Shown piece after piece: positions 1 to 40,381 of a DNA stretch of 40,381 nt. Origin of the DNA: Microcaldota archaeon (lineage in GTDB: Archaea > Micrarchaeota > Micrarchaeia > CABMEP01); assembly GCA_026413625.1 (NCBI GenBank), contig JAOAKO010000006.1, positions 1-40,381 of the forward strand. The letters are read 5' to 3'. A model generated the notes under the pieces. That model worked only from the letters and a program-made list of their open reading frames with translations. It did no database searches and had not been told where the DNA came from. The translations under genes were made by a program, and so were the position numbers. The stretch's first letter is position 1. Each line of letters opens with the position of its first letter.

Positions 1-204
1 GTCTAGCACGATGTCATCTGCTCCGATGTAAAGGGCTGTGCCGCTGCAGGTGAGATCTGATGTCATCGTGTAGTCTTCCGTTACCGTATCACCGCAGTTA
101 CATGGAGTTGAGCCGCCACAGTTAGCTGCAAATGAAATAGAGGAAAGAAAATAAAGGGAAAAGAGAATAAAAATGAAAAGATTGTTAACACGAGCCAAAA
201 CCAT
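1..204 (-). CDS. Secreted or surface protein, N-terminal fragment (cut by window edge)
   Basis: The minus-strand frame opens at the ATG at 204 and stays open for 68 codons to base 1, so only the N-terminus is visible. A GAGGT Shine-Dalgarno lies about 6 nt upstream. Residues about 8-27 form a hydrophobic signal peptide ending in SFAA, probably cleaved before NCGG. The mature start is rich in Cys, Gly and Thr (CGGSTPCNCGDTVTEDY, later LTCSGTALYIGADDIVLD). This style is common at the start of archaeal right-handed beta-helix (NosD-like) surface proteins, but too little is present to prove the fold. What is seen: signal peptide, SD and an open frame. What is inferred: extracellular, possibly adhesin or carbohydrate-active. 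Confidence 0.72.
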   Translation of the reverse strand, partial: MVLARVNNLFIFILFSLYFLSSISFAANCGGSTPCNCGDTVTEDYTMTSDLTCSGTALYIGADDIVLD

Positions 205-272
205 TCTATTACCTCTTCCAATTAAGCTTAAGTCTGATAAACATTTTAAGACAAAATTTAAAAACATTAATC

Positions 273-295
273 GAAAAACGAAAAACGAGAAAAAG
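273..295 (-). terminator. Oligo-T terminator of tRNA-Ala
   Basis: Read on the minus strand, the bases just after the tRNA 3' end carry three T5 tracts separated by CTCG or CG. Runs of T without a hairpin are the usual intrinsic termination signal of archaeal RNA polymerase, so tRNA-Ala transcription probably ends here. Confidence 0.55.
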
Positions 296-297
296 TA

Positions 298-494
298 TGG
301 ACCAGGCGAGATTCGAACTCGCGGCCTCTTCGTTTTCCGAAACTTCCGTTTCAGAAAAGTTCAACCGTTTTATATCTGATAAAATTCCTTGAAACTCTTT
401 AGAAAAGAGTTTCATCAGAAATTTTTCTTTGATTAAACTTTCTTTCTAAGAAAGTTTATGCGAACGAAGCGCTCTACCTCTGAGCTACTGGCCC
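298..494 (-). tRNA. tRNA-Ala (anticodon CGC) with intron
   Basis: On the minus strand the acceptor stem is GGGCCAG (494-488) with CTGGTCC (305-299) and discriminator A at 298. It contains the G3:U70 pair, the alanine identity element. The D stem is GCTC/GAGC. The anticodon stem CTTCG (469-465) pairs with CGAAG (332-328) once an intron is removed, giving loop TTCGCA plus A with anticodon CGC (462-460). Variable loop AGGCC, T stem GCGAG/CTCGC and T loop TTCGAAT are intact; CCA is not encoded. The intron lies at the canonical 37/38 position, 334-458. The mature tRNA is 72 nt plus CCA and reads GCG codons. Confidence 0.93.
334..458 (-). other. 125-nt tRNA-Ala intron with three stem-loops
   Basis: Between A37 (459) and A38 (333) lie 125 nt, nearly all of which fold. 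Stem 1 is 435-444 with 448-457 (10 bp, TCT on the plus strand as loop). Stem 2 is 391-400 with 404-413 (10 bp, 3-nt loop), extended by 376-380 with 414-418. Stem 3 is 339-343 with 348-352, extended past one C/A mismatch by 334-337 with 354-357. The stems reach to within one base of both splice points. A textbook bulge-helix-bulge is not obvious, so the boundaries could shift by a base or so. No open frame worth naming. Confidence 0.8.
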
Positions 495-645
495 ACGAAT
501 ACTATAAAGAGTATATTCAATAAAAAAATAAATAAATATAACTGATAAGCAGGCAAAAGAACTTGAAAAAACAAAAAGAGAACCTAATTAAGAAATGAAG
601 CATTATAAATGTTTCTTTCCATCTATCATAGGTAAGGTGTATTAA

Positions 646-1518
646 ATGGTTGAGTCATTCAATATGAAAGAATTTGTCTTTTCTTGGGAAAAAAATGAAG
701 ACTTAAAGAAAATATTCTGGAACTTGTTCGGATTTATAATCATTGCGAATGTAGCTTTAGTAATACTTAACGCCATTCGGCTCTTTGTTTTTTTAGACGA
801 AACACCCCTTTCGCTTATGTCAGATCTGATTTATTATCTGATTTATTGGCTGATTCCAATTTATGTTTTATACAAATTCTTGCTAAATGAAATAATATTT
901 AGGGCACTTTCGCAACTGGGATACAAGCCGGGCAAAGTTGGCTTTTTGGAAACGATAGTTGCTGTAATTGGATTTACGTTCGGCATAATTTTGCCTATTT
1001 GGTCTCCGATATTGGCTGGAATACAGATAATTCTTATTGGGATCATATTTGCTAACATATTGAATTTTATTTATCTTGAAAGTATATTTCTCCCACTGAT
1101 TGGAATCACACTGATATCCATACACAATATTCTAAGATTATATTTATTCTATCCAATTTACTTGATTAAAAAGGGAGAGCAACGAAATATAGATCTAATA
1201 AAAGTAATGGAAGAAAGTTGGAGGATGACAGACAAAAAAGCTCTAAATATAGGCATATATATTCTTAAAGGTATTTGGTATCTGATTCTAAAGACATGGC
1301 TGTACATTCTCGCAGTGATCTTTCTGCCGGTAATTGTTTTCTACCTTATACCAAATATGGGCATTGGTGCTGCATCGCTATTGTTTATAATTTTGATTGG
1401 ATTGTTGGTGACTTTGATTAGCATCTTAATTGGTGCTTATATCTACAGTGTTATGTTATTTATTTACAACTTCCTAACAGTCGGAGTATATTACTTGCTT
1501 GATAAAAAAATAGAATAA
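646..1518 (+). CDS. Multi-pass membrane protein of unknown function
   Basis: This 290-aa protein is mostly hydrophobic, with about six to seven membrane segments (near residues 24-48, 60-82, 103-135, 138-170, 208-235 and 240-285). A short polar loop near 176-198 contains KKGEQRNIDLIKVMEESWRM. The general look recalls archaeal DUF4013-type integral membrane proteins, but I cannot assign a family or substrate. The ATG at 646 is chosen because AGGTG lies 6 nt upstream; an in-frame ATG at 664 has no such site. TTATAAAT at about 604-611 could be box A. The gene stands alone, with tRNA-Ala divergent on one side and DUF99 convergent on the other. Confidence 0.8.
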   Translation: MVESFNMKEFVFSWEKNEDLKKIFWNLFGFIIIANVALVILNAIRLFVFLDETPLSLMSDLIYYLIYWLIPIYVLYKFLLNEIIFRALSQLGYKPGKVGFLETIVAVIGFTFGIILPIWSPILAGIQIILIGIIFANILNFIYLESIFLPLIGITLISIHNILRLYLFYPIYLIKKGEQRNIDLIKVMEESWRMTDKKALNIGIYILKGIWYLILKTWLYILAVIFLPVIVFYLIPNMGIGAASLLFIILIGLLVTLISILIGAYIYSVMLFIYNFLTVGVYYLLDKKIE

Positions 1519-1628
1519 TACTCATGATTAGGGGATAACAATTTAGCATAACACAAAATAAGATTAATTTGCTCTACTTATATCTGGGCATTACTTCTTT
1601 AGAAAAAATATTGCAAAAATCCGATTAT

Positions 1629-2192
1629 TTAGAATCTTCCCTTAGATTCTCCCAAAACGATGGCAGAACAAACGATATGCGACAGGCGCAGCGGCTCAAT
1701 TCCTATTTCTTTTATTAGTTCCCCAGCCTTGAACCTGTCTATTCCTGCAGCCTGAGCAAATAAAATAGGTTTTGTCTTGATTTTAAATGGCTCTCCTGCC
1801 TTCTTTATTGCCTCTAATTTTACATTTTTCTCCCTTTCTGGGGCATCAAGATTTTTTACCGCTCGTTCTAGCTCTGAAACTCTTGGCTCATGGCGAGTAA
1901 GAGCGATAACCGGAATGGAAAGCGAATCTGAAAGCCTGGAGATGTCGACAATATTCAATCCTCCCATCGTTATGCTGTTTAGAAGAATTATCCTTATCTG
2001 GCTTGAAAAACGGGATTCTTTAATCATTTTTATTATTTTTTCAGTGCTGTCATTTCCATCATATTCTATCTTTGTGCTTAGCGCACCTTCGACCAGTCCG
2101 TTCCTGTAAACAATTCCGAAAATAAGAGAATAAGAATCAATCCTTGGGGAATCGTCGATTGCAAGGATGCGCATGTTTCTGTCTATCTTCAT
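1629..2192 (-). CDS. DUF99 family protein (endonuclease dU-type)
   Basis: The 187-aa protein matches the archaeal DUF99/UPF0215 family. It has the N-terminal MRILAIDDSPR strand, the hallmark LLNSITMGGLNIVD around residues 88-101, and SIPVIALTRHEP shortly after. DUF99 members carry an RNase H-like core and are annotated as endonuclease dU or predicted nucleases; the true role in this organism is unknown. It is the last gene of a minus-strand run csl4-rpoL-DUF99, starting 20 nt after the rpoL stop. A second start at Met7 would also give a complete family N-terminus, and neither has a strong SD. Confidence 0.85.
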   Translation of the reverse strand: MKIDRNMRILAIDDSPRIDSYSLIFGIVYRNGLVEGALSTKIEYDGNDSTEKIIKMIKESRFSSQIRIILLNSITMGGLNIVDISRLSDSLSIPVIALTRHEPRVSELERAVKNLDAPEREKNVKLEAIKKAGEPFKIKTKPILFAQAAGIDRFKAGELIKEIGIEPLRLSHIVCSAIVLGESKGRF

Positions 2193-2211
2193 ATAAAAAC
2201 ACGCAATAAAA

Positions 2212-2475
2212 TCAGATTGTCTTTGCGAGGTCTCCTGCCGCCTTTGCCAGTTTTGCAGCTGCCTTTGAAACGATTGGAATCGGATTTCCTTTCTTTGTTT
2301 TTACTACAAGTATTGGCTCCCCAACCTCAATGTGCTCTTGCTTCACTGCTGCAAACTCTACCTCGTCGCTTTCAATGACATACTCTCTTAAAGCATGAAC
2401 GAACGCTATGTCTTCGCCAATAAAATGAATCTCTACGTGATTCTTATCTTTCTTTTCAACCTTTATCTCAACCAT
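2212..2475 (-). CDS. rpoL: DNA-directed RNA polymerase subunit L (Rpo11)
   Basis: The 87-aa protein has the archaeal Rpo11 pattern: N-terminal beta-strand (IKVEKKDKNHVEIHFIGED), the helix AFVHALREYVIESDEVEFAA that corresponds to the family's LANLLRK..DEDVEFAA, then the VGEPILVVKTKKG strand and a C-terminal helix rich in Ala and Lys. It is homologous to eukaryotic Rpb11 and the bacterial alpha N-terminal domain, and dimerises with Rpo3 to nucleate polymerase assembly. The start has GAGGTG 5 nt upstream. It sits between csl4 and DUF99; csl4-rpoL linkage is common in archaea. The usual LANLLRK core reads VHALREY here, a modest divergence. Confidence 0.93.
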   Translation of the reverse strand: MVEIKVEKKDKNHVEIHFIGEDIAFVHALREYVIESDEVEFAAVKQEHIEVGEPILVVKTKKGNPIPIVSKAAAKLAKAAGDLAKTI

Positions 2476-2528
2476 GAGAACACCTCAATAATAGATATTA
2501 ATATGATAGACAAAATTTTAAAATTAAT

Positions 2529-3251
2529 TTAGAATCTTGATCTTCTTTGCTGAAATTGCCTTCTGCCCTGAAATCCAAATCCTAATCTCTGCGCCCTTCT
2601 TCCCGCAAATTTTCTTCTCGGAATCCTATCGTTTCTTTGGAATTTTGACCTCGGCTCTGAAGTAAATTCTGCAGACTCGACGTATTCAAACTTTCCATAA
2701 TTTTCTGCAATGTGCCTCTCTTCTTTTTGGTTGCATTGGCTGCAAACGAGAGTCCTTCCCTTTAGAACCATCGGTTTTCTGTCATAGCTGCAATAAGCCA
2801 TTACAACGCCCATTCCCTTCGGTTTCAAAGATACGACAACTCTTAGAGGAGTTATTTCCTTGACTGCGCCGATTACAATATCTCCCACTCTCAGCTCATC
2901 CCTTATCGACTTGACATAACCTTCTTTTATCTCTGATACTGGAATCACTGCGGACATCCTATCCACTCTTTCAGTATCTGCAGAATTCGGATGCTCGATG
3001 GTAAGAAAAGCGACAGACTCAAACATTTCTTCCACTCTGCCATAAACAACATCGCCGGATTTTAGCTTTTCAGGCTGCCTATCTGACACTACAGAAATCA
3101 TCCTTTGTTCATCGATTATCACGATACCTGCATTCATTGCGCGTATATTGCCTTCTTTGTCTGTATACGTGCCGCTTCCAGGCATGAACTCTTCCTCTGT
3201 TCCTAGGATTTCACCAGGAACAGCGATATGGGCACCATTGTTCTTCTCCAT
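2529..3251 (-). CDS. csl4: Exosome RNA-binding subunit Csl4
   Basis: The 240-aa protein is the S1/zinc-ribbon cap subunit of the archaeal exosome. The N-terminal domain has the typical VPGEILGTEEEFMPGSGTY (11-29), the S1 domain spans about 64-143, and a zinc ribbon about 150-182. The second knuckle is C170-SQ-C173, but the first reads C154-SY-D157, so one expected cysteine is replaced by Asp. A basic tail of about 40 residues (201-240) is rich in Arg, Gln and Gly-Arg pairs. I start at the ATG at 3251 rather than an in-frame TTG at 3260, because family N-termini begin at MEK. The gene shares an AT-rich bidirectional promoter with the DUF373 gene. Confidence 0.93.
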   Translation of the reverse strand: MEKNNGAHIAVPGEILGTEEEFMPGSGTYTDKEGNIRAMNAGIVIIDEQRMISVVSDRQPEKLKSGDVVYGRVEEMFESVAFLTIEHPNSADTERVDRMSAVIPVSEIKEGYVKSIRDELRVGDIVIGAVKEITPLRVVVSLKPKGMGVVMAYCSYDRKPMVLKGRTLVCSQCNQKEERHIAENYGKFEYVESAEFTSEPRSKFQRNDRIPRRKFAGRRAQRLGFGFQGRRQFQQRRSRF

Positions 3252-3305
3252 ATAAACCAACTTATAGAAATCAGAAATCTATTTTATTAATATACAATAA
3301 TAGAA

Positions 3306-3315
3306 TTTATAAATA
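3306..3315. promoter_or_regulatory. Bidirectional box A between csl4 and DUF373 gene
   Basis: TTTATAAATA is close to a perfect archaeal TATA box on both strands. On the plus strand it would start transcription near 3335, about 25 nt before the ATG at 3359. On the minus strand it would start near 3282, about 30 nt before the ATG at 3251. Only one clear element lies between the divergent genes, so it may serve both. Confidence 0.5.
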
Positions 3316-3358
3316 TTTAATAACATTAATTCATAAAAGAAGCGGCAATGGTGCGTGC

Positions 3359-4585
3359 ATGGCAAAGGAAAACATACTTGTCTTATGTATAGACAGAGAT
3401 GACGATTTGGGAAAAAAGGCCGGGGTTACTGGCCCGGTAATCGGAAGGCAGGCAAATATCCAGGCCGCGACAAATCTTCTGCTAAAAGATCCAGAAGACA
3501 CAGATGCGAATGCAATGTTTCAGGCGGTTAAAATTTACGATGAAGTAATAAAATCAAAAAAGGCAGAAGTGGTTACAATTACTGGAGACAGCAGATTGGG
3601 ATACCATGCAGACAAAAAGATAGTGACGCAACTTGAATCGATACTCCAACAGTTTCATGCCACCTCGTGCATCTTTGTAACAGATGGAGCTGACGATGAA
3701 GAGCTCCTTCCTCTAATCTCATCAAGAATTAAATTGGATTCCAAAAAAACTGTCGTAATGAAACAGGCAAAGGAGCTTGAAAAAACTTATGTCACTCTAT
3801 TAAGCAAATTAAAAGAACCGTATTATGCAAAGCTTTTCTTCGGAATTCCTGCGCTTATACTTATATCTTTTCTCATAAGCGACATGCTAGGATACGGATG
3901 GAGACCGATAGTTGGAATTGTCGGAATGTATCTGCTTCTGAAGGGTTTTGGCATAGAAGATTTTCTGATTAATACTGTAAGAAACCTTCTCTCGCCTTCC
4001 ACCAGAACTGCGCTAGTAGTGTATGTGCCGATCATTGCCCTTGCGCTGATATCCATTTCCATAGGGGTCAGCGAATTTGTAAACGCCGCTTCAAACGGCT
4101 ATAGCTTTTTCGAATCGCTCTCGTTTGGAATAAGGCCTATATTGTGGCCGTTTGCTGTATTCATCATAATTCTCATAATCATAGGAAGAGCCATCGAACT
4201 TTATCCAAAAGGAAGCTGGTTTGAACTTATCGACACCGGGCTTTCGTCTGTCAATGGAATAATAGTTTCATTGCTTGCGTATCTTGCACTTTCATGGGTT
4301 GTTGGCGAAGCTTGGTTCTATGAATTTCTGATCGCCATGTTCGTATCCATAATTCTTACATTGATAGCGACGGAATTTGCAAGAAGCCTGAAAATTAGGG
4401 TTGCCGCAAAGATAAGACTTGAAGGAAAGGAAATAATAACTGACATCGGAGCTTACATCGGGAAGATCATCGGAATCGACAAAAGAGCCGGCACTGCAAT
4501 CGCCCAAACTCCAATAGGAACGAAAATACCGATCAAACTTGAAAGAATAAGCAGCGTTGGAGAAAGGGTCATTGTAAAACAATAA
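3359..4585 (+). CDS. DUF373 family integral membrane protein
   Basis: The 408-aa protein matches the archaeal DUF373 family. A soluble N-terminal domain contains ILVLCIDRDDDLGKKAG (6-22), PVIGRQAN, TGDSRLGYHADKKI and FVTDGADDEELLPLISSR. It is followed from about residue 155 by five to six membrane segments and a C-terminal soluble stretch with IGTKIPIKLERISSVGERV. The Asp-rich strand motifs suggest a Rossmann-like fold, but no biochemical role is established that I know of. GGTG lies just upstream of the ATG. It heads a run with the P-type ATPase pseudoenzyme (22 nt gap) and a PIN protein (6 nt further gap), which suggests a joint membrane function. Confidence 0.88.
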   Translation: MAKENILVLCIDRDDDLGKKAGVTGPVIGRQANIQAATNLLLKDPEDTDANAMFQAVKIYDEVIKSKKAEVVTITGDSRLGYHADKKIVTQLESILQQFHATSCIFVTDGADDEELLPLISSRIKLDSKKTVVMKQAKELEKTYVTLLSKLKEPYYAKLFFGIPALILISFLISDMLGYGWRPIVGIVGMYLLLKGFGIEDFLINTVRNLLSPSTRTALVVYVPIIALALISISIGVSEFVNAASNGYSFFESLSFGIRPILWPFAVFIIILIIIGRAIELYPKGSWFELIDTGLSSVNGIIVSLLAYLALSWVVGEAWFYEFLIAMFVSIILTLIATEFARSLKIRVAAKIRLEGKEIITDIGAYIGKIIGIDKRAGTAIAQTPIGTKIPIKLERISSVGERVIVKQ

Positions 4586-4607
4586 ACAGATTTTATAGCT
4601 GATTATT

Positions 4608-7205
4608 ATGGCGGAGAAAAACAATGAAAAAAAAGAAATCCGCAATAGGATTGACGAACCGAAAAATCTGCCTATAGGATTGACCGGTTCAGAAGCCGAA
4701 GAAAGAATGAAGCAGTATGGAAAGAATGTAATCTACCAATATATGAAAACAAGCGAATTTGAATTGTTCGCTTCCCAATTTAGCATCCCTATTGTTGTGC
4801 TTATTTTGGCGGCTCTGTTCCTTGCAACCGTTAACCTAATGCAGGGATTGGTTGTAATTTTAATAATCATGATCACAATAGTGACGAACTGGCTAAGGAA
4901 CAGGGAAAGCGAGGAAAAAATAATCCGAAATATGAAAGAATTCTACGGCCAAGTTAAGGCGTATAGGGATGGAAAAATAGTCAAACTCAGCATAGAGGAG
5001 ATCGTGCCTGGAGATATGCTCATACTTGAAAAGGGCATGTTGGTCCCTGCTGACGGAATAGTAATAAAGGCAAAGGAATGCAAAGTTGATGAAAATATAT
5101 TTCAAAGAGGAATAGTTGAAAAAGTTCCGGAAATGGAAGTGGAAAAAACATTCAAGCCTTACAAATCCGACCCCTCTTCCCTTTATGCAGGAACGTTCAT
5201 TAAGGAAGGCGAGTGTACAATGAGAGTTACAGGAACGGGAAAGAGCACCAAATATTATATCTCTTTTGGAGCCAAAAGCATTCTTTCCATGGATCCAAGA
5301 AAAAACGATTCAATAAGCAGGGTAAAAAAAGCAACCGACTCGTTCGGAGGTGTTGTTTATTTGGCATCCGTCGTGATACTCCTTCAATTAGTTGCCGATG
5401 GAATGCCCATCTTTAATGCAATAGTCATTGCTGCGGCCGCGGCAGTTGCTGCCATACCCGATACCATTTCCAGCGTCGCATCCTACATCTATTCTTCAAC
5501 AATAGAAAGAATGTCGAAATTCGCAGTAATAAGGAGAGACGCGATTGCGGATAAGATTGGGCGAACCAGCATTCTAGTTACTGAAATGTTCAGATCTCTA
5601 ACCAGAAATGAACCTACCGTAAGAAACCTCTGGATTGACCGAAAAGAAATAACCGTGACCGGAGACGGATGGGATGTTTTGGGCGTCTTCAAAGGAACAA
5701 AAAACTACGCATCTATCGATATGATGACGGAAATGGTTGCGGCCGCGACTGAAGCCACTTTTGTATACAACAATGATACTATGTATTTGGAAGGCGATCC
5801 CATTGAAGGCGCTTTGGTTACAATGGCAATGAAAAATAGAATTCCGATTAACAACATAAGGGGAGAATGGATACTCGTTGAAAAAAGGTACGAAAACGGA
5901 ATAACAATTTCAAAAATAAGAAAGAAAAATAGAATCGCGTATGTAATGTTTGGGCCGTCAGAACAGATAAAAGAAAAATGCAAGTCGCTGTATTCAAACG
6001 GAAAATTCTTGAAAATAGATGAAAAGATCAATTTGGAAATAGAAATGCAGGAAGTCAAAATGGCGGCGAACGGGCAGAAAACGTACGCTATTGCATTTGC
6101 ATGGAAGCGAAACGAACCCAAATACTTTACTTTTCTCGCATTAGCTGGCATATACGATCCTCCGAAGCCGGAAGTGAAGCGCGCAATAAGCGAACTTAAA
6201 AACGCAGGCATTAAGCCAATAATAATAACATCTGCAAAAAGCGGCGAGGCTGTCAGCTTTGCAAAGGAGATAGGGATAATGGGTGAAACTGACAAGGCTG
6301 TGATTTGCGAAGAACTTAAGTACCTAAGGCCTGAAGAGAGAACAAAAAGAATCCTCGGATCAACGGTATTTTCGGAGTCAACAGGGGAATACGAAGCCAT
6401 GATATTGGATGTGTTCAAAAAAGAGGGCCACCACGTTACATATATGGAATCGATTGGAACAGATTACGCTCCTTTCATGTATACTAATGTATCTCTTGCG
6501 GTGGAAAGCGCGCCGGACATAATAAAAAACAATTCTGACGCAATAATTAGAAACGATAGATACGAATCAACAATCGACCTTATCGAAGAGTCCCGGGATA
6601 TGCGAAGAAATATCGAAAGAAGCTTTTATGCGCTTTCCGCATCAGACATGTCAATATTCTTCATAATCATGATAAGCGCTATTCTTTTCACCGGAGACAT
6701 GATGACAGCAACGCAAATACTTCTTATTAACCTTATAGCGGACGTCGCGATTGCTACAAACTTCTCAAGGGAAAAATTATATGAAAAGTCGCTTGGGACT
6801 AAAACGTCAAAAAGATTCCCTGAAACCGGAGAATACGTCGCAATGTTGATGATTGCACTCTCAGTGTCGGTTTACTTTGGCGTTCTTACGCTGTTGCCAA
6901 TTTTTGATGGATATAATAAGACAGTTGCGATCGCGACATTGTCTGTTGCAATATTGGCGATCATGGTAAATTCCATATCTATAAAAGATAACCTGTTAGA
7001 GTCTCTCAGGCATGTTTCCGCAGACACGATCCTTGCAATCTGCCTGACATTTGCAATACTTTTTGCCGCATTTTATTTGCCTTTTGTTTCCTCTTTATTC
7101 GAGCTTAAGCCTTTGAGCCTCATGCAATGGCTTTACATCGCGCCCGTAGCGATAATAATTACGCTTGTTTCCGAAATCAAAAAAATCCTCCTTAGGAAAA
7201 AGTGA
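4608..7205 (+). CDS. P-type ATPase-like membrane pseudoenzyme (all catalytic motifs lost)
   Basis: The 865-aa protein has the full P2-type ATPase plan: N-terminal cation-ATPase region, two TMs (about 52-95), A domain (115-215), TM3-4 (245-300), P/N domains (305-670) and six C-terminal TMs. Conserved scaffold includes VPGDMLIL, VPADG, EGDPIEGAL (395-403), DPPKPEV (517-523) and QILLINLIAD (703-712). Every catalytic motif is changed. The TGES loop reads QRGI (166-169). DKTGTLT reads EMFRSLT (326-332), with Glu326 for the phosphorylated Asp. KGAPE becomes FGPSE (448-452), TGD becomes TSA (541-543), and GDGxND becomes ESIGTD (614-619). TM4 IPEG is IPDT (283-286), while Asn708 and Asp712 match SERCA cation ligands Asn796 and Asp800. 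The frame is intact, so this is not simple decay. Role unknown; perhaps ion sensing or a scaffold. Confidence 0.88.
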   Translation: MAEKNNEKKEIRNRIDEPKNLPIGLTGSEAEERMKQYGKNVIYQYMKTSEFELFASQFSIPIVVLILAALFLATVNLMQGLVVILIIMITIVTNWLRNRESEEKIIRNMKEFYGQVKAYRDGKIVKLSIEEIVPGDMLILEKGMLVPADGIVIKAKECKVDENIFQRGIVEKVPEMEVEKTFKPYKSDPSSLYAGTFIKEGECTMRVTGTGKSTKYYISFGAKSILSMDPRKNDSISRVKKATDSFGGVVYLASVVILLQLVADGMPIFNAIVIAAAAAVAAIPDTISSVASYIYSSTIERMSKFAVIRRDAIADKIGRTSILVTEMFRSLTRNEPTVRNLWIDRKEITVTGDGWDVLGVFKGTKNYASIDMMTEMVAAATEATFVYNNDTMYLEGDPIEGALVTMAMKNRIPINNIRGEWILVEKRYENGITISKIRKKNRIAYVMFGPSEQIKEKCKSLYSNGKFLKIDEKINLEIEMQEVKMAANGQKTYAIAFAWKRNEPKYFTFLALAGIYDPPKPEVKRAISELKNAGIKPIIITSAKSGEAVSFAKEIGIMGETDKAVICEELKYLRPEERTKRILGSTVFSESTGEYEAMILDVFKKEGHHVTYMESIGTDYAPFMYTNVSLAVESAPDIIKNNSDAIIRNDRYESTIDLIEESRDMRRNIERSFYALSASDMSIFFIIMISAILFTGDMMTATQILLINLIADVAIATNFSREKLYEKSLGTKTSKRFPETGEYVAMLMIALSVSVYFGVLTLLPIFDGYNKTVAIATLSVAILAIMVNSISIKDNLLESLRHVSADTILAICLTFAILFAAFYLPFVSSLFELKPLSLMQWLYIAPVAIIITLVSEIKKILLRKK

Positions 7206-7211
7206 CTTTGT

Positions 7212-7592
7212 ATGGATGAAAAAATTGCGACCTGGGACACAAATGCTGCAATTTATGCGGTACAGAAAAGGTTAGATATACTTTCAGAAATACAAGAAGC
7301 TTTAGTAGGAACAAAATTCACAGTGACGCTTCCTTCCGGAATAAAATCGGAGCTTGAAAAGATAATTAGATCCGAAAAATCCAGCATCGAGGAAAAGAAC
7401 AATGCAAACATCGCATTGGAAATGATCAAAAAATGGCACAGAGACGGCAAACTAAAAATCGAAAAGGCGGAACCTCCTTTGGACAGATGGTTCATCAAAA
7501 AAGCGAAGCTATCCGGTATGGCGATTGTGACCTATGATAAAAAGCTTAGGGGCCGCTTAAAAAAGCTAGGAGCCAAGATAATAATGCTTTGA
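7212..7592 (+). CDS. PIN-domain protein (VapC9/Fcf1-like)
   Basis: The 126-aa protein has the PIN layout: first acidic residue in WDTNAAIYAV (Asp9), a conserved helix LPSGIKSELEKI (40-51), and C-terminal AIVTYDKKLRGRLKKLGAKIIML, which corresponds to the family's AIVATNDRELRRRLRELG. PIN domains are Mg-dependent ribonucleases in toxins or rRNA processing. Here the usual TND is TYD, and the acidic residue before the last helix is only partly kept (PLDRWFIKKA), so activity is uncertain. It starts 6 nt after the ATPase-like gene. No antitoxin-like small partner lies beside it, which argues for a housekeeping-type PIN protein rather than a toxin. Confidence 0.82.
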   Translation: MDEKIATWDTNAAIYAVQKRLDILSEIQEALVGTKFTVTLPSGIKSELEKIIRSEKSSIEEKNNANIALEMIKKWHRDGKLKIEKAEPPLDRWFIKKAKLSGMAIVTYDKKLRGRLKKLGAKIIML

Positions 7593-7681
7593 CGCTTAAA
7601 TCAATACCCTTTAAAATTTTCTCAATTAATATATATTTGTCGTTTATCAGCTATTTTAATATTTGAAAGAGGTTTGATTAT

Positions 7682-8287
7682 ATGTATAAAGTGCTAACAG
7701 TTTCTGATACAATAAGAGTTCCCCCTTCCTACTTTGCAATGGAACTAAATTCGTCAATACTGCGAATACTCCAAGACAGATATGAAAGAAAAGTGGATCT
7801 TGAAAATGGGGTTGTCTTAAAAATATGGAACATACACGATATCAAGGGGGGGAGAGTTGTGCTTGGAGATGGAGCTGCTTATTACGATGTCAAATACAAT
7901 GTGCTTACATATATACCTGAAACGCACGAAGTACTTAATGGCGAAGTCACGGAAGTAATGGACTTTGGAGTGTTCATAAACATAGGGCCGTTTGACGGCC
8001 TTGTGCACCTGTCTCAGATCGCGAATGACTTCATCACATTCGACAAGAAGTCTGGAAACCTTCTTTTGAAAGGAAGCAAGCATACTGTCAAAAAAGGAGA
8101 CGTAGTAAGGGCAAAAATTGTATCTGTAAGCATGAAGCCGACTATCCCAGAAACAAAGATTGCAATGACGATGAAAGGTGACGGTCTTGGCAACATATCT
8201 TGGCTGTACGAAGAGGAAAAGCCTAAGAAAACGAAAAAAGAAAAAGAGGAAAAAACCGCGAAGGAAGCGAAAGCTAAGAAAAAATGA
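7682..8287 (+). CDS. rpoE1: DNA-directed RNA polymerase subunit E' (Rpo7)
   Basis: The 201-aa protein is the archaeal Rpb7 homologue. The N-terminal tip domain reads MYKVLTVSDTIRVPPSYF, and the S1 domain at about 80-165 contains LNGEVTEVMDFGVFINIGPFDGLVHLSQ and KIAMTMKGDGLG. It forms the stalk of RNA polymerase with Rpo4 and helps DNA melting and RNA binding. The C-terminal 25 residues are an unusual Lys/Glu-rich tail (EEKPKKTKKEKEEK and on). GAGG lies about 11 nt before the ATG. It is followed at short distance by spt4, the classical archaeal rpoE1-rpoE2 order. Confidence 0.95.
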   Translation: MYKVLTVSDTIRVPPSYFAMELNSSILRILQDRYERKVDLENGVVLKIWNIHDIKGGRVVLGDGAAYYDVKYNVLTYIPETHEVLNGEVTEVMDFGVFINIGPFDGLVHLSQIANDFITFDKKSGNLLLKGSKHTVKKGDVVRAKIVSVSMKPTIPETKIAMTMKGDGLGNISWLYEEEKPKKTKKEKEEKTAKEAKAKKK

Positions 8288-8307
8288 TAGAGAACAAGGG
8301 TGTTTGA

Positions 8308-8496
8308 ATGGAAAAGGCATGTAAAGATTGCAAATACATCTCAAAAGGAACTAACAAATGTCCGCTCTGCGGTGGCGAGCGTCTTACAGATAGATGGAGC
8401 GGGGAAGTAATTATAATTAATCCTGAGGCATCTGAAATAGCAAAGAAGCTTGGGATCAAATCTCCGGGAAGGTATGCGGCTAAAATAAAAGAGTAG
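8308..8496 (+). CDS. spt4: Transcription elongation factor Spt4 (RpoE'')
   Basis: The 62-aa protein has the four-cysteine zinc ribbon C5-KD-C8 and C18-PL-C21, the DRWSGEVIIINPEASEIAKKLGI core and the GRYAAKIKE end that mark archaeal Spt4. It binds the Spt5 NGN domain and clamps RNA polymerase for processive elongation. It starts 20 nt after rpo7 and is most likely cotranscribed with it. Confidence 0.95.
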   Translation: MEKACKDCKYISKGTNKCPLCGGERLTDRWSGEVIIINPEASEIAKKLGIKSPGRYAAKIKE

Positions 8497-8512
8497 TATT
8501 GGCTCTGGTTCT

Positions 8513-9295
8513 ATGGACATTATAATCGATCCTAATAAAGACATATACGGCAATGCAAACACTTATTTTGAAAATTCAAAAAAATTAAGAAAAAAACTAG
8601 AAGACACCAAGGCAGCGATAGAAAAGACTAAGAGGGAAATAAAGCAAGAGGAAGAGACAATTAAAAAAGAAAAGGTAGAGATAGACAAAGGCGCAAAGAG
8701 CGAAAAAAAGGAATGGTATTGCCAATACCACTGGTTCTTTACTACGGATGGATTTTTGGCGATCGGAGGAAAGAGCGCAGGGCAGAACGAAGAAATTGTA
8801 AAGCGACACTTGGAGCATAAGGATCTTTTTTTCCATGCAGATATTGTCGGCGCCCCTGCAGTTGTGCTAAAAAATGGATTAGGTGCTCCCGATAGCTCAA
8901 TCGAGCAGGCTGCGCAATTCGCTGCGTGTTATTCTTCCGCATGGAAAACAGGCTACAGTTCGGTTGACGTTTATTATGTTACTAAAGAGCAAGTAAGCAA
9001 ATCTCCTCCGTCTGGAGAGTATTTGCAAAAAGGAAGTTTCTTCATATCTGGAAGAAAAAATTACATAAGGGGAGTTGCGTTAAAATTGTTGATAGGTGTA
9101 AACGAGGAAAGAAAGCTGTTGTGCTTGCCTGAGAAGGCGGGCATAGAAAAATTCAAGAACTGTTTTGTTATAGAGCCCGGAAGGTATTCAAAGGAGTTAG
9201 TCGCGGAAAAAATTTCCAAGCAGCTTGGAGTTAAAAAAGACGAAATTCTACCTCTTATTCCTACGGGCAACTCGTCATTCTCAAGATTAAAATAA
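8513..9295 (+). CDS. Stand-alone NFACT-R (DUF814) protein with coiled coil
   Basis: The 260-aa protein corresponds to the C-terminal part of RqcH/NEMF/Tae2 proteins. Residues 1-20 (DPNKDIYGNANTYFENSKK) and a charged helix to about residue 65 match the coiled-coil segment. NFACT-R spans about 68-185 (WFFTTDGFLAIGGKSAGQNE, FFHADIVGAPAVVLKNG, QVSKSPPSGEYLQKGSFF). The NFACT-N and HhH domains that normally precede it are absent, and no split partner lies beside it. Full-length relatives bind peptidyl-tRNA-obstructed large subunits and recruit tRNA for tailing. The family match is secure; whether this form still acts in ribosome rescue is inference. It lies 16 nt after spt4. Confidence 0.88.
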   Translation: MDIIIDPNKDIYGNANTYFENSKKLRKKLEDTKAAIEKTKREIKQEEETIKKEKVEIDKGAKSEKKEWYCQYHWFFTTDGFLAIGGKSAGQNEEIVKRHLEHKDLFFHADIVGAPAVVLKNGLGAPDSSIEQAAQFAACYSSAWKTGYSSVDVYYVTKEQVSKSPPSGEYLQKGSFFISGRKNYIRGVALKLLIGVNEERKLLCLPEKAGIEKFKNCFVIEPGRYSKELVAEKISKQLGVKKDEILPLIPTGNSSFSRLK

Positions 9296-9356
9296 TTAAT
9301 ATTATTTTTAAATTTTGAGATAAATAATAATTATAAAGGCACATAATTGTGAGAAA

Positions 9357-11360
9357 ATGGCAAAGCAAGGTAAAAAAATCAAAATGAAAAGTGTAAAAAA
9401 AGAATCGGAAGAGATAGACATCCCTCAATTCAAAACAACGGCGGAAATAAAAATTCCTGAAAAGATAATAGATCAGATCATAGGGCAGGACAGGGCTGTT
9501 GAAATAGTAAAAAAAGCTGCAGCGCAAAGAAGAAACGTTCTTTTGCTCGGTTCGCCGGGAACTGGAAAAAGCATGCTAGCGCAAGGAATGGCGGAACTTA
9601 TGCCGGCCGAAAATTTAAAGGATGTTCTTGTCTATCCGAACGAATTTGATGAGAACAATCCTAAGGTAAGGACTGTTCTCACATATCCAAACGGCCTTCC
9701 CCCGGAAAACGCAAGCGAAGAAGAAAAAATGGGCCAAGGAAGAAAAATAGTCCTAGCGAACAAAATGCAAAAATTAATTCCAAAGAGAAAAGGCAGCCTT
9801 TCATGGATAATAACGCTAATGATTATACTTCTAGTCGGATTGTTGCTCTTTCAATTCGCAGATCTGTCCGCGCTTTCAGAGATTGAAAAATACTCCTCAA
9901 TAATAGCCGCACTGATTTTAGGAGGATTGTTTTTCCTTGCAATGTGGACATTTGCATCCAAATTAAGCAGAGGAATAGCAAGGGAAGAAATGAATGAGCC
10001 TAAGCTGATAGTTGATAACACGGGAAGAAGAACTGCGCCGTTCATCGAAGCGACGGGAGCAAAGGCCGGCGCGCTATTCGGAGACGTGCGCCACGATCCA
10101 TTGCAGACAGGTGGGCTTGGCACTCCGGCCCACTTGAGGGTGGAGAGCGGAGCGATCCATAGGGCCGATATGGGGGTACTTTACATAGACGAAGTAGGCA
10201 CCCTAAACCCGAAATCGCAGCAGGATTTGCTAACTGCAATGCAAGAAAAGAAATTCCCGATAACTGGACAAAGCGAGATGTCAAGCGGCGCATTGACAAG
10301 AACCGAACCTGTGCCGTGTGACTTTGTGCTTGTAGCCGCAGGAAATTTAAATGATCTTGCAAACATGCATCCAGCCTTAAGGTCCAGAATCAGGGGTTAC
10401 GGGTATGAAATATACCTCAACGACACAATGCCGGATACAAAAGAAAATAGAGAAAAACTCGTAAGATTTGTAGCGCAGGAAGTTAAAAAAGACGGAAAAA
10501 TACCTCACTTTACAAGAGATGCGGTAATTGAAATAATAAAGGAGGCAAAGCGAAAGGCTGGAAGAAAACGAAGGCTTACACTTAGGCTTAGAGAACTAGG
10601 CGGGCTTATAAGGGCCGCAGGAGACATCGCAAAAAGCGAAAATTCGCCTGTCACTGATGTCCAGCACGTATTGAAGGCTAAAGGAGTCGCAAAAACTATA
10701 GAGCAGCAGCTTGCGCATATGATGATAGAGCAGAAGAAAGAGTACAGCGTTCTTGAAACGCACGGGGCAAAAATCGGAAGGGTAAACGGACTTGCAGTGA
10801 TTGGGGACGGCAGTAGCGGTCTTGTCATGCCAATAGTAGCCGAAGTTACGCCCGCATCTTCAAAATTCGAAGGAAAGGTCATAGCGACGGGCAAGCTTGG
10901 AGAAATCGCTAAAGAAGCAGTTGACAATGTAAGCGCAATAATAAAGAAACACATGAAAAGGGATGTCACTGCATACGACATCCACATCCAATTCCTACAG
11001 ACATACGAAGGAGTGGAAGGAGACAGCGCCTCGATCTCAGTTGCTCTTGCAGTTCTAAGCGCGATGGAAGGCGTTGCGATTAGACAGGACGTTGCAATGA
11101 CCGGATCTCTTAGCGTAAGGGGAGAGGTATTGCCTGTTGGAGGAGTGACTGCAAAGGTGGAGGCTGCCATAGATGCCGGGTTAAAGGCAGTGATTGTTCC
11201 GAAGGAAAACCTTGATGACATCGTGCTAAGCGAAGAAAAAAGAAAGAAAATAGAAATCATATCTGTTAATAACTTGATAGAAGTAATCCAGCACTCAATA
11301 AAAGAAAGCAAAAGAAAAGAAAGGCTTATCAGCGAACTAAGAAAAGAATTGAAAGCGTGA
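9357..11360 (+). CDS. lonB: ATP-dependent membrane protease LonB
   Basis: The 667-aa protein is the archaeal membrane-type Lon. It has an AAA+ module with Walker A GSPGTGKS (65-72), an insertion with two TMs (about 147-167 and 180-200), Walker B LYIDEV (Asp278, Glu279), sensor-1 Asn330, and the LonB protease domain from about 470. The catalytic dyad is Ser557 ([10 protein letters not shown]) and Lys600 ([10 protein letters not shown]). It degrades misfolded and regulatory, often membrane-associated, proteins on the cytoplasmic face. The length is normal for the family. It ends 3 nt before the convergent KaiC-like gene, leaving no room for a separate terminator. TATAAAG at about 9332-9338 is a candidate box A. 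Confidence 0.96.
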
Positions 11361-11363
11361 AGA

Positions 11364-12101
11364 CTATTTTATGAAAGGCATGTCTGGATAAACTATCATT
11401 CCGGTGGGGACTATTCTCATTGGGGCTATCTTTCTGCTGTGGTTTGTGCCCCTCATCTTAATTACTTCTAATCCCAAATCCCTTATGTCTCCTTTCCTTA
11501 TCGAATAGATTGAAATTACGGAATCAGCCAGATGCTCTATTGTGATTCCCTCTTCTGCTTCCACAATTTTCGAAGTTAATTTGAGCTCCGAAGTCATTAA
11601 AACAGTGCACTCCATCTTTCTAAACTTGTCTATAAGCGAAAGCATCTCTATATTTCTCCTTCCAGGATTTTCAAAGAAAAGAGCGTATGTAGTTAGGGAA
11701 TCGAATGCAGCACGCGATATTTTATTCTTTTTTATAGTGGCCTCTATCTGAGGCAGATCCTCAATAAATTTATTGACCTCTTTTGGCGAATAGCTATAAA
11801 TGAGCAACTTTCCGCTTGCTTCCAGCGCTGCAAGATCAAACCCGAACCTCCCCATTCGTCTCCTCAGCTCTTCCTTTGTCTCTTCAAGAGAGATTAGAAT
11901 TGAATTGTCATTGTATTTTTGCGCTCCGAAAAAAGCGAATTGCATCGCAAATAAAGTCTTTCCGGATCCGGTTTCTCCGCAGATGAAATTCAGGCTGTTT
12001 TTTTCAAATCCGCCTTCAATCATGTCATCAAGTCCAAAAACTCCCGAGGGAACCCTGGAAATCCCTGTAAATGAGGATTTTTTCTTCAATGTATTTTCCA
12101 T
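11364..12101 (-). CDS. KaiC-like RecA-superfamily ATPase
   Basis: The 245-aa single-domain ATPase has SRVPSGVFGLDDMIEGGF (15-32), Walker A GETGSGKT (42-49) and Walker B RAAFDSLT with Asp134, the pattern of archaeal KaiC-type proteins. These hydrolyse ATP and often serve signalling, motility or gene-regulation modules; a circadian role is not implied. Only one KaiC domain is present, unlike the two in cyanobacterial KaiC. The ATG has AGGTGA 5 nt upstream. It is 38 nt downstream of a roadblock-domain gene on the same strand, and such pairs recur in archaea, so the two products probably interact. Confidence 0.88.
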   Translation of the reverse strand: MENTLKKKSSFTGISRVPSGVFGLDDMIEGGFEKNSLNFICGETGSGKTLFAMQFAFFGAQKYNDNSILISLEETKEELRRRMGRFGFDLAALEASGKLLIYSYSPKEVNKFIEDLPQIEATIKKNKISRAAFDSLTTYALFFENPGRRNIEMLSLIDKFRKMECTVLMTSELKLTSKIVEAEEGITIEHLADSVISIYSIRKGDIRDLGLEVIKMRGTNHSRKIAPMRIVPTGMIVYPDMPFIK

Positions 12102-12139
12102 CTATTCACCTATCATTCTGTACATGATTGCAAAAACAG

Positions 12140-12508
12140 CTATATGCCACCGAGGATCTTTTCTATTCTTTTGGCTGCAGACTCTAGTGAAATTATCACA
12201 AATCCGAGATTTCCTTCCTTTCTTACCAATGAAAGAAGAACTGCGTTCTTACCTGCATTCACTGCCACTATCCTTCCATTTTCACTTTCGATACTTATCT
12301 CCTGGAAAATTCCGCGCTTAAGCTCGATGGAAGTAGCTTCCGAAACAGAAATCAAAGATGAGATCACAGAGAGATTCTTTGATGAAACATTGCTGACATC
12401 GGAGGCGATCACAACCCCATCTCTTCTTAAGACTATCGACGCCTCGACGTCTCCTGAAGACTTTATCTCGCTTAAGATTTGATTAATTTGCTCACTTATG
12501 TCCGCCAT
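12140..12508 (-). CDS. Roadblock/LC7 domain protein
   Basis: The 122-aa protein has the roadblock/LC7 fold pattern: an N-terminal amphipathic helix (ISEQINQILSEIKSSG), the EASIVLRRDGVVIASDV strand pair, a central helix and RIVAVNAGKNAVLLSLVRK strands. Prokaryotic members bind small GTPases or ATPases and act as regulators of switch proteins. I chose the ATG at 12508, with GTGA 5 nt upstream, over an in-frame TTG at 12538. It precedes the KaiC-like gene in one operon and is divergent from rpoH. No small GTPase lies beside the pair, so the KaiC-like protein is the most likely partner. Confidence 0.82.
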   Translation of the reverse strand: MADISEQINQILSEIKSSGDVEASIVLRRDGVVIASDVSNVSSKNLSVISSLISVSEATSIELKRGIFQEISIESENGRIVAVNAGKNAVLLSLVRKEGNLGFVIISLESAAKRIEKILGGI

Positions 12509-12618
12509 AGATTCACTTTGTTGGATTATACTATTCAATGCACAGTGAATTTTAAAAAATTAACCTATTAAGCAATAGAATCGATAAAGTAGACTGATTG
12601 CAAAAGGACAAACAAATA

Positions 12619-12627
12619 TTTATAAAT
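12619..12627 (+). promoter_or_regulatory. Box A promoter of the RNA polymerase operon
   Basis: TTTATAAAT sits about 110 nt before the rpoH start, predicting transcription from about 12647 and a leader of about 80 nt. The leader holds a tandem AGATCTAGATCT palindrome (12654-12665) and a strong hairpin (12684-12710). Confidence 0.55.
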
Positions 12628-12683
12628 CTTAATAACTAATATATTATGCTTTTAGATCTAGATCTCTGAAAGAAATGCTAGTT

Positions 12684-12710
12684 GTTAGACTACCCTTAGA
12701 GGTATCTAAC
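12684..12710 (+). promoter_or_regulatory. Leader hairpin upstream of rpoH
   Basis: GTTAGA (12684-12689) pairs with TCTAAC (12705-12710) and TACC (12691-12694) with GGTA (12701-12704), giving 10 bp with a single bulged C and a 6-nt loop. It ends 12 nt before the GGTGAT Shine-Dalgarno of rpoH, a position suited to translational or processing control. The pairing is seen directly; a regulatory role is inferred. Confidence 0.5.
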
Positions 12711-12730
12711 CTGCATTCTATGGTGATAAG

Positions 12731-12991
12731 TTGGCCAAAGTAAGAAAACGCAAAATTTCGAATTTTGAAAATGCGCCTATAGTCCACTATCTAATTCCTA
12801 AGCATGAAATCCTAAGCGAAGAGGAAGAAAAAAAGATTCTAGAAAAATATAACGTGACAAAGGAGCAGTTGCCTAGAATAAAAATAGATGATCCAGCGAT
12901 AAGGCACATGAATCCGAAAAAAGGGGACATAATTAAAATATATAGAGAAGATAAGCACGCAAAAAGCATATATTACAGAGTAGTTGTTTAA
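12731..12991 (+). CDS. rpoH: DNA-directed RNA polymerase subunit H (Rpo5)
   Basis: The 86-aa protein matches archaeal Rpo5: HYLIPKHEILSEEEEKKIL (19-37), LPRIKIDDPAIRHMNPKKGDIIKIYRE and the terminal YYRVVV. It corresponds to the C-terminal assembly domain of eukaryotic Rpb5 and contributes to the lower jaw. The start is TTG, supported by GGTGAT 4 nt upstream and by the family N-terminus; no ATG in frame gives a complete protein. It opens the classical archaeal order rpoH-rpoB2-rpoB1-rpoA1-rpoA2. Confidence 0.94.
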   Translation: MAKVRKRKISNFENAPIVHYLIPKHEILSEEEEKKILEKYNVTKEQLPRIKIDDPAIRHMNPKKGDIIKIYREDKHAKSIYYRVVV

Positions 12992-13019
12992 AGCTAATTC
13001 TGATCTGATCTAAAAGATT

Positions 13020-13046
13020 TTGCAAATAGCGGAAAGCTATTCGCAA
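13020..13046 (+). promoter_or_regulatory. Hairpin between rpoH and rpoB2
   Basis: TTGC and AATAGC (13020-13030, one internal A/C mismatch) pair with GCTATT and GCAA (13036-13046) around a GGAAA loop. It lies 28 nt before the rpoB2 start. It lacks a following T tract, so it is more likely a processing or stability element than a terminator. Confidence 0.4.
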
Positions 13047-13074
13047 TGCTTCGAAAGATTATGGGGATGATCGC

Positions 13075-14541
13075 GTGACAAAAGATCTGTTAGAAAAATA
13101 TTTAAGCGAAAATAAATTGGTCAAGCAGCAGCTTGACTCTTATAATAGATTCATTGAGGAAGGTATCCAAAAAATTGTAAGTTCTGTAGGTGTAATAAAG
13201 CCAAATGTTCCGAATTATGAATTAAAATTAGGACGGGCTTGGGTAGAGAAACCGATGGTAATCGAATCCGATTCAGCAACGAGGCCTATCCTTCCAATGG
13301 AAGCGAGGCAAAGAGACCTGACATACGCGGGAAGAGTCTATATGGAAATAACCCCGATTATTAACGACATAGAGCGAAAAACTACAATCGCCTACATTGG
13401 AGACATACCTGCAATGATAAGGTCAAAAATTTGCTATACCGAAGGCATGTCGCGCGGAGAATTGATAAAAGCCGGAGAAGATCCGATGGATCCCGGAGGA
13501 TACATGATTATAAATGGAACTGAAAGAGTCCTTATCGGAATAGAAGACCTGATCGCCAACAGAATCATGGTTACAAAAGAAAAACAAGGCACAATAATAA
13601 CTGCAAAAATATTCTCCCAAAGTGGAGGGGCGAGAATAAAATGTGCGGTTAATCGTTCTGAAGATGGGACATGGACTATAGATTTCCCTGCAGCACCGCC
13701 GAAACTTCCTTTCATGGTGGTTCTCAGGGCATTGGGCATAAAGAAGGACGAGGACATTCTTGAGCTATTTGATGAAGATCAGCAAATAGTCAATGACGTT
13801 CTACTTAACATAGAAATCGGGGAAGTTAAAACTGTAGACGATGCGATAGACGAAATCGGAAAGAAGGCAGTGCCCGGACAGCCGAAGGAGTACAGAGATA
13901 AAAGAGTAGAAATTCTTCTTAATAACTATCTCTTGCCTCACTTTGGAACAACCCCGTCGGCTAAGCACATCAAAGCCAAGTTCCTTGCATTAATGGCGCA
14001 AAGAACAACGCTTGTTGCAAATAAAAAATACCCTGCAGATGACAAGGACCACTATGGGAATAAAAGGATTAAACTCAGCGGGGTACTAATGGAAGAACTG
14101 TTCAAATATTCGTTCCAATTCTTAATAAGAGACATAGCGTATCAGGCTGAAAGAGCAGTAGCAAGAGGAAGAAGGCTTCAAGACGTACAAACTTTTGTAA
14201 GGCCTGATTCGTTAAGCGACAGAATAAGATATGCAATGGCAACTGGAAATTGGATAGCGGGGCAAACGGGAGTGTGCCAACTGCTGGATAGAACATCTTA
14301 TCTTGCAACCATCTCCCATTTAAGAAGAATAAACTCACCGCTAAGCAGGGTGCATCCTCATTTCGAAGCGAGAGACCTGCATGGAACGCAATTTGGAAGA
14401 CTGTGTCCAAATGAAACCCCTGAAGGAGCGTCTGCTTCTCTTGTTAAAAACATGGCGCTTACTAATGAAATTTCCATAGGACTGGATGAAAAGGAAATAG
14501 AAACCATGCTTAAAAAAGGTGGAGTGACTGCTCTTAAGTGA
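13075..14541 (+). CDS. rpoB2: DNA-directed RNA polymerase subunit B'' (Rpo2 N-terminal half)
   Basis: The 488-aa protein is the N-terminal half of the second-largest polymerase subunit. It carries the protrusion and lobe motifs EARQRDLTYAGRVYMEI, GYMIINGTERVLIGIEDL and, near the end, SRVHPHFEARDLHGTQFGRLCPNETPEG, the fork-loop region after which many archaea split rpoB. It starts with GTG behind GGGGATGATC. It ends 27 nt before rpoB1, so the split is a true gene fission with separate translation signals, as in methanogens and several DPANN lineages. Confidence 0.97.
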   Translation: MTKDLLEKYLSENKLVKQQLDSYNRFIEEGIQKIVSSVGVIKPNVPNYELKLGRAWVEKPMVIESDSATRPILPMEARQRDLTYAGRVYMEITPIINDIERKTTIAYIGDIPAMIRSKICYTEGMSRGELIKAGEDPMDPGGYMIINGTERVLIGIEDLIANRIMVTKEKQGTIITAKIFSQSGGARIKCAVNRSEDGTWTIDFPAAPPKLPFMVVLRALGIKKDEDILELFDEDQQIVNDVLLNIEIGEVKTVDDAIDEIGKKAVPGQPKEYRDKRVEILLNNYLLPHFGTTPSAKHIKAKFLALMAQRTTLVANKKYPADDKDHYGNKRIKLSGVLMEELFKYSFQFLIRDIAYQAERAVARGRRLQDVQTFVRPDSLSDRIRYAMATGNWIAGQTGVCQLLDRTSYLATISHLRRINSPLSRVHPHFEARDLHGTQFGRLCPNETPEGASASLVKNMALTNEISIGLDEKEIETMLKKGGVTALK

Positions 14542-14568
14542 TGTTTATTTATATAAAAAGGTGTGAAC

Positions 14569-16401
14569 GTGGCAAAGAAAACTGATGAATTCATTGTATA
14601 TTTAAATGGTAAGATCGTTGGTACCCATCCGAATGGCGAAGAGTTGGTCAGAGACATAATCAAAAAAAGAAGAAGTGGTGAAATCCATCACGAAGTGAAT
14701 GTCGAATTTTATCCAAAGGTTAAGGAGATCTACATCAACACTGACGGCGGTAGAAGCAGAAGACCTCTCGTGATAGTCGAAAATGGAAGGTCAAAGCTAA
14801 CTCCAGAAATAAAGGCGAAGATAAGAAACAATGAAATTGAATGGAAAGACCTAATAAGGAATGGAATTGTGGAGTACCTCGATCCTGGAGAAGAGGACAC
14901 CTTATCATACATCGCGATTAGAGAGGAGGATATCACAGAAGAACACACTCATTTAGAGTTAGACTCTGTCGGAATTCTTAGTTTTGTGACATCTCAGCTT
15001 CCTATGCAGGAATACAACTCTTCTCCAAGAACAACAATGGCATGTTCAATGACTAAGCAGGCCCTAGGATTGTATGCGTCAAACTATGCGCTAAGATACG
15101 ACACAAAAGCTTATGTTATGTTTTACCCTCAAATGCCAATCATATACACAAGACCGCAAAAAATCCTTGGAACTGAAAAAAGAATCGGAGGAAATAACCT
15201 GGTAGTGGCAGTCATGAGCTACAGAGGATTCAATATGGAGGACGGGGTTGTAGTTAATAAATCTGCGGTCGACAGAGGCTTGCTAAGGGTGGAAATGTTC
15301 AAGACGTATTCGACAGAAGAAAGAAGATACCCTGGAGGGCAAAAAGACAAATTTGAAATACCGGCGCCGACTGTAAATGGCTACAGAGGAGAAACCGCTT
15401 ACAAATACCTTAATGAGGACGGCCTAATTTCACCTGGAGTGGAGGTTGGAGGAAAAGACGTTTTAATCGGGAAGACATCCCCTCCGAGATTCTTAGAAGA
15501 GGTAAGCGCATTTGGAATTGCAGAAGAGAAAAAGAAGGAGGCTTCGATTACCTTAAAGGCAGAGGAAAAAGGTATCGTTGATTCTGTTTTGCTGACTCAA
15601 AGCCCTTCAGGAAATAAAATGGTAAAGGTCAGAATAAGAGAAACTAAAATACCGGAAAATGGAGATAAAGTGGCTTCAAGACACGGTCAGAAAGGAGTCA
15701 TTGGGCTCTTAGTTCCGCAAGAAAGCATGCCTTTTACAAAGGATGGGATAGTTCCTGACCTTATAATCAATCCACATGCAATCCCATCCCGTATGACTGT
15801 CGGTCATTTGCTGGAGACGCTCTTAGGTAAAGTCGCATGCATGGATGGAAAAAGAATAGATGGAACTACGTTTACACCTGCAAATGCAGAAGATGCGAAG
15901 GAAGTGCTGAAGAGATACGGATTTGAGCCAAACGGTTATGAAGTTCTTTACGACGGCGTAACGGGAGAAAGAATAGAAGCCGAAATATTTATTGGGATTG
16001 TCTATTACCAGAGGCTGCAGCATCTGGTGTCTAACAAGATGCACGCAAGAAGCAGAGGCCCGGTTCAACTTTTGACGCATCAGCCAACCGAAGGAAGATC
16101 AAGAGAGGGAGGGCTCAGATTCGGAGAGATGGAAAGGGACTGCATCATCGGATATGGTGCAACCATGTTGCTGAAGGAAAGGCTTATGGATGAATCTGAT
16201 AGAACAGTCCAGATAATCTGTAACGACTGCGGGTCGTTTGCATACTATGATTATCTTAAGAACAAGCCTATCTGCCCGATCTGTGATTCGACTAACTTCT
16301 CACAAGTTGAAATGTCATATGCATTCAAATTGCTTGTTGACGAAATAAAGTCGCTTGGAATATTTCCGAGGATGATTACAAGCAACAAAACAGAGGAATG
16401 A
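14569..16401 (+). CDS. rpoB1: DNA-directed RNA polymerase subunit B' (Rpo2 C-terminal half)
   Basis: The 610-aa protein is the catalytic C-terminal half of Rpo2. Visible are FNMEDGVVVNKSAVDRG (hybrid-binding), GDKVASRHGQKGVIG (365-379, conserved Arg371, His372 and Lys375), RSRGPVQLLTHQPTEGRSREGG (clamp connection) and a zinc ribbon C551-ND-C554 with C569-PI-C572. I start at the GTG at 14569. The AGGTG at 14559-14563 is 5 nt upstream and would overlap the alternative GTG at 14563. Confidence 0.96.
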   Translation: MAKKTDEFIVYLNGKIVGTHPNGEELVRDIIKKRRSGEIHHEVNVEFYPKVKEIYINTDGGRSRRPLVIVENGRSKLTPEIKAKIRNNEIEWKDLIRNGIVEYLDPGEEDTLSYIAIREEDITEEHTHLELDSVGILSFVTSQLPMQEYNSSPRTTMACSMTKQALGLYASNYALRYDTKAYVMFYPQMPIIYTRPQKILGTEKRIGGNNLVVAVMSYRGFNMEDGVVVNKSAVDRGLLRVEMFKTYSTEERRYPGGQKDKFEIPAPTVNGYRGETAYKYLNEDGLISPGVEVGGKDVLIGKTSPPRFLEEVSAFGIAEEKKKEASITLKAEEKGIVDSVLLTQSPSGNKMVKVRIRETKIPENGDKVASRHGQKGVIGLLVPQESMPFTKDGIVPDLIINPHAIPSRMTVGHLLETLLGKVACMDGKRIDGTTFTPANAEDAKEVLKRYGFEPNGYEVLYDGVTGERIEAEIFIGIVYYQRLQHLVSNKMHARSRGPVQLLTHQPTEGRSREGGLRFGEMERDCIIGYGATMLLKERLMDESDRTVQIICNDCGSFAYYDYLKNKPICPICDSTNFSQVEMSYAFKLLVDEIKSLGIFPRMITSNKTEE

Positions 16402-16437
16402 ATGCTAAATGTTTAGTTTAATCATAATGGTGATAAT

Positions 16438-19008
16438 GTGGCAATGATTGATGAAAATGAGGTATTTGAAAAATATATAAGCAAGATAAAGTTTACGCTT
16501 TTCTCGCCAGAGATGATAAGAAAGATGTCTGCAGTTAAGCTTTTTGTCCCGGATACCTACAATGACGACGGATATCCGATTGAAGGTGGTTTCGCAGACT
16601 TAAGGATGGGTGTAATCGATCCAGGGCTAAGATGCAAGACGTGCGGTGGCACTGTCAGAACGTGCCCGGGTCACTTCGGATCAATCGAACTGATCAGACC
16701 GGTCATACATCCCGAATTTGCGCCGATGATATATATGTTTTTAAGGTCAACGTGTCAAACATGCGGAAGAGTTCTTCTAACAGGCGAGGAAATAAATGAG
16801 ATTAAAGGCAGTCTAATGACTAGAGACGAAATGATATCAACGGTAATCACAAGAACAAAGAAAGTTAAGAATTGCCCCCATTGTCAGGCAGAACAAAAGG
16901 AAATAAAGCTTGAGAGGCCGACTAGCTTCTACGAAGATGAAAGACTCATGCTGCCTACTGAAGTGAGAGACAGACTCGCAAAAATCTCAGATGACGATCT
17001 TAGGGAGCTTGGATTCGACCCTGAATACAGCAGACCTGAATGGGCGGTACTCACGGTTCTTCCTGTTCCTCCGGTTAATGTAAGGCCTTCAATAACTCTT
17101 GAAAGCGGTGAGAGAAGCGAGGACAACCTTACGCACAAGCTTGTAGAGGTATTGAGAATCAACCAGAGACTGGAATCAAACATCAATGCCGGAGCCCCTC
17201 AGTTGATCATTGAAGACTTATGGGAACTCCTACAATATCACGTTACAACATATTTCAACAATGAAAGCCCTAATATTCCTCCGGCGACGCACAGATCTGG
17301 AATGACCCTCAAGACATTAGCACAGCGTCTGAAAGGAAAGGAGGGAAGATTCAGATATAACTTATCGGGTAAAAGAGTTAACTTCAGTGCAAGAACTGTG
17401 GTGTCTCCAGACGGATGCATATCCATAAATGAGGTTGGAGTCCCTAAGCAAATCGCAAATGAATTAACTATTCCGATAAAAGTTACCGACTGGAATATTG
17501 AGGAATGCAAAAAGATGATACTTTCAAATGAAAGCGCTAACAACGTAACGGCGGTGTACGTTACAAGCCCAAATGGAAGAAGAAGGAAGATTACAGACAC
17601 AAACAAAGAGGAATTGGCAAATGAGCTGGCAGCAGGCTGGACGGTTGAAAGACAACTTAAAGACGGGGATGTTGTTCTTTTTAACAGATATCCGTCATTG
17701 CACAGAATGTCTATAATGGCCCATAAGGTCAAGATTCTTTCTGGAAAGACTTTTAGGGTTCCTCCTTCCGTTACCCCTCCGTACAATGCCGACTTCGACG
17801 GAGACGAGATGAACATCCATGTTCCGCAAAAAGAGGAAGCAAGAGCAGAAGCTGAAACATTAATGCTTGTAGAAAAGCAAATAATATCCCCACAACACGG
17901 ACATGCTATAATCGGGCCTACCGAAGACCATATCACAGGAACATATTTACTGTCTCTTGACGAAACAGTCTTTACAAAAGAAGAGGCCATGGACCTCCTA
18001 GCGCTTGCTGGAATTTATGAACTTCCGAAACCGGACGTAAAGGACAAATACAGCGGCAAGGCGATAATCTCCCAGCTTTTGCCTAAAAACCTAAATTTAA
18101 GAATAGAATCTAAAATTGGAAAGAAAGGAAGCAGCAAGAGCATAGTGGAAATTAAGGACGGAAAAATGATCAGTGGCTATTTTGAAAAGAAATCGATACA
18201 TTCGGTTATAGAAGCGATAACTCTCTATAATGGAAATGAAGCGGCAAGAAAATTCATAGACGGGATTGGAAGAATCGCTGGCGAAGTAATTACCAGGAAA
18301 GGAATGACTGTGAGTATGAAAGATTACACGCTATCTGAAAATGGAAAGAAGAAAGTAAAGGAATTGGTTGAAAATGCAGAAAAGCAGGTTAATGTATATA
18401 TCATGCAATACAAGAACAAGACTCTTGAAAGAGAGCCAGGAAAAAGCCTAAAGGAAACGCTTGAGAGCAAATCTGTAAAGACATTGGGAGACATTAGAAA
18501 CGACATGAGTAAACTGCTAGAGGAAGATTTAGGGCAGGAAAATAAAGCAATAGTGATAGCTAAAATCGGTGCAAGAGGTTCTATAATCAATGTTACACAG
18601 ATGTCGGGAGCCATTGCACAGCAGGTAGTGAGAGAAAAGAGATTGCATAGAGGGTATAGATACAGGCCGTTGTCCCACTTCAAGCAGAAGGACCTTAGTG
18701 CTGTTGCAAGAGGATTTATAAAATCAAACTTCCTTGAAGGATTAAATCCTATAGAATATTTCTTCCAATCGATGTCAGCAAGAGAATCTATAGTCAATAC
18801 TGCAATCAGGACTGCAAGATCCGGTTACATGCAAAGAAGAATGATGAATGCATTGCAAGACCTTGTAGTGAAAGAGGACTATACTGTTAGAGATGGAAGT
18901 GGAAGAATAGTACAAGTGATTTATGGCGGAGATGGAAAGGATACAATGAAAATAAAGAAAATAAACGAAGAACTTACCGCTCCTGTCGGTTTGCCTGAGA
19001 GGGAATAA
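16438..19008 (+). CDS. rpoA1: DNA-directed RNA polymerase subunit A' (Rpo1 N-terminal part)
   Basis: The 856-aa protein is the clamp and active-centre half of the largest subunit. The N-terminal zinc site is C66-KT-C69, C76 and H79; a second cluster has C-QT-C and C-PH-C near residues 104-147. The active-site loop NADFDGDEM begins at residue 450, with Asp452, Asp454 and Asp456 binding catalytic Mg. SAREGIVNTAI-like bridge-helix sequence near residue 780 reads SARESIVNTAIRTARSGYMQ. The start is GTG with GGTGAT just upstream. Protein length and motifs are typical. Confidence 0.97.
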   Translation: MAMIDENEVFEKYISKIKFTLFSPEMIRKMSAVKLFVPDTYNDDGYPIEGGFADLRMGVIDPGLRCKTCGGTVRTCPGHFGSIELIRPVIHPEFAPMIYMFLRSTCQTCGRVLLTGEEINEIKGSLMTRDEMISTVITRTKKVKNCPHCQAEQKEIKLERPTSFYEDERLMLPTEVRDRLAKISDDDLRELGFDPEYSRPEWAVLTVLPVPPVNVRPSITLESGERSEDNLTHKLVEVLRINQRLESNINAGAPQLIIEDLWELLQYHVTTYFNNESPNIPPATHRSGMTLKTLAQRLKGKEGRFRYNLSGKRVNFSARTVVSPDGCISINEVGVPKQIANELTIPIKVTDWNIEECKKMILSNESANNVTAVYVTSPNGRRRKITDTNKEELANELAAGWTVERQLKDGDVVLFNRYPSLHRMSIMAHKVKILSGKTFRVPPSVTPPYNADFDGDEMNIHVPQKEEARAEAETLMLVEKQIISPQHGHAIIGPTEDHITGTYLLSLDETVFTKEEAMDLLALAGIYELPKPDVKDKYSGKAIISQLLPKNLNLRIESKIGKKGSSKSIVEIKDGKMISGYFEKKSIHSVIEAITLYNGNEAARKFIDGIGRIAGEVITRKGMTVSMKDYTLSENGKKKVKELVENAEKQVNVYIMQYKNKTLEREPGKSLKETLESKSVKTLGDIRNDMSKLLEEDLGQENKAIVIAKIGARGSIINVTQMSGAIAQQVVREKRLHRGYRYRPLSHFKQKDLSAVARGFIKSNFLEGLNPIEYFFQSMSARESIVNTAIRTARSGYMQRRMMNALQDLVVKEDYTVRDGSGRIVQVIYGGDGKDTMKIKKINEELTAPVGLPERE

Positions 19009-19025
19009 ATAGAACGGTGATTTTT

Positions 19026-20051
19026 ATGACAAGAAATGTCGACAAGGATAAAAAGGATATAATGATAACACCTGGTGAGGGTGTAGGCATACTTACTGCC
19101 CATTCCATTGGAGAGCCTGGAACACAGATGACCATGCGTACATTCCATCTTCCTGGCGTAGTTGAAGCAGTGCCAACCGGCCTTCCAAGACTAATTGAGA
19201 TAGTTGATGCGAAAAAGAAGCCGAAAAAACCAGTAGTGATGATATATCTTAAGGAAAAATATAAAGACATGAAAAAAGTGGAAGAAATAGCCGAAAAAAT
19301 TGACGAGGTTCTGCTCAAAGATGTAGCAAAATTTTCTGAAGATTTCAGAAAAAGACAAATTTTGATAAGAATCGACAAAGATGAAATAAGACAACTAAAA
19401 ATCGACTTGATAGGTATAAAGAAAAAAATAAAGGCTGAACTCGGGCCAAACATTAAGATGAAGCATAAGGGAGAAAAGGTTCTTCTCATAACAAAGGACA
19501 TGCCTTTAAGAATGCTAAGAAAGTTCACGAATAAGATGAAAAATCTGCATATAAAAGGAGTTAAAGGAATAAACAAGCCAGTGGTTACAAAGGATGAAAA
19601 TGGAGAATGGTTGATTGTCGCTGGCGGTTCCAATTTAACTGATTTGTTTAAGTTTGAAGATGTTGATCCTTCAAGGTCAACAACAAACGACATAATGGAA
19701 ATCTACAATCTTTTCGGAATAGAGGCCGCAAGAAATGCAATCGTTAATGAAATGTATACAACGATGAAAATTCAGAAAGTGAATGTAGACATAAGGCACA
19801 TATGCTTGCTTGCAGATGCAATGACTGTTGAAGGCGAGGTTGTTTCTGTAGGAAGGCATGGTTTAAGCGGAAGGAAACCCTCTGTCCTGGCAAGAGCCGC
19901 TTTTGAAGAGACTGTCAAACACCTTGTAAATGCGGCAATTAACGGGGAAGAGGACAGGTTAAGGGGAGTTACTGAAAACATATTAATAGGCCAACCAGTG
20001 CCACTTGGAACTGGTTTAGTAAAACTTACAATGAAACATGAAACTAAATAA
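19026..20051 (+). CDS. rpoA2: DNA-directed RNA polymerase subunit A'' (Rpo1 C-terminal part)
   Basis: The 341-aa protein carries the trigger loop PGEGVGILTAHSIGEPGTQM (16-35) followed by MTMRTFHLPGV, and ends with the jaw and C-terminal clamp region (VDIRHICLLADAMTVEGEV, SVLARAAFEETVKHLVNAA). It completes Rpo1 together with rpoA1. ATG at 19026 is chosen because GGTGAT at 19016-19021 is the Shine-Dalgarno and overlaps the alternative GTG at 19017. The gap from rpoA1 is 17 nt. Confidence 0.96.
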   Translation: MTRNVDKDKKDIMITPGEGVGILTAHSIGEPGTQMTMRTFHLPGVVEAVPTGLPRLIEIVDAKKKPKKPVVMIYLKEKYKDMKKVEEIAEKIDEVLLKDVAKFSEDFRKRQILIRIDKDEIRQLKIDLIGIKKKIKAELGPNIKMKHKGEKVLLITKDMPLRMLRKFTNKMKNLHIKGVKGINKPVVTKDENGEWLIVAGGSNLTDLFKFEDVDPSRSTTNDIMEIYNLFGIEAARNAIVNEMYTTMKIQKVNVDIRHICLLADAMTVEGEVVSVGRHGLSGRKPSVLARAAFEETVKHLVNAAINGEEDRLRGVTENILIGQPVPLGTGLVKLTMKHETK

Positions 20052-20091
20052 TATAGCGAATCTGTAGATGATTAGACATAATGGTGGAAAT

Positions 20092-20391
20092 ATGGTAGAC
20101 ATTGAAAAATCAATAAGAATGAGTGTCGATACTGGAAAAGTGGAATTCGGAACGAGAACATGCAAGTATCTTGCTGCGCACGGAAATGCAAAGCTCATAC
20201 TTCTGGCAGGAAATTGTCCTGCAAATCTTAAAAATGAGATAATAGAAGTATGCAAAAACTCCAATGTTCCTTATAAAGAGCTTAAGTATCCTTCGATAGA
20301 GCTTGGCTCTTTAGCAGGAAAGCCGTTTCCGGTCTTAATGATGGCGATAATAGAACCTGGCGACTCTGAGATACTTAAGATAATTGAATGA
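20092..20391 (+). CDS. rpl30e: Ribosomal protein eL30
   Basis: The 99-aa protein has the L7Ae/L30e fold pattern: IEKSIRMSVDTGKVEFGTRTCKYLAAHGNAKLILLAGNCP and a C-terminal half with ELGSLAGKPFPVLMMAIIEPGDSEIL. It is an archaeal/eukaryotic 60S-type protein and sits between rpoA2 and nusA in most archaea. ATG at 20092 has GGTGG 5 nt upstream and is preferred over an in-frame start at 20068. Confidence 0.93.
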   Translation: MVDIEKSIRMSVDTGKVEFGTRTCKYLAAHGNAKLILLAGNCPANLKNEIIEVCKNSNVPYKELKYPSIELGSLAGKPFPVLMMAIIEPGDSEILKIIE

Positions 20392-20416
20392 TCAAGCTTA
20401 AAATTAGGGAGATTTG

Positions 20417-20818
20417 ATGACAAAGCTTACAAATGAAGACATCAAAATGATGATGTTTATACAAGACGCCACTCGTGCAGCCATAAGAGACATATACGAC
20501 GACGGTAAGGCATTGGCTATAGTTGTTGCAGAAGGCGAAGTTGGTAAAGTGATAGGTCCTGGGGGAAAAATGATAAATAATCTCAAAAGAAAGCTCAAAC
20601 GAGACATCGTTGTAGTCGAATGGTCTGAAGAACTTGAAAGATTCATAAGCAACATTTTCAATCCGATAAAGGTAAATGTTGTTATAGAAGGAGACACTGC
20701 AAGGATAATGGCAAGCGCAGAGGACAGAAAATATGTCATAGGACGTGGAGGAAACAAAATAAAACTTGCAAATATACTCGTAGAAAGAAATTTCAGAAAA
20801 ATGGAAATAAGAGCATAA
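20417..20818 (+). CDS. nusA: NusA-like KH-domain protein
   Basis: The 133-aa archaeal NusA consists only of two KH domains. KH1 has the GXXG loop in GKVIGPGGKMINNLKR and KH2 in KYVIGRGGNKIKLANIL. The bacterial polymerase-binding N-terminal and S1 domains are absent, as in all archaeal NusA proteins. It is thought to bind nascent RNA during termination or rRNA transcription. ATG at 20417 follows GGGAGATTTG. It is the last gene before a 220-nt gap with a new promoter. Confidence 0.92.
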   Translation: MTKLTNEDIKMMMFIQDATRAAIRDIYDDGKALAIVVAEGEVGKVIGPGGKMINNLKRKLKRDIVVVEWSEELERFISNIFNPIKVNVVIEGDTARIMASAEDRKYVIGRGGNKIKLANILVERNFRKMEIRA

Positions 20819-20856
20819 GAACCAAGTTAAAATAAGATTTAAAAACACTACAAACA

Positions 20857-20870
20857 TATATATTATATAA
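20857..20870 (+). promoter_or_regulatory. Box A region for rps12-rps7-EF-2
   Basis: TATATATTATATAA is the strongest TATA-like stretch in the gap after nusA. Transcription from about 20892 would give a leader of roughly 150 nt before rps12, unusually long for an archaeal mRNA. An upstream TTTAAAAAC at about 20838 is a weaker alternative. Confidence 0.45.
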
Positions 20871-20891
20871 AGAATAAAATGACAACAACTT

Positions 20892-21039
20892 AATTCATAT
20901 CAATCATATTAATGCCCTTACAGAACTTTTTCTGGTGTTGGGCTATGGGCGTGAACGCGCCTGGCTAAATGCCGAAACTCTCAATGAGTGTTCTTAAGTT
21001 TATCAGCTATGCTGTTAAACAATCATAAGGTGTAATTAT
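20892..21039 (+). promoter_or_regulatory. Long structured leader of rps12 with a possible 18-codon uORF
   Basis: Three stem-loops are visible. The first pairs CAGAA with TTCTG (20921-20934). The second pairs TGGGCG with CGCCTG around TGAACG (20947-20962, two wobble pairs). The third is GTTTA-T-CAGC with GCTG-T-TAAAC (20998-21020, loop TAT, one T/T mismatch), which ends 6 nt before the AAGGTG of rps12. An ATG at 20912 opens 18 sense codons (MPLQNFFWCWAMGVNAPG), ending at TAA 20966-20968, with no SD. Ribosomal-protein autoregulation or attenuation would fit; neither is shown. Confidence 0.4.
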
Positions 21040-21462
21040 ATGGGAGAATTCTCTGGTAGAGATATATTAAAAAAGAGAAAAAGATACAGATGGTTGAAGA
21101 AAACATGGAGAAGAAAGGCAGAAAAGCTTAAGGAAAAGTACGATCCGCTTGAAGGATCTCATGCTGCAAGGGGAATAGTCCTTGAAAAGAAAGTACTTGA
21201 GCAAAAGCAGCCTCACTCCGGTCTTATCAAATGCGTAAAGATTCAATTGATCAAAAATGGAAAGATAATAACTGCGTTTGCGCCCAGAGACGGAGCCATA
21301 AACCATATAGACGAACACGACGAGGTTCTAGTGGAAGGGCTTGGCGGATCTCAAAGAGGCCAGATGGGTTCAATTCCTGGGGTCAGATACAAAGTAATCG
21401 CAGTCAATAATACCTGCCTAGAGCAGATAAGAAGGGGAAAGAAGGAGAAGCCAAGAAGATAA
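21040..21462 (+). CDS. rps12: Ribosomal protein uS12
   Basis: The 140-aa protein matches archaeal uS12: KYDPLEGSHAARGIVLEKK, KIQLIKNGKIITAF, DGAINHIDEHDEVLVEGLGG, GSIPGVRYKVIAVN and the terminal KKEKPRR. It lies at the decoding centre of the small subunit. Odd point: the universally conserved loop usually reading QPNSAIRKC is QPHSGLIKC, with His59 for Asn and Gly61 for Ala, and the second loop reads APRDGAIN. AAGGTG is 7 nt before the ATG. Confidence 0.95.
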   Translation: MGEFSGRDILKKRKRYRWLKKTWRRKAEKLKEKYDPLEGSHAARGIVLEKKVLEQKQPHSGLIKCVKIQLIKNGKIITAFAPRDGAINHIDEHDEVLVEGLGGSQRGQMGSIPGVRYKVIAVNNTCLEQIRRGKKEKPRR

Positions 21463-21496
21463 AACTTATTTATTTTAACTTTTGCAGAGTGGTAAT

Positions 21497-22102
21497 ATGG
21501 AAATCAAAGATAAGCTATTCAATAAATATGATTATGATGTCGAAATAAGCGACGAAACGATGAAGGACTATATAAATCTCAGACCTTCTGTCCTTCCTCA
21601 CACATTTGGAAGAGTAGGAAAGAGAAAGAAAAGAATAGAAAAAAACATAGTCGAAAGACTCGTTAACAAGCTTATGAGGGGAGGGACTGGTGAAAAAGTC
21701 GGAGGAAAGCTAATAAGAACACACGGAAAACTCCAGGGGAAGAAAACTAGGGTAATAAAAATAGTTGAAGAGGCTTTTGACATAATCCATGAAAAGACAA
21801 AACAGAATCCGATCCAATACCTCATCAAGGCAATCGAAAACAGCGCCCCGAGAGAAGACGTCACAAGAGTGGAATACGGAGGAGTAAGATATCAAGTTGC
21901 AGTCGATGTTTCTCCAAAGAGAAGAGTGGACATGGCTCTCAGAAACATCAGCCTTGCGGCGATAATTTCGTCTTTCGACAAGAAGGCAACGCTCGCAGAG
22001 GCGCTTGCAAACGAGATAATACTGGCAGCGACGGGAGATGTCAACAGCTATGCTATAAAGAAGAAGGATGAAACCGAAAGAATGGCAAGAAGCGCCAGAT
22101 AA
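21497..22102 (+). CDS. rps7: Ribosomal protein uS7
   Basis: The 201-aa protein is archaeal uS7, recognisable from IVERLVNKLMRGGTGEKVGGKLIRTHG, NPIQYLIKAIENSAPREDVTRVEYGGVRYQVAVDVSPKRR and the C-terminal ALANEIILAATGDVNSYAIKKKDETERMARSAR. It nucleates assembly of the small-subunit head. ATG at 21497 follows GTGGT at 5 nt; an in-frame TTG at 21482 would overlap that site. The gap from rps12 is 34 nt. Confidence 0.95.
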   Translation: MEIKDKLFNKYDYDVEISDETMKDYINLRPSVLPHTFGRVGKRKKRIEKNIVERLVNKLMRGGTGEKVGGKLIRTHGKLQGKKTRVIKIVEEAFDIIHEKTKQNPIQYLIKAIENSAPREDVTRVEYGGVRYQVAVDVSPKRRVDMALRNISLAAIISSFDKKATLAEALANEIILAATGDVNSYAIKKKDETERMARSAR

Positions 22103-22119
22103 TCTATTTTTGTTTTTAT

Positions 22120-22135
22120 GCGGGCTTTCGCTCGC
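22120..22135 (+). other. Hairpin between rps7 and EF-2
   Basis: GCGGGC (22120-22125) pairs with GCTCGC (22130-22135) around TTTC, 6 bp with one G/T. A T-rich stretch (22104-22118) precedes it rather than follows it. It may slow polymerase or mark a processing site; the EF-2 Shine-Dalgarno is 22 nt downstream. Confidence 0.35.
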
Positions 22136-22166
22136 TTCATTTTATATTTAAATAAAGGTAGGTATT

Positions 22167-24359
22167 ATGGTAAGAAAAGAATTAGTGGTAGAAGAAGTAC
22201 AAAAAATTATGAAAAACCTCAAGTACGTGAGAAACATTGCTATCGTAGCACACGTAGACCACGGTAAATCTACGCTTGCAGATTCGCTGGTGGCAAGAGC
22301 AGGGCTAATCAGCAAAGAGCTCGCTGGCGAACAGAGAGTCATGGATTTCGAGGAACTTGAACAAAAGAGAGGAATTACAATCAAATCTGCAAACATTTCG
22401 CTTGGTTTCGAATATAACGGAGAGCCTTACGTTATTAACTTGATCGACACTCCTGGACACGTAGATTTCGGAGGGCACGTCACAAGGGCAATGAGAGCGG
22501 TAGACGGAATCATCCTTGTAGTAGATGCTGTCGAAGGAATCATGCCTCAAACTGAAACCGTATTGAGACAGGCATTAAAAGAAAAATCAAAGCCAACCGT
22601 ATTTATCAACAAAATAGACAGACTGATCAATGAACTTAAGTATACTCCGCAGCAGACTCAGGAAAGACTTGTTAAGCTTATTACAGACATTAACAAATTA
22701 ATAGATAAATATGCACCTGCGGACAAAAAAGACGAATGGAAGATAAATGTAGAAAAGGGAAACATTGCATTCGGCTCTGCTTTTAACAAATGGGCCACCT
22801 CCTTTGCTTACATGAAATCTAAAGGAGTCAAATTCACAGATATTTATGATTTGTGCACAAAGAACGACCACAAAGGATTGGTTGAAAAGGCGCCTATAGA
22901 TGAAGTTGTGCTTACAATGGTTATCCAGCACCTTCCAAACCCGCAGCAGGCGCAGGTTTACAGAATTCCAATCCTGTGGCACGGAGACGTCAATAGCGAA
23001 GATGGAAAGGCAATGTTGAATACCGATCCAAACGCAAAGGTTTGCGGAATTATTTTCGGAGTGGTTGTGGACAAGCACGCTGGAGAGGTAGGAGTTGCAA
23101 GAATATTCAGCGGAACTGTCAAAAAAGGAACAGAATTGACAGTTGCTTCAAAGCACACCTCATCCAAGGTCCAACAGGTAGGCATTTACATGGGTCCCGA
23201 CAGAATTCCAGCTGATGAAGTTCCAGCAGGAAACATTGCAGCAATCGTGGGATTGAGGGACTTGTATGTAGGGGAAACAATTAGCGAGAATCCAAATTTC
23301 GAGCCGTTCGAGCAGATCAAGCACTACTCAGAGCCTGTAGTCACCAAATCTATAGAAGCAAAGAACACAAAGGACCTTGTCAAGCTGATTGAAGTCTTGA
23401 GACAGATGTCAAAGGAAGACCCGACGCTTAAGGTTGAAATCAACCAGGAAACCGGAGAACATCTTATAAGCGGTATGGGTGAGCTCCACCTTGAGATAGT
23501 TGAATACAAGATCTCAAAGGAAAAGGGAGTTGAAATTGAAACATCTCCTCCGATCGTAGTCTACAGAGAAACAATCCTCAAACCGGGCCCAGAACTTGAA
23601 GGCAAATCTCCAAACAAACACAACAAGTTCAAGATCAAGGTAGAGCCTCTTGAGGAAGGGGTATATAATGCAATAGTCGAGGGCAAGATTCCAGAGGGAA
23701 GACCGAAAGGAAAGGCGGTTGTTGAGGCTTTAATAGAAGCCGGAATGGAAAGAGACCAGGCGAAGAGAATTCTCAACATCAGAAACAGATGTGTGCTGAT
23801 TGACGCTACAAAGGGAGTCCAGTACATGCAGGAAATTATGGAACTTGTATTGAAGGCGTTTGAAGAGGCGGTTGACAAGGGACCGCTTGCAAAGGAAAAG
23901 GTTGTAGGCGTAAAGGTGCTTCTCACAGACGCGATAATCCACGAAGATCCTGCCCACAGAGGACCTGCGCAAATCATGCCTGCAATAAAGAGGCCGATTT
24001 ACGCAAGCATGCTTACATCCGGAGTCAGGCTTATGGAGCCTAAACAGATCTTCCTTGTCCAATCGCCGCAGGAATATGCCGGCAACATAATAACTGCGCT
24101 GCAGGGCAGGCGTGGTGAAATAATCGAAATCGGACAGGAGGGAGAGCTCTCGACCGTTAAGGCAAAGCTTCCTGTCTCCGAGACGTTCGGTATGTCAAAT
24201 GACTTAAGATCTGCTTCGCAGGGTAGGGCGATTTGGTACCACGAATATGCTGGCTACGAACTAGTTCCTACTTCATTGCAGACTGAGCTGGTAACCAAAG
24301 TCCGCGAAAGAAAAGGAGAGCCGAAAGAACCTCCAACAGCAAAGGACTTCATGGACTGA
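22167..24359 (+). CDS. aef2: Translation elongation factor 2 (EF-2)
   Basis: The 730-aa GTPase translocates the ribosome. G1 is AHVDHGKST (28-36), followed by EQKRGITI, G3 DTPGHVDFGG and G4 NKID. Domain II has GEVGVARIFSGTVKKG, domain III SGMGELHLEIV. Domain IV carries DPAHRGPAQIMPA, where His597 is the residue converted to diphthamide, so the modification site is kept. Length is normal. AGGTAGG precedes the ATG. The usual next genes tuf and rps10 are not here; a glycosyltransferase follows after a T-rich stretch. Confidence 0.97.
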   Translation: MVRKELVVEEVQKIMKNLKYVRNIAIVAHVDHGKSTLADSLVARAGLISKELAGEQRVMDFEELEQKRGITIKSANISLGFEYNGEPYVINLIDTPGHVDFGGHVTRAMRAVDGIILVVDAVEGIMPQTETVLRQALKEKSKPTVFINKIDRLINELKYTPQQTQERLVKLITDINKLIDKYAPADKKDEWKINVEKGNIAFGSAFNKWATSFAYMKSKGVKFTDIYDLCTKNDHKGLVEKAPIDEVVLTMVIQHLPNPQQAQVYRIPILWHGDVNSEDGKAMLNTDPNAKVCGIIFGVVVDKHAGEVGVARIFSGTVKKGTELTVASKHTSSKVQQVGIYMGPDRIPADEVPAGNIAAIVGLRDLYVGETISENPNFEPFEQIKHYSEPVVTKSIEAKNTKDLVKLIEVLRQMSKEDPTLKVEINQETGEHLISGMGELHLEIVEYKISKEKGVEIETSPPIVVYRETILKPGPELEGKSPNKHNKFKIKVEPLEEGVYNAIVEGKIPEGRPKGKAVVEALIEAGMERDQAKRILNIRNRCVLIDATKGVQYMQEIMELVLKAFEEAVDKGPLAKEKVVGVKVLLTDAIIHEDPAHRGPAQIMPAIKRPIYASMLTSGVRLMEPKQIFLVQSPQEYAGNIITALQGRRGEIIEIGQEGELSTVKAKLPVSETFGMSNDLRSASQGRAIWYHEYAGYELVPTSLQTELVTKVRERKGEPKEPPTAKDFMD

Positions 24360-24392
24360 TCTTTTGTTTTTTTATTTTCATTCTATTTTTTA
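24360..24392 (+). terminator. T-rich terminator after EF-2
   Basis: Directly after the stop codon come T4, T7, T4 and T6 runs within 33 bases on the plus strand, the type of signal that ends archaeal transcription without a hairpin. Confidence 0.5.
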
Positions 24393-24414
24393 GATTTTAT
24401 GCACGGGTGCGCTA

Positions 24415-25143
24415 ATGGAAAAGCGGAATAATGGGGAAAAAAATAAGATTCAGATAAGCGTAGTTGTTCCTGCTTTAAATGAAGAAAAATACATCGAATC
24501 CTGCTTGAAATCAATCAAAAAACAATCCTACAAACCCCTAGAGATAATTGTCTGCGATGGAAACAGCGAGGACAGGACAAGAGAGATTGCCAGGAAATAT
24601 GCGGATAAGGTAATAATCGAAAAGAAAAGGTCGGCTGCCGCAGAAAGGCAAAAAGGAGCAATGATTGCAAAGGGGGATGTGATCGCATTTATCGATTCCG
24701 ATACAATCGCAGAAAAAGAATGGCTAAAGAAAATAGCACATGCGTTTTCGAAAGACGAAAGGATAGTTGCAGTATACGGGCGAGTTCTGATGAGAGACGG
24801 AAGCAAGCTCGATAACGTGCTTGCACATCTTTTCACCCCATACATAAGGCTTACAGATCTCATAGGCAAGCCGGCTGTTGCGGGAATGAATATGGCGGTG
24901 AGAAAGGATGCCTTTAAGAAAATAGGCGGATTTAACCTTTCTCTCAAGACGGCAGAGGATATCGATCTCTTCAACAGAATAAAGAAAGAAGGAAAGATAA
25001 AATTTGTTGATGCTGTAACCTATACGTCAGCGAGGCGACTAAAACACTGGGGATATAAAAAATTCTTCTTTTTCCACGCAACAAATCTCCTGAAGTATAC
25101 TCTCACCGGAAAGGCAAAGCAAGAATATGAAGATGTAAGATAG
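24415..25143 (+). CDS. Family 2 glycosyltransferase
   Basis: The 242-aa protein has the GT2 GT-A fold: SVVVPALNEEKYIESCLKSI (15-34), EIIVCDGNSEDRTREIA, the metal-binding DSD at 94-96, GMNMAVRKDAFKKIGGFN, and the AED catalytic-base region at 180-182. No long membrane helix is evident, although FFFFHATNLL near 215-225 could touch the membrane. GT2 enzymes move sugars from nucleotide or polyprenyl-phosphate donors; the acceptor here is unknown, perhaps glycolipid or S-layer glycan. GGGTG is 5 nt before the ATG. Confidence 0.9.
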   Translation: MEKRNNGEKNKIQISVVVPALNEEKYIESCLKSIKKQSYKPLEIIVCDGNSEDRTREIARKYADKVIIEKKRSAAAERQKGAMIAKGDVIAFIDSDTIAEKEWLKKIAHAFSKDERIVAVYGRVLMRDGSKLDNVLAHLFTPYIRLTDLIGKPAVAGMNMAVRKDAFKKIGGFNLSLKTAEDIDLFNRIKKEGKIKFVDAVTYTSARRLKHWGYKKFFFFHATNLLKYTLTGKAKQEYEDVR

Positions 25144-25145
25144 TA

Positions 25146-25174
25146 AATTTTGAAAAAAGAAAAAAAGTAAAAAA
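25146..25174 (-). terminator. T-rich terminator after ppdK
   Basis: On the minus strand the ppdK stop is followed by T7, T7 and T6 runs separated by AC or C, within 30 bases, ending just short of the convergent glycosyltransferase gene. Confidence 0.5.
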
Positions 25175-25175
25175 A

Positions 25176-27842
25176 TCAGTCAGTCTTGCTCACCTTAATT
25201 TTTCCTTTCTGCTTTTCCTTAATGGTTGCTTGGGCGCATGACAGTCTTGCTATCGGAACCCTGTATTGAGAGCAGCTGACATAATCTAATCCTACGCCAT
25301 GGTAAAAGTGTATCGAATTAGGCTCTCCTCCAGTTTCTCCGCAAACTCCTGTCTTTAAGTTCTTTCTTGTTGACCTTCCTAATTTAACAGCCATGTCGAC
25401 AAGCTTTCCTACTCCGTAATCTACTACTTCAAACGGATTGTCTTTGTATATTTCTTTGCTGAGATAGAGCTGCAAGAATTTGGATTCTGCGTCGTCTCTG
25501 CTGAAACCAAGGGTGGTTTGAGTAAGGTCGTTTGTTCCAAAAGAGAAGAACTCCGCTTCCTGCGCGATTTCGTCAGCTGTTAATGCGGCCCTTGGAATTT
25601 CAATCATTGTTCCTATCGTGTAGTTGAGCTTTACTTTTTCTCTCGCCAATATCTCATCAGCTGTCTTCTTTATTATAGGCTTGAGTATTTTCAGTTCATT
25701 CACGTTTCCTATCAGCGGAACCATCACCTCAACAATAGGATTCTTTCCGTCTTTCTTAAGCTTGGCCGCTGCTTCAAAGATTGCTGAAACCTGCATCTCA
25801 TAAATTTCAGGATATGTGATTCCAAGCCTCGAACCCCTGTGCCCGAGCATCGGATTGAATTCTTGAAGCTCTCTCACTTTCTTTAGCAGAATTTGCTTCT
25901 CCTCAATAACTCTCTCATCCACTTTCTTTGAGCTAAGCTCTGCTATCTCTGCGAGGAGTTCCTCCAATTTCGGAAGGAATTCGTGAAGTGGCGGGTCAAG
26001 CAAGCGAACTGTCACAGGCAGCCCGTCCATCGCCAAAAATATTTCATAAAAGTCCTTTACCTGAAATTCCTTAAGCTTTGCAAGCCATTTCTTTCTTTCC
26101 TCTGCAGTCTCTGACAGAATCATTTTCTGCACGATCGGCAATCTTTCAGGATCGTTAAACATTCTTTCAGTTCTGCACAAACCTATTCCCTTTGCGCCGA
26201 ACTTCCTTGCTCCCTTTGCTGCGGAGGGAGTGTCTGCATTCGCTCTAACCTTCATTCTTGCCGCAGAGTCGCACCAGCTTAAGAAAGTGTCGAACTCTCC
26301 AGAAATGGTGGGCTCTATAAGCCTAACCTCCCCTTCTATAACGTTTCCCGTTGAGCCGTCTATTGTTATAATGTCCCCTTCTTTAAACACCTTTCCGTTT
26401 ATTGTCAAAGTCTTCTTATCAAGATCTACCTTTGCAGCCTCGCATCCAACTACAGACGGAAGGCCCAGGCCTCTTGCTACTACCGCGGCATGGCAGGTCA
26501 TTCCTCCTCTGCTTGTTAGGATTCCTTGCGAGGCAATCATCCCATGGATGTCGTCCGGCGTTGTTTCTACTGCAACTAACATTACCTTTTCCTTCTTTCC
26601 AAGCTCTGCAGCCTCATCTGCTGTGAAAACAATCTTGCCTGTTGCAGCGCCAGGACTTGCTGGAAGTCCCTTTGCAATGGGCGATACCTTTACGCTTGGA
26701 TCTATTTGCCTATGCAGAAGCTGATCAATTTGGGATGGGCTAACTCGCATTATTGCTTCTTCTTTATTTATCAATCCCTCTTTAACCATATCAACTGCTA
26801 TCTTAACTGCTGCGGCTGCAGTTCTTTTTCCAGCTCTTGTTTGCAGCATCCATAACTTTCCGTTCTCGATTGTAAACTCCATATCCTGCATTTCCCTATA
26901 ATGTTTCTCTAAAAGCTTTGCAATTCTTTCAAGTTCCTTATATGCCTTAGGCATCTCCCTTTTCATCTTTTCTATTGGCTGTGGAGTTCTTATCCCTGCA
27001 ACTACATCCTCACCCTGCGCGTTTATCAGATACTCTCCATAAAGTTTCTTTTCTCCTGTTGATGGATTCCTTGTAAACGCTACGCCCGTACCGCTATTTT
27101 GGCCTGTGTTTCCAAATACCATCGCCTGGATTACCACTGCGGTGCCCATGTCGTGCGGAATTTTATAGATATTTCTATATGTAATCGCCCTGGGATTGTT
27201 CCATGAGTTGAAGACCGCCTCGACTGCCAACATCAGCTGCTCATGAGGGTCGTCTGGAAATCCTTTTCCTGTTTCTTCGTGAACTAGATGCCTGAATTTT
27301 GATATTATCTCCTTAAGCTCATCCACTGTCAATTCTATGTCCTGTTTCCTTCCATGCTCTTCTTTCACTGAGTCAAATATCTTGTCGAATTTTTCCTTTT
27401 TAATCTCCAATACAACCTCTCCAAACATTTGGATTAATCTCCTGTACGCGTCATATGCGGTTCTTTCATTGGTATTCTTTGCGAAACCAACAACTGTTTT
27501 GTCATTTAAACCGAGATTAAGAATGGTGTCCATCATCCCGGGCATTGAGACTGGAGCGCCGGACCTTACTGAAACAAGCAGTGGATTCTTTTCGTCTCCA
27601 AATTTCTTTCCGACCTGTCTCTCGACATAAGCAAGTGCTTTAAATATCTCAGCTCTTAAATCCTTGGATATCTTCTTTGTCTTCTGATAGATAAGGCATT
27701 GTTCTGTTGTTACAACTATTCCGGGAGGAACCGGCAATCCGATTCTCGTCATTTCAGACAACTCACAACCCTTTCCTCCAAGAATCTGCCTCATCTGGCT
27801 TGAACCTTCCTTAAACTGATATACTGCCTTAGTCTTTGCCAT
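25176..27842 (-). CDS. ppdK: Pyruvate, phosphate dikinase
   Basis: The 888-aa enzyme interconverts pyruvate, ATP and Pi with PEP, AMP and PPi. The ATP-grasp domain starts with GGKGCELSEMTRIGLPVPPG and has VSVRSGAPVSMPGMMDTILNLG. The phosphohistidine domain has GGMTCHAAVVARGLGLPSVVG with catalytic His451. The PEP-binding barrel shows GIGLCRTERMF, GHRGSRLGITYPEIYEMQ, FSFGTNDLTQTTLGFSRDD and GVCGETGGEPNS. All motifs and full length are present. GGAGG is 7 nt before the ATG. It is monocistronic and would let the cell make PEP or gain extra ATP equivalents from PPi in glycolysis. Confidence 0.97.
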   Translation of the reverse strand: MAKTKAVYQFKEGSSQMRQILGGKGCELSEMTRIGLPVPPGIVVTTEQCLIYQKTKKISKDLRAEIFKALAYVERQVGKKFGDEKNPLLVSVRSGAPVSMPGMMDTILNLGLNDKTVVGFAKNTNERTAYDAYRRLIQMFGEVVLEIKKEKFDKIFDSVKEEHGRKQDIELTVDELKEIISKFRHLVHEETGKGFPDDPHEQLMLAVEAVFNSWNNPRAITYRNIYKIPHDMGTAVVIQAMVFGNTGQNSGTGVAFTRNPSTGEKKLYGEYLINAQGEDVVAGIRTPQPIEKMKREMPKAYKELERIAKLLEKHYREMQDMEFTIENGKLWMLQTRAGKRTAAAAVKIAVDMVKEGLINKEEAIMRVSPSQIDQLLHRQIDPSVKVSPIAKGLPASPGAATGKIVFTADEAAELGKKEKVMLVAVETTPDDIHGMIASQGILTSRGGMTCHAAVVARGLGLPSVVGCEAAKVDLDKKTLTINGKVFKEGDIITIDGSTGNVIEGEVRLIEPTISGEFDTFLSWCDSAARMKVRANADTPSAAKGARKFGAKGIGLCRTERMFNDPERLPIVQKMILSETAEERKKWLAKLKEFQVKDFYEIFLAMDGLPVTVRLLDPPLHEFLPKLEELLAEIAELSSKKVDERVIEEKQILLKKVRELQEFNPMLGHRGSRLGITYPEIYEMQVSAIFEAAAKLKKDGKNPIVEVMVPLIGNVNELKILKPIIKKTADEILAREKVKLNYTIGTMIEIPRAALTADEIAQEAEFFSFGTNDLTQTTLGFSRDDAESKFLQLYLSKEIYKDNPFEVVDYGVGKLVDMAVKLGRSTRKNLKTGVCGETGGEPNSIHFYHGVGLDYVSCSQYRVPIARLSCAQATIKEKQKGKIKVSKTD

Positions 27843-27965
27843 GTTTAACCCTCCTTAATTAGTATTTTAAAATAAGTAATAATTAATAAATAGAAAGAAA
27901 TATAAAGCTTGAATGATTGTAATTCTATAAATAGTGTCATGTTTAATTAGGCAAGCTGTGGTTTT

Positions 27966-28415
27966 ATGGAAAAATTTAGATTCATGGATGAGCCTGGCAG
28001 ATCTCCAGAAAGCGGCAAGTTCGGTTCCCCAATGCAAGACAAACTCGAAATAGTTGACTTTCTTCCTTTGATAAGAAAATTAGAAGAGAATAAAGGAAAG
28101 ATTAACAAGGACGAGAGATTAGAGAACGGAATAATTGCGGAAAAAGCCATAAACATACTCGTAGACAGGGGAGCGAGATGGTGCGTAAAAAACTCCTATA
28201 TGGTATGGAATCCATATCTTCAAATAATCAGGAAAAAAATAGTTCACAAAAATGAAAAGATAACAATAGAAGACATGGCTCTGATTAAGACAATAAATGC
28301 AGTATTGAATCCGCATAAGATAAACGAAACATTCAGCAGAAATCACAACATGTCACCGCATGAAACATATAAATTCTATTTGAATGACCTTAAAGCAAAA
28401 AATCCAAAATGGTAA
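27966..28415 (+). CDS. Hypothetical protein, first gene of the metallopeptidase/HTH operon
   Basis: I do not recognise this 149-aa protein. It has no signal peptide, membrane helix or Cys pair. It begins with a Pro/Gly-rich segment (EPGRSPESGKFGSP), then turns helical and basic (LPLIRKLEENKGK, ENGIIAEKAINILVDRGARWC, YLQIIRKKIVHKNEKITIEDM). It could bind nucleic acid or protein, but nothing decides this. It precedes the metallopeptidase by 44 nt and is divergent from ppdK. TATAAA elements at 27900-27905 and 27928-27933 are candidate promoters. Confidence 0.7.
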   Translation: MEKFRFMDEPGRSPESGKFGSPMQDKLEIVDFLPLIRKLEENKGKINKDERLENGIIAEKAINILVDRGARWCVKNSYMVWNPYLQIIRKKIVHKNEKITIEDMALIKTINAVLNPHKINETFSRNHNMSPHETYKFYLNDLKAKNPKW

Positions 28416-28459
28416 GATAAAACTGCAGATTTAAAATAATTCACACTAAATCTTATTTT

Positions 28460-29017
28460 ATGAGATATGAACGGGCGGCCGACTTAGAAGAAAAAATAAG
28501 GGACATTGTTAAAACGCTGGGAATAACACATGTCAATCTTGAAAGAATAGCATGTTTCAGAAGCTATGGAACAAATTCAAGAAGAGTTGTTGCCAGATGC
28601 CATGGATTGCCTAAGGTAATGCAGCTCGGAATGAATACCGATGCTTTTTATGTCATTGAAGTCTTAACTGAGCGCTTTGAAAGAATGAGCGAGGAGGAGC
28701 AAACCAAAGTGCTGATCCACGAACTTCTCCATATACCCAAGTCTTTTGGCGGAGGATTCAGGCAGCACGATTATGTAAACAGAAAAACTGTCGACAAAAT
28801 TTATTCTGAATACAAATTAAGAAAGGAAAGGGATGGGCTAGCAAGCGAATCTCTTGACAGGCTAAGCGAATTGGAAATAGAAAGAATAAAACTGATTAGC
28901 GATGAAAGTAACGAAATAGAGCGCGTCAACAAAGAAGAAAGAAAGGATTGGCTGGCTGAGAAACTGAATAAATTCTTTATGAACAAAAAAGCCGAATACG
29001 AAAAACGGCAAAGGTGA
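28460..29017 (+). CDS. Putative zinc metallopeptidase (HExxH)
   Basis: The 185-aa protein has a central AFYVIEVLTERFERMSEEE followed by LIHELLHIPKSFGGGFRQH, giving His87-Glu88-x2-His91 and a third ligand candidate at His103. This is the pattern of the small archaeal/phage putative-metallopeptidase family. No signal peptide or TM is seen, so it is probably cytoplasmic. The C-terminal 65 residues are a charged helix, likely coiled coil. It overlaps the Shine-Dalgarno of the following membrane-anchored HTH gene, so the two are translated together. Substrate unknown. Confidence 0.83.
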   Translation: MRYERAADLEEKIRDIVKTLGITHVNLERIACFRSYGTNSRRVVARCHGLPKVMQLGMNTDAFYVIEVLTERFERMSEEEQTKVLIHELLHIPKSFGGGFRQHDYVNRKTVDKIYSEYKLRKERDGLASESLDRLSELEIERIKLISDESNEIERVNKEERKDWLAEKLNKFFMNKKAEYEKRQR

Positions 29018-29022
29018 ATAAT

Positions 29023-29469
29023 ATGGACAATAAGACTATAGCAATCTTAATTGCATTAAGCGGTGCAATCGGCGCAGTAACCAGTTTTGGCTTAATGTAT
29101 CTCATCCCAATTTCTTGCCCTTCTGTAATGGAATGGTATCACCAGGCGTTGATCTTCCTGATTCCTATCTTTTTAATTATATTTAGTCTTGGCGTATACA
29201 TTTTCTTCAAGCCTGAAACAATAAAGATAAAAAGAGTCATAAAGACAGGACGGATAGAAAAGATATTAACCCCTGAAGAAATAAAAATTATAGAATACCT
29301 TAAAGGAAAAGAATCTCCGACACAAGCGGACATAAGAAAAGACCTGAACGTTCCAAGGGCAACGCTTTCTGTGCTGCTTAGCAGAATGGAAAAAAGAAAT
29401 ATAATAAAAAGGGAAAAGATCGGAAAGAAAAACTATGTCAAACTTATTTTTGGTATTAGCCGTAAATAA
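29023..29469 (+). CDS. Membrane-anchored winged-helix transcription regulator
   Basis: The 148-aa protein has two N-terminal TMs (about 5-28 and 40-63) with a short external loop containing Cys, then a cytoplasmic winged helix: LTPEEIKIIEYLKGKESPTQ, ADIRKDLNVPRATLSVLLSR (recognition helix) and the wing REKIGKKNYVKL. The arrangement resembles archaeal membrane-bound MarR/TrmB-type regulators that sense envelope signals. AGGTGA at 29012-29017 serves the ATG at 29023 and contains the stop of the metallopeptidase gene. Just downstream lies the repeat-rich operator of the copper island, a possible target. Confidence 0.83.
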   Translation: MDNKTIAILIALSGAIGAVTSFGLMYLIPISCPSVMEWYHQALIFLIPIFLIIFSLGVYIFFKPETIKIKRVIKTGRIEKILTPEEIKIIEYLKGKESPTQADIRKDLNVPRATLSVLLSRMEKRNIIKREKIGKKNYVKLIFGISRK

Positions 29470-29471
29470 AA

Positions 29472-29526
29472 TGAACGAATCGGAACAAACGATCGTTCAT
29501 GATCGTTCAGAAATTGTTCGGACAAT
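29472..29526 (+). promoter_or_regulatory. Repeat-rich operator upstream of the copper island
   Basis: TGAACGA (29472-29478) is matched in inverse by TCGTTCA at 29493-29499 and again at 29503-29509. The last two lie in direct repeats GATCGTTCA with 10-bp spacing (29491 and 29501). An inverted repeat ATTGT-TCGG-ACAAT (29513-29526) follows and abuts the TATA box. Repeats on one helical face next to box A are typical of a repressor or activator site. The binding factor is unknown; the upstream HTH gene is the first candidate. Confidence 0.6.
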
Positions 29527-29529
29527 AAT

Positions 29530-29538
29530 GTATAAATT
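29530..29538 (+). promoter_or_regulatory. Box A of the copper island (leaderless start)
   Basis: GTATAAATT lies 22-30 nt before the ATG at 29560, the normal distance from box A to the transcription start. No Shine-Dalgarno is present, so the mRNA is probably leaderless. Confidence 0.55.
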
Positions 29539-29559
29539 AATTAATATGCATATACTTGC

Positions 29560-30810
29560 ATGAAAAAAATAGAACCTGAACACCAAACCGCAGATGAGTG
29601 TTATAAAACAGATAAAAACAGTCCGAATAAGAGCCATAAAAATGAAGATACAACAGCAAAACCCGATACTGAAATTATAGGCAAAATGAAAAAAATTGCA
29701 TTCTGGGGTTTTGTTTTTATTGGATTATATCTGATTATTAGCAACTTGCCGATATTTGCTCCCAAAGAAATTGATCCGAAGGCGGGATTGCTGATAGTAT
29801 TTTTCGTAGGATTTCTGACCAGCTTTCATTGCATAGGAATGTGCAGCGGATTAATCCTTGCATATTCGACCAATAATGAAGACAAAGGACTTAAGCCCCA
29901 TGCATGCTACAACTTAGGAAGGGTAGTTTCCTATACTGCATTAGGAGTTCTCTTGGGATTCATCGGCTCGGTTATTGCAATCACGGATCAGATACGAGGT
30001 TTTATCTCGCTCCTAGCTGGAATTTTCTTATTTTTATATGGATTAAGCATATTCTATCCAAAACTAAGAAAGTACACAATAATCCCTTCATTTAATATAT
30101 CACATAAGATTACAAAAAATCCCACCCTTATCGGACTGCTAAACGGATTTATGCCTTGCGGACCCCTACAAGCTATGCTGATATACTCTGCTGGAACTGG
30201 CAGCCCAATTCAGGGCGGTCTTACTATGCTTGCATTCGCTTTGGGTACTGTTCCTTTGATGTTCTTGGCTGGAGCGACTTTTACTAGAATAAATATGAAA
30301 TTGGCTTCAAACGCCACAAAATTTGCAAGCCTTCTTATGATAGTTCTCGGAATAATAATGCTGCAAAGGAGCGCTTTGTTGCTTGGCTTGCAGCTCCCCA
30401 TAGTCAACAACTATTCCTTTCTACAATCAGTTCACCAATCCGACTCATTCAAAGATGGGTATCAAACAATTTATATGAATATTACAAAGTATGGGTGGGA
30501 GCCAAGTACATTGCTTGTTGTAAAGGGCGTACCTGTTCGCTGGGTTGTAACTGCAAACGAATTGAATTATTGCAACAAAGGAATTAAAGTGCCAAAATTA
30601 GGAATAAGCTATACATTTAGCGCAAACGGAGAGCAAAAAATATTTGAATTCACTCCAAATGAAACTGGCACAATTTATTTCACCTGCTGGATGGGGATGA
30701 TACCTGGTGAAATCAAAGTTGTAGAGTCTGTCAGTGACCTAAATAAAACAAATACAACTGCAGCTCGTGGGACAAGCGGATGCGGATGCGGCGGCGGATG
30801 CCACATCTAG
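29560..30810 (+). CDS. SafE/DsbD-like membrane transporter fused to a cupredoxin domain
   Basis: The 416-aa protein has a polar N-terminus (1-42), a lead TM, then the six-TM SafE/UreH-like (DsbD_2) domain with FHCIGMCSG (about 89-97) and GFMPCGPLQ (about 196-204), the cysteines expected to relay electrons or bind metal. From about residue 300 a cupredoxin-like domain follows (YGWEPSTLLVVKGVPVRW, ELNYCNKGIKVPKLG, YFTCWMGMIPGEIKV), with Cys and Met as likely copper ligands. The tail SGCGCGGGCHI adds four cysteines. Bacterial copper-resistance proteins have the same fusion. It is the first gene before CopZ-like, DsbA-like and CopA, so copper handling at the envelope is likely. Confidence 0.85.
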   Translation: MKKIEPEHQTADECYKTDKNSPNKSHKNEDTTAKPDTEIIGKMKKIAFWGFVFIGLYLIISNLPIFAPKEIDPKAGLLIVFFVGFLTSFHCIGMCSGLILAYSTNNEDKGLKPHACYNLGRVVSYTALGVLLGFIGSVIAITDQIRGFISLLAGIFLFLYGLSIFYPKLRKYTIIPSFNISHKITKNPTLIGLLNGFMPCGPLQAMLIYSAGTGSPIQGGLTMLAFALGTVPLMFLAGATFTRINMKLASNATKFASLLMIVLGIIMLQRSALLLGLQLPIVNNYSFLQSVHQSDSFKDGYQTIYMNITKYGWEPSTLLVVKGVPVRWVVTANELNYCNKGIKVPKLGISYTFSANGEQKIFEFTPNETGTIYFTCWMGMIPGEIKVVESVSDLNKTNTTAARGTSGCGCGGGCHI

Positions 30811-30824
30811 AATGAGGGGTAGTG

Positions 30825-31085
30825 ATGAGATCGGTGCTGAAAGTGAAAATGCATTGCATTGGATGCGAAAAGACTTTAGAAAACGAAATATCCAGACTGG
30901 ATGGAGTGAAAAATGTAAAGGCGAATTATGTTGAAAACCAAGTTATAGTAGACTTCAATGAAAGATTAATCAATTTGAATAAAATAAAAGAAAAATTAGA
31001 AGAAATTGGATACGAAACGGATGCTAAGAAAAATCTGACAGAGAACAATAAGAAAAAAACAATATTTGATATTTTTAAGAGATGA
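30825..31085 (+). CDS. Heavy-metal-associated copper chaperone (CopZ-like)
   Basis: The 86-aa protein is a single HMA domain: VLKVKMHCIGCEKTLENEI with the metal-binding CIGC, followed by VKNVKANYVENQVIVDF and the KEKLEEIGYET end of the ferredoxin-like fold, plus a Lys-rich tail. It would carry Cu(I) to CopA or to the cupredoxin protein. ATG at 30825 follows GAGGGGT; the alternative GTG at 30822 is less likely. The gap from the upstream gene is 14 nt. Confidence 0.9.
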   Translation: MRSVLKVKMHCIGCEKTLENEISRLDGVKNVKANYVENQVIVDFNERLINLNKIKEKLEEIGYETDAKKNLTENNKKKTIFDIFKR

Positions 31086-31100
31086 CGACAAGGTGAGATC

Positions 31101-31916
31101 ATGGAATCTGGAATAGATAAAATGAATGAACATAAGGATGAAGGAGGAAAGACGGGAAAATTTGGTGCAAACATTTCTCTGATTTTATTCTTTATTTTTG
31201 GGATAGCAATCGTTGGCACATTGTATATGAATTATGACTTGAGCAAAAAAGTCAGTTCACTAAGCAGCGAGATAACTGCATTGAAGAATGAAACAACTTA
31301 CTTGAAGAATTCGTTGACGACAAGCCCGATAGATTTAAATAAGAAAATAAACGATTCGAATGTTAGCTCAAAATTAGTAATGTTTGGAAACTATACTTTT
31401 GATTTAACTGGACTGGAACCCCGTGGAAATCCTGATGCTCCGATAACCATAATCGAATACAGCGATTTTCAATGCCCATTCTGTAGCAAAGTTCAACCCA
31501 CAATTGAACAAATATTGAAAGACTATGATGGCAAAGTTAAAATTTATTATGAACAATTCCCTCTGACACAAATTCACCCTAATGCCCAAAAGGCAGCAGA
31601 GGCGTCTTTATTAGCTGCAGAACAAGGTAAATTCTGGGAATATCATGATATACTATTCAAGAACCAAGATAAACTAGACGTTAAATATCTAAAGGAATAT
31701 GCTTCACAATTGGGTTTGGATGCTGAGAAATTTAACTACGGGTTGGATTCTGGAATTAAGGCGCAGACAGTAAATAAAAACCTGCAAGAAGGAATAAAAA
31801 ACGGCGTACAGGGAACGCCTACATTCTTTATCAACGGCCATATCTTAACTGGTGCACAACCCTACTCCGTATTCAAGCAAATAATAGATTCAGAATTAAA
31901 TAGATTAGAACAGTGA
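31101..31916 (+). CDS. DsbA/BdbD-like membrane-anchored thiol oxidoreductase
   Basis: The 271-aa protein has one N-terminal TM (about 23-43), a short coiled coil, and a thioredoxin-fold domain with IEYSDFQCPFCSKVQP (active Cys125 and Cys128), FWEYHDILFKNQDKL, and the cis-Pro loop VQGTPTFFING. The catalytic domain faces outside. It likely forms or isomerises disulfides in secreted proteins, perhaps supplied with electrons by the SafE-like protein or used against copper-induced misoxidation. AGGTGAGATC directly precedes the ATG. Confidence 0.9.
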   Translation: MESGIDKMNEHKDEGGKTGKFGANISLILFFIFGIAIVGTLYMNYDLSKKVSSLSSEITALKNETTYLKNSLTTSPIDLNKKINDSNVSSKLVMFGNYTFDLTGLEPRGNPDAPITIIEYSDFQCPFCSKVQPTIEQILKDYDGKVKIYYEQFPLTQIHPNAQKAAEASLLAAEQGKFWEYHDILFKNQDKLDVKYLKEYASQLGLDAEKFNYGLDSGIKAQTVNKNLQEGIKNGVQGTPTFFINGHILTGAQPYSVFKQIIDSELNRLEQ

Positions 31917-31965
31917 TATTAATGTATTTAAAAGATTAATTATAATAAGACTTTAAGGGTTGTCT

Positions 31966-34146
31966 ATGAAAAAAATAACATTTGTGATAAGCGGAATGCA
32001 TTGTGTGAATTGCGCAAGAACAATAGAAAGGAATGTTAAAAGGCTGAAAGGAATCAAGAACGCAACTGTTAACTTCGCATCCGACACGGCATATGTTGAA
32101 TTTGACGATACGAAAGCTACAGTTGAGGAGATAAGGGAAATGGTTTCAGATGCTGGATACAGCGCGAAAGAAGTAAAATCTGCGATGGAAATAAGCGATA
32201 TAATAACTTCAACTAAAGAAAAAGAAATAGGGGAGTTAAGAAACAAGTTAATAATCAGTATAATACTAAGCATCCCGATTGCAGCATTAAGCATGTGGAC
32301 AGATCTTCAAATAGAAAACAAAAAAATGCTGATGTTTTTGCTTGCTACTCCGGTCCAGCTATGGATAGGTTGGATATTCTATAAGGGCACGTATGCCGCA
32401 TTAAGAAATAGAACCGCAAACATGGATACGCTGATCGCGATAGGCACCTCCGCAGCTTATCTCTACAGCATTGCCAACACTTTCTTTCTTGAAGGGGAGG
32501 TGTTTTATGAAACATCGGCATTGCTAATCACGTTTGTTCTCTTAGGCAAATATCTGGAAAAAATGACAAAGGGAAAGGCTGGAGAGGCGATTAAAAAGCT
32601 GATTGAAATAAGACCTAAAACTGCAATGATCTTGAGGAATGGAAGGGAAATCGAAGTTTCTATAGAAAAAGTTAGAGTTGGAGATATTGTTGTCATACGT
32701 CCTGGAGAAAGAATTCCAGTGGATGGGGTTGTCATAAAAGGATACTCTTCTGTTGATGAAAGTATGATAACGGGGGAGAGCATTCCTGCAGAGAAAAGCA
32801 AGGGCTCAAAAGTGATTGGCGGAACTATTAATAAGCACGGCAGTTTGATTATAAAAGCAACAAAAGTCGGAGAGGACTCAGTATTATCAAGGATAATTTC
32901 ATTCATAAAAGAAGCTCAGCTTACGAAAGCAGAAATAGAAACATTTGCGGACAGGGTGTCATCGTATTTCGTACCTGCAGTTGTTACATTTTCCGCAATA
33001 ACCTTTGTTACATGGTACTTCCTATTTAATGCTGGACTTACCTTCAGCCTTATGACTGCGGTTGCTGTTCTTGTGATCGCGTGCCCTTGCGCTTTAGGGC
33101 TTGCTACTCCGACAGCGGTAATGGTAGGAGTTGGAAAGGGAGCGGAAAAAGGAATCTTAATAAGAGGCGGGGAGGCTCTAGAAAAGATTGAAAGGGTTAC
33201 GACGATCGTATTTGACAAGACTGGAACCCTGACGGAAGGAAAGCCGAGGGTTACAGATGTTATCACTGAAGAAAAAGCAGGGATGAATGAAAAAGAACTG
33301 ATAAAATATGCAGCTATTGCGGAAAAAAGGTCTGAACATCCGCTCGCAGATGCGATATTGGAATATGCAAGGAATAAAAAAATAAAAGTGTCAGATCCGG
33401 ACAAATTTGAAACCTTTCCAGGGGGAGGAATAAAAGCAGTCCATTCAAATAAGGAAATAATTTTAGGGAACACAAGATTTATAGAAAAGCAAGGAATCAG
33501 ATACAAAAGGAAGACGGTAGAGGATTTAGAGAAGCTCGGTAGGACGGTAGCTATAATCGCAGTTAACAAAAATGTAATTGGATATGTTGGAATATCTGAT
33601 AAATTAAGGACAGAAGCAAAACAAGTTGTATCCGAACTTAAAGGAATGCGCAAAAGAGTTGTTCTGCTGACTGGTGACAACAAGAGAACGGCCATGGCAA
33701 TAGCAAAGGAGGCGGGAATAGACGATGTAATATCGGAGGTAGGTCCGGAGGAAAAGGCAAGCGTAATAAAGAAACTTCAAGACGAAGGAGAGTTTGTAGC
33801 AATGGTAGGGGATGGAATAAACGATGCTCCTGCATTAGCGAAAGCAAACGTCGCAATTGTAATGGGAAGCGGAAGCGATATTGCTATTGAGACCGGCGAG
33901 ATAATACTTATGAGAAGCAAGCCGAGCGACATATTGACGGCATTTAAGCTTAGCAAAGCAACAATTAATAAAATAAGGCAAAATATGTTCTGGGCATTGA
34001 TTTATAATGTACTTGGAATACCGATCGCTGCAGGTGTTCTTGTTTCATACGGAATAACATTAAAGCCGGAAATTGCTGGATTAGCCATGGCATTAAGCTC
34101 AGTGTCGGTCGTTACAAATTCATTGCTGCTCAGAACTTTCAGATAA
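31966..34146 (+). CDS. copA: Cu(I)-exporting P-type ATPase CopA
   Basis: The 726-aa P1B-1 ATPase has one HMA domain (MHCVNC, Cys13 and Cys16), eight TMs, TGES at 269-272, the CPC metal site at 373-375 (ACPCALGLATP), DKTGTLT with phosphorylated Asp417, SEHPLA in the N domain and GDGINDAPAL from 615. Every catalytic motif is intact. It exports Cu(I) or Ag(I). ATG at 31966 follows GGGT; an in-frame TTG at 31960 is less likely. It is the last gene of the copper island and converges with the pilin-like operon, 16 nt away. Confidence 0.95.
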   Translation: MKKITFVISGMHCVNCARTIERNVKRLKGIKNATVNFASDTAYVEFDDTKATVEEIREMVSDAGYSAKEVKSAMEISDIITSTKEKEIGELRNKLIISIILSIPIAALSMWTDLQIENKKMLMFLLATPVQLWIGWIFYKGTYAALRNRTANMDTLIAIGTSAAYLYSIANTFFLEGEVFYETSALLITFVLLGKYLEKMTKGKAGEAIKKLIEIRPKTAMILRNGREIEVSIEKVRVGDIVVIRPGERIPVDGVVIKGYSSVDESMITGESIPAEKSKGSKVIGGTINKHGSLIIKATKVGEDSVLSRIISFIKEAQLTKAEIETFADRVSSYFVPAVVTFSAITFVTWYFLFNAGLTFSLMTAVAVLVIACPCALGLATPTAVMVGVGKGAEKGILIRGGEALEKIERVTTIVFDKTGTLTEGKPRVTDVITEEKAGMNEKELIKYAAIAEKRSEHPLADAILEYARNKKIKVSDPDKFETFPGGGIKAVHSNKEIILGNTRFIEKQGIRYKRKTVEDLEKLGRTVAIIAVNKNVIGYVGISDKLRTEAKQVVSELKGMRKRVVLLTGDNKRTAMAIAKEAGIDDVISEVGPEEKASVIKKLQDEGEFVAMVGDGINDAPALAKANVAIVMGSGSDIAIETGEIILMRSKPSDILTAFKLSKATINKIRQNMFWALIYNVLGIPIAAGVLVSYGITLKPEIAGLAMALSSVSVVTNSLLLRTFR

Positions 34147-34162
34147 ATGGTCTTAAAACATA

Positions 34163-34657
34163 TTATTGGCTTGAGCTCCATATTGTGACTGAAAGATTTT
34201 GCAGCTGATCTTTATAAATCACTGGCCGCACAATAGTTACCTTTGATAGAACGGTCCCTGTTGGGGCGCTACCTATCGCCACATCAGCGATTGTGATGAA
34301 AAATTCATAAGGTCCTATTCCTAATCTCTCTTTAACAGTTTGATAACTCGTATAAGAAAGAATTGATAGATTTGAAACTTTTGCCTCACTGATTCTGATT
34401 GTATTGTGATGCTCGGCTAATCCAATTTGATTAAAGTTTGTTGCATTCCAATCCAACGGGTAACCTGGAGTTAGAAGCATGCTTGAAACGCTTAAGGCAA
34501 TTCTTGAAGCGTCGTCTATTCTAACCGAAACTGTTGTTCTCAATGAATTCCAATAATTGTAAAGCAGAGTGAGAAGTAGAATAAATAGTATTCCTGCAAC
34601 TATCGCATCGTATGAAAAGAACTGTCCTTTTAATTCTGAATTGCGATTAGCCGTCAT
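34163..34657 (-). CDS. Pilin-like secreted protein
   Basis: The 164-aa protein begins with basic residues and LKGQFFSYDAIVAGILFILL, close to a class III prepilin signal with a G|Q cleavage site, then a single TM and an extracellular domain with several N-x-S/T sites. Function is unrecognised beyond pilin-like. AGGTGA is 6 nt before the ATG, which overlaps the end of the preceding gene by 11 nt. It is the sixth and last gene of the operon. Confidence 0.72.
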   Translation of the reverse strand: MTANRNSELKGQFFSYDAIVAGILFILLLTLLYNYWNSLRTTVSVRIDDASRIALSVSSMLLTPGYPLDWNATNFNQIGLAEHHNTIRISEAKVSNLSILSYTSYQTVKERLGIGPYEFFITIADVAIGSAPTGTVLSKVTIVRPVIYKDQLQNLSVTIWSSSQ

Positions 34658-35105
34658 AAATAGTCACCTGACCATCCGAATTAATTATCTTGAATTTTCC
34701 TTTTGCAGTATTAATATATCTTATATTGCTAGTCGAATCTCCACCATTTACCACGATATTGTCAGTTGAAAGCGGGTATAATAAGTCTATATCTGCCAAA
34801 GAGCTGTAATTCAATCCTACCATTCCCTTGTATATGTACAATTTATATGGAACGCTGCTTATTGTTGTTGGAATCGAAATATTTTTTTCATATCCTTCTA
34901 TCGTTGCCGCTGCATTAATTTCATCTGCTATCATTACAATAAATTCCCTAGCGTAAATGCCTTCGGCGTATCTCTGCTGCTCGATAGCTTTGCCTGCAAT
35001 GATATAAAGGGATGTAAGAAAAACAAAGATAAAGAAGCTGTAAATAAGCAGGAATTCGAACGCAACCTGGCCTCTTGCATTTTTGATTCTATTTTTTACC
35101 GCCAT
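34647..35105 (-). CDS. Class III signal-peptide (pilin-like) protein
   Basis: The 152-aa protein starts MAVKNRIKNARGQVAFEF, with cleavage expected between Gly and Gln and Glu at position +5, followed by a hydrophobic stem, as in EppA-processed prepilins. I chose ATG at 35105 (GTGATC upstream), because an upstream extension would bury the signal and overlap the preceding gene. The mature part is beta-rich with several N-glycosylation sequons. Confidence 0.82.
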   Translation of the reverse strand: MAVKNRIKNARGQVAFEFLLIYSFFIFVFLTSLYIIAGKAIEQQRYAEGIYAREFIVMIADEINAAATIEGYEKNISIPTTISSVPYKLYIYKGMVGLNYSSLADIDLLYPLSTDNIVVNGGDSTSNIRYINTAKGKFKIINSDGQVTIYDG

Positions 35106-35113
35106 ATGATCAC

Positions 35114-35563
35114 TTAGTATAACTTTGAAATTATCACTACTCCATTTTGCACTAGAAATATGAATGATTGGGCTCCTCTTACATTGGACCAATCATGGCT
35201 TGAATTCAATTGTATTGGGACATTACTTGGAACAACCACTTCCATACGCATTGACTTTGGTCCGTTCAAAACAATATAAATCTCCCTTCCATCGCTTGAC
35301 GTGTTTAATCTTTGCACACTTGAGGGAAGAAACATAGTTTCGGTAGAGGAAGAGCCGTTCCCAAGCATGGAAAGCTTATTGGAGACAGAGACGATTTTTG
35401 TCAGCGTTGAATATGCCTGATTCGAATCAGTCTTCCACGATTCTGTTGAAAGAACTGAAAGAATATAGATTACAGTTGGAATAAGAATAAGCAATAGGAA
35501 TGAAACGATTATAAGCATTTCAAGCATTATCTGACCTTTAACATATCTCAAATCCGATCTCAT
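35114..35563 (-). CDS. Class III signal-peptide (pilin-like) protein
   Basis: The 149-aa protein has VKGQIMLEMLIIVSFLLL, again G|Q with Glu at +5 and a long hydrophobic helix, then an extracellular domain rich in Ser, Asn and Val. GTGATGGA precedes the ATG. The stop lies 8 nt before the next gene. Together with its neighbours it looks like a set of minor pilins rather than a high-copy major pilin. Confidence 0.82.
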   Translation of the reverse strand: MRSDLRYVKGQIMLEMLIIVSFLLLILIPTVIYILSVLSTESWKTDSNQAYSTLTKIVSVSNKLSMLGNGSSSTETMFLPSSVQRLNTSSDGREIYIVLNGPKSMRMEVVVPSNVPIQLNSSHDWSNVRGAQSFIFLVQNGVVIISKLY

Positions 35564-35572
35564 TCCATCACT

Positions 35573-36958
35573 TTATCTCTTCATCGAAGCATTAAAAATT
35601 CCCAAATAATATTGAGCTGAGGCTGAGCTTAATCTTATTGGATAAGGTATTGAAGTGCCAGCATTATCTCTTGTAAAGTTGCATAACAGCTCGCTGTTGC
35701 ATCCCGGCAGCCCTTTGTAAAGATTGCCTGGGATTGACGCATTATACTCTCTGTCGACAAAACTGTAAGTCGATCTTGCTGCAGGTATGGACTGTGAGGT
35801 TCCCGACAGTATTGTCTCTATTCCATACTCGTCAAATACGCCAGTGACATTGTTTGTAAGTCTTCTAAGATATCCATAATTAAAGTTGCGTCTTTCAATG
35901 TATCTTCCGCACTCTATTGAATTTCGCATATTTTCGATATTCAGTAGATAGTGGTAATGTCCCGTACTGTTATCAGTCAATTCTGTATTGTTATCTGAAA
36001 TCATAAGCAAAGGATACGCAGGTATGTCGCGAATCTTTGCAGAGGTATTGATAAAGAGGGGAATGTCCAAACCAATAAAATTATTTGTTTGTGCAGCTGC
36101 ATCCCCCACTATAATCGCTGCGCCGAAAAGCTGACCGCATTGCCTTGCCACATCCACGTTGTCAGTAACCATTATCTTTGTTTTGTTTTGAATAAATGAA
36201 TCCGCAAACTCGAAATCACTCTGCGGGCAGCTTGTCACAACAACAGGTTCTCCGTAAAACCAACCCCTTCCCCTGTTTCCGTTCATAATGAGAGAGGGTC
36301 CAATTTGAGCTATATTGGCCTGATCAGAAGGAATGACGCTCCTGTTTCTGAATCCCATTCTTGCAAGCCAAGGGTCTTCAAATCCTATTATAGAAATGTT
36401 TAATGAAATTGGAGAGCTGAATTTGACGTTGGTGCTTGATGTCTTGTCATAAATTGAAACGTCCATTGTAAAGTTGTACTGCACTGTCCAATAGTTAACT
36501 TGACTTATGTTAAAGTTTCTATAATTGACTCTTATGTCCATATTCATTGATTTTGCAAGTGCCGAAAGGTTTGAATCATAAGAAGAAAGCGTATTTGCCT
36601 GATCGATTAGCTGAACGGCATGGCTATCCGTCCTCTTTCCCGTATATGAGATATTCCATAATAATTCTGCCAATGAAGATTGGGATGGTGGATAATTTAT
36701 TGAGTCATTATTAAGCTTGTAAAGAGCTGAATAGACAAATGAGTAAGCAGTATTATTGAAATAGTTTGGAGAATACGCCTTTATAAAATCCTGCATTACT
36801 TGAAGCCTGAGTTTAGATGGTTCATTTGCAAGCTTTAGTTCATACGTTCTGAAGTAAACGTTCAATTCTATGATCATAAAAACAATTATGACTAGAGTAA
36901 GGATTGTAAATACAAATCCTTTCTTTTTATTCAGTTTATTTTCCAGTCTTTTTGCCAT
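35573..36958 (-). CDS. Large membrane-anchored extracellular protein of the pilin-like operon
   Basis: The 461-aa protein has a basic N-terminus, the sequence NKKKGFVFTILTLVIIVFMI as a pilin-like N-terminal helix, and a long extracellular region with Cys pairs (TSCPQ, RQCGQ, IECGRY, GCNSELLC), two of which could form disulfides, and many N-x-S/T sites. I recognise no enzyme domain. ATG at 36958 follows GTGA at 5 nt and is preferred over GTG at 36967. Its size suggests a tip or assembly component. Confidence 0.75.
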   Translation of the reverse strand: MAKRLENKLNKKKGFVFTILTLVIIVFMIIELNVYFRTYELKLANEPSKLRLQVMQDFIKAYSPNYFNNTAYSFVYSALYKLNNDSINYPPSQSSLAELLWNISYTGKRTDSHAVQLIDQANTLSSYDSNLSALAKSMNMDIRVNYRNFNISQVNYWTVQYNFTMDVSIYDKTSSTNVKFSSPISLNISIIGFEDPWLARMGFRNRSVIPSDQANIAQIGPSLIMNGNRGRGWFYGEPVVVTSCPQSDFEFADSFIQNKTKIMVTDNVDVARQCGQLFGAAIIVGDAAAQTNNFIGLDIPLFINTSAKIRDIPAYPLLMISDNNTELTDNSTGHYHYLLNIENMRNSIECGRYIERRNFNYGYLRRLTNNVTGVFDEYGIETILSGTSQSIPAARSTYSFVDREYNASIPGNLYKGLPGCNSELLCNFTRDNAGTSIPYPIRLSSASAQYYLGIFNASMKR

Positions 36959-36969
36959 ATTATTCACTT

Positions 36970-37542
36970 TTAGATGAATACTCTAATTCTTATCAGCAAT
37001 GGTCCAACTATTTTTCCTGGAGTATACTGGTTAACTGGAGAGGATGGGCATACAATTTCACTTGGGCAATTGCTACTGGGGTTGACCCTTGGTCTTGAAA
37101 TTTCACTTATTAATCTAGTGTCTGAAACCTGAATGGAATATTTATTCTGTGAAATTTTATTCGATGAATCTATCACTCTAATCTGTGTCCATTGATTACT
37201 TGAAGCTGTCTTATATTCAAGTATATATGCTGCATTTGAGGGAATTATAGAATCTATAACTGAAGCGGTTTGGTTTGCGCCGTTTGGATCTGATTCTGCA
37301 ATTTTCTTGGAGATAATGTAAGCAAAAGAATCGTTTTCTACTTGACCCAATATGGAAGGGGATCCGTCAATCAATAGATTCATGGCGTCTTTTGCGATGA
37401 TATAGGCATATTCCTGTACTGTAATATTATCTCTAAGCGTAACTGAAAACGCTATGAAAGTTGATATCGCAAGTACTATTAATGGAAGAGCAAGAAACGC
37501 ATCTGTTGTAAATATGAATGCATTTCTATTGGCTTTTTTCAC
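36970..37542 (-). CDS. Pilin-like secreted protein with N-terminal helix
   Basis: The 190-aa protein begins MKKANRNAFIFTTDAFLALP and a hydrophobic helix, then an extracellular domain with a Cys pair (SSNCPSEIVCP). The FIFTTDA start recalls archaeal prepilin-like proteins without a strict G|Q site. The start is GTG at 37542 after a G-rich stretch. It follows sppA by 17 nt and precedes the large protein by 11 nt. Function unknown. Confidence 0.75.
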   Translation of the reverse strand: MKKANRNAFIFTTDAFLALPLIVLAISTFIAFSVTLRDNITVQEYAYIIAKDAMNLLIDGSPSILGQVENDSFAYIISKKIAESDPNGANQTASVIDSIIPSNAAYILEYKTASSNQWTQIRVIDSSNKISQNKYSIQVSDTRLISEISRPRVNPSSNCPSEIVCPSSPVNQYTPGKIVGPLLIRIRVFI

Positions 37543-37559
37543 GCGAATTCCCCCCTATT

Positions 37560-38483
37560 CTATTGTATCTTAAGGCTATTAAATGATAACTTGCTGCTTA
37601 ATGTTTCACCAATCCCCTTCCCCATTTCATTGAAAAGAGTTGTAAAGAAATCTTTCTTTGTTTCAAGAACGCAAACATTTGGATCTCTATCAAGGCCGGC
37701 CATCATTGCAGCCTTATTTATTGCGTCTTGCCTTATTCCAAGTGCATCAACTAAACCTATTTCATAGGCTTGTCTTCCTGTAAATAACCTTGCGTCTGAG
37801 ATTAACTCTATTGAACGATTACTGAATTTTGAATCAGCGGACCTCTCTTTAATAGTTAGATTAAGGAATGAACCTCCTATTTCGTCTATTATAGCTTGAT
37901 ACACCTCTATCTCTTCTTCTGTCATTGGCCTGTATATCTCCCCGGTATCTTTCATCTCTCCGCTTTTTATTACTGTCATATTTATTCCCGTATTATTGAG
38001 CCATTTTGATAGATCAATGACCCATCCTGTCCTGGCTCCAATGCTTCCAGTTATCGCGTAGGGATTAGAATATATATAATCACTTCCTAAAGAAACAAAA
38101 TAGCCACCTGATGCTGCCATCTCACTTATGTATGTGACAGTTGGTTTTTTCATCTCTTTGAGATAAGAATAAATTTCGTTGGATGCAACTGCAGAACCGC
38201 CGGGTGTGTTCATAACAAGCACTAAACCCCTGATATCTGGCCTTTCTTCCGCCTCTTTAAGCAGACTTATCACTTCCGAAGAGGAAATTAAACCATACCC
38301 CTTATATGTAGATATTTGGCCGTTTATTTCTATAATCCCTATGCATCCCCCTACTCCAAAGGAAGATAAAAAATTAAGGAGAAACATTGCAATTAGAAGG
38401 ATTGCAACTATATATAGGATTATTCTCCCTGCGCTGATTCCTGCACTGCCCTCGGGTTTTAGTATGTGTTGTGTTGATCTCAT
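37560..38483 (-). CDS. sppA: Signal peptide peptidase SppA
   Basis: The 307-aa protein has one N-terminal TM (about 20-45) and the ClpP-like SppA domain: GLVLVMNTPGGSAVASNEI, the catalytic Ser125 in EMAASGGYFVS and the general-base Lys178 in KSGEMKDTGE. It cleaves remnant signal peptides and small membrane fragments. It heads the minus-strand operon of pilin-like genes, which links it to their secretion. A TTTAAATATA box A lies about 20-25 nt upstream of the ATG with no SD, so the mRNA is probably leaderless. Confidence 0.92.
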   Translation of the reverse strand: MRSTQHILKPEGSAGISAGRIILYIVAILLIAMFLLNFLSSFGVGGCIGIIEINGQISTYKGYGLISSSEVISLLKEAEERPDIRGLVLVMNTPGGSAVASNEIYSYLKEMKKPTVTYISEMAASGGYFVSLGSDYIYSNPYAITGSIGARTGWVIDLSKWLNNTGINMTVIKSGEMKDTGEIYRPMTEEEIEVYQAIIDEIGGSFLNLTIKERSADSKFSNRSIELISDARLFTGRQAYEIGLVDALGIRQDAINKAAMMAGLDRDPNVCVLETKKDFFTTLFNEMGKGIGETLSSKLSFNSLKIQ

Positions 38484-38500
38484 ATTAATAGATTGTTTGG

Positions 38501-38510
38501 TATATTTAAA
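38501..38510. promoter_or_regulatory. Shared box A between sppA and carS
   Basis: TATATTTAAA is TATA-like on both strands. It fits a leaderless start for sppA on the minus strand (ATG at 38483) and a start near 38535 for carS on the plus strand, where a GGGAGAT Shine-Dalgarno begins at about 38535. Confidence 0.4.
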
Positions 38511-38542
38511 AAGATTTATGTATAATAAAAATTTGGGAGATA

Positions 38543-39070
38543 ATGATTGACCTATTTATTAAAGCGTTAATTTTCATACTGCCGGCATACTTCGCAAATG
38601 CTGCGCCAGTGCTGCTGAGGACCGGAGAAAGTAAAACGCCTATGGACTACGGAATAAAATTCTATGACAGCAGAAGAATCCTTGGAAAGGGAAAAACCTG
38701 GACTGGATTTTTCGCAGGAATTGTAATAGGAACCTTAGTTGGAATACTTACGTGGCTTCTCGGAGTATCCGACATCTATCCTAATTTTGAAACGCATGTT
38801 TTGGTTGCATTTCTTCTTTCTGTCGGAACGATGGTTGGGGATGCAGTTGGAAGCTTTCTGAAAAGAAGAATGAATATTAGAAGCGGTATGTCTGTTCCAG
38901 TATTGGATCAGCTTGGTTTTCTGGTCTTTGCTTTATTATTCGCTTCTCCGTATTTGCCAAAAGAATTCGATATTCTCCTATTAATTGTTTTAGCTGTGTT
39001 CACTATTGTTATACATTACATATCTAATATTATTGCATATAAACTGAAGCTCAAAAAGGTTCCGTGGTAA
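38543..39070 (+). CDS. carS: CDP-archaeol synthase
   Basis: The 175-aa integral membrane protein has the CarS (DUF46) signature: PAYFANAAPVLLRTGE, LGKGKTWTGFFAG, MVGDAVGSFLKRRMNIRSG and VPVLDQLGF, over five membrane helices. It activates unsaturated archaetidic acid with CTP for archaeal phospholipid synthesis. GGGAGAT precedes the ATG. The presence of this ether-lipid enzyme is independent proof of an archaeal host. Confidence 0.95.
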   Translation: MIDLFIKALIFILPAYFANAAPVLLRTGESKTPMDYGIKFYDSRRILGKGKTWTGFFAGIVIGTLVGILTWLLGVSDIYPNFETHVLVAFLLSVGTMVGDAVGSFLKRRMNIRSGMSVPVLDQLGFLVFALLFASPYLPKEFDILLLIVLAVFTIVIHYISNIIAYKLKLKKVPW

Positions 39071-39104
39071 ATAAGCGATTTTTAAGCAGGAAAATAGGCA
39101 ACCT

Positions 39105-39115
39105 ATTTAAATTTT
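39105..39115 (+). promoter_or_regulatory. Box A of tRNA-Gln
   Basis: TTTAAATTTTT lies 30-40 nt before the first base of the tRNA; transcription would start near 39138 and give a short 5' leader for RNase P. Confidence 0.4.
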
Positions 39116-39144
39116 TGAGTATATTATAATAGTGAAAATGTTAT

Positions 39145-39217
39145 AGCCCCGTCGTATAGCGGTCAAGTATGCGGGCCTTTGGAGCCTGAGACACCGGTTC
39201 GAATCCGGTCGGGGCTA
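39145..39217 (+). tRNA. tRNA-Gln (anticodon TTG)
   Basis: Acceptor AGCCCCG pairs with CGGGGCT; D stem GTAT/GTAT has wobble pairs; anticodon stem CGGGC/GCCTG encloses CTTTGGA with anticodon TTG; T arm ACCGG-TTCGAAT-CCGGT. Discriminator is A, CCA is not encoded, and there is no intron. It lies between carS and the transglutaminase-like gene. Confidence 0.95.
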
Positions 39218-39238
39218 TTAAAATTTAAAAGTGAATAA

Positions 39239-40378
39239 ATGGAAAGAGAAAAATTAATGATAATAGGGATCATTGTACTTTTTGTTCTGAATGTCTACCA
39301 ATACCTCAACTATAATTCTCTAAAACAACTGCATATCAATTACGTGGAGAAAACAGATGCAGACATTGCAAAATTAAACTCCGAAAAGCAGGAACTGAAT
39401 CGTGAACTCCAGCAGCTTTTTGCAAAATATGAAAATAAGACAGCGGAGAATAAAATCCTGGAACAAAAATACCTTTCGCTTGAATGGAATTATACCAAAC
39501 TAAACGAGAGCTATAATTTAATGATTGAAAATTACACCTTGTTAAGCAAAGAATATCAGAATCTTAAGGAAGAAGCTACAACACTTCTTATATCTTTAGA
39601 CAAATATGCGGCAAGGATAAACGAATCCATGAGCTGGTTCTCCAAGAATTCAAATATAGACAATATTGACAGCAGCTTAAAAACCAGCTTGGAAGACGAC
39701 CTTAAAACAGAATGTTATAAAATAAATTTCGATGAATGCACTATAAAAACAGCTTGCTTATTGCTAGTCAATGATGAATTTTATGGGTTAAAGTACATTT
39801 CAGATACTTCCCTGTATGGAAAAACTGATAAACTATCTTCGCTCAATGAATTTCTTTCTAATAGGGGCGGGGATTGCGAAGACTATTCTCTCTTTTATAA
39901 AGCGGAAATAAACCATATTCTTGATAAGTGCAGAGGGAAAAAAATAATAATCGAATCCTATATCCCTATAGATAACGGCAAAAGATATTTTATAAATAAG
40001 AGGGATACCTGGTATATTAGGGATGCAGAGGCAAAACCGCTTAAAGATGGGAACATCTACCCATACGTTGTATGCTATTTGACGGAACCGTATCTTGGGC
40101 ACTGTGTAGTTGCATTTTCTAAACATAAAATAAATGAAAGCAGCCAGATAAATCTTCTTGAAGGCGCTGAATTAGTTGAGCCGCAAGACGGATCGTATCT
40201 GGGAGAGATCGGAAGAACCGTCAGACTGCCGATCAAACCAGATCAGCTCAATGAGCTAATGATAGTAATAAGCGATAATGATTTGTACAGCTATGATGAA
40301 GACGGATGGACAGGGTATCAAGACTTCTTTTCAAAGATAAAGGCAATGAAAACCGAGCTTCAAACTTATCTAAAATAG
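39239..40378 (+). CDS. Membrane-anchored coiled-coil transglutaminase-like protein
   Basis: The 379-aa protein has an N-terminal TM (about 6-26), a coiled coil to about residue 120, and a papain-like transglutaminase domain. The nucleophile motif is NRGGDCEDYSLFYKAEI (about 209-225) with Cys followed by Glu-Asp, and the later GHCVVAFS supplies the His, followed by acidic candidates for the third residue. The catalytic part is outside the membrane. It may cleave or cross-link surface proteins or peptides; no partner is beside it. GTGA lies upstream of the ATG. Confidence 0.82.
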   Translation: MEREKLMIIGIIVLFVLNVYQYLNYNSLKQLHINYVEKTDADIAKLNSEKQELNRELQQLFAKYENKTAENKILEQKYLSLEWNYTKLNESYNLMIENYTLLSKEYQNLKEEATTLLISLDKYAARINESMSWFSKNSNIDNIDSSLKTSLEDDLKTECYKINFDECTIKTACLLLVNDEFYGLKYISDTSLYGKTDKLSSLNEFLSNRGGDCEDYSLFYKAEINHILDKCRGKKIIIESYIPIDNGKRYFINKRDTWYIRDAEAKPLKDGNIYPYVVCYLTEPYLGHCVVAFSKHKINESSQINLLEGAELVEPQDGSYLGEIGRTVRLPIKPDQLNELMIVISDNDLYSYDEDGWTGYQDFFSKIKAMKTELQTYLK

Positions 40379-40381
40379 CTG

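Follow-up and report, generated by a model that had tools for sequence, protein, structure and literature searches.

What reads the cluster of short repeats that precedes a copper operon in a Microcaldota archaeon, and is the cluster more than an accident of sequence? The repeats lie on contig JAOAKO010000006.1 of assembly GCA_026413625.1, in a stretch of 40,381 nt that was analyzed as a whole and that we call the window. The initial annotation had noted TGAACGA at 29472 and two inverse copies, TCGTTCA, at 29493 and 29503 (10 bp apart), and had proposed an operator at a leaderless copper promoter. All three copies are present, and we add two further half-sites at 29482 and 29514. The features of the locus are listed below, with the corresponding half-sites at two promoters of the related genome LFW-242_1 (L007, ahead of its copper operon, and L072, ahead of a second operon).

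28460..29017 (+): cytosolic metallopeptidase (PF18894); belongs to the conserved flank, not to the module
29023..29469 (+): membrane-anchored winged-helix regulator (mHTH), proposed reader of the array; two TM helices and a cytoplasmic wHTH of MarR/DUF7343 type
29472..29478 (-): half-site 1, TGAACGA (TCGTTCA reversed); LFW-242_1 counterpart in the same orientation (L007:2236)
29482..29488 (-): half-site 2, GGAACAA (TTGTTCC reversed), 10 bp after half-site 1; new relative to the initial annotation
29493..29499 (+): half-site 3, TCGTTCA, 11 bp after half-site 2; kept in L007 and L072
29503..29509 (+): half-site 4, TCGTTCA, 10 bp after half-site 3; CCGTTCC in L007, TCGTTCA in L072
29514..29520 (+): half-site 5, TTGTTCG, 11 bp after half-site 4; TTGTTCT in L007, TCGTTCA in L072
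29531..29537 (+): TATA box, TATAAAT; half-site 5 starts 17 bp ahead of it and the ATG comes 29 nt after it; BRE expected immediately upstream
29560..30810 (+): first copper-operon gene, encoding a fusion of a DsbD_2 membrane domain and a cupredoxin domain (PF13386, E 3e-48; Cupredoxin_1, E 9e-4)
30822..31085 (+): CopZ-like heavy-metal-associated (HMA) chaperone (PF00403, E 2e-16)
31101..31916 (+): membrane-anchored DsbA-like thioredoxin (PF13462, E 1e-30); the LFW-242_1 copper operon is without it
31960..34146 (+): CopA-type copper P1B-ATPase (TIGR01511, E 1e-192)

The five half-sites share the consensus [TC][CT]GTTC and follow one another in steps of 10, 11, 10 and 11 bp, two of them pointing leftward and three rightward. 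At this spacing of ~10.5 bp all of them lie on the same face of the helix. The array is 49 bp long (29472-29520), starts 3 nt past the stop codon of mHTH (29469) and spans about -85 to -37 relative to the predicted start, wholly upstream of BRE and TATA. The transcript of the copper operon is probably leaderless because its ATG (29560) lies only 29 nt beyond the TATA box.

The initial annotation had also described a palindrome, ATTGT-N4-ACAAT, as touching box A. The sequence is present in the window (ATTGTTCGGACAAT at 29513), but "touching" was loose, as 10 bp separate the end of the array from TATAAA at 29531. We dropped the palindrome as a separate element: only its left half is kept in LFW-242_1, where the ACAAT half is missing. 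That left half reads as half-site 5, the third of the direct repeats. The same comparison bears on a possible role of part of the array at the RNA level, for instance in terminating the mHTH transcript or as a leader structure. The start of the array just past the mHTH stop codon and its inverted elements would suit such a role. We nevertheless consider it highly improbable, because the predicted start at or next to the ATG leaves the array outside the operon RNA, and because what is kept is the direct repeats with their helical steps and not the palindromic part.

Chance, rarity and conservation of the array

Density and phasing had been said to exceed chance in a stretch of ~55 bp, a claim that the shuffles do not bear out. 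Of 200 dinucleotide shuffles of the 40-kb window, 51 hold three copies of some 7-mer inside 45 bp, and with two mismatches allowed 14 of 100 shuffles yield at least five half-sites in phase. The internal clustering of the array alone is no more than chance yields and is not significant by itself, so density was dropped as proof of function. The array stands above chance because it is conserved in another genus and because its exact pair is rare. The genome scan for paired motifs that the initial annotation had suggested gave a single exact TCGTTCA-N3-TCGTTCA in the 484-kb assembly of the window, at the copper promoter; the pair occurs in 3 of 196 genomes of the class.

The family is sampled by three genomes: the window assembly (G000, 54% complete), the Micrarchaeota MAG LFW-242_1 (G001) from the family's other genus, and G002 (92% complete), which belongs to the same genus as the window genome. 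LFW-242_1 has been placed as "LFWA-III related" among Micrarchaeota (PMC8561730). It is the only other genome of the three with the copper operon, and a scan of further genome contigs for more relatives returned nothing beyond LFW-242_1 itself. On its contig CABMEP010000018.1 the gene order is metallopeptidase, mHTH (54% identical to that of the window), a gap, DsbD-cupredoxin, HMA protein and CopA. The gap (L007) holds six half-sites, at 2226(-), 2236(-), 2248, 2257, 2267 and 2278 (steps of 10, 12, 9, 10 and 11 bp), followed by an AT-rich TATA-like element at L007:2294, 16 bp after the start of the last repeat. The best ungapped segment between the two gaps scored 24, against a maximum of 14 in shuffles (0 of 2000 shuffled pairs reached it).

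A second promoter of LFW-242_1, unlinked to its copper operon, carries the array as well. At L072:1516 (contig C30 of G001), three copies of TCGTTCA are separated by tga and gcta, giving steps of 10 and 11 bp, and the last of them starts 17 bp before a TATATT at 1554. The distance from the start of the last repeat to the TATA-like box is thus 16-17 bp at all three array promoters. Compared with the window promoter, this second promoter gave a match score of 23, whereas the null maximum was 15 in 1000. A binning error is unlikely because the tetranucleotide profile of the contig agrees with those of the other G001 contigs (r 0.82-0.87). The operon behind it (L072:1516-3478) encodes a thioredoxin-like membrane protein and, after it, a class V aminotransferase of cysteine-desulfurase type. 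Copper harms iron-sulphur clusters and thiols, so a thioredoxin-like/cysteine-desulfurase pair would fit a copper response.

The three-repeat pattern YCGTTC-N4-YCGTTC-N5-TYGTTC (27 bp) has three exact matches across the three family genomes: the window copper promoter, the LFW-242_1 copper promoter and the LFW-242_1 thioredoxin-like/SufS-type promoter. Near-matches with 1-2 mismatches (G000:C10:2349, G002:C4:19876 and G001:C10:8991) were taken as chance; in G000 and G002 near-matches are about as frequent as those of a reversed-pattern control.

Because the array of LFW-242_1 stands ahead of the same operon and also of a second one, the reading of 29472-29520 as the putative operator of a near-leaderless copper-operon promoter is well supported, in line with what had first been proposed.

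Absence from a genome of the same genus

In G002 neither mHTH nor a close Cu-ATPase was found (the best match is partial, at 32% identity), and the exact three-repeat array was not found anywhere in the genome. The flanking genes are kept: the gene before the peptidase, the metallopeptidase and the pilin-like gene are 34%, 57% and 55% identical to their window homologues. The syntenic gap between these flanking genes (282 bp, L101:1252-1533) contains zero half-sites. The thioredoxin gene kept in G002 (73% identical) likewise has a promoter without the array.

Set against window positions 29018-34162, the gap of L101:1252-1533 marks a block of ~5.1 kb, comprising mHTH, array and copper genes, that was gained or lost while the flanks were kept. 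Loss in G002 is the simpler reading, because the block of LFW-242_1 sits at the same place, between the peptidase and pilin-like genes. Array, regulator and copper operon would thus have been gained or lost together, as judged from three genomes and few independent events. We also considered regulated proteolysis by the metallopeptidase as part of the module; this is unsupported, as G002 has the peptidase without mHTH or the operon.

These comparisons weigh on the most skeptical reading, in which the array is a chance cluster of a 7-mer without function. The frequency of tripled 7-mers in shuffles of the window would permit it. It is already disfavoured, and we give it almost no credence: sequence and spacing are kept in another genus, a second exact site precedes another gene, and the array is missing from G002 at both the syntenic locus and the orthologous thioredoxin promoter.

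The membrane-anchored candidate reader and its relatives

The initial annotation had left the binder as either the adjacent membrane-anchored HTH protein or an unlinked metal regulator. Presence and absence of mHTH match those of the array in 3 of 3 family genomes, which favors the former, and a TRASH domain (PF08394) gave no match over the cut-off in G000, G001 or G002, mHTH included. mHTH has 148 aa and combines TM helices and a DNA-binding HTH in one polypeptide (AlphaFold2; Pfam MarR/DUF7343). The AlphaFold2 model (26 sequences; mean pLDDT 80.9, pTM 0.46) has helices at 3-25 and 33-62, a linker and a wHTH at 84-141. Among solved folds, the DNA-binding half comes nearest to CadC/ArsR, MepR/MarR and MecI, with one match at E <0.001. 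The outer loop carries C32 and H40 in the window protein, and the window and G001 proteins share C-x7-H there. The gene is co-directional with the copper operon in the window and in LFW-242_1, and does not share the operator promoter.

Weak homologues of mHTH occur in many genomes of the class (17-32% identity). They frequently lie divergent beside cupredoxin or HMA-DsbD-cupredoxin genes, and the window mHTH likewise neighbors DsbD-cupredoxin/HMA copper genes. Homologues beside cupredoxin genes match the window mHTH at E about 1e-10 to 1e-4 and 17-27% identity, with only Q101, G134, K135 and N137 invariant. In many homologues the loop that joins the two TM helices contains CxxxGxCxHE; in others it has only YH. 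Upstream of the homologues, with the family of the window excluded, TGAAAC is the commonest 6-mer (25 of 26 loci). Its same-strand distances are mostly 21, 22, 42, 43, 64 and 65 bp, close to multiples of the helical turn, and a pair at 21/22 bp occurs in 19 of 28 loci compared with none in 300 shuffle sets.

A genome-wide search for TGAAAC-N16-TGAAAC that was blind to genes returned 87 exact sites in the 196 genomes. Thirty-one of the 87 lie at most 500 bp upstream of an mHTH match and on its strand, and 40 adjoin an mHTH or cupredoxin match. Nearly all of those sites have a TATA-like core, AATAYWTAT, between the two half-sites. The arrangement of a TGAAAC pair around such a core, upstream of mHTH genes that face cupredoxin or HMA-DsbD-cupredoxin genes, recurs at ~40 places (L038-L054 and L009-L031).

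Some loci depart from this pattern. Three mHTH relatives (L010, L028 and L034) have CTQHC or CSHGPSC loops and no TGAAAC arrays, and their genomes gave no cupredoxin matches. Four TGAAAC-N16-TGAAAC sites with a TATA-like core lie away from detected mHTH or cupredoxin genes (G191:C62:1356, G110:C17:9083, G057:C32:98 and G074:C11:9469) and are possible further members of the regulon.

We put the probability that the array is read by the adjacent mHTH (29023-29469) at roughly two in three. This protein is favored as the binder because it co-occurs with the array in the family and because its distant relatives adjoin phased arrays. The alternative of a genuine operator that serves an unlinked soluble regulator (of CopR/TRASH, ArsR, CsoR or MarR type), with mHTH a passenger or acting elsewhere, is unlikely. 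Five phased half-sites would also suit an oligomer, such as the octameric CopR (PMC7830388), and in this family the array is not positioned to drive the mHTH gene. Against a soluble regulator stand the search for TRASH domains, the soluble type that was covered, which gave none above the cut-off in the three family genomes, the class-wide phased arrays between mHTH and cupredoxin genes, including the 31 sites close upstream of mHTH, and the joint absence of mHTH, array and operon from G002.

If mHTH is the reader, its DNA-binding domains would bind the five GTTC-core half-sites cooperatively along one face of the helix while the protein stays held in the membrane. The Cys and His of the outer loop could bind copper, and the protein would sense copper or thiol state; we infer that copper is the signal. 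Bound upstream of BRE/TATA, the regulator would help TFB/TBP to load, and the DsbD-cupredoxin/CopZ/DsbA/CopA operon would be turned on in response to copper or to thiol stress in the envelope. In LFW-242_1 the same operator would also control the thioredoxin-like/cysteine-desulfurase operon.

The direction of the effect is less certain than the identity of the reader. Winged-helix proteins of the MarR/ArsR-like kind are mostly repressors, and the TGAAAC pairs of the class flank the TATA-like core, a position that would block TBP/TFB. Both points would suit an mHTH repressor that is released by copper, which we consider somewhat unlikely, because at the window, LFW-242_1 and thioredoxin promoters the repeats lie wholly upstream of BRE/TATA, the published position of activator sites (TrmBL1, Tgr and CopR; PMC4158304, PMC7830388). 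Archaeal activator sites directly upstream of BRE are known for CopR of P. furiosus (PMC7830388) and for TrmBL1/Tgr (PMC4158304), and because the array takes their position we lean slightly towards activation, given that mHTH binds.

How far does the class-wide pairing of mHTH and phased arrays extend to the window? The recognition helix is RATLSVLLSRME in the window versus RxKAHRIVxRLE in the relatives, and the half-site is TCGTTCA versus GTTTCA (TGAAAC). Unlike its relatives in the class, the window has no TGAAAC half-site and no divergent mHTH that shares the operator. Because the half-sites differ and the window mHTH has low identity to the relatives, the pairing extends to the window only by analogy, and the window system reads as a divergent branch of it. 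More tentatively, at somewhat short of even odds, we envisage an archaeal system, not described before, that spans the class, in which small wHTH proteins with two TM helices sense copper or thiol state in the outer loop and, without leaving the membrane, grip phased arrays at the promoters of cupredoxin and copper-export genes. Half-site and recognition helix would have changed together between lineages, and the array would have moved from flanking TATA to a place upstream of BRE.

Comparison with known systems

Almost nothing is known of the regulators and operators of DPANN archaea, and there has been scarcely any work on archaeal transcription factors bound to the membrane. The locus offers a concrete proposal: one protein, one half-site, two target operons and a rule for the spacing. 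A genome of the same genus naturally lacks the entire module, and many relatives have arrays of their own. Together these make the reading of promoter DNA by a membrane-tethered archaeal protein directly testable, and offer a way into copper sensing in three genomes where a TRASH-type regulator was not found. In the open-access literature we found no account of the array operator or of mHTH-cupredoxin pairs.

Among the closest known systems is CopR of Pyrococcus furiosus and Thermococcus (Lrp family with TRASH; PMC7830388). Its operator also lies directly upstream of the BRE/TATA of a copA-type operon, its contacts are helically spaced and its regulon extends beyond copA. CopR differs in being soluble and octameric and in its operator motif, TTNNCAWWWTGNNAA (PMC7830388), which is not what the array contains; the window has [TC][CT]GTTC half-sites with a GTTC core, and the regulator proposed for it has two TM helices and lacks a TRASH domain.

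ArnR and ArnR1 of Sulfolobus acidocaldarius (PMC6396743) resemble mHTH as archaeal membrane-bound one-component HTH regulators. They are activators that require two promoter boxes, and the 2019 paper describes them as the first archaeal membrane-bound regulators to be studied (PMC6396743). The published architecture sets them apart: ArnR has an N-terminal HTH, C-terminal TM helices and HAMP-like and sensor domains, while mHTH has the reverse order in 148 aa and no sensor domain. The targets of ArnR are the archaellum and pili, not copper genes (PMC6396743).

TrmBL1/Tgr of Thermococcales (PMC4158304) share the wHTH and supply the position rule, by which a site upstream of BRE/TATA activates and one downstream represses. 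Unlike mHTH, they are soluble and sugar-binding and recognize the palindrome TATCAC-N5-GTGATA (PMC4158304). The MarR/DUF7343 and ArsR-type winged helices (CadC pI258, CzrA, MepR and MecI) share the fold of the DNA-binding half of mHTH, but are soluble repressors to whose families two TM helices are foreign. Membrane-bound archaeal regulators (ArnR) and copper operators upstream of BRE (CopR) were already known kinds, and the window locus differs from them in its candidate regulator, domain order, half-site and array.
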